Shown here: piece by piece, positions 1 through 64,000 of the stretch
How the letters are laid out: each line of letters begins with the position of its first letter
Position numbering within the stretch: position 1 is the stretch's first letter
Assembly: GCF_030530745.1 (NCBI RefSeq)
Contig: NZ_JAUMUI010000005.1
Location: 1-64,000 of the forward strand
Origin: Neisseria sp.
GTDB lineage: Bacteria > Pseudomonadota > Gammaproteobacteria > Burkholderiales > Neisseriaceae
DNA length: 64,000 nucleotides
Reading direction: 5' to 3'
The notes under the pieces: generated by a model
What the model was told of the DNA's origin: nothing
The model's input: the letters and a program-made list of their open reading frames with translations, nothing else
Databases searched by the model: none
Made by a program: the position numbers and the translations under genes

Positions 1-125
1 TCTTTTGAATATGCCATGACTTTTATTGTATTTGTTTTTAAGTTGATTGGCTATATACTCCCTCCATTGACAAAGCCCACCTGATTTCGTGGCAGACGGT
101 GGCGGGGTAACTGCTGATAGTTTGA

Positions 126-261
126 GAGACCTTTGCCCCCATCTGCGGCGCATTTCTGCATTGTGCGCTGCCCGCTCGCTTAGCCTTGTATTTGATATCT
201 GCACTCACTGCGCTGTTACGCCTTGAACTGCACCTACATTCGGTGATTTTGCAAAGGTCTC
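126..261 (+). repeat. MITE-like element, copy A
   Basis: A 136-bp stretch bounded by perfect 11-bp terminal inverted repeats, GAGACCTTTGC at 126-136 and GCAAAGGTCTC at 251-261. A second copy lies at 11747-11879 in the opposite orientation, with most of the interior conserved. It has no coding capacity. From memory, the end sequence resembles the ends of neisserial IS5-family elements, so it may be a non-autonomous derivative. No clear target duplication is visible. The rest of 1-424 holds no gene; TGATTGGCTATATA near 44-57 resembles the end of a decayed Correia element. Confidence 0.65.
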
Positions 262-368
262 GTTTTTTGTGGTTTGGCTGAGTGGCAGGTTGAGATAATG
301 TCTGGAAATGCAGTATCGTTGAACCAAGATCAATTGTGTGCAGGCTATATTGCAATCTTTCTGTCAAG

Positions 369-400
369 AAAGGCCGGTATGCTGCCACATACCGGCCTTT
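369..400 (-). terminator. ppsA terminator
   Basis: A 13-bp perfect stem (369-381 with 388-400) and a 6-nt loop lie 25 bp beyond the ppsA stop. On the minus strand it is followed by a short T-rich run. It is not built from DUS. Confidence 0.7.
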
Positions 401-424
401 CCTGCTGATGGAAAGTTGCACTTG

Positions 425-2830
425 TCAGGCGAATGTAAGAGCCTTATTGTTCAACTCTTTGGCTAAATAAAGCCAAGTTTCGATTACGGTATCGGGATTG
501 AGTGATACGGTTTCGATGCCTTCTTCTACCAGCCATTTGGCAAAATCTGGATGATCGGAGGGGCCTTGGCCGCAGATGCCGACGTATTTGTTGTGCTTGC
601 GGCAGGCGGAAATTGCCAGATGCAGCATCACTTTCACGGCGGGGTTGCGCTCATCGAACGTGCCAGCAATCGGGCCGCCGCTGTCGCGGTCCACGCCCAA
701 AGTAAGCTGGGTCATGTCGTTGGAGCCGATGGAAAAGCCGTCGAAATATTGCAGGAACTGCTCGGCCAAGAGGGCGTTGCTCGGCAGTTCGCACATCATA
801 ATCAGGCGCAGGCCGTTTTTGCCGCGCTCCAAACCGTTTTCTTTCAAGGCTTTAATCACCGCTTCGGCTTCGCTTAACGTACGCACGAACGGAATCATGA
901 TTTCCACATTGGTCAGCCCCATTTCGTCGCGCACGCGTTTGAGCGCCTGACATTCCAACGCAAAACACTCTTTGAAATCATCGGAAACATAGCGCGCCGC
1001 ACCGCGGAAACCGAGCATGGGGTTTTCTTCGTGCGGCTCGTAGATGCTGCCGCCCAACAGATTGGCGTATTCGTTGGATTTGAAGTCGGACATACGCACA
1101 ATCACTTTGCGCGGATAAACCGATGCGGCCAAGGTGGCCACGCCCTCGGCGATTTTGTCCACATAGAAAGCCACCGGCGAGGCATAACCGGCAATGCGGT
1201 CGTTGATTTCGGCTTTCAGATCGGCATCTTGGCTGTCGAACTCGAGCAGCGCTTTGGGGTGGATGCCGATTTGGCGGTTGATGATGAATTCCATACGCGC
1301 CAAGCCGATGCCTTCGTTAGGCAGGCCGGAGAAGCTGAACGCCAACTCGGGGTTGCCCACGTTCATCATAATTTTCACCGGCGATTTGGGCATATTGTCC
1401 AAAGCAATATCGGTTACTTCCACATTCAGCAGGCCTTCGTAAATAAAACCGGTATCGCCTTCGGCGCAGGATACGGTAACTTCTTGGCCGTCTGAAAGAA
1501 CCGAAGTGGCGTCGCCGCTGCCCACAACGGCGGGAATGCCCAGCTCGCGGGCGATAATGGCGGCGTGGCAGGTACGGCCGCCGCGGTTGGTTACGATGGC
1601 CGAAGCGCGTTTCATCACCGGCTCCCAATCAGGGTCGGTCATGTCGGTAACGAGCACGTCGCCCGCCTGCACGCTGTCCATTTGCGAAATGTCTTTCACC
1701 AGGCGCACTTTGCCTTGGCCCACTTTCTGGCCGATGGCGCGGCCTTCGCAAAGAATTTTCTTGTCGCCGCTGATGCTGTAACGGCGCAGGCTGCGGGCGC
1801 TGTCTTCCTGCGATTTAACGGTTTCGGGGCGGGCTTGCAGAATATAGAGCCTGCCGTCCACGCCGTCTCGACCCCATTCGATGTCCATCGGGCGGCCGTA
1901 GTGTTCTTCGATAATCAGTGCGTATTTGGCCAATTCGGTGATTTCTTCGTCGGAAATCGAGAAGGCTTTGCGGTCGGCTTCGGGCACATCCACCACTTGC
2001 ACCGATTTTCCGGCCTGCGCCTCTTCGGTGAAGGTCATTTTAATCAGTTTGGAGCCCATGGTTTTGCGCAGAATGGCGGGTTTGCCTGCTTTCAGCGTGG
2101 GTTTGTGCACATAAAATTCGTCAGGGTTGACCGCTCCCTGCACCACTGTTTCACCCAGTCCGTATGAAGAAGTAACGAATACTACATCCTCAAAACCGGA
2201 TTCCGTGTCGATGGAAAACATCACGCCGGCCGCGCCGCTGTCGGAGCGCACCATGCGCTGCACGCCCGCCGACAAAGCCACGATATCGTGGGCGAAACCT
2301 TTGTGCACGCGGTAAGAAATGGCGCGGTCGTTATATAAAGAGGCAAATACATGGTGAATAGCTTCTTTAACGTTTTCCAACCCGTTGATATTCAGGAAAG
2401 TTTCCTGTTGGCCGGCAAACGAAGCATCGGGCAGGTCTTCTGCCGTGGCGGAAGAGCGCACCGCTACCGAAATTTGGTCGGTGCCCGCATCTGCCGTCAT
2501 TTTGTTCCAAGCTTCTTCAACCGCTGCGTCGAGTTCTTCGGGGAACGGCGTGTCTAAAATCCACTGGCGGATTTCTTTGCCCACGCGGGCAAGTTCGGCA
2601 ACGTCTTCCACATCTAAAGCAGCCAAAGCCGCGGAAATACGTTCGTTCAGGCCGTTGTGCGCCAGAAAAGCACGGTAGGCTTCGGCGGTGGTGGCGAAAC
2701 CGCCCGGCACGCGCACGCCTTTTTCGGTAAGCTGGCTAATCATTTCGCCCAAAGAGGCATTTTTACCGCCTACGCTTTCTACATCGGTCATGCGCAGGTT
2801 TTCAAACCAAATCACGTAATTTGCAGCCAT
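425..2830 (-). CDS. ppsA: phosphoenolpyruvate synthase
   Basis: Makes PEP from pyruvate and ATP (products AMP and phosphate), the entry step of gluconeogenesis from lactate or pyruvate. At 801 aa it is full length for the family. The N-terminal ATP-binding domain opens with the typical [11 protein letters not shown] motif. The phosphohistidine domain has [14 protein letters not shown] with the swivelling His near residue 422. The C-terminal PEP-binding domain carries the [11 protein letters not shown] motif with the catalytic Cys near 753. It is divergent from ppsR, its predicted regulator. A possible minus-strand promoter lies at 2982-3010. Confidence 0.97.
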
Positions 2831-2981
2831 GTTTTCAGTCCATTAAACAAGTTAGAAAGAAATGAATTCGCAGGGTATTCTAACCACTCGGACGGGCAGT
2901 GTCATGTGTTTTTATGCAGAAAAACACAGTGGCCGTCTGAAAAAATTGCCGACATTGCACCGTGTAGTGGTGTGAAGCAAT

Positions 2982-3010
2982 ATGATAATCTGCTTTCGCT
3001 TTTTTGTTAA
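2982..3010 (-). promoter_or_regulatory. possible ppsA promoter
   Basis: On the minus strand TTAACA (3010-3005) and TATCAT (2987-2982) are separated by 17 bp, which fits a sigma70 promoter about 150 bp upstream of ppsA. The 452-bp ppsA-ppsR interval is AT-rich, contains one DUS near 2931 and has no gene. Confidence 0.4.
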
Positions 3011-3198
3011 CCCTTGTTAAACATAGAATTTGAAATAAGTTAACAAAGCCTGACTACCGTTCAACTTCTCGATAATTAGAATAAAATTTCAATAAATTAT
3101 TATTTTATTAAAATAAATGTGCATTTTAAAACGCGGAAAATTTACTGTAGCTGTATGTAGTGAAGCTGTTGCAACTGTTTTTCAGAAGGCGCAACAGT

Positions 3199-3226
3199 TT
3201 GTCAGCAAGGCATTGTGTAGTATGAT
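3199..3226 (+). promoter_or_regulatory. possible ppsR promoter
   Basis: TTGTCA at 3199-3204 and TATGAT at 3221-3226, 16 bp apart, about 57 bp before the ppsR start codon. Confidence 0.45.
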
Positions 3227-3282
3227 GGCAAGTATTTTTTGCACCGTAGCCCGCACATATTCAAAGTTTTGAGAGGAAATTT

Positions 3283-4101
3283 ATGGCCCGCCGTTCTGCT
3301 TTTTTCATTTCAGACCGCACCGGTATTACATCGGAAAGTATGGGCGAGGCTTTGCTCGACCAGTTTGAGGGCGTGAATTTCAAACGTGCTACCTATCCGT
3401 TTGTCGACACGCCCGAAAAAGCCCGCGCAATGGTGCAGATTATCAATGCCGCCACAGCCGACAGCGGTTTGCGCCCGCTGGTGTTCACCAGCATCATCAA
3501 CGATGAAATCCGCAGCATCATCAAAAATTGCGACGGGCTGCATTTGAGCTTTTTTGATGCGTTTCTCGGCATCATCGAGCGCGAGTTGGGCCTGACCGCA
3601 CGCCATTCGGTGGGCCGCACCCACGGTATCGGCGATACGCAGCGCTACGATGCGCGCATGGAGGCGGTGAATTTTTCGCTCAACCACGACGACGGTATCA
3701 GCGGCAAAGATTTGAAAGACGCCGATGTAATTCTGATGGGCGTTTCGCGTTCGGGCAAAACCCCCACCTGCCTGTATCTTGCGCTGCAATACGGTATCCG
3801 TGCCGCCAACTATCCGCTCACGCCCGACGATTTGGAAAGCAGCGACCTGCCGCGCATGGTCAAACCCTACAAACACAAGCTCTACGGCCTCACCATTCTG
3901 CCCGAACGCCTGCAAGCTATCCGCCACGAGCGCCGTCCCGACTCTACCTATTCGCAGCTGAACACCTGCCGCCGCGAAGTTTCCGACGCGCAAGCCATGT
4001 TCCGCGCCCACGGCATTCCGTTTACCAACACCACCGATAAATCAGTGGAAGAGCTGGCCGTAAACATTATGCAGTCCTGCCAATTGAAACGGCGTTTTTA
4101 A
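3283..4101 (+). CDS. ppsR: PEP synthase regulatory kinase/phosphorylase
   Basis: DUF299-family bifunctional protein. In characterised members it uses ADP to phosphorylate a Thr next to the catalytic His of PEP synthase and also removes that phosphate. The protein is 272 aa, the usual length, with the family P-loop GVSRSGKT near residues 153-160 and a GRTHGIGD-type motif upstream. A GAGAGG ribosome site precedes the ATG. It sits back to back with ppsA, the usual arrangement, which supports the pairing of regulator and target. Confidence 0.95.
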   Translation: MARRSAFFISDRTGITSESMGEALLDQFEGVNFKRATYPFVDTPEKARAMVQIINAATADSGLRPLVFTSIINDEIRSIIKNCDGLHLSFFDAFLGIIERELGLTARHSVGRTHGIGDTQRYDARMEAVNFSLNHDDGISGKDLKDADVILMGVSRSGKTPTCLYLALQYGIRAANYPLTPDDLESSDLPRMVKPYKHKLYGLTILPERLQAIRHERRPDSTYSQLNTCRREVSDAQAMFRAHGIPFTNTTDKSVEELAVNIMQSCQLKRRF

Positions 4102-4145
4102 ACATGATCCGACGTTTTACAACATGCGCTTTTCAAACATAACTT

Positions 4146-4199
4146 TATATGTTTTCAGACGGCCTATATGCTAAAATGTGAGCCGTCTGAAAACATATA
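4146..4199. terminator. DUS-based inverted repeat between ppsR and arfA
   Basis: An 18-bp perfect inverted repeat (4146-4163 with 4182-4199) extends the DUS core with TATATG. It probably ends ppsR transcription. No T-run follows, and the 18-nt loop contains a TAAAAT that could serve as a -10 for arfA. Confidence 0.55.
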
Positions 4200-4210
4200 G
4201 CGAAACAAAA

Positions 4211-4450
4211 ATGAGCAAACGCAAAACCGAAATCAACAAAGGCAATATTCAGAATAATGTACTGAAAGCCCTGGTAAAATCTAACCTCTTCCGCCACAAG
4301 GCGTTCAAAAACAAAAAAGGCAGAGGCTCCTACAGCCGCAAAGGCCGCAACAACAACCCCTCAGGTTTTCCCTTCCCCGGAAAACCTGATTTTTTTACGT
4401 CGGCAAAAATTGCCGCAGGAACCTCTTTTATCTTTTTCAATAATTTCTAA
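4211..4450 (+). CDS. arfA: alternative ribosome-rescue factor A
   Basis: Rescues ribosomes stalled on mRNAs lacking a stop codon by recruiting release factor 2, as a backup to tmRNA. The 79-aa product has the family signature: KGNIQNNVLKALV near the N-terminus, LFRHKAFKNKKGRGSYSRKG in the middle and a hydrophobic tail. The coding region contains a terminator-type hairpin (4361-4396) near codon 60. In E. coli arfA a comparable hairpin makes the transcript itself non-stop, so active ArfA is made only when tmRNA is limiting. An in-frame TTG upstream at 4178 is less likely as the start. Confidence 0.9.
   Translation: MSKRKTEINKGNIQNNVLKALVKSNLFRHKAFKNKKGRGSYSRKGRNNNPSGFPFPGKPDFFTSAKIAAGTSFIFFNNF
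4361..4396 (+). terminator. terminator inside arfA coding region
   Basis: An 11-bp perfect stem (4361-4371 with 4379-4389) with a 7-nt loop is followed directly by seven T residues (4390-4396). It has the form of an intrinsic terminator but lies inside the arfA frame, about 55 bp before the stop codon. Confidence 0.85.
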
Positions 4451-4547
4451 CACGATGTCTGCCCGGCAGCCTGCAAACAATACACCTCCCCGTTATTCCT
4501 GCCTCCATAGAGATAACAGGGTTCGAATTTTGGTTATTATCGAAACA

Positions 4548-5507
4548 TCATCCCCGGCTTTCTTCTCGGCTTTTCCGCTCCCTTTCTGCTTTGGCAGCCC
4601 AATAAGAAGCCAATAACGAGCCGGAAATATTGTGCCACACACTGAATATCGCACCGGGCACAGCGGCCAACGGCGTGAAATAGGCTGATGCCAGCGCCGC
4701 ACCCAAACCGGAATTCTGCATACCCACTTCGATAGCCAGCGTTTTTTGCGCATCCGGGGGCAGTTTGCACAGTTTGGCAGCCAAGAAGCCGAGCAGATAG
4801 CCGATGCCGTTATGCAGAACCACCACCCCAAAAATCAACAGTCCGTTCTCAAGGATTCCCGGTTTACCCGCCCCCACCACCGCGCCAATAATCAGCACGA
4901 TTGCCGCTACCGACACCAGCGGCAGCACACCCGCAGCCGCTTCGGTCTGCTTTCTGAACAGCAAATGAGCGGCCACGCCCAACACAACCGGCAGCAGCAC
5001 CATTTTGGCAACCGAACCGAACATCGCTCCTGCAGAAATATCCAGCCACCGGTTGGCCAGCAGGTAGAAAACCGCCGGTGTGAGCACGGGCGCCAGCAAC
5101 GTGCTCACAGACGTTACCGCCACCGAAAGCGCCACATTGCCGCGCGCCAGATAAGTAATCACGTTGGAAGCCGTGCCACCCGGGCAGGCACCCACCAAAA
5201 TCACGCCAACGGCGATTTCGGGCGGCAGGTTGAAACCTACCGCCAGCGCATAGGCGGTGAGCGGCATAATCACAAACTGCGCCACCACGCCCACCAACAC
5301 GGCCTTCGGATGACGTCCGAGAATTTTAAAATCAGCGGGCGAGAGCGTCAGCCCCATACCGAACATCACCATGCCCAACAGCAGTGGAATATGCGGCAAC
5401 ACCCATTTGAAGGCTTCCGGCGCGGCAAAAGCAATGCCTGCAAACAGGCCTGCCCACAAAGCGAAAGTTTGGCCGACAAAGCGGCTGAAACGGTTTAAAG
5501 CGTCCAT
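4548..5507 (-). CDS. bile acid:sodium symporter family protein
   Basis: Inner-membrane transporter of the BASS family (319 aa, about ten hydrophobic segments). It is clearly homologous to the N. meningitidis protein ASBT-NM, which was crystallised with taurocholate and sodium. The sodium-site regions are present: [20 protein letters not shown] in the first crossover and [16 protein letters not shown] in the second. The natural substrate in Neisseria is uncertain; pantoate-type and other organic anions have been proposed for the family. It is a monocistronic minus-strand gene. Confidence 0.9.
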
Positions 5508-5662
5508 AATCTTTCCGATAGGATAAAAAAGTTCAGAATACGCGAATTTTCAGGCAGATAAAAGATGCATGGGCGCACGCCGACGCCGTAAGCATTTAAA
5601 TTTCGGCTATAATCCCAACCTGCCGTTATATTTCAGACGGCCTTTTGAAAACACCCGACACC

Positions 5663-5977
5663 ATGAACAACCACACCGATTTACTGCACAGCAAAATCAG
5701 CAACGGCGACTATATCCGCCTGATCAGCGACAACAGCCGCCACTTCAGCGCCGCAGAACACGAACTGCTGCGTGAAATCCTCAACGGTTTCGAGTTTGAC
5801 GTGGTGCAGGCGCAGGCTTTGGTGCAGGCGGTAATGCAGCAGGCACGTTTCGACCCTAACGCGCTGCATATCGAAAGCGACGACGAAGACATCACCGGCG
5901 TCTGCCCCCACTGCATCAACCCGCCCATGCCGCCGCTGCGGGATTATCTGATTTGGCGGCAGCGCGCCGCCGCGTAA
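5663..5977 (+). CDS. small conserved-type protein of unknown function
   Basis: A 104-aa product, mostly helical and acidic in its centre, with one CPHC motif near residue 82 that could bind a metal or form a disulfide. There is no signal peptide or membrane segment. An in-frame TTG at 5645 would add six residues; the ATG at 5663 is preferred. It lies upstream of ruvB, separated by an inverted DUS pair, so it is probably its own transcript. I do not recognise the family. Confidence 0.7.
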   Translation: MNNHTDLLHSKISNGDYIRLISDNSRHFSAAEHELLREILNGFEFDVVQAQALVQAVMQQARFDPNALHIESDDEDITGVCPHCINPPMPPLRDYLIWRQRAAA

Positions 5978-5995
5978 GCTGCCAAACAAACCCAA

Positions 5996-6036
5996 AGGCC
6001 GTCTGAAAACTATAGCGAATCGCTTTCAGACGGCCT
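5996..6036 (+). terminator. inverted DUS pair before ruvB
   Basis: AGGCCGTCTGAAA at 5996-6008 pairs with its complement at 6024-6036, a likely terminator for the small upstream gene. Confidence 0.6.
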
Positions 6037-6057
6037 CCACACAACACACAAACAATT

Positions 6058-7089
<1,032 letters not shown>

Positions 7090-7136
7090 ACCAGACAAAC
7101 GGCCTGCATCGGACACGGATTCCTGCAAAAAATCAA

Positions 7137-7258
7137 GTACGTATACATCCTAAGGCGTAAGACAGTACACGGTTCTGTTGCCGCTTCAGCAGCTTACAAA
7201 GCCGTTCTCTTTGAGCTAAGGTGCAGCAACGCTGTACTGTTTTAAATTTAAGCCACTT
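7137..7258. repeat. decayed Correia (CREE/NEMIS) element
   Basis: The core resembles the element at 44065-44220: a GGTTCTGTTGCCGCTTCAGC stretch, an AAGCCGTTCTCTTTGAGCTAAG stretch and a GTACTGTTTTAAATTTAA end. The terminal TATAGTGG repeats are mutated or lost. The 270-bp gap between ruvB and sotB contains no gene. Confidence 0.6.
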
Positions 7259-7358
7259 ATTTTTGAACATAAGAAAACTGCACCTTTCTAAGTTGGAGGG
7301 TGTCCAACTTTCGGGGGCCAGTTTGAAAAATTTCAGACGGCCTGTTTGTTTGAGCGTT

Positions 7359-8525
7359 TTATTCCGCAAAATCACGGCGGTTAGCCAGAAAGTGCGCCAG
7401 CAGCAAAGCCGCCGCCGCCAGCGCCGCGCCGGTGAAGCCGATATATTTCATGCCGAACCAGCCTTCCGCATAACGGCCGAACAGCGCGCCGCCGCCGATG
7501 CCCACATTAAACAGCGCCGAATAAATCGAAGTGGCCACATCGGTGGCATCGGAAGCGAAATGCAAAACCCGCGACACCATCGCCAAACCGAGTGCGGAAA
7601 TACCCGTTCCCCATAAAAAACACAACACATACACCGCAACCGGCGAACCGGAAAGCGGATACAGCAGCAGCATCGCCGCCGCCATCACCGCACAGCAGCT
7701 TAAGAAAAACACCTTACTGTGTTTGGCAAACCATTTGCCGAACAAAAACGAGCCGATAAAACCCGCCACGCCGTATAACACCAGTAACACCGTTACCTGA
7801 TCGGGCGCAAATCCGCCCACCTGCAACACAAACGGCTCGATATAGCTGTATGCGGTGAAATGCGCGGTAATCATCAGCACGGTAAACGCATAAAGCTGCA
7901 ACAAACCGCCGCGCTTGAGCAGCAGCGGCAAACTGGCGGGCGAGCCGCTGTTCACGCTCGGCAGTTTGGGCAGGTTTTTCGCCAGCACGGCAGCGGTCAG
8001 CACCGCCACCGTGCCGATCAGCAAAAAGCTCAACCGCCAGCCGTAGGCGTTGCCGATAACGCGCCCGAGCGGAATCCCCAGCACCATCGCCAACACCGTG
8101 CCCATGCTGAGAAAACTCAAAGCCTGATTGCCTTTGCCCTGCGGCGCAATCCGCACCGCCAAAGCCGCCGTTATCGACCAAAAAACCGCATGGGTGAGCG
8201 CAATGCCGATGCGGCCGGCCAGCAACACCGGAAAATTCCAAGCAAAATACGACAGCACATGACCGGCGGCAAACAGTCCGAACAACGCCAGCAGCAGCGT
8301 GCGCCGTTCCATATTGCGGGTGAGCAGCATCAGCGGCAGCGACAACAAAGCCACCACCCAGGCATACACCGTAATCATAATGCCCGCTTCGGTGGGCGAC
8401 ACGGCGAAGCTGCGGCCGATATCGCTTAACAAGGCGATCGGAATAAACTCGGTGGTGTTGAAAATAAACGCGCCGAACGCCAGCGCAAACACGCTGAGCC
8501 AGCGCGAAGTATCGTTTTGAGGCAT
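7359..8525 (-). CDS. sotB: MFS sugar efflux transporter
   Basis: Twelve-segment major facilitator protein (388 aa from the ATG at 8525) that closely matches E. coli SotB/YdeA, an exporter of arabinose and other sugars and of IPTG. Shared blocks include FIFNTTEFIPIALLSDI near the N-terminus, YAWVVALLSLPLMLLTRNMERR in loop 2-3, TAHFTAYSYIEPFV and PDATDVA-like SDATDVATSIYSALFN. An alternative start at 8591 would add 22 polar residues; the ATG at 8525 aligns with the E. coli start region. The physiological substrate here is unknown. Confidence 0.88.
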   Translation of the reverse strand: MPQNDTSRWLSVFALAFGAFIFNTTEFIPIALLSDIGRSFAVSPTEAGIMITVYAWVVALLSLPLMLLTRNMERRTLLLALFGLFAAGHVLSYFAWNFPVLLAGRIGIALTHAVFWSITAALAVRIAPQGKGNQALSFLSMGTVLAMVLGIPLGRVIGNAYGWRLSFLLIGTVAVLTAAVLAKNLPKLPSVNSGSPASLPLLLKRGGLLQLYAFTVLMITAHFTAYSYIEPFVLQVGGFAPDQVTVLLVLYGVAGFIGSFLFGKWFAKHSKVFFLSCCAVMAAAMLLLYPLSGSPVAVYVLCFLWGTGISALGLAMVSRVLHFASDATDVATSIYSALFNVGIGGGALFGRYAEGWFGMKYIGFTGAALAAAALLLAHFLANRRDFAE

Positions 8526-8593
8526 GAAACGTAGTTCTTTCTGATGAGTGTTTTTTAATGTATTTTTATCGGTAAGAAACGGCAAAAACAATC

Positions 8594-8617
8594 AGGCCGT
8601 CTGAAAACAGACGGCCT
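8594..8617 (-). terminator. inverted DUS terminator
   Basis: AGGCCGTCTG, AAAA and CAGACGGCCT form a compact hairpin just downstream of the YidB-like gene and upstream of sotB. Confidence 0.65.
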
Positions 8618-8640
8618 CTGTTATCCCTATGTCAGGCTGT

Positions 8641-9054
8641 TTATTTCACCAGGTTTTTCAGCACCAGCGACGCAATATCGTCCAACCCGAAGCTGTCGGC
8701 GTCTTGAGCCGAACCGTTGGGCGTGGCGCTGTCCACCAGATTGGGCAGGTATTGCGCCAGCAAATCGCCGGCCTGCCGTCCGTCCATGCCGAACTTGGCC
8801 GCCACTTGCTCGATCATGCCGCTGCCCAGTGCAGACTGCAAATCGCTGCCCGACACGCTTTGGTTGCCGCCGGTGGAAATCCAGCTTTCCAACGCACCGC
8901 CCAAACCGCCCTGTTGCAGTTGGTTAATCAGGTTGCCCATGCCGCCGCTTTGCTGCACCAAGTCCAGCGCCATCTGAACGGCGGTGTTTTGCTGGCCGTT
9001 ACCGGCGCCTACGGCCGATACGGCCGCTTTGAGTAAAGAATCCATTAAAGCCAT
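8641..9054 (-). CDS. YidB-family (DUF937) protein
   Basis: A 137-aa protein with the YidB/DUF937 pattern: an N-terminal helix (MDSLLKAAVSAVG), a Gly-rich QSGGMGNLINQLQQGGLGG block and a C-terminal DSFGLDDIASLVLKNL. There is no signal peptide. Members are widespread, with no settled biochemical role. The ATG at 9045 (MDSLL) is an alternative start. It is probably a single-gene transcript. Confidence 0.8.
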   Translation of the reverse strand: MALMDSLLKAAVSAVGAGNGQQNTAVQMALDLVQQSGGMGNLINQLQQGGLGGALESWISTGGNQSVSGSDLQSALGSGMIEQVAAKFGMDGRQAGDLLAQYLPNLVDSATPNGSAQDADSFGLDDIASLVLKNLVK

Positions 9055-9163
9055 AAGTGTGCTCTTTCGTTATACAGAATCAAATTGCGTATTTTAGCGG
9101 GCAGATGTTTTCCTCCGCAAGTGCGTGCAGGTGTAGGTAATCTGCACCGGCAACTCTTCCCGA

Positions 9164-9208
9164 GGTCTGTTGACAATTGGCCGGCGAAGCGGTTTTTTTG
9201 AGGCAAAA
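9164..9208. repeat. rearranged two-module repeat, copy A
   Basis: Module 1 (GGTCTGTTGACAATT, 9164-9178) is followed by module 2 in reverse (24 bp, 9185-9208). Both modules recur at 11483-11497 and 11574-11597, with module 2 inverted relative to this copy. The rest of 9055-9333 has no gene. Confidence 0.55.
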
Positions 9209-9317
9209 GCACAGCAAGCATTTTAGCTTCGCAAGTCCGCTACGCTACCTAACGCCTCAGGGAAGGTATTTCGTCCAAAAATACCGCCGTTGTTACGGTT
9301 TCAGGCAAAACAAACAA

Positions 9318-9343
9318 GGCCGTCTGAAACGGTTCAGACGGCC
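9318..9343 (-). terminator. inverted DUS pair; supplies the yqgF stop codon
   Basis: GGCCGTCTGAA at 9318-9328 and TTCAGACGGCC at 9333-9343. The TGA stop of yqgF (9334-9336) lies inside the DUS, so the last codons are encoded by it. Confidence 0.7.
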
Positions 9344-9816
9344 CTAGCCGGTTTTGATGCGGTTAATTCCCTGCCGTTGAAAAACTCCACCGCGCCGCCC
9401 TCGAAAAAACCCTGCAAAATCGCCTGCGCGGCCACTTGATCGAGCACGGCTTTCTGTTTTCTGCCGAACACTTGCGCTTCGGCCAGCAGGCTTTCGGCAT
9501 ATAGCGACGACATCCGCTCGTCCACCCAATACACAGGCAGCTTGAAACGCCCGTGCAGGCGGCGGCCGAACTTGCGGCTCAGACGGGTCAGCTCGTGCTC
9601 GCTGCCGTCGGCATGAACGGGCAGGCCGACCACCAGCTGCTGGGGCTGCCATTCACACACCAGCTTGGCGATGGCGTCAAATTTGGCATCGTTACCCTCA
9701 CCCGTTACCGTAGCAATCGGATGCGCCGTGCCCACTTCGGCATCGCCTTCGGCCACGCCGATACGCGCCTCGCCGAAATCAAATGCCAGCGTGGTGCCGC
9801 TCGGTGCATCAAGCAT
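9334..9816 (-). CDS. ruvX: putative pre-16S rRNA nuclease / Holliday junction resolvase-like YqgF
   Basis: RNase H-fold protein (160 aa) that matures the 5' end of 16S rRNA in E. coli. The first strand carries the acidic motif [13 protein letters not shown], followed by [16 protein letters not shown] and [14 protein letters not shown], the family's second acidic region. It overlaps the upstream yqgE gene by 8 bp, the common yqgE-yqgF pair, so translation is probably coupled. The C-terminus (PARAV) runs into a DUS. Confidence 0.93.
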
Positions 9817-10357
9817 GGCCGGCTCCGCTCATCATCATGCCGGGGCTGACGCCGATTTTGGCAAGTGCCGCTTCATAACGGTCGCCATACGGCAAATCAA
9901 ACAGAATATGCGTGTCGGCAGGCACGGTCAGCCATGCATTTTCCGAAAGCTCGCGCTCGAGCTGCCCGGCTTCCCAGCTCGAATAACCGATGCTGACCAC
10001 GGCTTTTTCAACCGCGCCCGGCCGGGCGAGGTTTTCGATGATGTCGCGCGAAGTGGTCAGCGCAACCCTGTCATTCACCGCCAAGCTGTTCTGCCAGCTG
10101 CCCACCGGCGTATGCACCACATAACCGCGGTCTATCTGAACGGGGCCGCCCATCATCACCCATTCGTTTTGAAAGCGCTCCGGAATGGCGCTGTCGGCTG
10201 CTGCAAAAATCAAATCCATGGTAACGGGCGAAGGTTTGTTGATTACGATACCCATCGCGCCCTCTTCTCCGTGCCGGCACAAATAAATCACGCTGCCTTC
10301 GAAAAACGGATCATCCATTGAAGGCATGGCCACCAAGAAATGGTCTGCTAAATTCAT
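9809..10357 (-). CDS. YqgE/AlgH family protein
   Basis: A 182-aa cytosolic DUF179 protein with the family hallmarks [23 protein letters not shown] at the N-terminus, [11 protein letters not shown] and [13 protein letters not shown] in the middle, and a [20 protein letters not shown]-terminal block. The molecular function is unknown; its constant pairing with yqgF suggests a linked role. It is the first gene of the yqgE-yqgF unit, divergent from nadE. Confidence 0.93.
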
Positions 10358-10507
10358 GATTTAAAACTCATTTTATTAATCACTCCAATGTAGCCGAACA
10401 TGGGGGGCAAATACGCTTTTTACAAGGAGGAGCCGTAAAAAAACCAACTGCACCGTGTGTTTTTTCAGACAGCCGCAAATTCCATTTTGCATTAACAAAA
10501 ATAAACA

Positions 10508-10536
10508 TTAACCGTACCGTCTGAAACTTATACAAT
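10508..10536 (+). promoter_or_regulatory. possible nadE promoter
   Basis: TTAACC (10508-10513) and TACAAT (10531-10536) are 17 bp apart. Another TATAAT lies at 10573-10578. A short inverted repeat AATCTTT/AAAGATT at 10609-10630 could be an operator. The 327-bp yqgE-nadE gap holds no gene. Confidence 0.35.
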
Positions 10537-10684
10537 ATCTGCCTGTCTCAACATATCGGCAAACTGCAGCTTTATAATCATACTGGCTGCATACTGCGGA
10601 TTTATCACAATCTTTACTTTAACAAAGATTAAAATAACGACATATTACATTTATCGTTTCCAACCTGTCTCGAAAGGATACACT

Positions 10685-11482
10685 ATGCAAACCCAAGCCG
10701 TAATCGGCCATATCGTCGGCTGGCTCAAAGATTATGCCGCTTCTGCCGGTGCCAAAGGTTTTGTCGTCGGCGTATCGGGCGGCGTGGACTCGGCCGTGGT
10801 ATCTGTTTTGGCCGCCCGCACCGGCCTTCCTACGCTGCTGCTTGAAATGCCCATCCGCCAAAAAGCCGATCAAACCGCCCGTGCGCAGGCACATATTGAA
10901 GATTTGAAAAAACGCTTTCCCGACAACGTGCAGGGCATGAGCATAGATCTCACTCCCACTTTCGACACTTTTGCAGCCACGGTTGATGTTAACGAAACCG
11001 ACTACCCGGCCAAACAGCTTGCCCTGGCCAACGCCCGCTCGCGCCTGCGCATGGTAACGCTTTATTATTACGGTCAGATCAACGGCCTGCTCGTTACCGG
11101 CACCGGCAACAAAGTAGAAGATTTCGGTGTGGGTTTTTTCACCAAATACGGCGACGGCGGCGTGGACATCAGCCCGATAGCCGGTTTGCTGAAAACCCAG
11201 GTTTACCGGCTGGCTGCTGAACTCAATGTGCTGGAATCCATTCAAGTCGCCCCGCCCACCGACGGCCTGTGGGACACCGACCGCACCGACGAACAGCAGA
11301 TAGGTGCCACCTATCCCGAGCTGGAATGGGCAATGGAAGTTTACGGCTGGAACACCCCCGAAGATTTCACCGGCCGCCAACGTGAAGTGCTCGAAACCTA
11401 CATCCGTCTGCACCAAGCCATGCAGCACAAAGTCAACCCGATTCCCGTGTGCGAAATCCCCTCCTCCCTACTGGCACCCTAG
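10685..11482 (+). CDS. nadE: NH3-dependent NAD+ synthetase
   Basis: Final step of NAD synthesis: amidates deamido-NAD+ using ATP and ammonia. The protein is 265 aa, the short single-domain type without a glutaminase. The pyrophosphatase loop SGGVDSAVVSVLAAR lies near residue 30, LLVTGTGNKVEDFGVGFFTKYGDGG is the NAD/ATP-site block, and PPTDGLWDTDRTDEQQIG is the mobile-loop motif. It is an isolated gene, followed directly by a repeat-rich gap. Confidence 0.96.
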   Translation: MQTQAVIGHIVGWLKDYAASAGAKGFVVGVSGGVDSAVVSVLAARTGLPTLLLEMPIRQKADQTARAQAHIEDLKKRFPDNVQGMSIDLTPTFDTFAATVDVNETDYPAKQLALANARSRLRMVTLYYYGQINGLLVTGTGNKVEDFGVGFFTKYGDGGVDISPIAGLLKTQVYRLAAELNVLESIQVAPPTDGLWDTDRTDEQQIGATYPELEWAMEVYGWNTPEDFTGRQREVLETYIRLHQAMQHKVNPIPVCEIPSSLLAP

Positions 11483-11597
11483 GGTCTGTTGACAATTAAC
11501 GCAACGGCGGTGTTTTTGGGCAAAACACCCGGGGTGTTCGACCTTGCCGCGCTTTTTGCTTTGCATATGCGGTTTTTGCCTCAAAAAAACCGCTTCG
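11483..11597. repeat. two-module repeat, copy B
   Basis: Begins one base after the nadE stop with GGTCTGTTGACAATT (11483-11497) and ends with a 24-bp module (11574-11597) that is the exact reverse complement of 9185-9208. The interior can fold (GCGGTTTTT with AAAAACCGC). Only the two end modules are shared with copy A. Confidence 0.55.
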
Positions 11598-11746
11598 TCG
11601 GTTAAAAGGCTGTTTGGAAAAGATTCTTAGTTTTCCCAAGTATGGGAGCGGTTCAGTCTCTTTCTGCTGCATATCCGGCAATATCATGTCTGCAGGACTT
11701 GCCAACCACTCTGGCAAAGAGTATTTTTTACATTTTTCACATAAAA

Positions 11747-11879
11747 GAGACCTTGCTCCCGGATGTGGATGCAGTTCAAGGCGTAGCAGCGCAGCGGGCG
11801 CAGACATATCAAGTAGACAGGCAAGCGAGCGAGCAGTACACAACGCAGAAATGCGCCGCAGATAGGGGGCAAAGGTCTC
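11747..11879 (-). repeat. MITE-like element, copy B
   Basis: A 133-bp element with ends GAGACCTTGC (one T lost) and GCAAAGGTCTC. Read on the minus strand it aligns along its whole length with 126-261, including the shared stretch ATCTGCGGCGCATTTCTGC and the stretch CTACGCCTTGAACTGCA. It ends 34 bp before ilvE. With copy B of the two-module repeat it fills most of the 431-bp nadE-ilvE gap, which has no gene. Confidence 0.65.
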
Positions 11880-11913
11880 AATAACTATCAACCCACCCGA
11901 AAGTATTTATATC

Positions 11914-12912
11914 ATGGCAAGAGAAGTTCCCGCCGTATTCGGCAGTGTTTTCCATAAAGATATGCCGGTATTGGCTTTTGAAAACGGCGCATGGCAGGGC
12001 GTGCGTTGGCAGCCTTCCGATAATTTGCAACTGACTCCGGGCGCGCACTGCCTGCATTACGGCAGCGAATGTTTCGAGGGTTTGAAGGCATTCCGCCGGC
12101 AAGACGGCGGTATTGTATTGTTCCGCCCCGATGCGAATATCGCCCGTATGCAGCAGAGTGCCGAATTGTTGAGCCTGCCCGTTCCGGAAACCGAGGCTTT
12201 CCGTGATGCTTTAATCGAGTTGGTGGCGCGTGCCGCAGACGAAATCCCCGATGCGCCCGCTTCGTTGTATTTGCGCCCGACCTTGATAGGCACTGATCCG
12301 GTTATCGGTAAGGCTGCCGCCGGTTCAGACAATGCCGTTCTGTATATTTTAGCCTCGCCGGTGGGCGATTATTTCAAAGCCGGTTCGCCGATGAAACTTT
12401 TGGTGGAAACGGAACACATGCGCTGCGCCCCGCATATGGGCCGTGTGAAATGCGGCGGCAACTATGCTTCGGCGTTGCCGTGGGTAACCAAAGCACGCGA
12501 AGAGTACGGTGCGCACCAAGTGCTGTTTTGCCCGAACGGCGACGTGCAGGAAACAGCGGCGGCGAATTTTGCTTTGATTAAGGATGATGAAATCATCACC
12601 AAACCGTTAACCAGCGAATTTTTGCACGGCGTAACCCGTGATTCGGTGTTGAAAGTGGCGCGTGATATGGGCTACCAAATCAGCGAGCGCAACTTCACCG
12701 TAGAAGAGTTACGCGAAGCCGTGGAAAACGGTGCGGAGGCTATTTTAACCGGCACGGCGGCGGTGGTTTCTCCGGTTACTTCTTTCGTAATCGGCGGTAA
12801 AGAAATCTCTGTTGCCGGCCAAGAGCGCGGCACCGCCATCCGCAAAGCCGTTACCGACATCCAATACGGCCTGGCCGAAGACCGTTACGGTTGGTTGGTT
12901 AAAGTGGCATAA
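11914..12912 (+). CDS. ilvE: branched-chain amino acid aminotransferase
   Basis: Fold-type IV PLP enzyme that transfers the amino group between glutamate and the 2-oxo acids of Leu, Ile and Val. The protein is 332 aa. LHYGSECFEGLKAFR is the N-terminal substrate block, the PLP lysine lies in GRVKCGGNYASAL near residue 178, and QETAAANFALI and TGTAAVVSPV are the cofactor phosphate-binding blocks. No leader peptide rich in Ile/Leu/Val codons was seen upstream; that space is occupied by the MITE-like repeat. A DUS hairpin follows. Confidence 0.96.
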   Translation: MAREVPAVFGSVFHKDMPVLAFENGAWQGVRWQPSDNLQLTPGAHCLHYGSECFEGLKAFRRQDGGIVLFRPDANIARMQQSAELLSLPVPETEAFRDALIELVARAADEIPDAPASLYLRPTLIGTDPVIGKAAAGSDNAVLYILASPVGDYFKAGSPMKLLVETEHMRCAPHMGRVKCGGNYASALPWVTKAREEYGAHQVLFCPNGDVQETAAANFALIKDDEIITKPLTSEFLHGVTRDSVLKVARDMGYQISERNFTVEELREAVENGAEAILTGTAAVVSPVTSFVIGGKEISVAGQERGTAIRKAVTDIQYGLAEDRYGWLVKVA

Positions 12913-12930
12913 GATTTGTTGGCATAAAGC

Positions 12931-12968
12931 GGCCGTCTGAAAAATACTAAACTTTCAGACGGCCTTTT
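12931..12968 (+). terminator. ilvE terminator
   Basis: Inverted DUS: GGCCGTCTGAAA at 12931-12942 with TTTCAGACGGCC at 12953-12964, then TTTT. Confidence 0.75.
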
Positions 12969-13029
12969 GGTCTGTGTAACAGGCATCAGGCCGTCTGAAA
13001 CCATCACCGCAACCCATAATGATTAATCA

Positions 13030-14520
13030 ATGAATAATATTCAAATTCCCTGGGGGCAGATTCTGCTCTACCTGCACACCGCCGCCGCACTGGCCTGCGT
13101 GGTGCGGGTGCTTTATAAGCAGCGCAACACCGGCACGGCGTTTGCATGGCTGATTATCCTGTTTATGTTTCCGCTGTTCGGTGTGATTGCCTATCTGATG
13201 CTGGGTGAGCCGCGCTTAGGTTTGGCGCGGGCTAAGCGGGTTGCCGAAATGAACCGCTTCTACGGCGAGTTTGCCGAGCGATATCTGGCCGATATCGACT
13301 TGGACGTTACCAACGAAATCCGCCCGCGTTACCGGGGCATTGCCAAAGTGGCAGCAGATGCCACCGGTTTGGGCGCCACCCGCAACAACGCCATGACGCT
13401 GCTTTCCACCACCGACGAAATCGTTGATGCCATGTCGGCCGATATCCGCGCGGCCGAACAGTCGTGCCTGTTGGCGTTTTATATCATCGACCCGCAGGGC
13501 AGAATCGAAACGCTGCTCAACACGGTAATCGAAGCGGCGGAACGCGGGGTGGATTGCGCGGTGTTGGCCGATGCGGTGGGCAGCCACGGATTTTTCAACA
13601 GCGGCTGGGTAGAAAAACTGCGTGCGGCCGGCATCGAAGTGCACGCCGCACTGCCGGTGGGGCCGATGCGCACGCTGTTTACCCGCAGCGATTTGCGTAA
13701 CCACCGCAAGATTTTGATTGTCGATAAAAAAATCGGCTACACCGGCAGCTATAACTTGGTTGATCCGCGCTTTTTCAAACAAAGCTCGGGCGTGGGCGAA
13801 TGGGTGGACGTGATGATGCGCTGCACCGGCCCGATGGTGTTGGAAATGACAGCCGTATTTTATGCCGATTTGGCGGTAGAAAACGATGACAATCTGGCCG
13901 GCGTGCAGCAATATCTGAGCGGTTATAGCGAGATTATTCCCGCCATGCTGCCCGACAAAATGCGTGCAGGCAGCATTGCCGCCCAAGTGATACCGTCGGC
14001 GCCCGATCAGGGTGAGCGGGTAATTTATGAAACCATTATCAGCGCAATTTATTCCGCCACCCGCAAAATCATCATTACCACTCCGTATTTCGTACCTGAT
14101 GATCCGCTGCTGATGGCGCTCACCACCGCCGCCAAGCGCGGAGTAGACGTTACCCTGATATTGCCGGCCAAAGTAGATTCGCTGATGGTGCGCTACGCAT
14201 CACGCGCCTATTACCCCATGTTGCTGAAAGCGGGGGTGAAAATCGCCCTGTTTGAAGGCGGGCTGCTACACGCCAAAACCATGACCATCGACGAAGGCTA
14301 TACACTATTCGGCACGGTGAATATGGATATGCGCAGCTTCTTTCTGAACCTTGAAATCAGCCTGGCGGTTTACGATAAAACCATCACCGGCCAAGTGATT
14401 GATTTGCAGCAGCAATATCTGAACAACAGCCGTTATGTAAGCATAAAGGGCTGGCAGCAGCGCGCCAGATGGTGGGGGCTGGTAGAAAACACCGTGCGTC
14501 TGATGAGTCCGTTGTTATGA
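13030..14520 (+). CDS. cls: cardiolipin synthase (phospholipase D family)
   Basis: Condenses two phosphatidylglycerols to cardiolipin at the inner membrane. The protein is 496 aa with two N-terminal membrane segments (about residues 8-25 and 36-57) followed by two HKD domains: NHRKILIVDKKIGYTGSYN near residue 224 and HAKTMTIDEGYTLFGTVNMD near 414. Length and domain order fit ClsA. It is followed by an inverted DUS terminator and stands alone. Confidence 0.95.
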   Translation: MNNIQIPWGQILLYLHTAAALACVVRVLYKQRNTGTAFAWLIILFMFPLFGVIAYLMLGEPRLGLARAKRVAEMNRFYGEFAERYLADIDLDVTNEIRPRYRGIAKVAADATGLGATRNNAMTLLSTTDEIVDAMSADIRAAEQSCLLAFYIIDPQGRIETLLNTVIEAAERGVDCAVLADAVGSHGFFNSGWVEKLRAAGIEVHAALPVGPMRTLFTRSDLRNHRKILIVDKKIGYTGSYNLVDPRFFKQSSGVGEWVDVMMRCTGPMVLEMTAVFYADLAVENDDNLAGVQQYLSGYSEIIPAMLPDKMRAGSIAAQVIPSAPDQGERVIYETIISAIYSATRKIIITTPYFVPDDPLLMALTTAAKRGVDVTLILPAKVDSLMVRYASRAYYPMLLKAGVKIALFEGGLLHAKTMTIDEGYTLFGTVNMDMRSFFLNLEISLAVYDKTITGQVIDLQQQYLNNSRYVSIKGWQQRARWWGLVENTVRLMSPLL

Positions 14521-14535
14521 TGTAAAACAATATGG

Positions 14536-14578
14536 GAGGCCGTCTGAAAAATGCCTGTGCAGTTTTTCAGACGGCCTC
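14536..14578 (+). terminator. cls terminator
   Basis: A 16-bp stem (14536-14551 with 14563-14578) made from an inverted DUS pair. Confidence 0.7.
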
Positions 14579-14770
14579 AGAATTGGTTTGCAAATGCAAC
14601 GCGATACTGTATAGCGTATAAATTAACACCTATTTACAAAACAGAAGCAACCGTTTTTTAGAAACTTCAAACATAAACCGACAAACGGATTGGTTTGCAA
14701 CATGTGCGGTCAGAAGGAAATACAGAACTGCATTACAGGCAGCTTGTCAAGACTGGCAATGTTTTTTGAA

Positions 14771-14818
14771 ATACTGTATATTGTGTCAACTCAAACAAAA
14801 TACTACCGTATCTTGTGT
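14771..14818 (+). promoter_or_regulatory. candidate tandem NrdR boxes upstream of nrdA
   Basis: Box 1, ATACTGTATATTGTGT (14771-14786), matches about 14 of 16 positions of the NrdR consensus ACACWATATVTWGTGT as I recall it. Box 2, CTACCGTATCTTGTGT (14803-14818), matches about 12. They start 32 bp apart, the spacing of known NrdR box pairs (about three helical turns), and end 24 bp before the nrdA ATG. NrdR is an ATP/dATP-sensing repressor of ribonucleotide reductase genes. Confidence 0.6.
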
Positions 14819-14842
14819 TTTTCCCGATTTTAGGATAAGCCG

Positions 14843-17122
14843 ATGAATGCACCAACCGACCTGAAAGTAACCAAGCGCGACGGGCGTTTGGAAGAAATAG
14901 ACCTGTATAAAATCCACCGCGTGATCAACTGGGCGGCGGAAGGGTTGAACAATGTTTCCGTATCGCAGGTGGAGCTGAAATCGCATATCCAGTTTTACAA
15001 CGGCATCCGCACCGACGACATCCACGAAACCATCATCAAGGCAGCGGCCGACCTGATTTCTCAGGAAACACCCGATTACCAATACCTGGCCGCCCGCCTG
15101 GCGGTTTTCCACCTGCGCAAAATCGCCTACGGCCAGTTCGAGCCGCCCCACCTTTACGACCATGTTGCCAAGCTCACCGAAGCGGGCAAATACGACCGCC
15201 ACCTGCTGGCCGATTACAGCCGCGAAGAGTTCGACGAACTGAATGCCTATATCGACCACAACCGCGATATGGCCTTTTCCTACGGCGCGGTCAAACAGCT
15301 CGAAGGCAAATATCTGGTGCAAAACCGCGTTACCCGCCAAATCTACGAAACCCCGCAGTTTCTGTATGTATTGGTGGCGATGTGCCTGTTTGCCAAATAC
15401 CCGAAAGCCACCCGCCTCGATTATGTGAAACGCTTTTACGATGCCGTTTCCACCTTCAAAATTTCCCTACCCACGCCGATTATGAGCGGCGTGCGCACGC
15501 CCACGCGCCAATTTTCGAGCTGCGTGTTGATCGAGTGCGACGACAGCCTCGATTCCATCAACGCCACCACCAGCGCCATTGTGAAATACGTTTCCCAACG
15601 CGCGGGCATCGGCATCAACGCCGGCCGCATCCGCGGTTTGGGCAGCGAAATCCGCGGCGGCGAAGCGCAGCACACCGGCTGCATCCCGTTCTTCAAAATG
15701 TTCCAAGCCGCCGTTAAATCCTGCTCGCAAGGCGGCGTGCGCGGCGGTGCGGCCACCTTGTTTTACCCCTTGTGGCACATCGAAGTGGAAAGCCTGCTGG
15801 TGCTGAAAAACAACCGCGGTGTGGAAGACAACCGCGTACGCCATCTTGATTACGGCGTGCAGATTAACCGCCTGCTCTATACCCGCCTGATTAAAGGCGG
15901 CGACATCGCCCTGTTTTCACCGCACGAAGTGCCCGGCCTGTATGACGCCTTTTTCGCCGACCAAGATGAATTCGAGCGCCTTTACACCCAATACGAGCAA
16001 GACCCTGCCGTCCGCAAGCGTGTGGTGCCCGCCACCGAGCTGTTTTCGCTGTTAATGCAGGAACGCGCCGGCACCGGCCGCATCTACATCCAAAACGTCG
16101 ACCACTGCAACACTCACAGCCCGTTCAATCCGAAAGTGGCGCCGGTGCGCCAGTCCAACCTGTGTTTGGAAATCGCGCTGCCGACCAAGCCGTTAAACGA
16201 CATCAACGACGAAAACGGCGAAATCGCCCTGTGCACCCTGTCGGCCTTCAACCTCGGCGCACTGGAAAGCTTGGACGAACTCGAAGGCTTGGCCGATTTG
16301 GCCGTGCGCGCGCTGGATGCCTTGCTCGATTACCAAGACTATCCCGTTAAAGCCGCTTATCACGCCACCATGAACCGCCGCACCCTCGGCATCGGCGTGA
16401 TTAACTATGCCTATTATCTGGCCAAAAACGGCGTGAAATACAGCGACGATTCCGCCATCGCCTTAACCCACCGCACTTTTGAAGCGATTCAGTATTACCT
16501 GCTTAAAGCCTCGGTGCAACTCGCCCAAGAATTCGGCGCCTGCCCGGCGTTTAACGAAACCACCTACGCACAAGGCAAACTGCCCGTCGACACCTATAAA
16601 AAAGATTTGGATACCATCTGCCAAGAGCCGCTGCACCTCGATTGGGAAGGCTTGCGTGCCGACATCGTCAAGCACGGCCTGCGCAATTCCACCCTAACCG
16701 CACTGATGCCGTCTGAAACCAGCTCGCAAATCGCCAACGCCACCAACGGCATCGAGCCGCCGCGCGGACTGGTTTCGGTAAAAGCCTCGAAAGACGGCAT
16801 TTTGAAACAGGTGGTGCCCGAATTCGAGCGCCTGAAAAACCAATACGAACTGTTGTGGCAGATGCCTTCCAACGACGGCTACCTGAAACTCGTGGGCGTG
16901 ATGCAGAAATTCGTCGATCAGGCCATTTCCGCCAATACCAGCTACGACCCGCAACGCTTCGAAGGCGGCCGCGTGCCGATGAAGCAGCTTTTGAAAGACC
17001 TGCTCACCGCCTACAAATTCGGCCTGAAAACCCTGTATTACCACAACACCCGCGACGGTGCCGACGATACGCAGACCGATATCCAAGACGACGGCTGTGC
17101 GGGGGGAGCGTGTAAGATTTAA
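14843..17122 (+). CDS. nrdA: ribonucleoside-diphosphate reductase class Ia, alpha subunit
   Basis: Reduces ribonucleoside diphosphates to deoxy forms for DNA synthesis, aerobically, with NrdB. The protein is 759 aa and very similar to the E. coli subunit. An ATP-cone at the N-terminus (about residues 5-95) mediates dATP/ATP activity control. The redox and radical cysteines lie near 225 (SSCVLIE), 439 (NLCLEIALP) and 462 (LCTLSAFNLG). The C-terminal shuttle pair is in DDGCAGGACKI. NrdR-like boxes precede it; nrdB follows after an inverted DUS pair. Confidence 0.98.
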   Translation: MNAPTDLKVTKRDGRLEEIDLYKIHRVINWAAEGLNNVSVSQVELKSHIQFYNGIRTDDIHETIIKAAADLISQETPDYQYLAARLAVFHLRKIAYGQFEPPHLYDHVAKLTEAGKYDRHLLADYSREEFDELNAYIDHNRDMAFSYGAVKQLEGKYLVQNRVTRQIYETPQFLYVLVAMCLFAKYPKATRLDYVKRFYDAVSTFKISLPTPIMSGVRTPTRQFSSCVLIECDDSLDSINATTSAIVKYVSQRAGIGINAGRIRGLGSEIRGGEAQHTGCIPFFKMFQAAVKSCSQGGVRGGAATLFYPLWHIEVESLLVLKNNRGVEDNRVRHLDYGVQINRLLYTRLIKGGDIALFSPHEVPGLYDAFFADQDEFERLYTQYEQDPAVRKRVVPATELFSLLMQERAGTGRIYIQNVDHCNTHSPFNPKVAPVRQSNLCLEIALPTKPLNDINDENGEIALCTLSAFNLGALESLDELEGLADLAVRALDALLDYQDYPVKAAYHATMNRRTLGIGVINYAYYLAKNGVKYSDDSAIALTHRTFEAIQYYLLKASVQLAQEFGACPAFNETTYAQGKLPVDTYKKDLDTICQEPLHLDWEGLRADIVKHGLRNSTLTALMPSETSSQIANATNGIEPPRGLVSVKASKDGILKQVVPEFERLKNQYELLWQMPSNDGYLKLVGVMQKFVDQAISANTSYDPQRFEGGRVPMKQLLKDLLTAYKFGLKTLYYHNTRDGADDTQTDIQDDGCAGGACKI

Positions 17123-17132
17123 ACGAAACGTT

Positions 17133-17175
17133 TTCAGACGGCCTATCTATCTCATCTTCTATGAGGCCGTCTGAA
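17133..17175 (+). terminator. inverted DUS pair between nrdA and nrdB
   Basis: TTCAGACGGCCT (17133-17144) pairs with AGGCCGTCTGAA (17164-17175). The 19-nt loop suggests partial termination, which could set the nrdA:nrdB ratio. Confidence 0.5.
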
Positions 17176-17229
17176 GCCGGTATTGCATTGTCTTAAAAAT
17201 TAAATCAGATCAACAGAGAAGAATCATCC

Positions 17230-18384
17230 ATGTCCTGCGAACATCTAGTCATGTCATACAGCACATTCAGCAAAGAAAAAAACAACGCCTTAACCGAGCC
17301 GATGTTTTTCGGCAAGCCGGTGAATGTGGCGCGTTATGACCAGCAGAAATATGAAATTTTTGAAAAGCTGATTGAAAAGCAACTGTCGTTTTTCTGGCGG
17401 CCGGAAGAAATCGACGTGTCGCGCGACCGTATCGATTACCAAAACCTGCCCGAGCATGAAAAGCATATTTTTATCAGCAACTTGAAATATCAAACCCTGC
17501 TCGATTCGATTCAGGGTCGCAGCCCCAATGTGGCGCTGTTGCCGTTGGTGTCGATTCCCGAACTGGAAACGTGGATTGAAACCTGGAGCTTTTCTGAAAC
17601 CATCCACTCGCGCAGCTATACCCACATTATCCGCAATATCGTTAACGACCCGTCGGTGGTGTTCGACGATATCGTCGATAACGAATACATCATCGCCCGT
17701 GCCGAAGATATCGCCTGTTACTACGATGATTTGATCGAATACACGCAGTATTACAACCTGTTCGGCGAAGGAGAGCACCGTTTTGACGGCAAAACCGTGC
17801 GCGTGAGCCTGCGCGAATTGAAGAAAAAATTGTATCTGTGCCTGATGTGCGTCAACGTGCTGGAGGCCATCCGCTTTTATGTGTCGTTTGCCTGCTCGTT
17901 CGCTTTTGCCGAGCGCGAGCTGATGGAGGGCAACGCCAAAATCATCAAACTGATTGCGCGCGACGAAGCCCTGCACCTTACCGGCACACAGCATATGCTG
18001 AACCTGATGCGCAGCGGCGCGGACGATGCGGAGATGGCGGAAATCGCCGCCGAGCTGGAGCAGGAATGTTTCGAGCTGTTTAAAAAAGCCGCCTTACAAG
18101 AGAAAGAATGGGCCCAATACCTGTTTAAAGACGGCTCAATGATCGGCCTGAACAAAGAAATTCTCAGCCAATACGTTGATTATATTACTAATCTTCGTAT
18201 GCAGGCGGTGGGTTTGAAACCGGCGTTTGAAAATGCCACCCAAAACCCGATTCCGTGGATTAACGCGTGGCTGTCGTCCGACAACGTGCAGGTGGCGCCG
18301 CAGGAAGTGGAAATTTCGTCGTACCTGATCGGGCAGATTGATGCCGAAGTGAATGCCGACGATTTGGGCGATTTCGAGCTTTAA
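17230..18384 (+). CDS. nrdB: ribonucleoside-diphosphate reductase class Ia, beta subunit
   Basis: Carries the diiron-tyrosyl radical that starts catalysis in NrdA. The protein is 384 aa. The block from [20 protein letters not shown] through [11 protein letters not shown] is nearly identical to E. coli NrdB. Iron ligands lie in the [28 protein letters not shown] and [14 protein letters not shown] helices. The C-terminal tail (ADDLGDFEL) is the NrdA docking peptide. A GAGAAG ribosome site favours the ATG at 17230; an ATG at 17251 corresponds to the E. coli start. Confidence 0.97.
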
Positions 18385-18529
18385 CCTCCACCACAACAAA
18401 CAGGCCGTCTGAAAACCTGCGGATTGTGCCGTGGATGTTCAGGCGGCCTGAAACCTTTTTTCCGGTTCATTCATTAAAGGCCGTCTGAAAACAATACGGT
18501 AAACAGATCACACACAAGCGGATTTTTTT

Positions 18530-18838
18530 ATGGTTTTAATTACCACACGCGATAAGAGTTTCGAGCTGCGGCAGGACGAAACCCTGCTGGAGGGGCTGGA
18601 ACGTACCGGCCACGAGGTAGAATACCAATGCCGCAGCGGTTATTGCGGCTCTTGCCGCATGAAAATTGTGTCGGGCAGGGTGGAATACGATAACTTTCCG
18701 CTGGCGTTTGTCGCGCCGGGCGAAATCCTGCCGTGCTGCTGCCGCGTAACCGAAGCGGTGGAGGTGGACTGCGGTATGCGCGTGCAGGAACCGGATTTGT
18801 TTGATATGGATTTATTTGAAGAACCGCCTTCCGCCTGA
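18530..18838 (+). CDS. 2Fe-2S ferredoxin, NrdB-associated (YfaE-like)
   Basis: A 102-aa plant-type ferredoxin with cluster cysteines in CRSGYCGSC (residues 34, 39, 42) and a fourth in the CCC at 69-71. E. coli YfaE, encoded just after nrdB, supplies electrons to rebuild the NrdB diiron-radical cofactor. The same position here, 145 bp after nrdB, supports that role. The gap contains two DUS, so transcription may be separate. Confidence 0.9.
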   Translation: MVLITTRDKSFELRQDETLLEGLERTGHEVEYQCRSGYCGSCRMKIVSGRVEYDNFPLAFVAPGEILPCCCRVTEAVEVDCGMRVQEPDLFDMDLFEEPPSA

Positions 18839-18860
18839 GAAGACATCAAAAGCCGTTGTT

Positions 18861-19598
18861 TCAATATTTCACGCCTTTGTGTAAGGCCACAACGCCTGCG
18901 GTCATGTTGTGGTAATCCACGGTGTCGAAACCTGCGTCGAGCATCATTTGTTTGAGGGTTTCCTGATCGGGGTGCATTCTGATAGATTCGGCCAGATATT
19001 GGTAGCTGTCGGCGTCTTTGGCAATCATTTTTCCCATCAGCGGCAACAGTTTGAACGAATATAAGTCGTAGGCCGGTTCCAAGGGCTTGAATACTTTTGA
19101 AAACTCTAAAACCAGCAATGTGCCGCCGGGCTTTAACACGCGGTGCATTTCTTTCAAGGCTGCGTCTTTATGGGTCATATTGCGCAAACCGAAAGCTACG
19201 GATACCAGATTGAAATAGTTGTCGGGAAACGGCAGTTTTTCTGCGTCGGCCAGTGATACAGGCAGAATCAGGCCTTCGTTGAGCAGGCGGTCGCGACCTA
19301 CCGAGAGCATGGAGGAGTTGATGTCGGTAAGCCATACTTCGCCCTCTTTCCCCACCCTCTTCGCCCAGCCGCGCGATAAATCACCCGTGCCGCCGGCGAT
19401 GTCGAGCACTTTGCCGCCTTTGTTGAGGCGGGCGGTGTTAACGGTAAAGCGTTTCCACACGCGGTGCAGGCCGCCGGACATGACATCGTTCATAATGTCG
19501 TAGTTTTTGGCTACCGAGTGGAACACTTCGGCTACTTTTCCGGCTTTTTCGCTTTCGTTTACGGTTTGGTAGCCGAAGTGGGTTTTGTTGTCGCTCAT
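18861..19598 (-). CDS. ubiE: ubiquinone/menaquinone C-methyltransferase
   Basis: SAM-dependent C-methylation of the quinone ring (245 aa from the ATG at 19598). Family blocks are present: [25 protein letters not shown] at the N-terminus (only partly quoted family signature), the SAM motif [25 protein letters not shown] and [21 protein letters not shown]. It lies 14 bp after a DUF971 gene, so the two are probably co-transcribed. A start at 19628 would overlap that gene. Confidence 0.96.
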
Positions 19599-19612
19599 TA
19601 TGGATTCCTGTT

Positions 19613-20029
19613 TTAGTGTTTGCCGCAACTGCCACTGCTGCAGCCGTGTTGCGGTGCTTTTTTATCGGCGGCGGCAGGTATGCGCGATGCGCCGGCCGCT
19701 TCGATAAGGCGCAGATAGTCGGCCCACATTGTATCGTATTCGTGCGCTAATTTATATAAATAATCCCAGTCGTAAAGCCCGCTGTCGTGGCCGTCTGAAA
19801 ATGTGATTTTCAGGGCGTATTGCCCTACCGGCTCCAAACCGGCAATAGTTACGCCGGCTTTGCCTGTCTGCAGCGTTTCCCGGTCAGAACCGTGGCCGCG
19901 CACTTCGGCGCTGGGCGAATAAACGCGCAGAAATTCGGCAGGCAGGCTTTTGGCGTTGCCCCGATAAACCAGGGTGAGCGCGGTGCGGCTGTTTTGCAGG
20001 CGGATTTCTTCGGGGGCTTCGTATTTCAT
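19613..20029 (-). CDS. DUF971 family protein
   Basis: A 138-aa protein with the DUF971 fold, the domain also found at the N-terminus of gamma-butyrobetaine hydroxylase: [36 protein letters not shown] and [19 protein letters not shown]. The Cys-rich tail [10 protein letters not shown] may bind a metal. It lies upstream of ubiE with a 14-bp gap, a common proteobacterial pairing. Relatives have been linked to Fe-S proteins, but the function is not established. It contains an in-frame DUS (FSDGH). Confidence 0.85.
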
Positions 20030-20168
20030 ATGCCGGATTCGGTGTGGAAAACGTTATTTTAACAGTAAAATAAAACCTTTCAGACGGCCTTGAATAAGCA
20101 CCGCCCTGCCCTATATTAAAATCCTGCAAGCCCTGTATTATCCTGTTTTCTTTTTAAATGGAAGAATA

Positions 20169-20726
20169 ATGAAAAAAATCATTGCCTTATATGCAATTTC
20201 CGCCCTAACGCTAACCGCCTGCAAAGACAATACGCAAGCCCAATTGGAGCAGCAGCAGAAACAAATCGAGGCGCTGCAACAGCAGCTCGCCCGGCAAAAC
20301 GCACAGCAAGACAACACGGTTTACGAATTAACCGCCGACGCAGTGAAAGACACCATTCCCGCCGAATATCAGGCCAACGGCAACAACGGCGAGCCGGTAA
20401 CGGGCACCGACGGCCAGCAGTATATTTACGACCAATCAACCGGAAGCTGGCTGCTGCAAAGTTTGGTAGGCGCGGCTGCGGGCGCGTTTATCGGCAACGC
20501 ATTGGCCAACAAGTTCCAAAAAGCCCGTGCCGACACACCTGCGGTGCGGCGCGCGCAAGCCAATTATTACCAGTCGGCACAAGCGCAGCAGCGCACCAGC
20601 CGGCAGTTGAACACCAGGTCTGTGCCCGCGCAAAGCAAAGCAGTGCAGCCTAACTACCGCCAAACCACCAAAGCGCCGTCCAACACCCGCCAACCTATGC
20701 GCCGAGGCGGCTTCCGCAGGCGTTGA
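20169..20726 (+). CDS. predicted lipoprotein with coiled coil and glycine-zipper segment
   Basis: A 185-aa product. The N-terminus is a lipoprotein signal (MKKIIALYAISALTLTAC, Cys18 lipidated). A Gln-rich coiled coil follows at about 22-46, then a polar domain with a YIYDQSTGSW segment. A short hydrophobic glycine-zipper, GAAAGAFIGNALANKF, lies at about 96-112. The tail is Arg/Gln-rich and disordered, ending RRGGFRRR. This layout suggests an envelope protein that contacts membrane and an anionic partner such as peptidoglycan or LOS. The specific function is unknown. Confidence 0.75.
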   Translation: MKKIIALYAISALTLTACKDNTQAQLEQQQKQIEALQQQLARQNAQQDNTVYELTADAVKDTIPAEYQANGNNGEPVTGTDGQQYIYDQSTGSWLLQSLVGAAAGAFIGNALANKFQKARADTPAVRRAQANYYQSAQAQQRTSRQLNTRSVPAQSKAVQPNYRQTTKAPSNTRQPMRRGGFRRR

Positions 20727-20732
20727 GTAAAG

Positions 20733-20760
20733 AGGCCGTCTGAAAAGCTTCAGACGGCCT
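20733..20760 (+). terminator. inverted DUS terminator
   Basis: AGGCCGTCTGAA (20733-20744) and TTCAGACGGCCT (20749-20760) with a 4-nt loop, directly after the lipoprotein gene. Confidence 0.7.
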
Positions 20761-20857
20761 TGCCAATATTTATCCGGCTGCATTTCAAACTGTTTCAGAC
20801 GGCCTTCACCGGTTTCGCAGCACAACTTGAGCCGTTTAAACAACCGTTTTCAAATAA

Positions 20858-21814
<957 letters not shown>

Positions 21815-21926
21815 ACAATCTGCAGGCCGTCTGAAAAAAGCGTTATTGATTTAAAATAAAATAGCCTTATACATCGCCAAATCCATTTTGATATTAATTT
21901 ACCCCCTACTTTGAAAGGATTACTTA

Positions 21927-22418
21927 ATGATCAAACTTCACACAAATTTCGGCACCATCGGCATCGAACTGGATCACGAAAAAGCCCCCGTTACTGCCGC
22001 CAATTTCGAGCAATATGTGAAAGACGGTTTTTACGACGGCCTGATTTTCCACCGTGTCATCAAAGGTTTTATGATTCAAGGCGGCGGCATGGACGAAAAC
22101 ATGAACGAAAAACCCGGCCGCGATCCGATTCAAAACGAAGCCCAAAACGGCCTGAAAAACGACAAATACACCATTGCCATGGCGCGCACCCAAGCGCCCC
22201 ACTCCGCTTCTTCGCAGTTTTTCATCAACACCAAAGACAACACCTTCCTCAACCACACCGAACCTAGCCTGCACGGTTGGGGCTATGCCGTATTCGGCAA
22301 AGTGGTTGAAGGCCAAGACGTAGTGGATGCCATTGAAGGCGTGGCCACCAGACGCCACGGCTATCACGATGATGTACCGGTAGACAACGTTGTGATTACT
22401 AAAGCGGAAATCGTATAA
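21927..22418 (+). CDS. ppiB: cyclophilin-type peptidyl-prolyl isomerase
   Basis: Cytoplasmic prolyl isomerase (163 aa, no signal peptide). Cyclophilin core motifs are [14 protein letters not shown] with the catalytic Arg, [20 protein letters not shown] and [20 protein letters not shown]. The substrate proteins cannot be read from the sequence. It is convergent with hupB, with two strong terminators between them. Confidence 0.95.
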
Positions 22419-22433
22419 ACCGAAAGGCTTTAA

Positions 22434-22481
22434 GCAAAACTACAGGCCGTCTGAAACTCTTCAGACGGCCTGTAGTTTTGC
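22434..22481 (+). terminator. ppiB terminator, extended DUS palindrome
   Basis: A 22-bp perfect stem (22434-22455 with 22460-22481) and a 4-nt loop. Complementarity runs well beyond the 12-bp DUS on both sides. Confidence 0.8.
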
Positions 22482-22553
22482 CAAATTGTTCCAATGCTCA
22501 GCAAACGCCGTCATTAGCGTGGCGAACTGGAGATGTTAATGACAGCAATACAA

Positions 22554-22577
22554 AAAAGCAGGCATATGCCTGCTTTT
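22554..22577 (-). terminator. hupB terminator
   Basis: A 24-bp palindrome centred on GCATATGC and ending in A/T runs, 20 bp beyond the hupB stop. It is independent of DUS. Confidence 0.7.
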
Positions 22578-22596
22578 GTTTTATATCTGCCGAATC

Positions 22597-22866
22597 TTAC
22601 AGCGCGTCTTTCAGGGCTTTGCCTGCGCGGAATTTAGGGGTTTTGGCAGCGGCGATGGTCAACGGCTCGCCGGTTTTCGGGTTGCGGCCTTGGCGCTCGG
22701 CACGCTCGCCAACGTAGAAAGTACCGAAACCTACTAAAGTTACGGTATCGCCTTTTTTCAGCGCGCGAGTTACGGCATTGGTCATGCCGTCCAAAGCTTT
22801 GGCGGCGGCGGCTTTGGAAATATCTGCCTCTTGGGCGATGGCTTCAATCAGTTCAGACTTGTTCAC
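22597..22866 (-). CDS. hupB: DNA-binding protein HU
   Basis: Nucleoid-associated dimeric protein that bends and packs DNA (89 aa). It has the HU N-terminus [11 protein letters not shown], the core [22 protein letters not shown] and the DNA-arm consensus RNPKTGE. It lies downstream of lon on the same strand, the order seen in many proteobacteria. The 188-bp gap from lon would carry its own promoter. Confidence 0.97.
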
Positions 22867-23054
22867 AATAAGTCCCTTTCTATCGTTTGAAATAATGAAA
22901 ACCCCGATAATCGGGCGTTTGGGTACGGTTTCGTACGTCTGGCGACTTTATAACAAGCCTAAAATCGCCGTGTCAAGCGAAAAGATGCGGAAGATTGCGC
23001 TTTTGCAGGCTTTCTTTACAACAACCGCATCTTTTACAACACATTCCTACAAAT

Positions 23055-25502
23055 TCAATGTTTGGTTGCTTTTGCGCTTGACTTGCTTTCAGGGTTCGGC
23101 AATGCGGCCTCAGGGGCGGTTTCTTCGTTTTTCCACGGTTCTGGCTGGCGTTCCAAGCCCAAAGCCAAAACTTCGTCTATCCATTTTACAGGGTGGATGG
23201 ACAGACCCTCTTTCACGTTGTCGGGAATTTCTTCCAAATCTTTTACGTTGTCTTTCGGAATCAGCACATGCTTGATGCCGCCGCGCAGCGCCGCCAGCAG
23301 TTTTTCTTTCAAACCGCCGATGGGCAGCACTTCGCCGCGCAGGGTAATCTCTCCGGTCATCGCTACGTCGGCGCGCACGGGAATCTGCGTAAATGCCGAT
23401 ACCATCGCCAGCGTCATGGCAATGCCTGCACTGGGTCCGTCTTTAGGCGTAGCGCCTTCGGGAACATGCACGTGGATATCTTTTTTCTCGTAGAAATCCG
23501 GTGCAAGCCCTACGGTTTCGGCGCGCGAGCGTACCACGCTCCAGGCAGCGGATACCGATTCTTTCATTACATCGCCCAACTGCCCTGTACGGATGATGTT
23601 GCCTTTGCCGGGCAAAGCTACGGCTTCGATGGTGAGCAGTTCTCCGCCGACTTCAGTCCAAGCCAGCCCGGTAACCTGGCCGATACGGTTTTCATCTTCG
23701 GCTACGCCGTAGTCGAAACGGCGCACGCCCAGATAATCGTGAAGGTTTTCTCCGTTTACCTTCACGGTTTCGGTTTTCAGACGGCCTTCGGCAGAGTGGT
23801 TTTTTTTGTCGGCGGCCAAGGTGGTCTGCATCACGACTTTACGGCAGATCTTGGCGATTTCGCGATCGAGCGAACGTACGCCTGCCTCGCGGGTATAGTA
23901 ACGGATGATGTCGCGCACGGCACTTTCGGCAATTTCCAATTCCCCTTCTTTCACACCGTTGCGCTCCATCTGCTTAGGCACCAGATACTGTATGGCGATA
24001 TTGATTTTCTCGTCTTCGGTATAGCCCGACAAACGGATGATTTCCATACGGTCGAGCAGTGCTGGCGGGATATTGAGGCTGTTGGATGTGGCGATAAACA
24101 TCACGTCGCTCAAATCATAATCCACTTCGGCGTAGTGGTCGGCAAACTTGTTGTTTTGTTCGGGATCGAGCACTTCAAGCAGGGCACTGGCGGGGTCGCC
24201 GCGGAAATCACTGCCAAGCTTGTCGATTTCGTCGAGCAGGAACAGCGGGTTTTTCACGCCGGCCTTAGCCATGTTTTGCAGGATTTTGCCCGGCATCGAG
24301 CCGATATAGGTGCGGCGGTGGCCGCGGATTTCGCTTTCGTCGCGCACGCCGCCCAAGGCCATGCGCACATATTGGCGGCCGGTGGCTTTGGCGATAGACT
24401 CGCCCAGTGAAGTTTTACCCACACCCGGCGGGCCGACCAGGCAAAGGATAGGGCCTTTGATTTTGTCCATGCGTTTTTGCACGGCCAAATATTCCAAGAT
24501 GCGCTCTTTGACTTTTTCCAAGCCGTAATGGTCGGCATTCAAAATCAAGTCGGCTTTGGCCAAATCTTTGCTCACACGTGATTTTTTCTTCCACGGCAAT
24601 TCCAGCAGGGTATCGATGTAATTGCGCACCACGGTGGATTCGGCCGACATGGGCGGCATCATTTTCAGCTTTTTCAGCTCAGACAGGCATTTTTCTTCGG
24701 CTTCTTTACTCATGCCCGCCTCTTTAATCTGCTTTTCCAAGGCATCCAGCTCACTGCGCTCGTCTTCTTCGCCCAGCTCTTTTTGAATCGCTTTTACCTG
24801 CTCGTTGAGATAATACTCGCGCTGCGATTTTTCCATTTGGCGTTTTACGCGGCCGCGGATGCGCTTTTCTACCTGCATGATGTCGAGTTCGGCTTCAAGC
24901 TGGCCGAGCAGGTATTCCATACGTTCGACGATACTGACCATGCCCAAAACGTCTTGGCGTTGTTCGAGTTTGAGTTGCAGGTGGGCGGCCACGGTATCTA
25001 CCAGGCGGCTGTTGTCGGAAATGCCGTGAATGGTGCCGATTACTTCGGCAGGGATTTTTTTGTTCAGTTTGGCAAACTGATCGAATTGCGACAATAAAGT
25101 ACGGCGCAGGGCTTCCATATCCGGGCTGTCGGCATCAGTGTCGTCGGCAAATTCCACATGTGAAACAAATAATTCACCGTTATCTTCCACCCGCAGGGCA
25201 CGGCCGCGGCGTATACCTTCCACCAACACTTTCACAGTGCCGTCGGGCAGTTTCAACACTTGCAGCACTTGGGCAACCGTACCCATTTCGTGCAAATCTC
25301 CGGCACCCGGTTCTTCTTCGTTGGGATCGCGTTGAGCCAACAGAAACACCGGCTCGTCGTTGGTCATTGCCGCATCAAGTGCTGCAATGGATTTTTCACG
25401 CCCCACAAACAGGGGCAGCACCATGTGCGGGTAAACTACTACATCGCGCAACGGCAGGGTTGCCAGTGCGGCGTATTCCTCAAAATGTTTGTCTGTTGCC
25501 AT
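23055..25502 (-). CDS. lon: ATP-dependent protease La
   Basis: Hexameric AAA+ protease that degrades misfolded and regulatory proteins in the cytoplasm. The protein is 815 aa from the ATG at 25502. An N-terminal substrate domain ([20 protein letters not shown]) is followed by the ATPase with Walker [12 protein letters not shown] near residue 357 and Walker [11 protein letters not shown]. The protease domain has the Ser in [12 protein letters not shown] near 690 and the Lys in [10 protein letters not shown] near 732. An in-frame DUS encodes EGRLKTE. A start at 25553 would add 17 residues. Confidence 0.97.
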
Positions 25503-25734
25503 ATCTTTATCTCTATTCAAGTTGTTGCTGCTATTTTTCGGATTGCCGCCCACATGGGGTTGGCGGCCCGCTATTTCAAGCCTTGAAAAAACAGCAAATG
25601 CTTATATTTCTAAAGCATCTTTTCAGACGGCAGTATAATGGATTGCAGATGGTGTTTGCGTTAAAATACAGCCTGAAATGTATTAGAGCAAACTGTTGTC
25701 GGAATTATTCTGATTTTATTGGCAGTTTGCACCG

Positions 25735-25768
25735 GGCCGTCTGAAAAGCGAAAATTTTTCAGACGGCC
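25735..25768 (+). terminator. inverted DUS pair upstream of ybeD
   Basis: GGCCGTCTGAAAA (25735-25747) with TTTTCAGACGGCC (25756-25768), in the lon-ybeD divergent gap. The gap holds no gene. Confidence 0.5.
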
Positions 25769-25794
25769 TGATTGGCCTTTTTTAAGGAAGCACC

Positions 25795-26067
25795 ATGTCC
25801 GGACAACAACCTTCTTTAATCGAATTTCCCTGCAACTTCACCATTAAAGTGATGGGGGTTCAGCACCCCGAATTCACTTCGTCCGTGCTCGCCTGTGTGC
25901 AGAAGCACGCGCCTGAAACCCAGGCGCACCATATCAGCGTGCGCCCGAGCAGAAAAGGCAATTATCTGGGCGCCACCGTGGAAGCGGCCGATGTGCAGAA
26001 CCAAGAACAGCTCAACAATATCTACCGCGAACTCACCGGCAACAAACTGGTGAAAATGGTGCTGTAG
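25795..26067 (+). CDS. YbeD-family (DUF493) protein
   Basis: A 90-aa ferredoxin-like-fold protein with the DUF493 motifs [34 protein letters not shown] and the [16 protein letters not shown] end. It is the first gene of the set ybeD-lipB-lipA; one base separates its stop from the lipB ATG. The fixed linkage suggests a regulatory or accessory role in lipoylation, but no activity is proven. Confidence 0.92.
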
Positions 26068-26068
26068 C

Positions 26069-26692
26069 ATGAAAACCGTACACTTGGGGCTGGCCGACTA
26101 CCAACCCGTATTCGAGGCCATGAAAGCCTTTAACGCCGGGCGTACCGACAATACTGAAGACGAACTGTGGGTGGTCGAGCACCCGCCTGTGTTCACACAA
26201 GGCTTGGCGGGCAAACCCGAACACCTGCTGCTGCACAGCAGCATACCCGTGGTGCAGATCGACCGCGGCGGCCAAATCACCTACCACGGCCCCGGCCAGC
26301 TGGTGGTTTACACACTGATCGACTTCAAGCGCCGCAAAACCGGCGTGCGCAATATCGTGAACGCCCTTGAAAACAGCATTATCGCCACGCTGGCCGAATA
26401 CGGCATCGCCGCCGCCGCCGACCCGCAGCGCCCCGGGGTATATGTAAACGGGCGCAAAATCGCCTCATTGGGACTGCGGATTAAAAACGGTTCGGTGTAT
26501 CACGGCCTGGCATTGAATGTCGATATGGATTTATCACCCTTTTTGCAAATCAACCCCTGCGGCTACGCAGGTATGGAAATGGTACAGATGGCTGATTTCC
26601 TCACGCCCTGCCCGCCGCTTGCTGAAGTAGCCGGAAAGCTCACCGCCCATCTGCAGCAAAAGCTGGAACCGCCTCAGGCAGAGGCCGTCTGA
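26069..26692 (+). CDS. lipB: octanoyl-[ACP]:protein octanoyltransferase
   Basis: Moves octanoate from ACP to the lipoyl domains of pyruvate and oxoglutarate dehydrogenases and to GcvH. The protein is 207 aa. The signature [16 protein letters not shown] is followed by [14 protein letters not shown] with the catalytic Lys and by [11 protein letters not shown] with the acyl-accepting Cys. It is tightly coupled to ybeD, with lipA 133 bp downstream. The C-terminus runs into a DUS (EAV followed by TGA). Confidence 0.96.
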
Positions 26693-26825
26693 AAAACCGG
26701 GCGTTTGAGTTTCGCAAAACCGCAACCCAATCATTTATTTATTCCATATCCCGCTTTCCGGCACACCTTTCCTGCCGAATGCCTTACAATATCTCTTGGC
26801 ACACTCATTAACCCGAATATCAATC

Positions 26826-27812
26826 ATGAACAACGAAACCGTCAAATCAAACAACGCCCAAGGCGTCAAACACAAAGGCGCCGCCAAAACCGCACGCATC
26901 CCCATCAAAGTGGTGCCGCTGGAAGAAAAGCTCAAAAAACCCGAATGGATACGCGCCAAACTGCCCACAGGCAAGAAGTTTTTTGAAATCAAAAATATCT
27001 TGCGCGACCAGAAAATGCACACCGTGTGCGAAGAAGCCAGCTGCCCCAATATCGGCGAATGCTTCAGCAAAGGCACCGCCACCTTTATGATTATGGGCGA
27101 CATCTGCACCCGCCGCTGCCCCTTCTGCGACGTGGGCCACGGCCGTCCCAACCCGCTCGACCCCGACGAACCGAAAAACCTGGCCGAAAGCGTGGCCGCC
27201 ATGAAACTGCGCTATGTGGTCATCACTTCGGTTGACCGCGACGACCTGCGCGACGGCGGCGCCCAGCATTTCGCCGACTGCATCAGCGCCATCCGCGAAA
27301 AAAGCCCGCAAACCAAAATCGAAATTCTCGTGCCCGACTTCCGCGGCCGTCTGGATATTGCGCTGGACATTCTGGCCAAAACCCCGCCCGATGTGATGAA
27401 CCACAACCTCGAAACCCACCCCCGCCTCTACAAACAGGCGCGCCCCGGTTCCGATTACCAACACTCGCTCGAACTCTTGCGCCGCTATAAAGAAATGATG
27501 CCCCACATTCCGACCAAGTCCGGCATTATGGTGGGTTTGGGCGAAACCGACGAAGAAGTGCGCGAAATCATGCGCGATATGCGCGCGCACAACATCGAAA
27601 TGATTACCGTCGGCCAATACCTGCAACCTTCAGACGGCCACCTGCCCGTGCTGCGCTATGTTACGCCGCAACAGTTCAAAGCTTTCGAGCAGGAAGCTTA
27701 CGAAATGGGCTTCACCAACGCCGCCATCGGCGCCATGGTCAGAAGTTCTTACCACGCCGACGAACAGGCTTCGCAGGCTTTGCAGGAAGACGTTTTAAAC
27801 GTTAATCTTTAA
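26826..27812 (+). CDS. lipA: lipoyl synthase
   Basis: Radical-SAM enzyme that inserts two sulfurs into protein-bound octanoate. The protein is 328 aa from the ATG at 26826; a TTG at 26796 is also in frame. The auxiliary cluster motif is [12 protein letters not shown], the radical-SAM triad is CTRRCPFC, and the C-terminal serine cluster ligand is in RSSYHADEQ. Together with lipB it forms the endogenous lipoate pathway. An in-frame DUS encodes PSDGH. Confidence 0.97.
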
Positions 27813-27831
27813 ACCAAGCTGTTTTTAAAAC

Positions 27832-27868
27832 ATCAGGCCGCCTGAAAATCATTTTCAGACGGCCTGAT
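27832..27868 (+). terminator. lipA terminator
   Basis: An 18-bp stem with one mismatch (27832-27849 with 27851-27868), made of an altered and a perfect DUS in inverted order. Confidence 0.65.
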
Positions 27869-27912
27869 ACTTTTGCAAACCGTGCCGGTATTTCGAAACT
27901 TCTGCTTCATAC

Positions 27913-28068
27913 TATAGCGGATTCAATTACTTCGACACACGGCAGCAAGCCGCAGGCAGTGCAAGCAGTACGGAATCGGTTCTGTTGCCGCTTCAGCGGC
28001 TTGCAAAACCGTTCTCTTCGGGCCAAGGCGCGGCAACGCCGTAGCGGAAGTTAAATTAATCCGCTATA
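27913..28068. repeat. full-length Correia (CREE/NEMIS) element
   Basis: 156 bp bounded by inverted TATAGCGGATT ... AATCCGCTATA ends. The interior has the usual GGTTCTGTTGCCGCTTCAGC and TTCTCTTCGGGCCAAGGCG blocks. It sits between lipA and the CobW gene, convergent genes, and probably does not drive either. NEMIS transcripts are known RNase III substrates. Confidence 0.85.
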
Positions 28069-28110
28069 ACAATCAATTATCACCGATTAACCTCAAAAGA
28101 TCTTACTCCC

Positions 28111-29079
28111 TCAGGCCTGCCGTATTCCTAGAACCTGCCGCCTGAATGATACTTCCACCTTTTCCGCATCCAGCCCCGCCATAATCAACACCAGTTGCGA
28201 GTCGCGGTTGCTATCGGGCCATTGGGCAAGGTGTTGCGGCGGGTAGACCATGTGCTGAACGCCGTTAACCAGCACGGGGTAGTCTTCGCCGATGTTCAGA
28301 ATGCCTTTTATCCGCAACACGGCTTTGCCGTGCGCATGCAGCAGGGCCGACAGCCATACTCCGAAAGCCGTCCAGTCGACAGGTTCGGCAATGCGCAGTG
28401 CCAGTGAATGCACGCCGCCGTGGGCAGAAATATTTTTGGCACGGTAGGCCGCCTCTCGGGGGGTGCGGATACCGCCGGGCAGTTTGCCGAAGTCGGGCAA
28501 TGGGTCGTGCAGGCCGTGGCGCAATACGGCTGCACCCGGCAGCATGGCGGCAAAGTGGTTCTCCAGCCGTTGCACGGCAGCCTCGGGGGCGATATCGGCC
28601 TTGCTGATCAGGATAACGTCTGCGGCGGCTACCTGCCGCGCCCACACCGTGTTGCCGCTTTGCGCCATTTCATGGCCGTTTACGGCGTCGGCCACGGTGA
28701 TGGTGCGCGCCACCGCCACTTGGTGGCTGAGCAGCGGGTCGGCCTGCATGGTGGCGATAATGGGCGTCGGCTCGGCCAAGCCGGTGGTTTCAATTACGAT
28801 TTTCTGAAACGGCGGCACGGTTTTTTGCGCACGCGCATCCAGCAGGCCGACCAGCGCTTCTTTCAGCTCGCCGCGTATCTGGCAGCACAGGCAGCCCGAA
28901 TCGAGCAGCACCACATTGGGCGCAACCGGCGCAACCAGTTGCTGGTCGATACCGACCTCGCCGAATTCATTAATCAGCACGGCGGTGTCGCCGTAGTTTT
29001 CCTGCGCCAGCATTTTTTGCAGTACGGTGGTTTTGCCGGCACCGAGAAAGCCGGTCAGCACGGTCACGGGAATCGGCAT
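28111..29079 (-). CDS. CobW/COG0523-family GTP-binding protein
   Basis: A 322-aa G3E GTPase, a putative metallochaperone delivering Zn or another metal. It has Walker A GFLGAGKTTVL at the N-terminus, the metal-binding CxCC motif in LDSGCLCCQIRGEL, switch-region ETTGLAEPTPI and the SKAD guanine-specificity motif (ISKADIAP). The C-terminal CobW domain contains ALRIAEPVDWTAFGVWLSAL. The metal client is unknown. It is preceded 9 bp upstream by the MCGLCG small gene, probably as one operon. Confidence 0.92.
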   Translation of the reverse strand: MPIPVTVLTGFLGAGKTTVLQKMLAQENYGDTAVLINEFGEVGIDQQLVAPVAPNVVLLDSGCLCCQIRGELKEALVGLLDARAQKTVPPFQKIVIETTGLAEPTPIIATMQADPLLSHQVAVARTITVADAVNGHEMAQSGNTVWARQVAAADVILISKADIAPEAAVQRLENHFAAMLPGAAVLRHGLHDPLPDFGKLPGGIRTPREAAYRAKNISAHGGVHSLALRIAEPVDWTAFGVWLSALLHAHGKAVLRIKGILNIGEDYPVLVNGVQHMVYPPQHLAQWPDSNRDSQLVLIMAGLDAEKVEVSFRRQVLGIRQA

Positions 29080-29088
29080 GGCGGCCTC

Positions 29089-29376
29089 CTAATCCAACGG
29101 GTCGAAAGGTTTGCCGCCGATGCGTTCCACCGCCAGCCAGATTTCGCTTAAGTTTTCGGCCAGTGCGGTTTTGCCGGTAGCACCGCTCAATTGATACTGT
29201 GCCCCCTGCCAGTCGCTGACCTTGATATGGTGCGGCGCAAGCAGACGGTTGATGATGGTGATACGGTGCGCGCGCAGGCGGCGGCGTTGAATGCTGTCGC
29301 TGCTTTGTTCTCCGTTGCTTTCGAGACGTGTGGCCCAGTGGGCCTCTTCGCCGAATATACCGCATAATCCGCACAT
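29089..29376 (-). CDS. small MCGLCG protein paired with CobW GTPase
   Basis: A 95-aa protein beginning MCGLCGIFGEE, reminiscent of the N-terminal Cys of class II glutamine amidotransferases, but far too short to be one. Cys2 and Cys5 form a CxxC that could bind a metal. The middle is Arg-rich (RRRLRAHRITIINRLL). It lies 9 bp upstream of the COG0523 GTPase, which suggests it is a client, a partner or a co-regulated metal protein. I recognise no characterised family. Confidence 0.75.
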   Translation of the reverse strand: MCGLCGIFGEEAHWATRLESNGEQSSDSIQRRRLRAHRITIINRLLAPHHIKVSDWQGAQYQLSGATGKTALAENLSEIWLAVERIGGKPFDPLD

Positions 29377-29451
29377 AAACTAAGCCTCCTGATTTCAATA
29401 AAGACCGTATGAAAAACACCAAACAAAATTTTGTGTTTCAGACGAGATGGA

Positions 29452-29799
29452 TTATTGTTCCGACCAAACCGCCAGCTCATTGCCTGCCGGGTCGCGGAAG
29501 TGAAAACGTTTACCGCCGGGAAACTCAAAAGTTTCTTGCGTAATCACACCGCCGGCCTGCTGCACCTGCCTATAGGCGGCATCAAGATTATCGCTGTAAA
29601 TCACCACCAACGGCAAAAGGGGGGCATGGTCGGAACACATACCGCTTCCTACTCCGCTGTCTTGCGTATCGATATAGTCGCCGCCCCAGTTTTGATACTG
29701 CCAGCCGAACACTTGGCGGTAAAAATTTTGTGCGGCAGTTAGAGCCTCCCTGTCAGCAGCAGGAAATTCGATATAGCTGATTTGATTAGGCTTAGGCAA
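29452..29799 (-). CDS. VOC (glyoxalase/bleomycin-resistance) family protein
   Basis: A 115-aa single VOC domain: ISYIEFPAADREAL at the N-terminus, FYRQVFGWQYQNWGGDYIDT, a central PLVVIYSDNLDAAYRQVQQAGG and the C-terminal FRDPAGNELAVWSEQ. Members include lyases, dioxygenases and drug-binding proteins; the substrate cannot be inferred. It is a lone gene with the CobW pair downstream on the same strand. Confidence 0.85.
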   Translation of the reverse strand: MPKPNQISYIEFPAADREALTAAQNFYRQVFGWQYQNWGGDYIDTQDSGVGSGMCSDHAPLLPLVVIYSDNLDAAYRQVQQAGGVITQETFEFPGGKRFHFRDPAGNELAVWSEQ

Positions 29800-29855
29800 A
29801 ACAGGACTCCTTTAATTCGCTCACTTGATTAGTTTTCTACTTAAAAACTTAAAAT

Positions 29856-29892
29856 AAGGCCGTCTGAAAGATTTTTACTTTCAGACGGCCTT
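29856..29892 (-). terminator. deacetylase terminator
   Basis: A 15-bp perfect stem (29856-29870 with 29878-29892) from an inverted DUS pair, 8 bp beyond the stop of the polysaccharide deacetylase gene. Confidence 0.7.
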
Positions 29893-29900
29893 TGCAGGTT

Positions 29901-30785
29901 TTATTTCCATTCGCGCGGATTACGGGCGATGAAGTCGTCGGCGATTTGGTCGAAGGTGCACCACTCTACGCCTTCGTGGCCGCTGATGTATTCGATCAGG
30001 CGTTCGTGCATGAGCAGCACTTGCGGGCGGCCGGAGACGTCGGGGTGGACGGTCATGGTGAAGACGGCGTAGTCGTTTTCGCGGTATACCCAGTCGAACT
30101 GGTCGCGCCACATTTGTTCGATGTCGCGCGGGTTAACGAAGCCGTGGCTGTTGGGTGATTTTTTGATGAACATCATCGGCGGCAGGTCGTCGAGGTACCA
30201 GTTGGCGGGGATTTCCACCAGCGGGGTTTCTTCGCCGCGTACCAGCGGTTTCATCCAGTGGTCGGGGTGTTTGCTGTAGTCGATTTTGGTCCAGCTGTCG
30301 CCTACGCGCACGTAATACGGGTGGAAGTCGTTGTGCATGAGCGAGTGGTCGTATTTGATGCCGCGCTCCAGCAGGAGTTCGTTGGTGACGGGGCTGAATT
30401 CCCACCATGGGGCGACGTAGCCGGTCGGGCGTTTGCCCGCCAGTTCGGTAATCAGCTCCAGCGAGCGGTCGAGTACGGCGGTTTCCTGTTCGCGGGTCAT
30501 GGCGATCGGGTTTTCGTGGCTGTAGCCGTGCATGCCGATTTCATGGCCGCGCCGCGCCACTTCTTTCATCTGTTCGGGGAAGGTTTCGACCGAATGGCCG
30601 GGAATGAACCAAGTGGTTTTGAGTTTGTATTTGTCGAACAGATCCAACAGGCGCAGGGAACCGACTTCGCCCGCAAACAGGCCGCGCGAAATGTCGTCGG
30701 GGCTGTCTTCGCCGCCGTATGAGCCGAGCCAGCCGGCCACTGCGTCCACATCAACACCGTAGGCTACGAGAATTTTCTTTACCAT
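29901..30785 (-). CDS. polysaccharide deacetylase, HpPgdA-like
   Basis: A 294-aa NodB-fold hydrolase, strikingly close to the Helicobacter pylori peptidoglycan deacetylase HP0310: [37 protein letters not shown] and [20 protein letters not shown] are shared blocks. Zinc-site candidates are Asp12/Asp14, His86 and His90 (MHGYSHENP). There is no signal peptide, as in HP0310. Relatives also include PuuE-type allantoinases, so the substrate may be a small amide rather than peptidoglycan. It is a single gene with an inverted repeat upstream. Confidence 0.88.
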
Positions 30786-30870
30786 TGCTTGCTACTCCTG
30801 TGGTTTGCACCTGCGCACACGGGCGGGTACGGTCGGGCGCGTTGCACAAAACGAATGCCCGTTGAAACCT

Positions 30871-30916
30871 GCTTACCGTTTTATTCGCGGCAGCGCACGC
30901 GGCAAAAACGGTAAGC
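30871..30916. repeat. inverted repeat upstream of the deacetylase
   Basis: GCTTACCGTTTT (30871-30882) and AAAACGGTAAGC (30905-30916), a perfect 12-bp pair with a 22-nt centre, extendable with mismatches to about 18 bp. It lies 85 bp before the deacetylase start and could be an operator or an mRNA stem. Confidence 0.5.
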
Positions 30917-30949
30917 GGGTTCCAAACACAGTATAACAGCGCACACCTG

Positions 30950-31460
30950 AAAAACCTGCTTTATTTCCTTAATTTACAGCCCTATCCTGTCGGCACGCTT
31001 TGTTTCCATAATAAAGAAAATCAAATTTTGTTTACCCGAAATTTATGCAATTTAGATAAAATATACGGTACAGCCATGCTCGCAACGGCAGAAACCCAAG
31101 CAGAGCGTGCCTTCCACCGGCATATACCCTGCAGTTTGCTGCCTTCGTTGCCAAGCCGAACAATTCATGCATATATGAAAAAACTGCTTTTATATAAAAT
31201 ATGCATACCTCTTCGGAGTGGATAAAGCTTGATTTTCTTAACAATATCAACACCTCGACAGACAGGCCTGTTTATGCCATAAACCATATAGGAAAATATT
31301 GCAAAACATATGCATATGGCTATAGGGTAAATAAACTCAAACCATTATTTTCAAAAAAAAAAATAGTAATAAAACTTTGGAAACAATAACTAGACAACAT
31401 GCTCTAAGCAGGCAGATACACCTTGAAACGAGGGGTGTCTGTTTTCTTTTTTGTTTTTTT
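30950..31460. other. AT-rich gene-free stretch upstream of the bacteriocin-like gene
   Basis: About 500 bp much richer in A/T than its neighbours, with poly-A near 31351-31361 and several TATAAA/TATGCATA stretches. Short frames here lack ribosome sites and family features. The composition suggests acquired DNA or a large regulatory region. Confidence 0.5.
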
Positions 31461-31473
31461 AAGGAGTATGATT

Positions 31474-31704
31474 ATGAAAGAATTGAATGCCACCGAATTG
31501 AAACAGGTTAGCGGCGGTGTTGAGCCGATGACTTTGTTTAACCTAGCTGTAGGTGCGGTAACCCTCCTCTCCGCAGCTCAGACACATCGCAAAGGAATTA
31601 AGCAAGCTATCAGAGGGGCCAAACGCAATTATAGGACAAGTATCAGGAATTTCCGTAGAGGAAACGGGGGAAGTGCCGTATACGTAGGCTCTACTTTTCA
31701 CTAA
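31474..31704 (+). CDS. double-glycine leader bacteriocin-like peptide
   Basis: A 76-aa precursor from the ATG at 31474, which has an AAGGAG ribosome site 7 nt upstream. The first 15 residues, MKELNATELKQVSGG, are a classical double-glycine leader that a C39-peptidase ABC transporter would cut. The predicted 61-aa mature peptide starts VEPMTLFNLAVGAVTLLSAA (hydrophobic) and turns very basic (RKGIKQAIRGAKRNYRTSIR), with a Gly-rich end. That is an amphipathic, membrane-active profile. No immunity, transporter or modification gene lies nearby. A signalling peptide is an alternative. Confidence 0.75.
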   Translation: MKELNATELKQVSGGVEPMTLFNLAVGAVTLLSAAQTHRKGIKQAIRGAKRNYRTSIRNFRRGNGGSAVYVGSTFH

Positions 31705-31784
31705 AAGCGATGTACCAATACGCAACCGGTAGGGCAGATGCGACTAACGCCCAAACGGCATAACTGCAAATATACCCCTACCCC

Positions 31785-31819
31785 AACGCCGTCTGAAATA
31801 TTTTCAGACGGCGTTTTGC
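31785..31819 (+). terminator. terminator after the bacteriocin-like gene
   Basis: A 14-bp perfect stem (31785-31798 with 31802-31815) based on a DUS variant, AACGCCGTCTGAAA, followed by TT. Confidence 0.65.
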
Positions 31820-31966
31820 AGCAAGCGTAGCCTGCATAATCCACACCACCGCATGCGTGGCTGCGCCACACACCCTACCGCCGATTCAACGTTTGCCGGC
31901 TTCAGGCGCAGCAAGCGTAACCTGCATAATCCACACCACCGCGTGCATGGCTGCGCCACACACCCT
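31818..31966. repeat. 59-bp tandem repeat, two copies
   Basis: Copies at 31818-31876 and 31908-31966 (period 90 bp) are nearly identical, starting GCAGCAAGCGTA and ending GCTGCGCCACACACCCT. Three base changes are visible: one G/A near the start and an exchange within the GCATGCG/GCGTGCA segment. The 357-bp gap between the peptide gene and frdD otherwise contains only DUS hairpins. Confidence 0.7.
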
Positions 31967-32008
31967 TGGGCACGCACGCGTTGTTCGGGGTAGCGAAATC
32001 CATACATA

Positions 32009-32035
32009 AGGCCGTCTGAAAGTTTCAGACGGCCT
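32009..32035 (-). terminator. frd operon terminator
   Basis: AGGCCGTCTGAAA (32009-32021), one spacer base, TTTCAGACGGCCT (32023-32035), 26 bp beyond frdD. Confidence 0.65.
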
Positions 32036-32061
32036 GTTGCATCACTTTTACCTAAAAGGCT

Positions 32062-32412
32062 TTAAAACCAGCCTTTGAGCAAAGTAAAAACAAACACCAC
32101 CACGGCAAAAGCGTAAAAGCCCAAGCGGGTGCGGTTGCCTACATGAACGTGCATATCGTGCAGAATATAGTAGAAACGGTGTACGCCGTGCCACAAGATG
32201 GTAAACACCACGGCGCACAGCACCAGATACACCAATTTGTTGCTCACAAAACCGTGCACGCTGTCGTAAAAATCGGCCGGGCTGCCCAATATGCCGAACG
32301 GCAGCAGCAGGCACAACACCACCAGCACAGGTGCGAGGATGATGGCGGCAACGGTGCCGCCGGCGGAGAAAATGCCCCAATACAAAGGCTTCATGTGTTT
32401 GTTGCTCATCAT
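32062..32412 (-). CDS. frdD: fumarate reductase membrane subunit D
   Basis: A 116-aa hydrophobic anchor with three membrane helices. It matches E. coli FrdD in the N-terminal YWGIFSAGGTVAAIILAPV and in the HRFYYILHDMHVHVG loop. With FrdC it holds the catalytic FrdAB at the inner membrane and forms the menaquinol site; it carries no haem. It is the last gene of frdABCD. The second Met of MMSNKH is an alternative start. Confidence 0.9.
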   Translation of the reverse strand: MMSNKHMKPLYWGIFSAGGTVAAIILAPVLVVLCLLLPFGILGSPADFYDSVHGFVSNKLVYLVLCAVVFTILWHGVHRFYYILHDMHVHVGNRTRLGFYAFAVVVFVFTLLKGWF

Positions 32413-32424
32413 TCTGCTCCTCTG

Positions 32425-32817
32425 TCAGGCCAATACGGCAACCAGTAACACCAACACTACGAACACTGCGGCAAACGCCCCCCAGCTGGCTTTCACCAAT
32501 ACCGCAGCAGGCACGAATTTTTCGCCTTTCTGTATCGGCATCGCCTTGGGCACGGCTTCAAACCAGGTTTTGCTGTTGAAACAGGCAGCGGCAACGGCCA
32601 ACAGGTTAAACAGCACCACCAGCGGGTTTGTCTGCATTTCCACCCAGCCGGCCCACGCATCAAAGCTGCCGGCCAACGAGGCTAAGCCGCAAAACAGATT
32701 GAGGGCGGCAAATGCCACCGGCACGCTGGTCAGCTCGCGCAGCATATAGAGTTTGAAAAAGCGGTTTTGCATATACCAATCGGCCGGCTGCTTGGCGGTA
32801 TAAGGTTTGCGGCTCAT
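32425..32817 (-). CDS. frdC: fumarate reductase membrane subunit C
   Basis: A 130-aa anchor with three membrane helices. The N-terminal RKPY and FFKLYMLRELTSVPVAF, plus the AWAGWVEMQTNPLVVLFNL and SKTWFEAVPKA blocks, match E. coli FrdC (131 aa). SdhC/SdhD haem-binding features are absent, which separates it from succinate dehydrogenase. It starts 1 bp after the frdB stop. Confidence 0.92.
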   Translation of the reverse strand: MSRKPYTAKQPADWYMQNRFFKLYMLRELTSVPVAFAALNLFCGLASLAGSFDAWAGWVEMQTNPLVVLFNLLAVAAACFNSKTWFEAVPKAMPIQKGEKFVPAAVLVKASWGAFAAVFVVLVLLVAVLA

Positions 32818-32818
32818 A

Positions 32819-33562
32819 TTACGCCTCCTCTTTTTTCAGGTTGGACAACGCCCAAAACGGCACGGCTGCGGCTTTGGCCTGCTGGATGGCGCCGGCGGGA
32901 TCAACGTGTTTCGGGCATACTTCCGAGCAGTAACCCACAAACGTGCACGGCCAAATGCCGTTTTCGCCGTTCATCACTTTAAAGCGTGCGGCTTTGCCGG
33001 TATCGCGGTTGTCGAGGTTGTAGCGGTGCGCCAGCGCGGTGGCGGCCGGGCCGAGAAAATCGGCGTTCAAACCCACCTGCGGGCAGGCCTGATAACACAG
33101 CATGCAATTGATGCACATGGTGTATTGCTTGAATTTGGCCAGCTCGGCAGGTGTTTGGCGGTATTCCTTATCGGCCAGCGCACGCGGGTTTTTGTTGATG
33201 ATATAGGGTTTGACCGACTCGAGTTTTTCGATAAACGGATCGGCATCCACAATCAAATCTTTTTCGATGGGAAACTGATCGAGCGCGCCCACGGTAATTT
33301 TACCTACCGCAGCATATTCGCGCACGAAAGTGGAACAGGCGAGTTTGGGTTCGCCGTTGACCACCATGCCGCACGAGCCGCACACTTCCATACGGCACGA
33401 CCAGCGGTAAGCCAGCTCCGGTTCGAAATCGTCTTTCACCAGCGCGAGTGCGTCCAGAATCGACATATCCTGCGTCCACTCGATATCGAACACCTGCGGC
33501 CACGGTTTTTCGTCGACACCCGGGCGGTAGCGCATCACTTCCAGTTTGATGGTATTGCTCAT
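32819..33562 (-). CDS. frdB: fumarate reductase iron-sulfur subunit
   Basis: A 247-aa electron-transfer subunit. The 2Fe-2S motif is CRMEVCGSCGMVVNGEPKLAC, the 4Fe-4S motif CINCMLCYQACP and the 3Fe-4S motif CTFVGYCSEVCPKHVDP; the last is typical of FrdB. It passes electrons from menaquinol to the FrdA flavin. Its ATG overlaps the frdA stop by 4 bp, so the two are translationally coupled. Confidence 0.96.
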   Translation of the reverse strand: MSNTIKLEVMRYRPGVDEKPWPQVFDIEWTQDMSILDALALVKDDFEPELAYRWSCRMEVCGSCGMVVNGEPKLACSTFVREYAAVGKITVGALDQFPIEKDLIVDADPFIEKLESVKPYIINKNPRALADKEYRQTPAELAKFKQYTMCINCMLCYQACPQVGLNADFLGPAATALAHRYNLDNRDTGKAARFKVMNGENGIWPCTFVGYCSEVCPKHVDPAGAIQQAKAAAVPFWALSNLKKEEA

Positions 33563-35331
33563 GATTTTTTCTCCCCTTCTGCACCGTAAACCCGTTTGGC
33601 GGGCTGCGATTTGGTGATTAACACGCTGCTGTATTCAATCTGCGGGGGTTCTTGGCCGCCGCGGTAAAAACTCAGGGTGTGTTTGAGGAAGTTTTCGTCG
33701 TCGCGATCGGGGAAATCCAAACGCTGGTGTGCGCCGCGCGACTCGGTGCGGGCGTCGGCCGAATAAATCATTGCCTCGGCCACATCCAACAGATAACCCA
33801 GTTCGATGGTGGTGAGCCAGTCGGTGTTGTAGGTGTCGGAATGGTCGGTTACGCGCACATTCTGATAGCGCGCTTTCAAATCGCGGATGGCGGCTTTGGC
33901 GCGCGCACCGTTTTCGGCGCTGCGGTAAATGCCCACTTCGGCTTCCATCATCGCGCCCAGTTCGCGGCGGATGTCGGCCGGTTTCTCAGTGCCGCCGGTA
34001 CGGTTTTTCAATTCGGCAAACGGTTGGTAAGCCTGCTCTGCCAACGCGGCGAACGCTTCGCGGCTCAAGCCGCTGCCGGCAGTTTGCGCGTGTTTCAGCG
34101 CATCTTCACCCGCCACTTTGCCGAATACGCACAGCTCGGCCAGCGAATTCGAACCCAAACGGTTGGCGCCGTGCAGGCCCACCGACGAACATTCGCCCAC
34201 GGCAAACAGCCCTTTGATGCGGGTTTCGCAACGCTGGTTGGTTTCGATGCCGCCCATGGTGTAGTGCGCGGTCGGGCGTACCGGAATCGGCTCGTGCACG
34301 GGATCGACGCCCACGAATTTCTGCGCCAGCGAGCGGATAAACGGCAGCCGCTCATTGATGAAGTCTTCGCCCAGATGGCGCAAATCCAAATGCACCGCAT
34401 CGCCGCGCGGCGTGCTGATGGTGCGGCCGGCTTTCCATTCGTGGTAGAACGCCTGCGACAGGCGGTCGCGCGGCCCCAGTTCCATATATTTGTTTTTCGG
34501 CTCGCCGATGGGCGTTTCCGGGCCTAAGCCGTAATCCTGCAAATAACGGTAGCCGTCTTTGTTCACCAAGATACCGCCTTCGCCGCGGCAGCCTTCGGTC
34601 ATCAGAATGCCCGAACCGGGCAGGCCGGTGGGGTGGTATTGAACAAACTCCATATCGCGCAGCGGCACGCCGTGGCGGTAGGCCATCGCCATGCCGTCGC
34701 CGGTTACGATGCCGCCGTTGGTGTTGAAAGCAAACACGCGCCCTGCACCGCCGGTGGCGATAATCACGCTTTTCGCCTGCACCGCGCGCACCGCGCCTTC
34801 TTGCAGGCCGTAACACAACACGCCGGCCAATTCGCCGTTGTCGATTAACAAATCAAGCGCGAAATGTTCGTCCAAGCGTTTGATGTTGGGATACTGCATT
34901 GAAGTTTGGAACAAAGTGTGCAGCATATGGAAGCCGGTTTTGTCTGCGGCAAACCAGGTGCGCGGAATCTTCATGCCGCCGAAACGGCGCACGTTGGCGC
35001 GGCCGTCCGGCAGGCGCGACCACGGGCAGCCCCAATGTTCCATCTGAATCATTTCTTCGGTGGCGTGCTCGACAAAATACTGCACCACATCCTGCTCGCA
35101 CAGCCAGTCGCCGCCCGAAACGGTGTCGTTGAAGTGGTTTTCGAGCGAATCGTCGTCGCGCACCACACCGGCCGAACCGCCTTCCGCCGCCACGGTGTGG
35201 CTGCGCATCGGATAAACTTTGGAAATCAGGTGTACGGTTTTGTCGGGTGCGGCGCGCGCGACTTCAATCGCCGCCCGCAAGCCCGCACCACCCGCGCCCA
35301 CAATCGCCACATCGGTTTGGATGATGTCCAT
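33559..35331 (-). CDS. frdA: fumarate reductase flavoprotein subunit
   Basis: A 590-aa catalytic subunit with covalent FAD that reduces fumarate to succinate in anaerobic respiration. The FAD motif is IVGAGGAGLRAAIE, the flavin-linking His is in RSHTVAAEGGSAG, and the active-site blocks include RPTAHYTMGGIETNQ and GLHGANRLGSNSLAEL. Sequence and gene order (A-B-C-D) match E. coli FrdA rather than SdhA. The ATG at 35331 has an AAGG ribosome site and aligns with E. coli; upstream in-frame ATGs exist. Confidence 0.95.
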   Translation of the reverse strand: MDIIQTDVAIVGAGGAGLRAAIEVARAAPDKTVHLISKVYPMRSHTVAAEGGSAGVVRDDDSLENHFNDTVSGGDWLCEQDVVQYFVEHATEEMIQMEHWGCPWSRLPDGRANVRRFGGMKIPRTWFAADKTGFHMLHTLFQTSMQYPNIKRLDEHFALDLLIDNGELAGVLCYGLQEGAVRAVQAKSVIIATGGAGRVFAFNTNGGIVTGDGMAMAYRHGVPLRDMEFVQYHPTGLPGSGILMTEGCRGEGGILVNKDGYRYLQDYGLGPETPIGEPKNKYMELGPRDRLSQAFYHEWKAGRTISTPRGDAVHLDLRHLGEDFINERLPFIRSLAQKFVGVDPVHEPIPVRPTAHYTMGGIETNQRCETRIKGLFAVGECSSVGLHGANRLGSNSLAELCVFGKVAGEDALKHAQTAGSGLSREAFAALAEQAYQPFAELKNRTGGTEKPADIRRELGAMMEAEVGIYRSAENGARAKAAIRDLKARYQNVRVTDHSDTYNTDWLTTIELGYLLDVAEAMIYSADARTESRGAHQRLDFPDRDDENFLKHTLSFYRGGQEPPQIEYSSVLITKSQPAKRVYGAEGEKKS

Positions 35332-35399
35332 ATTGTCTGCCTTTTCTTGTCGGTAGTCGGTTGTGTTATTAAACAACATTGTAAACAAATCCTGTAACT

Positions 35400-35416
35400 G
35401 CCTTTTGACAAAAGGC
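35400..35416. promoter_or_regulatory. palindrome upstream of frdA
   Basis: GCCTTTTGACAAAAGGC, a 7-bp perfect inverted repeat with a 3-base centre, about 70 bp before the frdA start. It could be an operator or an mRNA hairpin. The remaining sequence up to 35708 (377 bp in all) has two DUS and no gene. No convincing FNR site was found. Confidence 0.35.
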
Positions 35417-35708
35417 AAATTTAGCCGAATCTCGTCGGTTTTAACCGTAAAAAAGGCCGTCTGAAAGGGCGGCCCTGCCGAAATAAAGAAATCTAATGAA
35501 ACAAAATAAGAAACAAGCAAGCTGCCACTTCAAGCGGTATGGCTGTATTGCACGGTTCTGTTTGGTGCGGTTTAAAAGAAATTACATTTGGTTTAACAAC
35601 TCAAGGCCGTCTGAAAACTTATCACGCGTTATGCAAAGCGCGTTTTATACCCTTATGACTGAAGAATGCCGATGCCGGTTAATAGCGGCTATGATACCCG
35701 TCAACACA

Positions 35709-36233
35709 TCATTTCAATTGCCAAACCTCAAAAGCAGGCAGACATTTTTTTAATGCCAAACTGTTGGCAACGATGTTGCCGCAATCGCTCAGGCTCAATC
35801 CGGTTTCGGCAATCAGCAGGTTGGCGGGGCGGCCTGCGTGCAAACTCATGCGGATTCCGGCGGGAACAAACGGCAGTTTGTGGCGGGCGGCAAAAGCGGC
35901 GGCGCGGCGGTTGGCCAGTTTGAGCATAGGCGTGAGGGTAACGTCGAGATGAAAGCGGCGCACGCCCAAAACAATGATGCGGGCAGCAAACCAATCGGCT
36001 TCTTCGGTAAACACGTCCGGGCTGCGGCTGTCGAAATCATGACGCATGGCGGCAATCAGTGTGGCAACGGTGCGGATTTGCGGCAACAATGCCTCGCTCA
36101 CTTGGATACCGCCGGTTTGCGGCAGCCCGGTGGCGCATAAATCGCTGCGGCGGGTGCTGCCGTCAACAATCAGATGGCAGCGGTGCAAGGCGGTAGGTTG
36201 TGTTTGGGCGGTGTGTAAGGCGGCGGTTTTCAT
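35709..36233 (-). CDS. unknown protein behind an aromatic attenuator
   Basis: A 174-aa soluble protein from the ATG at 36233 (AGGAG ribosome site 6 nt upstream). It appears to be alpha/beta, with FHLDVTLTPMLKLANRRAAA in the middle and a C-terminal ETGLSLSDCGNIVANSLALK. No catalytic signature, signal peptide or membrane segment is recognised. The 202-bp leader encodes a peptide with nine aromatic residues and ends in a terminator. Expression should therefore depend on charged Phe/Tyr/Trp tRNA, which hints at a role in aromatic metabolism or uptake. Chorismate mutase, DAHP synthase and chorismate lyase motifs are absent. Confidence 0.7.
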   Translation of the reverse strand: MKTAALHTAQTQPTALHRCHLIVDGSTRRSDLCATGLPQTGGIQVSEALLPQIRTVATLIAAMRHDFDSRSPDVFTEEADWFAARIIVLGVRRFHLDVTLTPMLKLANRRAAAFAARHKLPFVPAGIRMSLHAGRPANLLIAETGLSLSDCGNIVANSLALKKCLPAFEVWQLK

Positions 36234-36296
36234 ATTCTGCTCCTGTTCGGTGTTTTTCATCTGTTTACAGGCGGCGGATTTTTAAAACCGACAAAA

Positions 36297-36320
36297 AGCC
36301 GCCTGAAAATTCGGGCGGCT
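36297..36320 (-). terminator. attenuator terminator
   Basis: On the minus strand AGCCGCC (36320-36314), a 10-nt loop and GGCGGCT (36303-36297) are followed by TTTTT. It lies between the leader-peptide stop and the unknown gene, 64 bp before its start. Confidence 0.7.
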
Positions 36321-36354
36321 CTGTTTCGCGTTTGCTTAAAGTTTATCCGGCATT

Positions 36355-36435
36355 TCAGACAAGCGCAAAAAAGTACCGCACGTTTGTGTGGTACCAATAA
36401 AAATAAGCAAAGGGGCGAATGTTTGAAATATTCAT
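36355..36435 (-). CDS. aromatic-rich leader peptide
   Basis: A 26-residue frame, ATG at 36435 and TGA at 36357-36355. It contains PFAYFYWYHTNVRYFF: four Phe, four Tyr and one Trp. The WYHTNVRY codons lie inside a hairpin (36373-36394), and a terminator follows at 36297-36320. This is the layout of pheA-type attenuators. No Shine-Dalgarno is present and the predicted transcription start is only 1-2 nt before the ATG, so translation may be leaderless. Confidence 0.65.
   Translation of the reverse strand: MNISNIRPFAYFYWYHTNVRYFFALV
36373..36394 (-). promoter_or_regulatory. leader pause hairpin
   Basis: On the minus strand GTACCACAC and GTGCGGTAC pair with one mismatch around a 4-nt loop, overlapping the Trp/Tyr codons of the leader and followed by TTTTTT. 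It may be the 1:2 pause stem. Its GCGGT segment can also pair with GCCGC of the terminator stem, a candidate antiterminator. Confidence 0.5.
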
Positions 36436-36442
36436 GGCACTA

Positions 36443-36471
36443 ATCTAAAGCAAAGCATCGGAAGTTGTCAA
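36443..36471 (-). promoter_or_regulatory. promoter of the attenuated gene
   Basis: On the minus strand a consensus TTGACA (36471-36466), a 17-bp spacer and TTAGAT (36448-36443), directly before the leader peptide. Confidence 0.6.
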
Positions 36472-36504
36472 TATCCATTGTGCAATTGCAGCAGTAATTC
36501 CATT

Positions 36505-37128
36505 TTATTTCTCTCCCCATTTCGGTATCAACATGTGCGGTATGCGCAATTGGTCGAGGATGCGCGCCACCACAAAGTCCACCAAATCGCCGACCGACTT
36601 CGGATGGTGGTAAAACCCGGGCGAAGGCGGCAAGATAACCGCACCCAAACGGGCAAGAGCGAGCAGGTTTTCGAGATGCAGCGCCGACAGCGGCGCTTCA
36701 CGCGGTACCACCACCAGCGGACGGCGCTCTTTCAGGCACACATCTGCGGCGCGTTCGATCAAATGGTCGGAAGTACCGTGCGCTACCGCCGCCACAACGC
36801 CCATACTGGCCGGGCAGATAATCATGGCATCGGCGGGGTTGGTGCCCGAAGCCGGCGGCGCGAACCATTCGTCTTTGCCGAACACCCGCAACTGCTGCGC
36901 AGAAACGCCGTATTTTTCGCATAACAACGCCTGACAGGCGGCGGGCGACGAAGGCAGGGCAAGGTTTGCCTCCTGCTGCGCCACCACTTGCGCAGCTTGG
37001 GAATACAGCAGCCACACGGTTTTACCGCTTTGCAGCAGGCATTCGAGCAGGCGGATACCGTAGGGCATGCCCGATGCGCCGGTAAAGGCCAGGGTAACGG
37101 TTTGTATCGGATGCGGCTGGGTATTCAT
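36505..37128 (-). CDS. ubiX: flavin prenyltransferase
   Basis: Makes prenylated FMN, the cofactor of the UbiD decarboxylase in ubiquinone synthesis. The protein is 207 aa. The N-terminal LAFTGASGMPYGIRLLECLL is the FMN-binding loop, followed by ICPASMGVVAAVAHGTSDHL and the KERRPLVVVPREAPLSALHL block with the catalytic Arg/Glu. The FYHHPKSVGDLVDFVVARIL tail is typical. The unknown attenuated gene follows on the same strand with its own promoter. Confidence 0.95.
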   Translation of the reverse strand: MNTQPHPIQTVTLAFTGASGMPYGIRLLECLLQSGKTVWLLYSQAAQVVAQQEANLALPSSPAACQALLCEKYGVSAQQLRVFGKDEWFAPPASGTNPADAMIICPASMGVVAAVAHGTSDHLIERAADVCLKERRPLVVVPREAPLSALHLENLLALARLGAVILPPSPGFYHHPKSVGDLVDFVVARILDQLRIPHMLIPKWGEK

Positions 37129-37263
37129 AGGCAGGGGAATCTGTAAAAACGGTGAATATAATACGGTGTTGTTTTCAGACGGCCGATAAACTTACAAACG
37201 GCCCGGATATGGCGCACCGTGAAAATTTAGCAAAGGCCGTCTGAAAAACGGTTTGATTTGTTT

Positions 37264-37614
37264 TCAATCGACGCTGCGTTCGATTTCTACACCCACTTCG
37301 CGCACATCGGGCAGAATACCGGGCTTCACAATCCTCACCCGCACCCATAGTGCGCCGAAGTCGGACAACACCAAATCGGCAACGTGTTCCGCCAATGCTT
37401 CGAGCAGCAAAAAACGCTGGTTTTTCAGGCTGGCGCGCACGGCTTCGCACACGTCGGCATAATGTACGGTGTTGTTGATATCGTCGTCCGCACCCGATTT
37501 TTCAGGCACGCCGACAACCAGATCCAACAGCAGGGTTTGCGGCTGCTCGCGCTCCCAATCGTACACGCCGATCAAGGTTTCGGCTTTCATGCCGTGTAAA
37601 AAAATTTTATCCAT
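37264..37614 (-). CDS. folB: dihydroneopterin aldolase
   Basis: Folate pathway enzyme that cleaves dihydroneopterin to 6-hydroxymethyl-dihydropterin and glycolaldehyde. The protein is 116 aa from the ATG at 37614. The N-terminal MDKIFLHGMKAETLIGVYDWERE is the substrate-binding region, VHYADVCEAVR and LLLEALAEHVADLVL form the tunnel fold, and the catalytic Lys is likely in VRIVKPGILPDVREVGVEIER. It is divergent from plsY with a 61-bp gap. A start at 37635 is possible. Confidence 0.94.
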   Translation of the reverse strand: MDKIFLHGMKAETLIGVYDWEREQPQTLLLDLVVGVPEKSGADDDINNTVHYADVCEAVRASLKNQRFLLLEALAEHVADLVLSDFGALWVRVRIVKPGILPDVREVGVEIERSVD

Positions 37615-37675
37615 TTTCAGTTGCGCCGTTTTCACGTTAAAATCAGTTTTCCATTCTAAAACAAAAGTTGCTGTA

Positions 37676-38308
37676 ATGTTTAATTTCTTGGTTGTAACAG
37701 CCGGTTATGTAATCGGCTCGCTTTCTTTTGCGGTGATTGTGTCAAAATTTTACGGCATGGCCGACCCGCGCACCTACGGCTCGGGCAACCCCGGTGCCAC
37801 CAATGTTTTACGCAGCGGCCAGAAAAAAGCGGCGGCCTTAACCCTGTTGGGCGATGCGCTCAAAGGCTTGGTGGCCGTGCTGCTGGCAAAATGGCTGCAA
37901 GAGCCGCTCGGTTTGGATTCCGCAACCATCGCCTTGGTTGCCGTGGCCGCTCTGGCAGGCCATATGTGGCCGGTATTCTTCAACTTCAAAGGCGGCAAAG
38001 GCGTGGCCACCGCTTTGGGCGTGCTGCTCGCACTATCATGGCCGGCCGCTTTGGTTTGCGCCGCCGTTTGGCTGGTGATGGCTTTCGGCTTTAAAGTGTC
38101 TTCACTGGCTGCGCTGACCGCCGCCGTCATCAGCCCACTGGCGGCCTGGTTCTTTATGCCCTACCCTTCGTGGGCTTTGTCGACGGTTGTTATCGCCCTC
38201 TTGGTGCTTTACCGGCATAAAAGCAATATCAGCAACCTGTTGAGCGGGAAAGAGGGGAAAATCGGCGAAAAAACCACCGTACAACAACCGGATAAAGAAA
38301 CCGAATAA
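37676..38308 (+). CDS. plsY: acyl-phosphate glycerol-3-phosphate acyltransferase
   Basis: Inner-membrane enzyme that acylates glycerol-3-phosphate with acyl-phosphate, the first step of phospholipid synthesis. The protein is 210 aa with five membrane segments. Conserved loops are YGSGNPGATNVLRSG and FNFKGGKGVATALGVLLAL, plus the LVLYRHKSNISNLLSGKE C-terminus. The partner plsX is not in the window. The folB-plsY neighbourhood is common. Confidence 0.96.
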   Translation: MFNFLVVTAGYVIGSLSFAVIVSKFYGMADPRTYGSGNPGATNVLRSGQKKAAALTLLGDALKGLVAVLLAKWLQEPLGLDSATIALVAVAALAGHMWPVFFNFKGGKGVATALGVLLALSWPAALVCAAVWLVMAFGFKVSSLAALTAAVISPLAAWFFMPYPSWALSTVVIALLVLYRHKSNISNLLSGKEGKIGEKTTVQQPDKETE

Positions 38309-38375
38309 AACCAATCACAAAGCAGCCCGGGCTGCTTTTTTACGTTTGACTCAAAGGCAAAGGATACGGAACGAA

Positions 38376-39884
38376 ATGACGGGCAAACACATGTGCTTTT
38401 CAAACGGCCTGAAAAAATATCTGGCCGCATCGGCCGCTTTTTTGATGTCGTCGTGCGCGCTGGTGCAATACCAGCCGTTGCAAACCATTCAAACCGTCGA
38501 TACCGGAAAAGGCTACCGCCTCGAAAAAAACTTCAACCGCGCCGGAGCCGACGATACTTTTGTAATACTGATGTTTTCCGGCGGCGGCACGCGTGCGGCG
38601 GCTTTGGGCTACGGCGTGCTGGAAGAGTTGAACCGCCAGAAAATCAATTTCGGCAGTAAAGAACAAAGCCTGCTCGAAAGCGTCGATTTGGTTTACGGCG
38701 TTTCGGGCGGTTCGGTGCTGGCGGCCTATTTTTCGCTGCACGGCAAAGAAACCGTTCCCGCGTTCGAGCGCCGCTTTTTAAAGCAGAACTTCCAGCGGCA
38801 GTTTACCAAGCAGGTATTTTCGTTTGCCAACCTGCCCCGTCTTACCTCACCCGAATACGGCCGCGGCGACCTGCTGCAGGAGCAGTTTGAAAACACCCTG
38901 TTCCGCAATGCCACTTTCGACGACCTCGACAAACGCCGAAAAGGCCCGTTTGCCGTTATTTCCGCCACCGACATGGCGGCGGGCAGCCGCTTGGATTTTA
39001 TTCAGGAACACTTCGACGCCATGTGTCTGAACCTGTCAGATTTGCGCATTGCCCGTGCTGTGGCCGCCTCCAGCGCCGTACCGCTCGTATTCAGCCCGAT
39101 TACGCTCAACAACAACGGCGGCAACTGCGGTTATGTGTTGCCCGAGCGCTTGCGGCATACGCCAACCAACGGCAGCGTAGGCAGGCTGCAGCAGCAAACC
39201 CGCCAAGAGCTTACCCACACTTACCACAGCCAATATAACGACAGCGCCAAACGCCCGTATATCCACCTGCTCGACGGCGGCCTCACCGACAACCTCGGCC
39301 TGCGCGGCGTGTTGGATATTGTTGATGCGCGCTCCGGCGAAGCCCTGCAAAAACAAGTAACCGCAGAAAATATCCGCCGCATCGTGATTATCAACGTGAA
39401 CGCACAAAACCAGATTACCAGCCGTATCGACCAATCGCCCGCCATTCCCGGCTTTGCCGACGTGGTGGCCGCCATTGTCGATATTCCCATCGACAAATAT
39501 TCGCAAGAATCTCTGCGGCGCTTCCGCGCTTTTGCCGACCAATGGAACGAAAACGCCGCCAAACAGCCCGACGGCGAAAAGCGCAGCATGTATTTCGTGA
39601 GCCTTAATCTGCGCGACCTGCCCGAATCGCAGCTGCGTAAAAACGTGTTGAACATCCCCACCACGTTTTACCTGCCCCATAACGACATCAACGATTTGAA
39701 ATCCGCCGCACGCGCCCTGCTGCAGCAATCGGGCGAATACAAGCGTCTGTTGAAGGATTTTTCGGCACAACCGGCGCAACCTGCCGAAACGGAAACAGCC
39801 CGGCCCGTATGGTTTGTGGGCGAAGGGCCGCAACTGCCCGGCAAAAGCGCCAAAACCGGTTATGATGCCCCGTGGGCGCAATAA
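38376..39884 (+). CDS. patatin-like phospholipase, predicted lipoprotein
   Basis: A 502-aa protein. The N-terminus looks like a lipoprotein signal (LAASAAFLMSSC, Cys near 28). The patatin domain has the oxyanion loop SGGGTRAAALG, the nucleophile elbow GVSGGS and the catalytic Asp in DGGLTDNLGL. The C-terminal third is polar and variable. It probably hydrolyses phospholipids at the envelope. Start candidates are 38346, 38376 and 38391; 38376 has the best upstream AAGGA. It is a lone gene. Confidence 0.85.
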   Translation: MTGKHMCFSNGLKKYLAASAAFLMSSCALVQYQPLQTIQTVDTGKGYRLEKNFNRAGADDTFVILMFSGGGTRAAALGYGVLEELNRQKINFGSKEQSLLESVDLVYGVSGGSVLAAYFSLHGKETVPAFERRFLKQNFQRQFTKQVFSFANLPRLTSPEYGRGDLLQEQFENTLFRNATFDDLDKRRKGPFAVISATDMAAGSRLDFIQEHFDAMCLNLSDLRIARAVAASSAVPLVFSPITLNNNGGNCGYVLPERLRHTPTNGSVGRLQQQTRQELTHTYHSQYNDSAKRPYIHLLDGGLTDNLGLRGVLDIVDARSGEALQKQVTAENIRRIVIINVNAQNQITSRIDQSPAIPGFADVVAAIVDIPIDKYSQESLRRFRAFADQWNENAAKQPDGEKRSMYFVSLNLRDLPESQLRKNVLNIPTTFYLPHNDINDLKSAARALLQQSGEYKRLLKDFSAQPAQPAETETARPVWFVGEGPQLPGKSAKTGYDAPWAQ

Positions 39885-39943
39885 TGAAAGCACATTATTA
39901 AAAACCCGCCTGACTGATCAGGGCCCTCAGCAAAAACGGCTTA

Positions 39944-40003
39944 AGGCCGTCTGAAAACCGGCAGCGCGCAGTTTCTGCTGCGTCGGCAGTTTTCAGACGG
40001 CCT
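39944..40003. terminator. bidirectional DUS terminator between the patatin gene and pth
   Basis: A 15-bp perfect stem (39944-39958 with 39989-40003) with a 30-nt loop that itself folds. It separates two convergent genes. Confidence 0.6.
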
Positions 40004-40026
40004 GTTTCATCCGTTAAACAAAACAA

Positions 40027-40602
40027 TCACTTGCTGTGCAGAAACCGCACTGCTTCTTCCCACCCGCCCGACAAGACCAGCGGCAGCCCCTGCAGGGATT
40101 TGGCAACGGCATCTTCGATTGCCTGCCTCTCTTCCGCGCCGGGTTTGTTGAGCACATAGCCAACCACCAAATTGCGGTCGCCGGGGTGGCCGATACCCAA
40201 ACGCAGGCGGTAGAAATTCGGGGTGCCGAGCCTGGCTTGGATGTCTTTCAAACCGTTGTGGCCGCCGTTGCCGCCGCCGAGTTTGAAGCGGATGCGCCCG
40301 CAGGGGATATCAAGCTCGTCGTGCACCACCAGGATTTCTTCGGGCTTGATTTTGTAAAAAGAGGCTAATGCGGCCACGGCCTGGCCGGAGCGGTTCATAA
40401 AAGTGTTGGGTTTCAAGAGCCACACGTCGCCTTCGGGGCGCGCCGCTCTGGCGGTTTCGCCGAAGAATTTTTTTTCTTCTTTCAGCACGGCCTTCCAAGC
40501 CCAAGCCAATTCGTCGATAAACCAAAAGCCCGCGTTATGGCGGGTTTGGGCATATTCGGCGCCGGGGTTGCCCAGCCCCACGATTAATTTGATTTGCGGC
40601 AT
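40027..40602 (-). CDS. pth: peptidyl-tRNA hydrolase
   Basis: Frees tRNA from prematurely released peptidyl-tRNA; essential in bacteria. The protein is 191 aa. [20 protein letters not shown] holds the catalytic His, [13 protein letters not shown] is the substrate block, [12 protein letters not shown] the catalytic Asp region and [12 protein letters not shown] the tRNA-binding block. It is followed downstream by convergent DUS. Confidence 0.97.
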
Positions 40603-40613
40603 ATTGTATTGTT

Positions 40614-40647
40614 AAGGCCGTCTGAAAGAAACATTTCAGGCGGCCTT
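40614..40647 (-). terminator. ratA-rnfH terminator
   Basis: A 14-bp stem with one mismatch (40614-40627 with 40634-40647), an inverted DUS pair 19 bp after rnfH. Confidence 0.6.
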
Positions 40648-40665
40648 TGTTTCCTATATAAAAAA

Positions 40666-40947
40666 TCAGTTTTCTTTTTCTGCTTCAGCCCGTTTGCGGC
40701 GGGCTTCTTTGGGGTCGATAAGCAGGGGGCGGTAAACTTCTACGCGGTCTTTATCGCGCAGCACGGTGTGCTCTTTCACCGCTTTGCCGAAAATGCCCAA
40801 CGGCGCGTTGCACACATCTGCTTCGGGAAATTCCTGTGCGATGCGGCTTTGCAGCACGGCTTCGCGGGCGGTTGTTCCTTCCGGCACGCGCAGGGTTTGG
40901 AGCAGTTGCTTTTCTGCCGTGCCGTAAACAACTTCGATTTCAACCAT
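40666..40947 (-). CDS. rnfH: RnfH family ubiquitin-like protein
   Basis: A 93-aa beta-grasp protein (PF03658 type): VEIEVVYGTAEKQLLQTLRV at the N-terminus, GIFGKAVKEHTVLRDKDRVEVYRPLLIDPKEARR and a charged tail. It overlaps the end of ratA by 8 bp, the conserved ratA-rnfH (pasT-pasI) pair. It was once proposed as an antitoxin to RatA, but its role is unresolved. Confidence 0.9.
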   Translation of the reverse strand: MVEIEVVYGTAEKQLLQTLRVPEGTTAREAVLQSRIAQEFPEADVCNAPLGIFGKAVKEHTVLRDKDRVEVYRPLLIDPKEARRKRAEAEKEN

Positions 40948-41371
40948 AACGGCGGTCGGCCTCTTTCACGAATGCGTCCACCAACGTGCCCGAAAGATGG
41001 CTGAACACGGGTGAAATCAGGGTGGAAAGCAATGCGCTCGAAAAATCATATTGCAGCTTGAATTCGATTTTGCAGCAGTCGTCGCCCAGCGGAATGAATT
41101 TCCATGTGCCGTGCAGGGCTTTAAACGGCCCTTCGAGCAGATTAATGCGGATTTCGCGGCCGGGAACGTTGTGGTTGTGGGTGGCAAACGATTGCTGCAC
41201 GCCCATATAGTCCATAAACAGCCGCGCTTTCAGCCCGTTGCCGCTGCGCTCGATGATTTCGGTTTTGCTGTACCACGGCAGAAACTGCGGATAATCTTCC
41301 GCCCTGTCGACCAGCTCGAACATCTGTTCGGCGCTGTGCAGCACCAGCATATTTTTTTCTACGGTTTTCAT
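40940..41371 (-). CDS. ratA: RatA/Coq10-type START-domain protein
   Basis: A 143-aa SRPBCC-fold protein: VLHSAEQMFELVDRAEDYPQ, PWYSKTEIIERSGNGLKARL and LEGPFKALHGTWKFIPLG are the family blocks. E. coli RatA/PasT has been reported both as an inhibitor of 70S assembly and as a ubiquinone-linked Coq10 homologue that aids respiration and stress survival. Given the ubiE and ubiX genes, the ubiquinone role fits as well. It is translationally coupled to rnfH. Confidence 0.9.
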   Translation of the reverse strand: MKTVEKNMLVLHSAEQMFELVDRAEDYPQFLPWYSKTEIIERSGNGLKARLFMDYMGVQQSFATHNHNVPGREIRINLLEGPFKALHGTWKFIPLGDDCCKIEFKLQYDFSSALLSTLISPVFSHLSGTLVDAFVKEADRRYG

Positions 41372-41431
41372 GGTTTTTTAAACGCGGGAAAAGCCCGCAT
41401 TATAAATGGAATCTTAAAACGGCACACGCTT

Positions 41432-42106
41432 TCAGACGGCCTGAAAAAACACCGCCAACTGCCAGACCGCCCAGGCAGCCACCAGCAAACCCGCCGCCAA
41501 ACGCAGCGGTTTTTGCTGCAACACGTTTTTTAACTGCGCTGCAAACCACCCCATCGCCAGCAGGTTGGGCAGCGTTCCCAGCGCAAAAGCCAACATATAC
41601 AAACCGCCCTGCCCCGCACTGCCGCTGCCCAAAGCATAGAGCGACGCGCTGTACACCAAACCGCACGGCAGCCAGCCCCACAGCATTCCCACACCGAAAC
41701 AGGCCGGCACGCTGCGTATCGGCAGAAGCCTGTTCAGCAGCGGGTTGAGCCGCCTCCACACCGACTTGCCCAGCGATTCGACCCTCACCGCCCACGAAGA
41801 CAAACCCGCCAGATAAAGCCCCAGCAGCAGCAGCAAAACATTGGCCGCCACAAACAGGCCGTTTTGCAGCCGGCTGGTTTGGTCGAGCGAAATCCCGATT
41901 TGGCCGAGCAGACCCACCAGTACGCCGATCAGCACATAGCTGGAAACGCGCCCGGCATTCAAGAGCACAATCAGCCAGAAACGGTTGATATGCGGCGGCA
42001 GTTGCAGGGCAAACGCGCTGCTTAATCCGCCGCACATGCCCACGCAATGGCTGCCACCGAAAAAGCCGAGCAGAAATAAGGTTAGCAGGGTGATGTCGCC
42101 GTTCAT
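41432..42106 (-). CDS. sulfite exporter TauE/SafE-type (DsbD-like) membrane protein
   Basis: A 224-aa polytopic protein with six predicted membrane helices. Two Cys-containing repeats, GGSHCVGMCGGLSSAF and GWLPCGLVYSASLYALG, are typical of the COG2836 group related to the DsbD membrane domain. Members have been linked to copper handling and cbb3 oxidase assembly, and to sulfite export. The actual substrate is unknown. It is a lone gene, 60 bp from ratA. Confidence 0.8.
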   Translation of the reverse strand: MNGDITLLTLFLLGFFGGSHCVGMCGGLSSAFALQLPPHINRFWLIVLLNAGRVSSYVLIGVLVGLLGQIGISLDQTSRLQNGLFVAANVLLLLLGLYLAGLSSWAVRVESLGKSVWRRLNPLLNRLLPIRSVPACFGVGMLWGWLPCGLVYSASLYALGSGSAGQGGLYMLAFALGTLPNLLAMGWFAAQLKNVLQQKPLRLAAGLLVAAWAVWQLAVFFQAV

Positions 42107-42254
42107 GGCCGTTGGTTAGGTATAAAACACGCACTATTGTAACAATATTGCCAAGAGGCCGTCTGAATTTGTAAAAGCGGGTAATATCTGCAACGGTCGG
42201 GCAACATCTTTATCTTAAGCGCGGCAATAATGCAGTATCATAATGCCGCCCGTT

Positions 42255-42362
42255 TATAGTCAATCAACTTAACTTTTACTACAGCGTTGCAGCGCCTTGC
42301 CGTACTACTTGTACTGTCTGCGGCTTGCTGCCTTGTATTAAAAATTAATCTGATTGACTATA
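42255..42362. repeat. short-form Correia (CREE) element
   Basis: 108 bp with inverted ends TATAGTCAATCA ... TGATTGACTATA. It lacks the ~50-bp core segment of the long form, the recognised short class. It lies 35 bp upstream of kbp, and its right end creates a TATATA that may contribute to a promoter. The rest of 42107-42397 has no gene. Confidence 0.8.
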
Positions 42363-42397
42363 TACGGATTTTCCAACCATATTTTTAGGAGCAAAAC

Positions 42398-42874
42398 ATG
42401 GGCTTATTCAGCTTCATTAAAAATGCCGGCGAAAAACTGTTCGGCAAAGACGAACAGGAAGTAGCGGCTGCCGCTGCAGCCAATGCGGAAGACCTCAACG
42501 CCAAAGCGGCGGCGGCCATCCAAAGCTATATCGAACAACAAAATCTGGGGCTGAGCGGTTTGAGCGTAGCATTCGACGGTGCCAGCGGCCAAGTAACCCT
42601 GAACGGCAGCGCGCCTTCGCAAGAAGCCGCCGAAAAAGCCGTTTTGGCGGCAGGCAACGTAACCGGCGTTTCGGGCGTGCAAAACAACCTGCAATATCCC
42701 GCCGCCGCCGAAGCGCAATATCACGACGTGGTGAAAGGCGACACGTTGTCGGCCATTTCTAAAAAATACTACGGCGATGCCAACAAATATATGAAAATCT
42801 TCGAGGCCAACAAACCCATGTTGAGCCATCCCGATAAAATCTACCCGGGCCAAAAACTGCGCATTCCCGAATAA
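42398..42874 (+). CDS. kbp: potassium-binding protein Kbp (BON + LysM)
   Basis: A 158-aa cytoplasmic protein with a close match to E. coli Kbp/YgaU: MGLFSFIKNAGEKLFG at the N-terminus, a BON domain (about 35-105) and a LysM domain (about 109-157) with YHDVVKGDTLSAISKKYYG and IFEANKPMLSHPDKIYPGQ. E. coli Kbp binds K+ and is induced at high osmolarity. An Ala-rich linker before the BON domain is longer than in E. coli. Confidence 0.93.
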   Translation: MGLFSFIKNAGEKLFGKDEQEVAAAAAANAEDLNAKAAAAIQSYIEQQNLGLSGLSVAFDGASGQVTLNGSAPSQEAAEKAVLAAGNVTGVSGVQNNLQYPAAAEAQYHDVVKGDTLSAISKKYYGDANKYMKIFEANKPMLSHPDKIYPGQKLRIPE

Positions 42875-42897
42875 TCCGGTTTTACCCTGTCCGGCAA

Positions 42898-42928
42898 GCA
42901 GGCCGTCTGAAAGTTTCAGACGGCCTGC
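42898..42928. terminator. bidirectional DUS terminator, kbp / oxidoreductase
   Basis: A 15-bp perfect stem (42898-42912 with 42914-42928) separated by one base; it serves two convergent genes. Confidence 0.7.
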
Positions 42929-42948
42929 TAATATTTATACAAACAAAA

Positions 42949-43995
42949 TCAAACCTTCACCCGTGCCTTGCTTTCGGCACTCTGATAAGCCTTTTCCAGA
43001 AGTTCCAAAACCTGCGCCACCTGCTGCGGTTTCACCGCCAATCCGGCACCGTTAACCAGCACATCGTAAAGGTTGCGGTAAAACGCGCCGTAGTCGCCGC
43101 GCAAGCCTTCAAAACGTTGGCGGACCACGTTTCCTTCGGCGGTTTTCGTGTGCAGAATGCCCCATTCCGATTCGGGTTCGCGGTTCCAGCTGCCTTCGGG
43201 CGCGGCGCCTGCGGCGAGCAGGGTTTCCTGATTGTCGGCGTTCTGTTTCACATAAGAGCCGCGTTTGCCGTGCAAAGCCATAAACGGCAACGGTTCGCGC
43301 ATATATTTGCCCGCCGTCAGCGAAACTTTTTTACCGTCGGGGTAATAAAACAGCATTTGAAAATTATCGTCGCTCACCGCGCCTTCGTGCTGGTAGCGCA
43401 CGTCGGCATAGATTTCCTGCGGCAGGCCGAACAAATCCACCGCCATATCGGCCAGATGCGAGCCTAAGTCGTACACCAAACCCACGCCCGCCTCGCCGGT
43501 TTCTTTCCAGCCTTTTTGGTTTAAGCCTTCGGCGTAACGCTCGAAACGGATTTCGCAGTCTACAATATCGCCCAACAGGCCGTCTGAAAGCAGCTGCTTG
43601 GCGGTTAGCGGCGCGGCGTCCCAGCGGCGGTTCTGATACACCGCCAGCACCACGCCCTGCTTGTCGGCCAGCTTTGCCAGTTCGCGCGCTTCGGCTGCGG
43701 TGGCGCACAGCGGCTTTTCCACCACCACGTGCTTGCCCGCCAGCATGGCTTGTTTGGCAAACTCGAAATGGGTTTGGTTGGGCGTGGTAATCACGATTAA
43801 ATCCGTATCGTCTGCCAACAGGCCGCTGAAATTGCGCACGATTTCGGCTTCGGGCAGCACTTCCTGCGCCGAGTTGCCCGAACGCTGCAACACGCGCACC
43901 ACTTTAAAACGCCCGTCCGCCCGCCAAAACGGCAGGTGGAACACTTTGGCGGAAAGGCCGAAACCGGCCAGGCCGATTCTGATAGGTTGATTCAT
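42949..43995 (-). CDS. Gfo/Idh/MocA family oxidoreductase (YdgJ-like)
   Basis: A 348-aa NAD(P)-dependent dehydrogenase. The N-terminal Rossmann motif is IGLAGFGLSAKVFHLPF, EKPLCAT and the catalytic-Lys block VVEKPL follow, and the C-terminal domain has YDLGSHLADMAVDLFGLP. It resembles E. coli YdgJ. The substrate, presumably a sugar or cyclitol, is unknown. An in-frame DUS encodes LLSDGLLG. It stands alone between convergent kbp and a Correia element. Confidence 0.88.
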   Translation of the reverse strand: MNQPIRIGLAGFGLSAKVFHLPFWRADGRFKVVRVLQRSGNSAQEVLPEAEIVRNFSGLLADDTDLIVITTPNQTHFEFAKQAMLAGKHVVVEKPLCATAAEARELAKLADKQGVVLAVYQNRRWDAAPLTAKQLLSDGLLGDIVDCEIRFERYAEGLNQKGWKETGEAGVGLVYDLGSHLADMAVDLFGLPQEIYADVRYQHEGAVSDDNFQMLFYYPDGKKVSLTAGKYMREPLPFMALHGKRGSYVKQNADNQETLLAAGAAPEGSWNREPESEWGILHTKTAEGNVVRQRFEGLRGDYGAFYRNLYDVLVNGAGLAVKPQQVAQVLELLEKAYQSAESKARVKV

Positions 43996-44064
43996 GGCGA
44001 AGCCCCTGTTTTATTGTTGAGTATGTCTAAGCCTACCGCTTTTTCAGGCCGTCTGAAAGAGAAA

Positions 44065-44220
44065 CATAGTGGATTACATTTAAACTGATACGGCGTTGGC
44101 TCGCCTTAGCTCAAAGAGAACGATTTTGTAAGCCGCTGAAGCGGCAACAGAATCGGTTCCGTACTACCTGTACTGTCTGCGGCTCGCCGCCTTGTCTCAA
44201 TTTAAATTTAATCCACTATA
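44065..44220. repeat. full-length Correia (CREE/NEMIS) element upstream of rbfA
   Basis: 156 bp; the left end CATAGTGGATTA carries one change from the consensus and the right end AATCCACTATA is intact. The interior has GGCGTTGGCTCGCCTTAGC, CAAAGAGAACGATTTTG and the GTACTGTCTGCGGCTCGCCG blocks. Length equals the copy at 27913-28068. It fills half of the 303-bp gap before rbfA. Confidence 0.9.
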
Positions 44221-44229
44221 AGCTATAAT
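44201..44229 (+). promoter_or_regulatory. possible hybrid CREE promoter for rbfA-truB
   Basis: TTTAAA (44201-44206) inside the Correia right end and a perfect TATAAT (44224-44229) just outside it, 17 bp apart. Transcription from here would read into rbfA at 44299, past an inverted DUS pair at 44249-44274. Confidence 0.45.
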
Positions 44230-44298
44230 GGCGCCGGTTGAATATCAGGCCGTCTGAAACTTTTTTCAGACGGCATCATTGATTTAAAGGATAAGTCC

Positions 44299-44670
44299 AT
44301 GAGAAAACCCCAACGGGGCTACGCCCGCCAAGACCGCGTGAAAGAACAGATTATGCGCGAGCTGGCCGAGCTGGTGCGCAAAGGTTTGAAAGACCCGCGC
44401 GCCGGTTTCATCACCATAAATGAAGTAGAGGTTACCCGCGATTACAGCCACGCCACCGTTTACTACACCGTGCTCGACGATGCCACCCGCGAAATCACCG
44501 AAGATGCGCTCGAACACGCCAAAGGCTATCTGCGCAGCGAATTGGGCAAACGCATCAAGCTGTTCCGCATACCCGAACTGCATTTCAAATACGACGAATC
44601 GCTGGAACGCGGCATGAGCATCTCACATCTGATTGAACAGGTTGCGGCGGAAAAACCGGTGGAAGACTGA
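44299..44670 (+). CDS. rbfA: ribosome-binding factor A
   Basis: KH-fold protein (123 aa) that matures the 30S subunit and acts on the 16S 5' helix. The N-terminal RGYARQDRVKEQIMRELAEL is followed by GFITINEVEVTRDYSHATVYYTVL and the FRIPELHFKYDESLERGMSI end. truB follows after 69 bp, the usual rbfA-truB order; infB is not in the window, so the normal nusA-infB link is broken here. Confidence 0.96.
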   Translation: MRKPQRGYARQDRVKEQIMRELAELVRKGLKDPRAGFITINEVEVTRDYSHATVYYTVLDDATREITEDALEHAKGYLRSELGKRIKLFRIPELHFKYDESLERGMSISHLIEQVAAEKPVED

Positions 44671-44739
44671 ACGGAAACCGCAACCGCCCCAAGGCCGTCT
44701 GAAACACCGCCCTTTCTCCGCAACACACCGAAACCCCGT

Positions 44740-45639
44740 ATGCACAAACCGCCCAAACGCCCCGTAAACGGCGTGCTGCTGCTCGACAAACCGCAAGGGC
44801 TGTCGAGCAACACCGCCCTGCAAAAAGCCCGCCGCCTCTACCGCGCCGAAAAAGCGGGGCACACCGGCGTGCTCGATCCGCTCGCCACCGGCCTGTTGCC
44901 CGTGTGTTTCGGCGAAGCCGCCAAATTCGCCCAATACCTGCTCGATGCCGACAAAGCCTACACCGCCACGCTGAAACTCGGCGAAGCCACCGCCACGGGC
45001 GATGCCGAAGGCGAAACCGTTGCCACCGCGCCCGCAAATATCAGCCCGGCCGCTTTTCAGACGGCCTGCCGCGCGCTAACGGGCAAAATCCGCCAAGTGC
45101 CGCCGATGTTTTCGGCGCTGAAACACGAAGGCAAACCGCTCTACGAATACGCCCGCAAAGGCATCACCATCGAACGCAAAGCGCGCGACATCGAAATCTA
45201 TTCGATCAACATCCGCTCGTTCGCCCCGCCCGAGGCCGTGATTGACGTGCGTTGCAGCAAAGGCACCTATATCCGCACCCTCAGCGAAGATATCGCCAAA
45301 CACACCGGCACCTTCGCCCACCTCACCGCCCTCTGCCGCACCGAAACCGCAGGCTTCACCATCGCCCAAAGCCACACCCTCGAAGCGCTCGAAGCCTTAA
45401 GCGAAGCCGAACGCGACGCACTGCTTTTGCCGTGCGACGCGCTGGTCCGGCACCTGCCTGCAACCGTTATCAGCGAACCAGCCGCCTATATGCTGCAAAA
45501 AGGCCAACGCCCGCTGTTCGACAGCCAAACCGCCGGCCTGCCCTTGCGCGTCTATCGCGAAAACGGCGCCTTTATCGGGTTGGCAGAACCGCACGAAGGC
45601 CGTCTGAAAGCAGTGCGGCTGATGAATACGGCGCAGTAG
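44740..45639 (+). CDS. truB: tRNA pseudouridine-55 synthase
   Basis: Isomerises U55 in the T-loop of tRNAs. The protein is 299 aa. The N-terminal KRPVNGVLLLDKPQGLSSN is followed by the catalytic Asp block GHTGVLDPLATGLLPVC, then AYTATLKLGEATATGDAEG and the CSKGTYIRTLSEDIAKHTG motif. The C-terminal extension has an in-frame DUS encoding EGRLKAV. It is co-directional with rbfA and probably shares its transcript. Confidence 0.97.
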   Translation: MHKPPKRPVNGVLLLDKPQGLSSNTALQKARRLYRAEKAGHTGVLDPLATGLLPVCFGEAAKFAQYLLDADKAYTATLKLGEATATGDAEGETVATAPANISPAAFQTACRALTGKIRQVPPMFSALKHEGKPLYEYARKGITIERKARDIEIYSINIRSFAPPEAVIDVRCSKGTYIRTLSEDIAKHTGTFAHLTALCRTETAGFTIAQSHTLEALEALSEAERDALLLPCDALVRHLPATVISEPAAYMLQKGQRPLFDSQTAGLPLRVYRENGAFIGLAEPHEGRLKAVRLMNTAQ

Positions 45640-45736
45640 GCAGAAAACCGTTTCTCAGCGGAAGTGTTCTTGAAAGAGTGTGCGCCAACAGCCCCTAAAC
45701 AACATAATAAAAACAAGTACTCCCCGCCATAATTTA

Positions 45737-45774
45737 TTTGCCGCCATTCCTGCTTATACAGAAATGGCGGCAAA
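45737..45774. terminator. bidirectional terminator after truB
   Basis: A 12-bp perfect stem, TTTGCCGCCATT (45737-45748) with AATGGCGGCAAA (45763-45774), flanked by T/A-rich runs on both sides. It is not DUS-based. Confidence 0.7.
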
Positions 45775-45849
45775 AATATTTTTCAGACGGCCTGAACGGG
45801 TTTTAAAAAGTTTCTAATTTGCCTTTATAACCGCTTTGGTGCCGGCACA

Positions 45850-46290
45850 TTATTTCAACTTCTCCAGCCCCGCCACACACTGTCTGTCGCGTGCTTCAAA
45901 GGCTTCCGCACCGCCGAGCAGTTCGAGCTGTTCCTGCGGGCTGATTTTGCTGAACGATTGGATTTGCTTTTCGCTCAGTTTTTCCAACGGCTCATCCCAC
46001 ATGCAGATGCAGTAGCTTTCGATAAACTGTTCCGACTTTCCTTCCAAGCCGGCGGCTTTCAAATCGGCCTGCCATTTTTCGGAAAAAGGCACGTTTTTCA
46101 CGCACGAATCCACAATCGCCTGCTTGGCTTTGGGCTTCGACAGGGCGCAGTTGGAAAGCAGGCCGAAGCCGGCAAACAGCCCCAGCACCACAAACGCCCA
46201 AATGCGTATGGTGCGGATTTTGGCGCGGGCTTTGCGGCGCTGCTCGTCCGGCGCGGGTTCGGGCGCTGCGGGTTTATCCGTTGCGGCCAT
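45850..46290 (-). CDS. single-pass membrane protein of unknown function
   Basis: A 146-aa protein. A charged N-terminus rich in Pro/Ala/Arg precedes one membrane helix (about residues 28-47, IWAFVVLGLFAGFGLLSNCA). The C-terminal part, likely periplasmic, has five further cysteines including SYCICMWDE and DSCVKN, so disulfides are possible. It overlaps the end of hom by 17 bp on the same strand and is probably co-expressed. The family is not recognised. Confidence 0.7.
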   Translation of the reverse strand: MAATDKPAAPEPAPDEQRRKARAKIRTIRIWAFVVLGLFAGFGLLSNCALSKPKAKQAIVDSCVKNVPFSEKWQADLKAAGLEGKSEQFIESYCICMWDEPLEKLSEKQIQSFSKISPQEQLELLGGAEAFEARDRQCVAGLEKLK

Positions 46291-47590
46291 GCAGGCTCTC
46301 CATGCGGATCATCACCACCGGCGCATACACTACATCGAGCGCTTCAATAGCGGCAATGGCGGTTTTGATATGCTTCTCAACCGTGCTGTGGGTCAGGATC
46401 ACGATTTCGGCCAAGCTGCCGTCGAGCACGCCTTTTTGAATCAGCGCCTCGATAGAAACGTTTTCTTCGGCCAACAGGTTGGCAATCCGGCCGAGCACGC
46501 CCGGCTGGTCTTTGGCCTGCACGCGCAGGTAATAGCTGCTGGTGATTTCGTCCATCGGCAGCATGGGCTGCGCTTTGACCTGGCTGGGCTGGAAAGCCAG
46601 ATGCGGCACGCGGTTGCCGGGGTCGGCGGTAATCAGGCGGCAGATGTCGATAATGTCGGCCACCACCGCGCTGGCGGTCGGCAGCGCGCCTGCGCCCGCA
46701 CCGTAATACAGGGTTTCGCCCACCATATCGGCATCAACGCGCACGGCATTCATCACGCCGTTTACATTGGCCAACAGGCGGCACTCGGGAATCAGGGTGG
46801 GATGCACGCGCAATTCCACGCCTTTGGCGGTTTTGCGGGTGATGCCCAAAAGTTTCACGCGGTAGCCCAGTTCTTCGGCGTATTTGATGTCGCGGCTGTC
46901 GAGCTTGCTGATGCCTTCGAGATAACAGGCGTTGAAGTTAACGGGCGTGCCGAAAGCCAGCGCGCTCATAATGGTGATTTTGTGGCCGGCATCGTGGCCT
47001 TCGATATCGAAAGTCGGGTCGGCTTCAGCGTAGCCCAATTCCTGCGCTTTTTTCAGCACTTCGGCAAACGCGCTGCCTTTTTCGCGCATTTCGGTGAGGA
47101 TGAAATTGCTGGTGCCGTTGATGATGCCCGCGATTGATTGGATATGGTTGGCCGCCAAGCCTTCGCGCAGGGCTTTGATAATCGGAATACCGCCCGCAAC
47201 GGCCGCTTCAAACTGCACCATCACGTTCTTCTGCTCGGCCAGCGAAAAAATTTCGTTGCCGTATTCGGCCAAAAGTTTTTTATTGGCGGTAACGATGTGC
47301 TTGCCGTTTCCGATGGCTTCGAGCACCGCGTCTTTGGCCGCGCCGGTGCCGCCGAACAGCTCCACCACCACATCGACGTCGGCGCGCTGCACCAGCTCGA
47401 ACGGGTCTTTCACAAAAACGGCTGCGGGGCAGACGGCGCGGGCTTTTTCTTCGCTCGAATCGCACACGGCCGAAATATTGACTTCGCGCCCGAGGCGGCG
47501 GCTGATTTCTGCGGCATTATCCTGCAGCACGCGGGCGGTGCCGCTGCCCACGGTGCCCAACCCTAAAATCCCGATGTTCACTGGCTTCAT
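46274..47590 (-). CDS. hom: homoserine dehydrogenase
   Basis: Reduces aspartate semialdehyde to homoserine for Thr and Met synthesis. The protein is 438 aa, monofunctional. The N-terminal NAD motif is ILGLGTVGSGTARVL, with TANKKLLAEYG, the catalytic-region GIINGTSNFILTEM and the signature AEADPTFDIEGHDAGHKI. A C-terminal ACT domain (about 355-435, YYLRVQAKDQPGVLGRIANL) suggests Thr feedback. Upstream there is no Thr/Ile-rich leader. Confidence 0.97.
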   Translation of the reverse strand: MKPVNIGILGLGTVGSGTARVLQDNAAEISRRLGREVNISAVCDSSEEKARAVCPAAVFVKDPFELVQRADVDVVVELFGGTGAAKDAVLEAIGNGKHIVTANKKLLAEYGNEIFSLAEQKNVMVQFEAAVAGGIPIIKALREGLAANHIQSIAGIINGTSNFILTEMREKGSAFAEVLKKAQELGYAEADPTFDIEGHDAGHKITIMSALAFGTPVNFNACYLEGISKLDSRDIKYAEELGYRVKLLGITRKTAKGVELRVHPTLIPECRLLANVNGVMNAVRVDADMVGETLYYGAGAGALPTASAVVADIIDICRLITADPGNRVPHLAFQPSQVKAQPMLPMDEITSSYYLRVQAKDQPGVLGRIANLLAEENVSIEALIQKGVLDGSLAEIVILTHSTVEKHIKTAIAAIEALDVVYAPVVMIRMESLHGRNG

Positions 47591-47709
47591 TCTGTCTCCT
47601 TGAGCCGTTGTATGTTAGTATTTTCAAAGCGCCAATGCTTGGCGAAAAGACCGTAATCCTACCTGAAAACGGCTTTTTCTGCATCTTTTTAACGGATTGG
47701 AACAGTTCT

Positions 47710-48084
47710 ATGCTGATCGAAGAAACACGCCCCGAAGGGCAGGCTGCGGTTACGGCTTATGCGCCGGGCAGAATCGAAATCGACGGACAGGTTTATACGC
47801 AGGCCGTCGTGCTCGCCGGCGGGCACATCGGCAACCCCGCCAAAGCCGAACCCGCCGGCCTTTCGGCGGAAGACTTTTTTCAGACGGCCTCCGAATACGG
47901 CGGCCTGCCTGAAGTGGTGTTGGTGGGTACGGGTGAAAAACAGGTGTTTCTGCACCCGAAAACCGCCGCCCGGTTGGCCGCCGAGGGCGTGGGCTTGGAA
48001 TGTATGTCCACCGCCTCCGCCTGCCGCACGTTTATGATTCTGCAAAGCGAAAAACGCAAGGTATGGGCTTGGCTGTGGCCTTAA
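47710..48084 (+). CDS. Mth938/NDUFAF3-like (DUF498) protein
   Basis: A 124-aa single-domain protein with the Mth938 fold: VTAYAPGRIEIDGQVYTQAVV at the N-terminus, LPEVVLVGTGEKQVFLHPK and GVGLECMSTASACRTFMIL. The human homologue NDUFAF3 helps assemble respiratory complex I; the bacterial function is unproven. The DUS inside codes FFQTA. It is divergent from hom. Confidence 0.88.
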   Translation: MLIEETRPEGQAAVTAYAPGRIEIDGQVYTQAVVLAGGHIGNPAKAEPAGLSAEDFFQTASEYGGLPEVVLVGTGEKQVFLHPKTAARLAAEGVGLECMSTASACRTFMILQSEKRKVWAWLWP

Positions 48085-48170
48085 GGAGCGGCGGACCTGT
48101 GAAGCCGATAACGATATTCAAACGTTTCAGACGGCCTCGGATAAAGATCCGGGCCGTCTGAAAACACTTT

Positions 48171-48213
48171 CGGGTAAAACAAACGGCAGTTTCCCCGGCG
48201 TTTGTTTTACCCG
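48171..48213 (-). terminator. moeA terminator
   Basis: A 15-bp perfect stem (48171-48185 with 48199-48213) directly beyond the moeA stop. A separate inverted DUS pair lies at 48125-48163, ending the converging upstream gene. Confidence 0.7.
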
Positions 48214-48218
48214 ACGAT

Positions 48219-49418
48219 TCAGGCAGGAAGCAGGTAAAGCGTTACCGTATCGCCCTCGGCTACCGTCTGCCCGGCAGGAACTTCGCATAAGGCTTCGGCA
48301 GTCAGGCAGGTGCCGAGCATGGCTGATCCTTGGTTTGGCAGCAACACGGCCTGTGTTTCGCCGTTATCGTCGATTCGGATGCCCACGCGCAGAAATTCGC
48401 GGCGCCTGATGGCTTTGCGGGTGGAAAACGCGGCTTTGGCGGTGATCTTCGGCAAAGTCCAGTTGCGTTCCTGTTTGCCCATCAGTTTATTGAGCACGGG
48501 CAGCAGCAGCAGGTAGGCGGTAACGAAGGCGGCCACGGGGTTGCCGGGCAGAACGAATACTTTGGCGTTGCCGATATGCCCCCAGGCAAAAGGCTTGCCG
48601 GGTTTGACGGCGAGTGTGTGGGTGGTAAGCGAACCGGTGTTTTCTATGGCCTGTTTCAGATAATCGGCCTCGCCCACCGATGCGCCGCCGCTGGTAACAA
48701 TCACGTCGAATTTTTTGGCTGCGTAGGACAAGGCGGTTTCGGTGCGGTTCAAGTCGTCGGGCAGGATGCCGCCGTCCATCACTTGCGCGCCGCGCGTCTG
48801 CAGCCATGAAATCAGCATATAGCGGTTGGCATCGTAAATTTTACCGTCTTCCAGCGGCATGCCCGGTTCGGTAATTTCGTTGCCGCTGGAAAATACGATT
48901 ACGCTGAGTTTGTCGAACACGGGCACGCGGTCGTAGCCTTGCGAGGCGGCAAGGCCGAGGGCGGCGGCGTTGAGCTTGCTGCCTTTAACCAACAGCTCTT
49001 GGCCGACGCTGATTTCTTCAGCCTGCCGCCGTATGTGCTGTCCGGGTTTGACGGCGGCGGTTACGGTGAGCGTGCCGCCGTCGGTTTCAGTTTCTTCCTG
49101 CGGCACTACGGCAGTGGCGTTTGCGGGCAGCGGCGCGCCGGTGAAAATGCGCACGGCTTCTCCTGCCTGCAACGGGGCGGCCGCAGCATCGCCCGCCTGC
49201 GTGCGGCCGGTAACGGTAAAGGTTTTCAGACGGCCTTCGGGATCGCACACGGCGTAACCGTCCATGGCGCTGTTGTCGAACAGCGGCGAGGGGTGGCGGG
49301 CGGCAAGCGGGGCGGCAAGCACGCGGTTGGCGGCTTCGCCCAATGTAAGGTTGGCGCTGCCAAGCGTGCAGGTATGGCTGTCGAGCAGGCTGCGGCGGGC
49401 GGTGTCGAAATCTAACAT
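48219..49418 (-). CDS. moeA: molybdopterin molybdenumtransferase
   Basis: Inserts molybdenum into adenylylated molybdopterin. The protein is 399 aa. LFDNSAMDGYAVCD and RIFTGAPLPANATAVVPQEE belong to the N-terminal domains. The catalytic MPT-binding domain has FSSGNEITEPG, TSGGASVGEADYL and FVLPGNPVAAFVTAYL. The C-terminal beta domain ends in EGDTVTLYLLPA. It overlaps mobA by 7 bp, so it is the last gene of moaD-moaE-mobA-moeA. An in-frame DUS encodes EGRLKT. Confidence 0.96.
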   Translation of the reverse strand: MLDFDTARRSLLDSHTCTLGSANLTLGEAANRVLAAPLAARHPSPLFDNSAMDGYAVCDPEGRLKTFTVTGRTQAGDAAAAPLQAGEAVRIFTGAPLPANATAVVPQEETETDGGTLTVTAAVKPGQHIRRQAEEISVGQELLVKGSKLNAAALGLAASQGYDRVPVFDKLSVIVFSSGNEITEPGMPLEDGKIYDANRYMLISWLQTRGAQVMDGGILPDDLNRTETALSYAAKKFDVIVTSGGASVGEADYLKQAIENTGSLTTHTLAVKPGKPFAWGHIGNAKVFVLPGNPVAAFVTAYLLLLPVLNKLMGKQERNWTLPKITAKAAFSTRKAIRRREFLRVGIRIDDNGETQAVLLPNQGSAMLGTCLTAEALCEVPAGQTVAEGDTVTLYLLPA

Positions 49419-49996
49419 GATGTCGGCTCCATATCTTGCGGTGAGTTATAGTTGGAAAAGGCGGCCTCGTCGGGAAAATGCACGGGGCGGGCGTGCTGCT
49501 GTTCGAGCCAGCCGCGCAGGGTGCGCATACCGGTGTAGAGGTAATCGACGGTGCTTTGCAGCAGCTGCGGGCGCACGAACATAATGCTGTAATGCGGCTG
49601 CGCGTCGGTTTCGGCATAGAAGGCGGCGGTGGCGGGATAATCTTGCGCATCCATCAGAAAGGTAATCACCAAATCATCGGGCAGATTCGGGGTGTCACAG
49701 GGCACGATCAACAGCCAATCTACCGTGGTCAGGCGCACGTCGCTGGCGGCGGTGCTGAGGGCGGCCAGCGGCCCCAGCCCCTGCCATTGGCGGGCATCGG
49801 CAAACACATGGGGCGCACGCTCGGCATAGGCTTCGATATTGCGGTTAACGCTCACGGCTATATGGCCCACCTGTTCTTTCAGGTTGCCGACAACATGATC
49901 GATAAAGGCTTTTCCCTGCCACTCAACCAAGCCTTTGTCTTGCCCGCCCATGCGGCGGCCTTCTCCGCCCGCCATAATGAGTGCGCTGATTTTCAT
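49412..49996 (-). CDS. mobA: molybdenum cofactor guanylyltransferase
   Basis: Attaches GMP to Mo-molybdopterin to give the bis-MGD cofactor used by DMSO-reductase-type enzymes such as nitrate reductase. The protein is 194 aa from the ATG at 49996, whose ATGA overlap with the moaE stop supports this start. The nucleotide loop ALIMAGGEGRRMGGQDKGLV is typical, and LLIVPCDTPNLP is the metal-binding Asp block. Its presence points to bis-MGD enzymes elsewhere in the genome. Confidence 0.95.
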   Translation of the reverse strand: MKISALIMAGGEGRRMGGQDKGLVEWQGKAFIDHVVGNLKEQVGHIAVSVNRNIEAYAERAPHVFADARQWQGLGPLAALSTAASDVRLTTVDWLLIVPCDTPNLPDDLVITFLMDAQDYPATAAFYAETDAQPHYSIMFVRPQLLQSTVDYLYTGMRTLRGWLEQQHARPVHFPDEAAFSNYNSPQDMEPTSC

Positions 49997-50460
49997 GTCT
50001 GCCCCTCCCATTTTTCTTTAGCGAGTGTGTCGCTCTGCTTGGCTTCCACCCAGCGTTCGAGGCCGTCTGAAAAAGTTTCTTTTTTCCAAAACGGCGCTTC
50101 GGTTTTTAAATAGTCCATGATGAATTCAGCGGCGGCAAACGCCGCTTTACGGTGTGCCGACGCGGCCAGAACCAGCACAATCTGTTCGTCTGCCGCCAGC
50201 CTGCCCACGCGGTGGATCACGGTGCAGGCGGCCAGCGGCCAGCGTTGTGAGGCTGTTTCAACGATACGCGCAATTTCGTTTTCGGTTACTTCGGGGTAAT
50301 GCTCCAAAAACAGGTGCGACAAAGGCGTGGCAGTGTCGCGGTCCCGCACCAGCCCCACAAAGGCGGCCACCGCACCGATATTGCCGCCGCCGTCCAGCAG
50401 GGTGCGGTATTCTTGTTGCAGGCTGAAGTCTTCATGCTGGACACGGATAACGGGCTGCAC
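49993..50460 (-). CDS. moaE: molybdopterin synthase catalytic subunit
   Basis: Large subunit of MPT synthase (155 aa), which converts cPMP to molybdopterin with MoaD sulfur. GAVAAFVGLVRDR and LFLEHYPEVTENEIARIV lie in the N-terminal half, IHRVGRLAADEQIVLVLAASAHR is the active-site region, and FIMDYLKTEAPFWKKE carries the catalytic Lys. An in-frame DUS encodes FSDGLER. It lies 2 bp from moaD. Confidence 0.96.
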   Translation of the reverse strand: MQPVIRVQHEDFSLQQEYRTLLDGGGNIGAVAAFVGLVRDRDTATPLSHLFLEHYPEVTENEIARIVETASQRWPLAACTVIHRVGRLAADEQIVLVLAASAHRKAAFAAAEFIMDYLKTEAPFWKKETFSDGLERWVEAKQSDTLAKEKWEGQT

Positions 50461-50462
50461 CG

Positions 50463-50711
50463 TCAGCCTCCCGTTACCGGCGGCAGCAGGCCGATTTCGG
50501 CTCCGTCGGGCACGGTATCGCCCCAGCCGCTGATTTTTTTGTTAATAACCAAGCGGAAAATCCGCCCGGGAGCCAACGCGCTTTCCCATTCGCTGCCGCG
50601 CCCCCTCAACAGCGCCAGCAAATCTTCACCCGTTCCGCCCTGCCATTCGACAGATTCTTGCGCGGTATTCAGCTGCTGTTTCAATACGCCGAAATACAAA
50701 ATCGTAATCAT
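50463..50711 (-). CDS. moaD: molybdopterin synthase sulfur carrier subunit
   Basis: An 82-aa ubiquitin-like protein from the ATG at 50711. ITILYFGVLKQQLNTA opens the beta-grasp fold and the chain ends in the required Gly-Gly (LLPPVTGG), which becomes the thiocarboxylate. It is the first gene of the moaD-moaE-mobA-moeA operon and divergent from modA. moaA and moaC are not in the window. Confidence 0.94.
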   Translation of the reverse strand: MITILYFGVLKQQLNTAQESVEWQGGTGEDLLALLRGRGSEWESALAPGRIFRLVINKKISGWGDTVPDGAEIGLLPPVTGG

Positions 50712-50981
50712 GTTAAAAAAGGCCGTCTGAAACGGCAAACAGAGTGGTAACGGTTCGGATTCTACACGAAAACCCGAGGCCGCAATGATTACCCGATATG
50801 ATTAGCAGAGATTACCGTTTCTGCAGGTTAAAGCCGCCGCTGCCGTCATAATCCGGATCAGCCGTCATTTTGAATAGTTCTTTGGTAGTAGTTATCAGGA
50901 ATGCTTATACCGGCCTGCAAACGGTGCTATAACCCTCCCGTTTTTATTCCGACTGCAACAACCATTGATAAAGGTTTAAAC

Positions 50982-51734
50982 ATGATGAAAATCCGCCCGG
51001 CCGTTTTGGCCGCGTTACTGGCCGTTACCGCCCCCTACTCTTCTGCCGCCGAAATCACCGTTTCCGCCGCCGCCAGCTTGAGCAATGCTTTCAAAGAAAT
51101 CGCCGCCCAATATGAGAAGCAGTATCCGCAAGACAAAATCCGGCTGAACACTGCCGCTTCGGGCACGCTGCTGCAACAGGTGCTGCAGGGCGCGCCGGTG
51201 GATATTTTGGCGTTTGCCGATCAGGAAACCATGGATAAGGCCGCCGCAGAAGGCGTTATCGACACCAAAACCCGCCGTGATTTCGCGCTTAATTCATTGG
51301 TGATTGCCGCACCGCTTAACAGCAAACTGCGTATCAACAAACTGGGCGATTTAGAAAGCGAACGCTTCGACCGCATCGCCTTGGGCAACCCCGCCAGCGT
51401 GCCGGTGGGCCGTTACAGCAAGGCCGTGTTGGAAAAAGCCGGTTTGTGGCAGGCCCTGCAGCCGAAAATCATTACCACCCAGCATGTTCGCCAGTCGCTC
51501 GACTATGTGGCACGCGGCGAAGTGGATGCGGGTTTCGTGTATAACACTGATGCGGCGCTGATGAAAGACAAAGTGAAGGTGCTGAAAACCGTGCCCACCG
51601 AAAAGCCTGTTTCCTACCCGATTGCCGTAACCAAGCAGAGCAAGGCGGCGGCGGAAGCCAAACGTTTTGCAGCTTACGTACTCTCGCCCAAAGGGCGTGC
51701 GGTACTGAACAAATACGGGTTTAAAAAGCCTTAG
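50982..51734 (+). CDS. modA: molybdate-binding periplasmic protein
   Basis: A 250-aa substrate-binding protein with a signal peptide (AVLAALLAVTAPYSSA, cut after about residue 24). The ligand site motifs are SAAASLSNAFKEIA, ASGTLLQQVLQGAPVDILAFAD and VDAGFVYNTDA. It delivers molybdate to ModBC. The ATG at 50982 follows an AAAGG; 50985 is also possible. modB starts 221 bp later across a large palindrome and a hairpin, so modA may be made in excess. Confidence 0.94.
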   Translation: MMKIRPAVLAALLAVTAPYSSAAEITVSAAASLSNAFKEIAAQYEKQYPQDKIRLNTAASGTLLQQVLQGAPVDILAFADQETMDKAAAEGVIDTKTRRDFALNSLVIAAPLNSKLRINKLGDLESERFDRIALGNPASVPVGRYSKAVLEKAGLWQALQPKIITTQHVRQSLDYVARGEVDAGFVYNTDAALMKDKVKVLKTVPTEKPVSYPIAVTKQSKAAAEAKRFAAYVLSPKGRAVLNKYGFKKP

Positions 51735-51742
51735 GCAAATAC

Positions 51743-51879
51743 TATAGTGAATAAACTTAATAAAAAGTACACACGTCATACTCGGGCTTGACCCGAGTAT
51801 CTTGAATTTCAAAAATTTGGGATACTCGGGTCAAGCCCGAGTATGACGGAACTGTTATTAAACAAGTGGTTTTGCTATA
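51743..51879. repeat. palindromic repeat between modA and modB
   Basis: Contains a 28-bp perfect inverted repeat (51774-51801 with 51821-51848) with core CTCGGGCTTGACCCGAG and a 19-bp centre. TATAG and CTATA lie at the outer edges (51743 and 51879). A related, damaged half-copy lies at about 53353-53376. Confidence 0.75.
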
Positions 51880-51883
51880 AAAC

Positions 51884-51903
51884 GGCGGGCAGCAATGCCC
51901 GCC
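51884..51903 (+). terminator. hairpin with GCAA tetraloop before modB
   Basis: GGCGGGCA (51884-51891), GCAA and TGCCCGCC (51896-51903). No T-run follows, so it may stabilise the modA mRNA end or attenuate instead of terminating fully. Confidence 0.5.
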
Positions 51904-51955
51904 TTGCACATCTGCGTTTTTTCAGACGGCCACACGATAACCACACGCCTTAAAA

Positions 51956-52630
51956 ATGACCGAATCCCTAACCGTTACGCTGCTGCTTTCGCTGAAAGTG
52001 GCCGCTCTGGCAACCATGTTAAACGTATTGCTCGGCACCGCCACGGGCTTTGCGCTGGCACGTTGGCGTTTTGCCGGCCGCAATCTGCTCGACACCCTGC
52101 TCACGCTGCCGATGGTGATGCCGCCCACCGTGCTCGGCTATTATTTATTGGTGCTTTTGGGGCGCAACAGCGCTTTCGGCGGCTGGCTGCGCGAAACGTT
52201 CGGCATCAATCTGATTTTCACTTGGCAGGGGGCGGTGCTTGCGGCGGCGGCGGTAACGTTTCCGCTGGTATTCAAACCCGCGCGGGCGGCCTTTGAAAGC
52301 GTGAACCCGCAGCTCGAGCAGGCAGCGGGCGTGTTGGGGTTGGGCGCGTGGGCGGTATTTTTCCGCGTGAGCCTGCCGCTGGCCTGGCGCGGCATACTCG
52401 CCGGCGTGCTGCTGGCGTTTGCCCGCGCCTTGGGCGAATTCGGCGCCACGCTGATGATTGCCGGCAGCATTCCGGGGCAGACGCAAACGCTTTCCATCGC
52501 CATTTATGAAGCCGTGCAGGCGGGCGACGATGCGCTGGCCAACGGCCTGGTGGTTCTGGTTTCGGCGGTGTGCATCGTGATTCTGCTGGCAGTCGGCCGG
52601 CTGGCGCGCGCGCGCGACGGGAGGGGCTGA
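51956..52630 (+). CDS. modB: molybdate ABC transporter permease
   Basis: A 224-aa inner-membrane permease with five membrane segments. TLPMVMPPTVLGYYLLVLLG and the EAA loop (EQAAGVLGLGAWAVFFRVSLP) that docks on ModC are recognisable, as is the ARALGEFGATLMIAGSIPGQ block of molybdate/sulfate permeases. Its stop overlaps the modC ATG (TGATG), so translation is coupled. Confidence 0.95.
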   Translation: MTESLTVTLLLSLKVAALATMLNVLLGTATGFALARWRFAGRNLLDTLLTLPMVMPPTVLGYYLLVLLGRNSAFGGWLRETFGINLIFTWQGAVLAAAAVTFPLVFKPARAAFESVNPQLEQAAGVLGLGAWAVFFRVSLPLAWRGILAGVLLAFARALGEFGATLMIAGSIPGQTQTLSIAIYEAVQAGDDALANGLVVLVSAVCIVILLAVGRLARARDGRG

Positions 52631-53277
52631 TGCTGTTCGACATCAATATCCGCAAACAACTGCCGTCGTTTCCGCTCGATATCCGCCTGCAATCCGACGC
52701 GCAAAAACTGGTGCTGCTGGGGGCTTCGGGATCGGGCAAAAGCCTCACGCTGCAACTGATTGCCGGGCTGCTGAAGCCCGACGGCGGGCATATCCGCATC
52801 GGTGGCGAAACCTGGTTCGGCAACGGCTGCAACCTGCCCGCGCGCAGGCGCCGCGCCGGGCTGATGTTTCAAGACTACGCCCTGTTTCCGCACTTAACCG
52901 TGAGCCAGAATATCGCTTTCGGCATGCAGGCAGGCTGGCGTAACCCGCCCAAAAGGCCGTCTGAAAACGTGCGCCGCTGGCTCGATTTATTGCAGCTTGG
53001 CCACGTTGCCGACCGTTATCCGCACGAAATTTCAGGCGGCCAGAAACAGCGCACCGCATTGGCGCGCACCCTGATTGTGCAGCCGAAACTGCTGCTGCTC
53101 GACGAGCCCTTTTCCGCACTCGACGCCGATTTGCGCCGCCATACCCGCCGGGAACTGCTGCAACTGCAGCAACAAAGCGGTATTCCGATGATACTGATTA
53201 CCCACGATGCCGCCGATGCCGAAGCGCTGGGCGACGAAATCCGGCGGATAGAAAACGGGCGGCTGCATGGCGGCTGA
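52630..53277 (+). CDS. modC: molybdate ABC transporter ATPase, short form
   Basis: A 215-aa ABC ATPase: Walker A GASGSGKSLTLQ, Q-loop FQDYALFPHLT, signature ISGGQKQRTALAR, Walker B LLLLDEPFSALD and H-loop ILITHDAAD. E. coli ModC is 352 aa with a C-terminal molybdate-binding (MOP/TOBE) domain; that domain is missing here. The protein ends with RRIENGRLHGG and the following DNA is not a continuation. An in-frame DUS encodes RPSEN. Transport without molybdate trans-inhibition is likely. Confidence 0.9.
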   Translation: MLFDINIRKQLPSFPLDIRLQSDAQKLVLLGASGSGKSLTLQLIAGLLKPDGGHIRIGGETWFGNGCNLPARRRRAGLMFQDYALFPHLTVSQNIAFGMQAGWRNPPKRPSENVRRWLDLLQLGHVADRYPHEISGGQKQRTALARTLIVQPKLLLLDEPFSALDADLRRHTRRELLQLQQQSGIPMILITHDAADAEALGDEIRRIENGRLHGG

Positions 53278-53423
53278 AGCAAATGCCGGCGTTTTCAGAC
53301 GGCCTGATAGCTTTGCAAGTTATTTCAACACCTAAAAAAAACCTGCTTCATGATCGGGCTTGGCCCGAGTATGACGATGATTGGGCATTTCACGGGTATG
53401 GCGCAGGCTTTCAACCGCCCGCT

Positions 53424-54011
53424 TCACAACAAGCCGATTTCCCTGAAAAAACGCCCGTAGGCTTCCGCCTTTTTCTCCAATGCCAGCGGATATGCCCGCG
53501 ACGACGACGGCAGACGGTACAAACGCAAACTCCGCCCGCCGAACACCGTTTCGGCGTATTCTCCGATTTTCGGCTTGGCGGTTTCAGACGGCATCAAAGC
53601 AAGCAAGGTATCCGTAGCCAATTCGCCCGTGGTCATCACGGTTCGGCACAACGGAATGCGCGCCAGCAGGCCCGCCAGATCCACCGGCTCGACAATTTCC
53701 AGAAACTTATCCGCCGCATTCCCCTGCAAACGCCGCACCTTATGCGCCGTGTCGCTGATGGCAACGCCCTTACCGGCCAAAAACTCCCGCAGCAAGCTTT
53801 CTTTAAACGCCTTGCCGCCCGCTTCGACGAAATAATCTTTATCGCCGAAAAACACCAACCCGAACACCCGCCACATATCGTTTTGAAAATTCGGATAATA
53901 AAAATCCATTTTCCAGCGCGCACGCGGCGGCGGAAACGAGCCGAGCATCAGCAGCCGGGCGTTGGCCGGCAGAAACGGGGGCAAGGGATGGATTTCGACG
54001 GTAGCGTTCAT
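53424..54011 (-). CDS. hypoxanthine/uracil-DNA glycosylase family protein
   Basis: A 195-aa member of the uracil-DNA glycosylase superfamily, family 6 (HDG) type, which removes hypoxanthine from deaminated adenine. LLMLGSFPPPRARWKMDFYY holds the active-site region, FQNDMWRVFG follows, and LPSSSRAYPLALEKKAEAY is motif 2. In-frame DUS (MPSETAK) lies in the middle. It is the last of a group with cutA and the HAD phosphatase on the minus strand, with a 27-bp gap. Confidence 0.88.
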   Translation of the reverse strand: MNATVEIHPLPPFLPANARLLMLGSFPPPRARWKMDFYYPNFQNDMWRVFGLVFFGDKDYFVEAGGKAFKESLLREFLAGKGVAISDTAHKVRRLQGNAADKFLEIVEPVDLAGLLARIPLCRTVMTTGELATDTLLALMPSETAKPKIGEYAETVFGGRSLRLYRLPSSSRAYPLALEKKAEAYGRFFREIGLL

Positions 54012-54038
54012 ATCGGCGGGATAAACAGAAACAGGCGC

Positions 54039-54362
54039 CTACAGCCCCAGCTGCGCCTTCATCCATTTCAAATACGGCAGAAAACCGCCCTGCACGGGCT
54101 GCATCAGCACTTGCGGGCAATCGTAGCTGTGGTTGCGCACAATGGTTTTTTCCACCGCCCTGTAATGGCAGCGGGCGGTTTTAATCACGATGCGGATTTC
54201 TTCTTCCCCGCACAACTCACCGTTCCACACATATCGGCTGAATATGTTTTCATATTGCACGCAGGCGGCAAGGCCGTTTTCGAGCAACAGGAGGCCGATG
54301 CGTTCGGCTTCTTCGCGGTTCGGCGCGGTGGCGGTGATGACAACGGGCTTGAAGCGGGGCAT
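54039..54362 (-). CDS. cutA: divalent-cation tolerance protein CutA
   Basis: A 107-aa trimeric signal-type fold: VVITATAPNREEAERIGLLLLE, AACVQYENIFSRYVWNGELC, EEEIRIVIKTARCHYRAVEK and HSYDCPQVLMQPVQGG are the family blocks. It is linked to copper tolerance in E. coli, where the effect may come from neighbours; the biochemical role is unclear. It lies 15 bp from the HAD gene and is probably in the same transcript. Confidence 0.94.
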   Translation of the reverse strand: MPRFKPVVITATAPNREEAERIGLLLLENGLAACVQYENIFSRYVWNGELCGEEEIRIVIKTARCHYRAVEKTIVRNHSYDCPQVLMQPVQGGFLPYLKWMKAQLGL

Positions 54363-54377
54363 TTTTCAGACGGCCTT

Positions 54378-55049
54378 TTAAAATTTGAAGTTCAACACAG
54401 GCCAGCCTTGAGCCTCGGCCTCCTGCTGCAACACTCCGTCGGGGTTGACGGCCACCGGGTCGCTCACCAGCCGCAGCAGCGGCAGGTCGTTTTTGGAATC
54501 GCTGTAAAAATAGGTTTTGCTGTAGCTTGCGAGCGTTTCGCCGCGTGCGGCCAGCCATTCGTTCAGGCGGGTGATTTTGCCTTCTTTCAGGCTGGGCGTG
54601 CCGACATAATTGCCGGTGTAACGGCCGTCTGAACCGGTTTCCAGTTGTGTGCCGATAATATTTTCGATACCGAACAGGTGGCAGATGGGGGTGATGATGA
54701 ATTCGTTGGTAGAGGAAATCACCAGCAGTTCGTCGCCCGCATTGCGGTGGCTTTCCACCAGCATTTTCTGCATGGGCGAAATATGCGGGGCGATAAACTC
54801 CGCCACAAATTCGCGGTGCATTTCAGCCAGCTCTTCCTTGCTGAAACGGCTGAGCGGCTCCAGATGGAACTTCAGAAACTCATCGATGTTCAAGCAGCCG
54901 TTTTGGTAGTCGCGGTAGAATTTGTCGTTTTGGGCGCGGGTGTATTCGGCATCGACCACGCCTTTCCGAATCAGGTATTGCGGCCACGAGTGGTCGGAAT
55001 CGGTGTTGATTAAGGTGTTGTCCAAATCGAAAATGGCGAGGTTTTTCAT
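54378..55049 (-). CDS. HAD-IB family phosphatase (SerB-like)
   Basis: A 223-aa haloacid dehalogenase-type hydrolase. Motif I is FDLDNTLINTDSDHSWPQYL, motif II SSTNEFI and motif III/IV YSDSKNDLPLL. The helical cap (about 30-115) fits the IB subclass, which includes phosphoserine phosphatases and phosphatases of lipid or histidinol type; the substrate is not assignable. The ATG at 55049 overlaps the hda stop by 4 bp, so the two are coupled. Confidence 0.9.
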   Translation of the reverse strand: MKNLAIFDLDNTLINTDSDHSWPQYLIRKGVVDAEYTRAQNDKFYRDYQNGCLNIDEFLKFHLEPLSRFSKEELAEMHREFVAEFIAPHISPMQKMLVESHRNAGDELLVISSTNEFIITPICHLFGIENIIGTQLETGSDGRYTGNYVGTPSLKEGKITRLNEWLAARGETLASYSKTYFYSDSKNDLPLLRLVSDPVAVNPDGVLQQEAEAQGWPVLNFKF

Positions 55050-55708
55050 GCTTGTTCCTTGAGAAGCTGCCGCAGCAGCGGCAGGGTGATGCGTTTGCCC
55101 ACCGTAACGGCGTAGCGGTCTAAGGTGTCGAGCATCTGCATCAGGCTGTCGGTGTCGCGCCGCCAATGGTTGAGCAGATAGCGGAAGATTTCGGGTTCGA
55201 CCACCATCTGGCGGGCAGCGGCCATACTCATTAATGCATCGATTTTTTCTTGATCGCTCAACGGCTTGACATCGTAAACCAAGCAATAGCCCATGCGGGT
55301 GCGCAAATCTTCGCGCACAGTCAGCCCGTGCGGCGGCACATCGGCGCTGAGCAGCAAAAAACCGCGCCCGCTGTTGCGGAAGCGGTTGAAAATTTCAAAC
55401 AGCACGGCCTGCCCGCTGCTGTCGAGCCTGTCTGTCTGATCCACCGCCAGATATTCGGCTTCAAGCACCGCTTCGTTCAGCGGGGTGTTTTCGGCATCAA
55501 CATACAAGGCGGTTTTGCCCGCCTGCAAAGCCTGCGCCACCCATGCCTGCAACAGATGGCTCTTGCCCGAACCCTGTTGCCCCCACACATAAACAAACTG
55601 CCCGTGCGCCTGTTGCAGCATATACAGCAGCTCGGCGTTAGACGTGCCCAGAAATTTGTCGAACGACGGGTAATCGCGGGCAGCAAAGTCAAAAATCAGC
55701 TGGTTCAC
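55046..55708 (-). CDS. hda: DnaA regulatory inactivator Hda
   Basis: DnaA-like AAA+ protein that, with the beta clamp, stimulates ATP hydrolysis by DnaA after initiation. The protein is 220 aa from GTG at 55708; an ATG at 55741 and one further upstream are possible. The N-terminal NQLIFDF fits the clamp-binding QL(I)F motif, Walker A is WGQQGSGKSHLL, sensor region SADVPPHGL follows, and a DnaA-type lid lies at the C-terminus. It is coupled to the HAD gene. Confidence 0.88.
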   Translation of the reverse strand: MNQLIFDFAARDYPSFDKFLGTSNAELLYMLQQAHGQFVYVWGQQGSGKSHLLQAWVAQALQAGKTALYVDAENTPLNEAVLEAEYLAVDQTDRLDSSGQAVLFEIFNRFRNSGRGFLLLSADVPPHGLTVREDLRTRMGYCLVYDVKPLSDQEKIDALMSMAAARQMVVEPEIFRYLLNHWRRDTDSLMQMLDTLDRYAVTVGKRITLPLLRQLLKEQA

Positions 55709-55903
55709 GGTGTGTTTTACGCGGCTTTCAAAACACCGCATTGTACGTTGTTTCAACAAACGGCAGCAAGCAGCGGCGTTTGGCACAGCTTGGCATTTTC
55801 ACTTAGAATAATGAACTTTATGCCCGCTTATGCCGTCTGAAACACAGCCGGGTAATTTTCAGACGGCCTGCCTTTAAAAAAACACCCCGAAAGCACACTT
55901 CAA

Positions 55904-56554
55904 ATGGAATTCATTTCAGCGGTTATCGACTTTATCCTGCATATCGACCAGCACCTCGCCCAACTGGCCGCCCAATACGGTGCGTGGATTTACGGTATTT
56001 TATTTCTGATTATCTTCTGCGAAACCGGGCTGGTGGTTACGCCGTTTCTGCCGGGCGATTCGCTGCTGTTCGCGGCAGGCGGCATCGCCGCCGTCGGTGA
56101 AATGAACATTCATACGATGGTGCTGCTGCTGATTGCGGCAGCGGTTATCGGCGACGCGGCCAACTTCACCATCGGCAAGTATTTCGGTGCCAAGCTCTTT
56201 GCCGACCCCGATTCCAAAATCTTCAAACGCAGCTATCTCGACAAAACCCATAAGTTTTACGAAAAATACGGTGGCAAAACCATCATCATCGCCCGCTTCG
56301 TGCCCATCGTGCGCACGTTTGCACCGTTTGTGGCCGGCATGGCGAATATGCACTACGGCCGCTTTATCCGCTACAACATTATCGGCGCGGTGGTGTGGGT
56401 AGTGCTGTTTTCTTATGCGGGCTACTTCTTCGCCAACATTCCGGTGGTGAAAAACAACCTCGGCCTGGTGCTGGGCGCGATTATCGTGATTTCGGTGCTG
56501 CCCGGCGTTATCGAAGTTATCCGCGCCAGGCGCGCGGGCAAACGCGGAGCATAA
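55904..56554 (+). CDS. DedA family membrane protein
   Basis: A 216-aa inner-membrane VTT-domain protein. [20 protein letters not shown] and the [13 protein letters not shown] reentrant loop are typical, as is [21 protein letters not shown] with its essential Arg. Recent work on DedA proteins supports recycling of undecaprenyl phosphate or other lipid carriers; which one this serves cannot be told. It is a lone gene. Confidence 0.93.
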
Positions 56555-56566
56555 CCCGTCCCGCCC

Positions 56567-57826
56567 CTACCCTTTGCGCTGCATCACTGCGGCGAAAAAA
56601 CCGTCTGTTTTGTGCGCGGCGGTATCTAACCGCAGGTAAACGCCCGTATCCAAATCCACTTTTGCCGCAGCCAGCAGACCGGCGCAGTCTACAGGCTCGA
56701 ATTCGGGATGTCCGGCCAGAAAACGCTCCACCTGCCGCTCGTTTTCTTCGGGCAGAATGCTGCAAGTGGCATACACCAAGCGGCCCTGCTCTTTTACCAG
56801 CGCGGCGGCGGCATCAAGGATGTGGCTCTGCTGCTCCACCAGCTTGGCCACGGTTTCGGGCGACTGGCGGTATTTCAAATCGGGATTGCGGCGCAGCGTG
56901 CCCAAGCCGGAACACGGCGCATCCACCAACACGCGGTCGGCCTTGCCGTTCAGACGGCCTATGCGCGGGTCGTTTTCACTGCCGATGCGCTCGGGGTGGA
57001 TATTGGTCAAACCCGCGCGCACCATGCGCGGCTTGAGGTTGGCCAAGCGTTTTTCAGCAATATCAAACGCATAAATGCGGCCTTTATTGGCCATCACCGC
57101 GCCGACGGCCAGCGTTTTGCCGCCCGCGCCGGCGCAGAAATCCACCACGATTTCGCCGCGCTTGGCGCCGACCAGCAAAGCCAGCAGCTGGCTGCCTTCG
57201 TCCTGCACCTCCAGTGTGCCGTCGAGAAACAGCGGGTGCCTGTTGAGCGCGGTTTTGCCGTGCAGGCGGATGCCCCACGGCGAATAAGGCGCGGCCCCGG
57301 CATTCAGCCCTTCTTGCTGAAGCGCGGCCAGCACTTTGTCGCGCCTGCCTTTGAGTGTGTTCACACGCAAATCGAGCGGCGCAGGGCGGCTGACGCTGCG
57401 CCCGAACGCAAGCAGGGCTTCGTCGCCGTAATGCGGGCGCATTTGATTAATCAGCCATCCGGGCAGTTCGGCGGCAGTGTTGAGGCCGTCTGAAAACTCG
57501 TTTTTACGGCTTTTCAGACGGCTTAAAAACCCTCTTTCTTCTTCATTGAGAAAATCCGCCAATTGGCTGATATTCATGCCCCTGCCGAGCACCAGTGCCG
57601 CCAGCGCAGCCTTGCGCGGCTGTGCGTGCGGGCGGTTTAGGGCGGCCGAGATTTTCTGATAATGGCGCAAGGCGGCAAACGCGGTTTCGGCGATTTCGCG
57701 GCGGTCTTGGCGGCCGAGTTTTTTGTGGTCGCGGAAATAGGCGGAAAGCACGGCATCGGCCGGCTGTTTGAACGTGAGCATACCGGCCAGTACGGCGGCG
57801 GTGTGATCGAGTTGGGCTGGAGTCAT
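56567..57826 (-). CDS. rsmB: rRNA cytosine-C5 methyltransferase, RsmB/NOP family
   Basis: A 419-aa SAM methyltransferase with an N-terminal helical region, a linker, and a catalytic domain. The SAM block is VDFCAGAGGKTLAVGAVM, motif IV is DAPCSGLGTLRRNPD (Cys) and motif VI is YATCSILPEENE (catalytic Cys). Within the reading frame there is an inverted DUS pair (57482-57525) that codes LKSRKNEFSDGLN. E. coli RsmB modifies C967 of 16S; the exact site here is inferred. Confidence 0.87.
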   Translation of the reverse strand: MTPAQLDHTAAVLAGMLTFKQPADAVLSAYFRDHKKLGRQDRREIAETAFAALRHYQKISAALNRPHAQPRKAALAALVLGRGMNISQLADFLNEEERGFLSRLKSRKNEFSDGLNTAAELPGWLINQMRPHYGDEALLAFGRSVSRPAPLDLRVNTLKGRRDKVLAALQQEGLNAGAAPYSPWGIRLHGKTALNRHPLFLDGTLEVQDEGSQLLALLVGAKRGEIVVDFCAGAGGKTLAVGAVMANKGRIYAFDIAEKRLANLKPRMVRAGLTNIHPERIGSENDPRIGRLNGKADRVLVDAPCSGLGTLRRNPDLKYRQSPETVAKLVEQQSHILDAAAALVKEQGRLVYATCSILPEENERQVERFLAGHPEFEPVDCAGLLAAAKVDLDTGVYLRLDTAAHKTDGFFAAVMQRKG

Positions 57827-57983
57827 GACGGTTTTTAACGTGGGAATGAATCAGCGGCGGATTATACGCGAATATCCGCTGCCTCCGGCGGCAGAAAACT
57901 GGAACGGCAGATGATTTCAGACGGCATCGGAGGCATAATTAAAAGCCGTCTGAAAAACCAGGCGGTACGCCGATGCCGCCGTA

Positions 57984-58385
57984 TCACCATCCGCCGCGTT
58001 TGATTTTATCGATCTGGCGGCGGTCGCGCTTGGTCGGGCGGCCGTCGGGATAAGCCGCACTGACGCGGCTTGCCCGGTCGAGCAGCTTCTGCTCTTCGCG
58101 GCGGCGGGCGGTTTCCTGATCTTCCTCATACAGCATACGCGCTTCAGGTGCGGGCCTGCGCTGGTGGTTGAGCGCCAGCACCTTGATTTTATAAGGCAGC
58201 GAATTGAGCGTTAAATCCAACACGTCGCCTGCGCTGATGTTTTTGCTGTTTTTCACCTTCGCCCCATTAACCTGCACCCGCCCCAGCTCGATGTGTTTCT
58301 GCGCCAGCGCGCGGGTTTTGAAAAAGCGCGCCGCCCACAGCCACTTATCGAGGCGCATGACGGCCTTGTCGCGAGCATTGTCCAT
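57984..58385 (-). CDS. hslR: S4-domain heat-shock protein Hsp15
   Basis: A 133-aa ribosome-rescue protein. The S4 domain (about 8-70) reads MRLDKWLWAARFFKTRALAQ and GRVQVNGAKVKNSKNISAGD. E. coli Hsp15 binds free 50S subunits that carry nascent chains in peptidyl-tRNA and moves the tRNA to the P-site. The basic C-terminus (RDRRQIDKIKRGGW) matches. It joins arfA and pth as quality-control genes in this window. Confidence 0.92.
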   Translation of the reverse strand: MDNARDKAVMRLDKWLWAARFFKTRALAQKHIELGRVQVNGAKVKNSKNISAGDVLDLTLNSLPYKIKVLALNHQRRPAPEARMLYEEDQETARRREEQKLLDRASRVSAAYPDGRPTKRDRRQIDKIKRGGW

Positions 58386-58643
58386 AATGGTGCCGTATTG
58401 ATTGATGTGCGGCCGAGTTTAGCATAAGATACGCAATCCCATATCGGGAGCTTTTACACTAAAATCAGGCTCCCGCCGATAAACAGGAATTTCTAAAGCA
58501 GATGCCGTCTGAAAGCACGGCGGCCGGAATATCGCGGCATAAGCCGGAGTGCGAAAGCTTCGGAAATTTCGCGACAGATGCTGCCAAAGCCCTTTCCTTG
58601 GCGTATCATTACGTTTGAACTCTACCGAATCAAGAGCATGATT

Positions 58644-59603
58644 ATGAAACCCGTTTTTCTGGATTTTGAACAACCTATCGCCGAATTGACCAAAAAAATC
58701 GACGAATTGCGTTTTGTGCAGGGCGGATCCGCCGTGGATATTTCCGAAGAAATCGCCCGCCTGCAAAAGAAAAGCGCCGACCTTACCAAATCGATTTTCA
58801 GCAAACTCACCCCCGCGCAGGTGTCGCAGGTATCGCGCCACCCGCAGCGGCCCTATACCCAAGACTATATCGACGCCGTTTTCACCGATTTTGAAGAACT
58901 GCACGGCGACCGCCATTTTGCCGACGACCATGCCGTTATCGGCGGCTTGGCACGTTTCAACGGCCAAAGCGTGGTGGTGATCGGCCACCAGAAAGGCCGC
59001 GACACCAAAGAAAAAATCCGCCGCAATTTCGGCATGCCCCGCCCGGAAGGCTACCGCAAAGCCCTGCGCCTGATGCAGCTGGCCGAAAAATTCCACCTGC
59101 CCGTGATGACGTTTGTCGACACCCCCGGCGCCTACCCCGGCATCGGTGCCGAAGAGCGCAACCAATCAGAAGCCATCGGCCGCAACCTGTACGAATTAAC
59201 CAAACTGCGCGTGCCCGTGTTGTGCACCATCATCGGCGAAGGCGGCTCCGGCGGCGCGTTGGCGATTGCCGTGGGCGATTTCGTGAACATGCTGCAATAT
59301 TCCACCTATTCGGTGATTTCGCCGGAAGGCTGCGCGTCTATTCTGTGGAAAACCGCCGAGAAAGCCCCGGATGCCGCGCAGGCTTTGGGCATTACCGCCA
59401 AGCGCCTGGCCGATTTGGGACTGATTGACCGCGTTATCGAAGAACCGTTGGGCGGCGCACACCGGGATCATGCCGAAATCACCAAGCGTGTGAAAGATGT
59501 GCTCACCGAACAGTTGCGTACCGCACAAGATATGCCCACGGCCGACCTGCTCACCCGCCGTTTCGACCGTATCATGGCCTACGGCCGGTTTACCGAAAAA
59601 TAA
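58644..59603 (+). CDS. accA: acetyl-CoA carboxylase carboxyltransferase alpha subunit
   Basis: Transfers CO2 from carboxybiotin to acetyl-CoA with AccD, the first step of fatty acid synthesis. The protein is 319 aa. The N-terminal [20 protein letters not shown] is followed by [40 protein letters not shown] and [15 protein letters not shown], the oxyanion-hole and CoA motifs. The ATG at 58644 matches other neisserial AccA; 58638 is in frame. accD is elsewhere. Confidence 0.97.
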
Positions 59604-59620
59604 ACTGTCCGATAAAAAGC

Positions 59621-59645
59621 AAGAGCAGGTTTCATACCTGCTCTT
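59621..59645 (+). terminator. accA terminator
   Basis: AAGAGCAGGT (59621-59630), TTCAT and ACCTGCTCTT (59636-59645), 18 bp after the accA stop and followed by a short T-rich run. Confidence 0.75.
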
Positions 59646-59846
59646 TAATCTTTCAGACAGCCGGCCTGCTTTGTTGAATTGTTTGCTTTCACAGTATTTG
59701 CCTCACATAAAACAGGCCGTCTGAAACCCTGCCGCGGGGCATCCTGCCAAACGCAAGAGTGCTACAATAGCAAGACGGTGCCGTACCGGTTTTAAAAACA
59801 ATCCGCCAACTGCAACCGTTATCACGCAACTAAAAAAGGTCATCAC

Positions 59847-60938
59847 ATGAATATCTCCCCTATTTCCGAAATCCTCGCCGATATCAAAGCCGGCAAAATG
59901 GTGATCATTACCGACGCCGAAGACCGCGAAAACGAAGGCGATTTGGTGATGGCCGCCCAATTCGTTACCCCGCAGGCCGTCAACTTCATGATTAAGCACG
60001 CCCGCGGCCTCGTTTGCCTGCCGATGAACGACGAGCTGGTCGACCGCCTCAAACTGCCGCAGATGACGCAGAAAAACGGCGCCCAATACGGCACCAACTT
60101 CACCGTATCCATCGAAGCCGCCCGCGGCATTTCCACCGGTATTTCCGCCGCCGACCGCGCGCTCACCATTCAGACGGCCGTGTCGCCTGCCGTCAAACCC
60201 GAAGACATCGTCCAGCCCGGCCACATCTTCCCCCTGCGCTCGCAAAAAGGCGGCGTGCTCGTGCGTGCCGGACACACCGAAGCCGCCGTCGATCTGGCAC
60301 AGATGAGCGGCCTGATTCCCGCCGGCGTGATTTGCGAAATCCTCAACGACGACGGCACCATGGCGCGTATGCCCGAGCTGATGAAGTTCGCCGAAGAGCA
60401 CAACCTCAAAATCGGCACCATCGCCGACTTAATCGAATACCGCAGCCGCACCGAAAGCCTGCTTGAAGAAATGGGCGACACCGCCGTGCAAACCCCGTGG
60501 GGAGAATTCCAACAACACGTTTATGTCGACAAACTGTCCGGCGAAACCCACCTGGCACTGGTGAAAGGCGAAATCCGCCCCGAAAAAGAAACCCTCGTGC
60601 GCGTGCACGAACCGTTCAGCGCCATGGATTTTCTGCAAATCGACCCCAACCACTCATGGCCCCTGCCCAAAGCCTTGGAGCATATCCGACAGGCCGAAAG
60701 CGGTGTGATTATCCTGCTGCACCGTACCGAAGACGGCAGCGCCCTGCTCGATCGCACTTTGCCGAAAAACAGCTTCCAAGTGAAAAAATGGGATAAAAAA
60801 ACCTACGGTATCGGCGCGCAGATCCTTGCCGGCCTCAACGTGCAAAAAATGCGCGTAATGGGCAAACCCTCTTCCATGAACGGGTTAACCGGCTTCGGGC
60901 TGGAAGTAACGGGTTTTGAAGAAGCCGCAAACGCATAA
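59847..60938 (+). CDS. ribB: 3,4-dihydroxy-2-butanone 4-phosphate synthase with degenerate GTP cyclohydrolase II domain
   Basis: Makes the four-carbon riboflavin precursor from ribulose-5-phosphate. The protein is 363 aa. The N-terminal RibB domain (about 1-200) has the acidic loop TDAEDRENEGDLVMAAQ and HTEAAVDLAQMSG. The C-terminal half (about 205-363) begins like RibA (TPWGEFQQHVYVDK, LVKGEI) but lacks the zinc cysteines and the RxD/GQEGR motifs, so GTP cyclohydrolase activity is not expected. An extended -10, TGCTACAAT, lies at 59760-59768. No FMN riboswitch is seen. Confidence 0.92.
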   Translation: MNISPISEILADIKAGKMVIITDAEDRENEGDLVMAAQFVTPQAVNFMIKHARGLVCLPMNDELVDRLKLPQMTQKNGAQYGTNFTVSIEAARGISTGISAADRALTIQTAVSPAVKPEDIVQPGHIFPLRSQKGGVLVRAGHTEAAVDLAQMSGLIPAGVICEILNDDGTMARMPELMKFAEEHNLKIGTIADLIEYRSRTESLLEEMGDTAVQTPWGEFQQHVYVDKLSGETHLALVKGEIRPEKETLVRVHEPFSAMDFLQIDPNHSWPLPKALEHIRQAESGVIILLHRTEDGSALLDRTLPKNSFQVKKWDKKTYGIGAQILAGLNVQKMRVMGKPSSMNGLTGFGLEVTGFEEAANA

Positions 60939-60991
60939 AAAACAGGGAGGAAGCCGAACGCCCCGTCGTTATAGCGTTTGAGTGAAAATAA

Positions 60992-61042
60992 GGAAACATG
61001 CAGGCCGTCTGAAAAAAACTTTCAGACGGCCTGCATGTTTCC
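60992..61042. terminator. bidirectional terminator, extended DUS palindrome
   Basis: A 22-bp perfect stem (60992-61013 with 61021-61042) and a 7-nt A-rich loop, with complementarity well beyond the DUS. It lies between convergent ribB and the ABC transporter operon. Confidence 0.8.
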
Positions 61043-61076
61043 GCAAAAAACCGGCCTTACAATCAAGCAAACGGGC

Positions 61077-61844
61077 TTATTCAGCCTCCACCCTAATCTG
61101 CTGCAAAAACCGTTTGGTGCGTTCGTGCTGCGGGTGGCGGAACAAAGTTTCGGGCGAGCCTTGTTCCACAATCACGCCGTTATCCATCACCACCACGGTA
61201 TCGGCCACTTCCATGGCGAATTTGATTTCGTGGGTTACCACCACCATGGTCCAGCCTTCTTTGGCCAGCTCTTTCATGGTATTCAGCACATCCTGCACCA
61301 ATTCGGGGTCGAGGGCGGACGTGGGTTCGTCGAACAGCATCAGTTCAGGATGAATGGCCAACGCACGGGCGATGCCGACGCGCTGCTGCTGGCCGCCTGA
61401 AAGCTGGTAGGGATAAAGATCGGCTTTATCGGCCAACCCTACTTTTTCCAGCAGCGCCATAGCGGCCTGCCTGGCTTGTGCGGCGGGTTTGCCCTGAACG
61501 GCCACGGGACCCTCCATCACGTTTTCCAACGCGGTTTTGTGCGGAAACAGATTGTATTGCTGGAAAACCATGCCTGATTTGCGGCGCAGGGCGAGAATGT
61601 CTTTTTTCGACGGATGGCGGGCGAAATCAACCTTCAGGGGCTCCTTGCCGCCGAAAGCCACCGTGCCCTGTTGCGGCATTTCCAAGGCATTGAGGCAGCG
61701 CAGGAAAGTGGTTTTGCCCGAACCGGAAGGGCCGAGTATCACCACTACGCTGCCTTTGGCCACATCCAAGCCGATGCCGCGCAAAATGGCGTTGCTGCCG
61801 AACGATTTGTGGATATTGCGGATTTCGATCATGGGCTTGCTCAC
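61077..61844 (-). CDS. polar amino acid ABC transporter ATPase
   Basis: A 255-aa ATPase of the GlnQ/HisP group: Walker [14 protein letters not shown]-loop [20 protein letters not shown], signature [14 protein letters not shown], Walker [15 protein letters not shown] and H-loop [10 protein letters not shown]. It is the last gene of the binding protein-permease-ATPase operon and overlaps the permease stop by 4 bp. It is probably cystine or another polar amino acid uptake; the substrate is set by the binding protein. Confidence 0.95.
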
Positions 61845-62557
61845 TTGGCAACGTAACGGTCGAGCCGTTTTTCAAGTTTGGCCTGACCGATAAAGAGAAA
61901 GAAGCAGAACACCCAGTAAACCAGGCCGGCTTCGATATAAACGGGCAGGAAATCATAGCTGGCGTTGGCAATCTGCTGCGCCACGCGGAACAGCTCGGTG
62001 ATGGTAACCACCGAAGCCAGCGAAGTGTCTTTAAACAGGCTGATAAAGGTGTTGCTCAAGGGCGGAACGGACACACGGAACGCCTGCGGCATGATGATGC
62101 GGCGGAAGGTCTGCATATAGGTCATGCCGATGGAAAAACCGGCTTCCCATTGGCCTTTGGGCACCGACAGAATCGCTGCGCGTATGGTTTCGGAAGCATA
62201 GGCGCCGATGTTGAGCGAAAAGCCGATAACGGCGGTAGGTAGCGGGTCGAGGGTGATGCCGATGGCGGGCAGGCCGTAAAACACCACCATCAGCTGCACC
62301 AGCATGGGCGTGCCGCGAACGGCGGAAACGTAAAACTGCACCACGCCCAAAAGCAGGCGGTGAAACAGGCCGGCCACGGGCACTACCCGCACCAACGCCA
62401 CGCCGAGGGCGATCAATATGCCGCAGACAAAAGAAACGACGGCCAGCGGAATCGAATACAGAAACCCAGCTTTCACCATCGGCCAAAATGCGCTTATGAC
62501 CAAAGCCGCACGCTCTTCGGTCATAAAAGGCAGGGCGCTTAAAAAATCACTTAACAC
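61841..62557 (-). CDS. polar amino acid ABC transporter permease
   Basis: A 238-aa inner-membrane protein of the HisMQ family with about five membrane helices. [41 protein letters not shown] and [21 protein letters not shown]-type [20 protein letters not shown] (EAA loop) are typical. It overlaps the binding protein gene by 11 bp and the ATPase gene by 4 bp, a tight operon. A single permease gene implies a homodimer. Confidence 0.93.
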
Positions 62558-63386
62558 TTACATCTTCACCAAAGAATTGTTCGCCCAGTTTTTTCAGCGT
62601 GCCGTCTTGGCGCAGCTCTTCCACCGCGCCGCTGATTTTTGCCAATGCTTCGTCGTTGTTTTTATTCACGATAAAGCCTGAACCCAGTTTTTCTTCGGCA
62701 GAGGCCGTCCAAGCGGTTTTCAGGCCGGAATTGGGGTTTTTCTTCATATAGTCGAGCAGGGCCAGCGAATCGTTGAAGGTGAAATCGGCGCGTTTCTGCC
62801 GCACCAGCGTCAGCGCTTGCGCCATGCCGTCAACCGGAACGATTTTGGCTCCGGCTTTCTGCGCCATTTCGCCGTAGTTGCTGCTCAGGGTTTGCGCGGC
62901 AGACAAGCCTTTAACATCGGCCAGAGTTTTGATGCGGTTGTCGTCTTTGCGGTCGACCGCCATCGGGCCGGAATAGCTGTAATCGGCGGATTTGTCGAAA
63001 GTGGCGCGGCGCTCGGGCGTGGTCAAGCTCACTTGGTTGGCTACCATATCGAAACGGCCTGCTTTCAAACCGGCCAGCATGGCGTCCCACTGGGTTTCTT
63101 TAAACTCGATTCGAATGCCCAGTTTTTCGGCCACGGCGCGGGTAACTTCCACATCGTAACCGGTTAATTTGCCGCCCTCGTCGTGATAGGTAAACGGCGC
63201 ATAAGTGCCTTCGGTGCCCACGGTTACCGTGCCTTTGTTATTGATGCGCTCCAACAGCGAACCGGCGGCCGCTTGGGTTTGCGGGGTAGACGCGGCGGAA
63301 GCCGAAGCGGAAGAACTTGCGCCTTCGTTGCCGCAGGCCGTCAAAACAAATGCAGCCACGCTGCCGAGAACAATTTTTTTCAACAT
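62547..63386 (-). CDS. polar amino acid (cystine-type) substrate-binding lipoprotein
   Basis: A 279-aa binding protein from the ATG at 63386. Its signal ends in LTAC (lipobox), followed by an Ala/Ser-rich linker. The SBP_bac_3 fold has GTVTVGTEGTYAPFTYHDEG, LTGYDVEVTRAVAEKLGIRIEF, the ligand motif FDMVANQVSLTTPER and FIVNKNNDEAL. The motif resembles cystine-binding proteins, including that of N. gonorrhoeae; specificity is a prediction. It heads the operon. Confidence 0.92.
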   Translation of the reverse strand: MLKKIVLGSVAAFVLTACGNEGASSSASASAASTPQTQAAAGSLLERINNKGTVTVGTEGTYAPFTYHDEGGKLTGYDVEVTRAVAEKLGIRIEFKETQWDAMLAGLKAGRFDMVANQVSLTTPERRATFDKSADYSYSGPMAVDRKDDNRIKTLADVKGLSAAQTLSSNYGEMAQKAGAKIVPVDGMAQALTLVRQKRADFTFNDSLALLDYMKKNPNSGLKTAWTASAEEKLGSGFIVNKNNDEALAKISGAVEELRQDGTLKKLGEQFFGEDVSVK

Positions 63387-63589
63387 AATGTTTCCTGAAA
63401 AGCTGGTAAAAACGCGCATTGTACGGCAACCGCCGTGCCAATACAAAGAATGCCTGCCTCTATGCCGCTAGGTTTTTCGGGCTTAAACGCTATATATGCG
63501 GCAGGCCGTCTGAAACAGCGGCACGTAATCCCAGCCGCTATCTGTTGTACAATCGCCGTTGTTTTTCAGACGGCCACGGTTTAACCATT

Positions 63590-64000
63590 ATGCAGCTCAC
63601 CCATCCCCCCTTTGCCCCTAAAGTTTTGCAGGCGCTGCAATCGCTCGGCATCCGCACGCAGGCGGATATACGGGCGCACGGCGCGGCCGGTGCTTTTCTG
63701 CTGCTGAAAGCGGCCGGGTTAACCGTTACCCGCAGCACGTTGTGGCAGCTTGCCGCAGCCGAGCGTGCTATCAACGTGCACGACTTGGGGCCGTCTGAAA
63801 AATCGGCCTTGCTCGATGCGGTGCGCCTGCATCCGCCGGTGGCGGTGTTTCCGCCTGCGGCAGAAATGGAAGGTTTTATGCGCGCGGCCTTGGCGCAGGC
63901 GGAACAATCGGCCGCAGCGGGTGAAATCCCGGTGGGCGCGGTGGCGGTGAAAAACGGGGAAATCATTGCGGCGGCGCACAATACCTGCGTGGGCAGCTGC
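63590..64000 (+). CDS. tadA: TfoX-C/TadA fusion, tRNA adenosine deaminase (partial)
   Basis: Starts at ATG 63590 and runs off the window (137 codons visible). Residues 5-80 look like a TfoX C-terminal helical domain (LQSLGIRTQADIRAHGAAGA, then LWQLAAAERAINVHDL). From about residue 95 it is TadA-like: FMRAALAQAEQSAAAGEIPVGAV and KNGEIIAAAHN. TadA makes inosine at the wobble position of tRNA-Arg(ACG). The catalytic HAE and zinc cysteines lie beyond the edge. A DUS encodes GPSEKS. Confidence 0.85.
   Translation, partial: MQLTHPPFAPKVLQALQSLGIRTQADIRAHGAAGAFLLLKAAGLTVTRSTLWQLAAAERAINVHDLGPSEKSALLDAVRLHPPVAVFPPAAEMEGFMRAALAQAEQSAAAGEIPVGAVAVKNGEIIAAAHNTCVGSC

Follow-up and report, generated by a model that had tools for sequence, protein, structure and literature searches.

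In this work we have investigated a short element on the minus strand of a 64,000-nucleotide stretch of Neisseria DNA (the window), where a small reading frame full of aromatic codons and two hairpins stand before a gene that encodes no known aromatic enzyme. The leaders trpL and pheL are ribosome-mediated attenuators of trp and pheA. Why should a device of this form precede such a gene, which amino acid would it sense and what could the gene product be? A preliminary description of the locus had proposed a consensus promoter before the leader, a leader peptide with four Phe, four Tyr and one Trp in its 26 codons, a hairpin over the Trp and Tyr codons, a terminator hairpin with a T-run and then the gene, and direct reading of the DNA bore out each of these parts (Table 1). 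A gene of the UbiX family lies upstream of the element (36505-37128) and fumarate reductase genes lie downstream; a named close relative is N. dentiae, whose homologous protein is 93% identical. In the same window we noted a small ORF at 31474-31704 (+) beginning MKELNATELKQVSGG, which looks like a double-glycine bacteriocin-type leader, and a 67-aa frame at 31804-32007 (-) with a repeated GCVAQP..RWCGLCRLRLL unit and no Pfam match. We conclude that the element is probably a ribosome-mediated transcription attenuator which senses a shortage of charged Tyr-tRNA, along with Trp-tRNA and possibly Phe-tRNA, and controls a single TrpRS-derived gene. The computational support consists of leader conservation, covarying stems, the agreement between codon position and stall response, a TrpRS-like predicted fold, the loss of catalytic motifs and the avoidance of Tyr; from these we infer the regulatory response itself and the role of the protein.

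Table 1. Parts of the putative attenuator and its gene in the window
Feature	Coordinates	Strand	Remarks
-35 box TTGACA	36466..36471	minus	read directly
-10 box TTAGAT	36443..36448	minus	17-bp spacer from -35 box; ends 7 nt before leader ATG
Leader ORF MNISNIRPFAYFYWYHTNVRYFFALV	36355..36435	minus	26-codon frame, ATG at 36435, stop TGA ending at 36355
Predicted control codons Tyr11 Phe12 Tyr13 Trp14 Tyr15	36391..36405	minus	P(2:3)=1.0 in stall folding
Hairpin 1 (1:2)	36395-36372	minus	overlaps leader Trp/Tyr codons
Strand 1, 5' arm of hairpin 1:2	36386..36395	minus	both-side changes at 5/10 pairs
Strand 2	36364..36381	minus	3' arm of 1:2 = 36381-36372; antiterminator arm = 36379-36364
Strand 3, antiterminator partner	36315..36330	minus	GCG-AAA block and GCCGC; window duplex -22.7 kcal/mol
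Terminator hairpin 3:4	36297..36320	minus	pairing in 95.0% of cells (58 sequences)
Terminator U-run	36293..36297	minus	read directly
Possible strand 5	36268..36275	minus	complementary to terminator 3' arm
Shine-Dalgarno AGGAG of structural gene	36240..36244	minus	read directly
Gene of 174-aa protein, putatively TrpRS-derived and non-catalytic	35709..36233	minus	fold prediction, profiles, motif counts

An ATG-started leader ORF was found upstream of the gene in all 80 orthologous loci, 166-316 nt away, by a search which allowed ORFs 140-330 nt upstream and required at least five aromatic residues and a YW-like core. Because the search itself asked for aromatic residues and this core, we compared the leaders with background ORFs, namely ATG-started ORFs of 15-35 codons in other frames of the same upstream regions (n=110), any eight-codon stretch of which was scored. 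At least five aromatic codons in the eight around the Tyr-Trp pair were present in 66 of the 80 leaders, whereas no background ORF had five per eight (0/110) and one had four (1/110); the aromatic cluster exceeds chance. The Tyr-Trp pair occurs in 78/80 leaders and at least two Tyr lie within the codon block in 78/80, while Phe is found in the block of 67 and is missing in 13. The two leaders without the pair (L092 and L094) were left out of the codon position table and of alignment A3. Among 56 non-redundant leaders the Tyr of the pair is encoded by TAT in 47 and TAC in 9, so the residue is retained and the codon varies, and Tyr recurs at +2 in 49. The frame is thus kept in relatives, as it also is in 30 of 30 loci of a second family described below, and the leader is predicted to be a translatable ORF with clustered control codons. 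Could it be a chance ORF before an ordinary terminator? Only its small size speaks for this, and its conservation in both families, together with the covariation and the match between codons and stall response presented below, reduces the probability of such an origin almost to nothing. Among the leaders, conservation is strong in the YWY(H/R) core and at an Arg downstream of it, as might be expected of nascent-peptide arrest of the TnaC kind, in which the leader peptide would sense free tyrosine or tryptophan and stall the ribosome. However, the conserved downstream residues coincide with pairing strands, the upstream aromatic positions swap among F, Y and W, YW(Y/F)R persists between other flanks in the second family, and arrest by an excess of the amino acid poorly fits a protein that avoids Tyr, so we regard peptide arrest as very improbable.

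The RNA helices of the proposed attenuator were evaluated in 58 aligned sequences. Helices 1:2 and 3:4 are paired in 90.4% of cells, and this value drops to 30.5-55.7% when the helix partners are slid by 1-3 columns. Cells changed on both sides numbered 40, compared with 12.7 expected by shuffling, and such changes fell at 7 of the 17 pairs, a count in which the sequences within a family are not independent; one terminator pair, for example, is GC in 33/58 and AU in 22/58. The preliminary description had also suggested that a GCGGT segment of the first stem pairs with GCCGC of the terminator as an antiterminator. This 5-bp core indeed pairs in 95.2% of cells, but it hardly varies and therefore yields no covariation evidence, and the antiterminator appears to be a long interrupted helix, in which a GCGAAA-like block ahead of the terminator pairs with the U-rich end of strand 2 together with the GCG that follows it. 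The mean energy of the 2:3 duplex in the 58 sequences is -19.8 kcal/mol as against -14.1 with dinucleotide-shuffled partners, and in 37/58 the duplex ranks at 5 or less of 100 shuffles. With the invariant core removed, a sequence's own 2:3 partner beats the mean of cross-clade partners in 43/58, an advantage which is absent in the other 15. In the modelled leader, an antiterminator and an intrinsic terminator that exclude each other thus precede the gene. A downstream GCCGCC segment (possible strand 5) can in addition pair with the terminator's 3' arm, in 84.1% of cells and with 48 cells changed on both sides versus 23.2 after shuffling; strand 5 may matter after read-through, or it may reflect DUS-like repeats. 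In some loci this segment resembles the DNA uptake sequence GCCGTCTGAA.

The covariance model R2 found one strong copy (at least 49.1 bits) in 54 of 55 genomes of family f1, the next match scoring 42.1, and the one exception is G034, a genome in which the gene was also not found. The five Rfam matches obtained to E 1 in the interval 31000-41000 were all below threshold, and no T-box was among them. The Rfam match over the element to RcsR1 (RF02552), which we take to be rnTrpL, reached only 27.8 bits against a gathering score of 60 bits, and comparably weak RcsR1 matches occur elsewhere in the window. In Sinorhizobium the rnTrpL/peTrpL transcript starts directly with the ATG of its leader ORF and takes part in terminator-based attenuation, according to the available part of the report (PMC7298713). 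A start at the leader ATG, which is plausible for our element, and its predicted terminator-based attenuation would be alike, and with the weak match they might suggest that here, too, the terminated short RNA or the leader peptide acts in trans. We find this improbable, since similar matches are scattered in the window and the element keeps its position before one gene family. The Sinorhizobium leader differs in that it controls trpE(G) and uses Trp codons.

Where along the leader would a stalled ribosome allow the antiterminator to form? For each A-site codon we masked a ribosome footprint that reached 15 nt beyond the first base of the P site on its 3' side, and then folded an RNA ending immediately ahead of strand 4. 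In the window the probability of the antiterminator, P(2:3), is complete for stalls on the YFYWY block (Table 1) and 0.87-0.92 for codons 6-10, which include Phe9; downstream it falls to 0.5 at His16 and 0.02 at Thr17. Stalls at Tyr21, Phe22 and Phe23 give 0.0 because these codons lie in strand 2. The nine aromatic residues counted in the preliminary description are therefore correct in number but unequal in effect. With codons counted from the Tyr of the pair, the family means of P(2:3) are 0.96, 0.98, 0.99, 0.99 and 0.98 from -2 through +2, 0.52 at +3, 0.13 at +4 and at most 0.01 from +10 on, and the aromatic share at -2 to +4 is 0.71, 0.83, 1.00, 1.00, 0.86, 0.09 and 0.00. Because the leaders were aligned on the pair, the shares of about 1.00 at 0 and +1 follow by construction; what informs are the values at -2, -1 and +2, together with the drop that both series show at +3. 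Hairpin 1 does not include codons -2, -1 and 0, and its pairing therefore does not dictate that they be aromatic. Towards the 5' side the response has only a shallow edge (0.66-0.70 as family means between -7 and -3), and aromatic codons are also common at +8 to +10 (0.66, 0.49, 0.75), in strand 2, where stalling gives no benefit; over 24 positions the aromatic share and the stall response correlate with a Spearman rho of 0.56 (P 0.005). The folding supports the view that the aromatic block ends where stalling loses its effect, sharply downstream and gradually upstream, and it predicts control codons at the stall positions which leave strand 2 free and strand 1 masked. Attenuation of the pheA/trp type, as proposed in the preliminary description, is thus supported by the conserved frame, by the covarying stems and by a block that ends where stalling fails.

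We propose the following sequence of events. Transcription would start at or near the leader ATG. With Tyr- and Trp-tRNA plentiful, the ribosome would pass YFYWY toward the stop and cover strand 2, the 3:4 terminator would form and transcription would end. A ribosome stalled with its A site on codons 11-15 would mask strand 1, 2:3 would pair before strand 4 is made, and the gene would be transcribed; if there were no translation, 1:2 and 3:4 would form and the gene would be off. The predicted minimum free energy structure of the full window leader without translation has both 1:2 and 3:4, and it prefers 3:4 even with strand 1 masked. Equilibrium favours the terminator in that case, so the switch would have to be kinetic, with 2:3 forming first. 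The trp and pheA attenuators share the leader ORF with control codons, the 1:2, 2:3 and 3:4 helices and the intrinsic terminator before the gene (for trp, as far as described in the accessible part of PMC7298713). Unlike them, our element has a mixed Tyr/Trp/Phe block in which Tyr is most constant, and a possible fifth strand, and the gene it would regulate is not a biosynthetic operon.

Homologues of the protein were found in 80 of 150 related genomes, all in family f1, of which 80 of the 84 genomes listed have it (those without are G034, G055, G103 and G110). The profile search gave no match in 368 other genomes of the class and no match outside the genus in 398 genomes of the phylum, and in 300 genomes of the order it gave eight matches in another family, f28, which is presumably Chromobacteriaceae. 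A search of f28 at E 0.01 then detected the protein in 60/61 genomes and 10/10 genera, and the gene can no longer be regarded as limited to a single family. Four genomes of f28 (G1107, G1109, G1116 and G1117) have two matches each to the TrpRS-derived protein. In the best 30 of the 64 f28 matches, which were the loci analysed, a leader with YW(Y/F)R at its core is present in 30/30, its ATG is preceded by a TTGAC box at a distance of 35-40 nt, and by reading, a GCCGCC...GGCGGC-type hairpin follows the leaders, with single changes in L244 and L250. Among the eight f28 loci found first, one of which shares its genome with one of the best 30 and whose lower-scoring g39 matches otherwise lie outside those 30, the leader ORF was listed in five and cut off by the choice of start in the other three; in three of the eight, all of genus g39, the leader reads YYYGY, so that Trp is lost and Tyr kept. 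The stall response in f28 has the same downstream edge, with P(2:3) of 0.98, 0.99, 0.99, 0.99 and 0.95 at -2 to +2, 0.59 at +3 and 0.30 at +4, and no upstream edge (0.86-0.96 at -6 to -3). The pair formed by the predicted attenuator and the putative TrpRS-derived protein is kept in two bacterial families.

The preliminary description had suggested that the leader is translated without a Shine-Dalgarno sequence. No Shine-Dalgarno-like bases precede the leader ATG in the window, and 40/80 loci, the window among them, have a TTGAC box at a distance of 29-41 nt ahead of the ATG. In a simple scan, which picked a different site for the window's own promoter, the distance from the end of the best -10 box to the ATG was 6-11 nt in 39/80 loci, 31-49 nt in 30 and at least 58 nt in 11. 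Shine-Dalgarno-like bases were seen in 2 of the 40 loci with the TTGAC box and in 6 of the 40 others (8/80 in total). Since the promoter spacing is near the ATG in only about half of the loci, leaderless initiation is plausible for the window and for about half of the Neisseriaceae loci, not for all; elsewhere the likely promoter is farther up, and few of the loci have Shine-Dalgarno-like bases. Between ubiX and the leader, relatives such as L043 and L081 have a hydrophobic ORF of about 26 residues (MEGLQQLINLIAAFAHWILTILDALF in L043), the last codons of which hold the TTGACA and TTTTAA boxes of the leader in several Neisseria. A loose pattern of this ORF was found in only 28/80 loci, the window having an 11-codon remnant at 36468-36503 (-), and we rejected it as a component of the system.

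What, then, is the protein? It matches no Pfam and no NCBIfam family at E 0.1, which agrees with the earlier statement that the gene is not a known aromatic enzyme, and 60 members of its family gave only scattered weak matches in these libraries (best 5.9e-4 in 3/60). TIGR00233, the NCBIfam TrpRS family, matched neither the window protein nor appeared among the families matched by the 60 members; a PHROG scan of the protein family gave nothing credible, and there was no match in the viral structure library at E 0.001. With Foldseek, TrpRS made up 49 of the best 50 matches listed for both predicted models, at modest E-values of 2.9e-3 and 5.2e-3, and much of the TrpRS catalytic-core fold is present in the models; the absence of a family from these structural lists does not speak against that family. 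In hhalign the profiles of both families scored best with TrpRS, not with TyrRS or GluRS, at low probabilities of 2.8-8.1%. Shuffled-profile controls (60 each) reached 26.2 for TyrRS, in one of the 60, and 23.5 for GluRS, and the TrpRS profile scores 102.7 against TyrRS and 38.9 against GluRS, both well beyond 26.8. The motif AAR(I/L) is aligned onto the (S/T)ADIL segment of TrpRS in the Neisseriaceae and joint alignments, and AAR(I/V/L) occurs in 77/79 proteins where the inspected TrpRS show (S/T/A)AD.

Motif counts were made in 79 of the 80 proteins (L118, in which no start codon was found, was dropped). The HIGH-type motif H[ILVM]G[HN] occurs in 0/79 proteins and 0/30 in f28, in contrast to 45/45 TrpRS, and a TIGN-like pattern was seen in 1/79. 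KMSKS is absent from all 79 Neisseriaceae and 30 f28 proteins; the TrpRS set was selected by KMSKS (1 of 46 loci dropped), so its own 45/45 for this motif is no control. The trpS gene of the window genome was located separately, at G000:C17. In G015 trpS was matched in separate pieces with an in-frame TGA (G015:C1:1315932-1316919), and in G024 as two pieces of one 469-aa frame (G024:C1:1659544-1660842). The protein looks like a small, catalytically dead fragment derived from TrpRS, which would share the fold of much of the catalytic core at about half the length and has no HIGH, no KMSKS and no G(R/E)DQ; the loss of HIGH and KMSKS argues against tRNA charging. The gene, of unknown function in the preliminary description, can now be linked to TrpRS. 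It may instead be that the attenuator is as we describe and the protein has only a Rossmann-like arrangement in common with TrpRS, without descent from it. The low sequence similarity, the modest Foldseek and hhalign values, the shuffled TyrRS profile at 26.2 and the PDB sequence search with the family profile, which returned no TrpRS and only two weak matches to chromatin-reader chains (E 0.06), would suit a shared arrangement. We nevertheless think it unlikely, given the predominance of TrpRS among the structural matches of both models, the agreement of both families' profiles and the position of AAR(I/L). The gene seems to stand alone, as no recurring gene was seen downstream in 20 loci inspected by eye, though close relatives share some.

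The composition of the protein bears on the question of which amino acid is sensed. The 79 Neisseriaceae proteins contain 41 Tyr in 13,603 residues and 48 of them have none. Tyr is their most depleted residue, at 0.11x the level of 62 window ORFs of at least 110 aa (a background which includes the gene itself), followed in the same comparison by Gly 0.34x and Lys 0.54x, with Trp at 0.75x and Phe at 1.04x; one other of the 62 ORFs is Tyr-free (54645-55013 (+), 122 aa). In f28, with 58 neighbouring ORFs as the reference, the depletion of Tyr is weaker (0.67% versus 2.34%); Trp shows none (2.06% versus 1.23%), Phe is depleted (1.69% versus 3.52%), and of the six residues compared Lys is reduced most (0.47% versus 3.23%). 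A protein made under scarcity of an amino acid benefits from avoiding that residue, and on this ground we infer that Tyr is the main signal and Trp the second. Would the attenuator perhaps answer any aromatic amino acid equally, or mainly Phe or Trp, as pheL and trpL do? The near-constant Tyr-Trp pair, the Phe in the block of 67 leaders, the resemblance of the protein to TrpRS, the depletion of Phe in f28 and the fact that a single RNA serves every codon of the block are all compatible with such a response. On the other hand, at least two Tyr are nearly always in the block and Phe is missing from 13, the three YYYGY leaders of f28 kept Tyr without Trp, and the Neisseriaceae protein is depleted in Tyr, not in Phe. 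We thus consider a response without preference for Tyr a serious possibility, though a doubtful one.

What could a TrpRS fragment do when Tyr is scarce? The closest precedents are the histidine leader peptides predicted in bacilli before hisZ, which encodes a regulatory subunit, and before a hisS paralogue (Naville and Gautheret 2010, PMC2965389, accessible part). There, too, a leader peptide is predicted to control a synthetase paralogue, but in Firmicutes and for another amino acid and synthetase, and the paralogue here is a small fragment without HIGH and KMSKS. In logic only, with no sequence likeness, anti-TRAP (rtpA) of Bacillus subtilis is comparable, a small non-enzymatic protein raised by uncharged tRNA, which is a zinc protein under T-box control (PMC11255114, in the part available). 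By analogy, the protein is most likely a starvation-induced effector which would act in trans on aromatic metabolism, on TrpRS or TyrRS or on their tRNAs. The aromatic and trp genes of Neisseria are reported to be dispersed, as far as the accessible part of PMC1173090 describes them, and with such dispersal an effector that works in trans would be more apt than an operon attenuator. Put together, a relay of Tyr/Trp starvation in two families, with an often leaderless attenuator and a nearly Tyr-free, dead TrpRS fragment acting in trans on aromatic metabolism or on Tyr/Trp charging, is a tentative picture which falls a little short of probable. In a literature search, with most subscription journals outside its reach, no report of this leader or protein was found, and the available main text of a gonococcal transcriptome paper (PMC4176332) has no word beginning 'attenuat'. 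Three things are new here: the block of Tyr and Trp codons, the fact that two families conserve it, and a putatively TrpRS-derived target which avoids Tyr.

Ribosome-mediated attenuators are textbook devices of biosynthetic operons, and here one would guard an orphan gene whose product seemingly descends from a synthetase, that of one of the amino acids sensed; this hints at a pseudo-synthetase serving as a starvation effector. Limitation for Tyr or Trp offers a concrete handle on this protein of both families, which has no Pfam or NCBIfam family. If the starvation relay is true, a nearly Tyr-free protein can be made just when tyrosine is scarce, and in Neisseria it would replace operon-wide control. 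Perhaps bacteria whose aromatic genes are scattered could coordinate them in this way.
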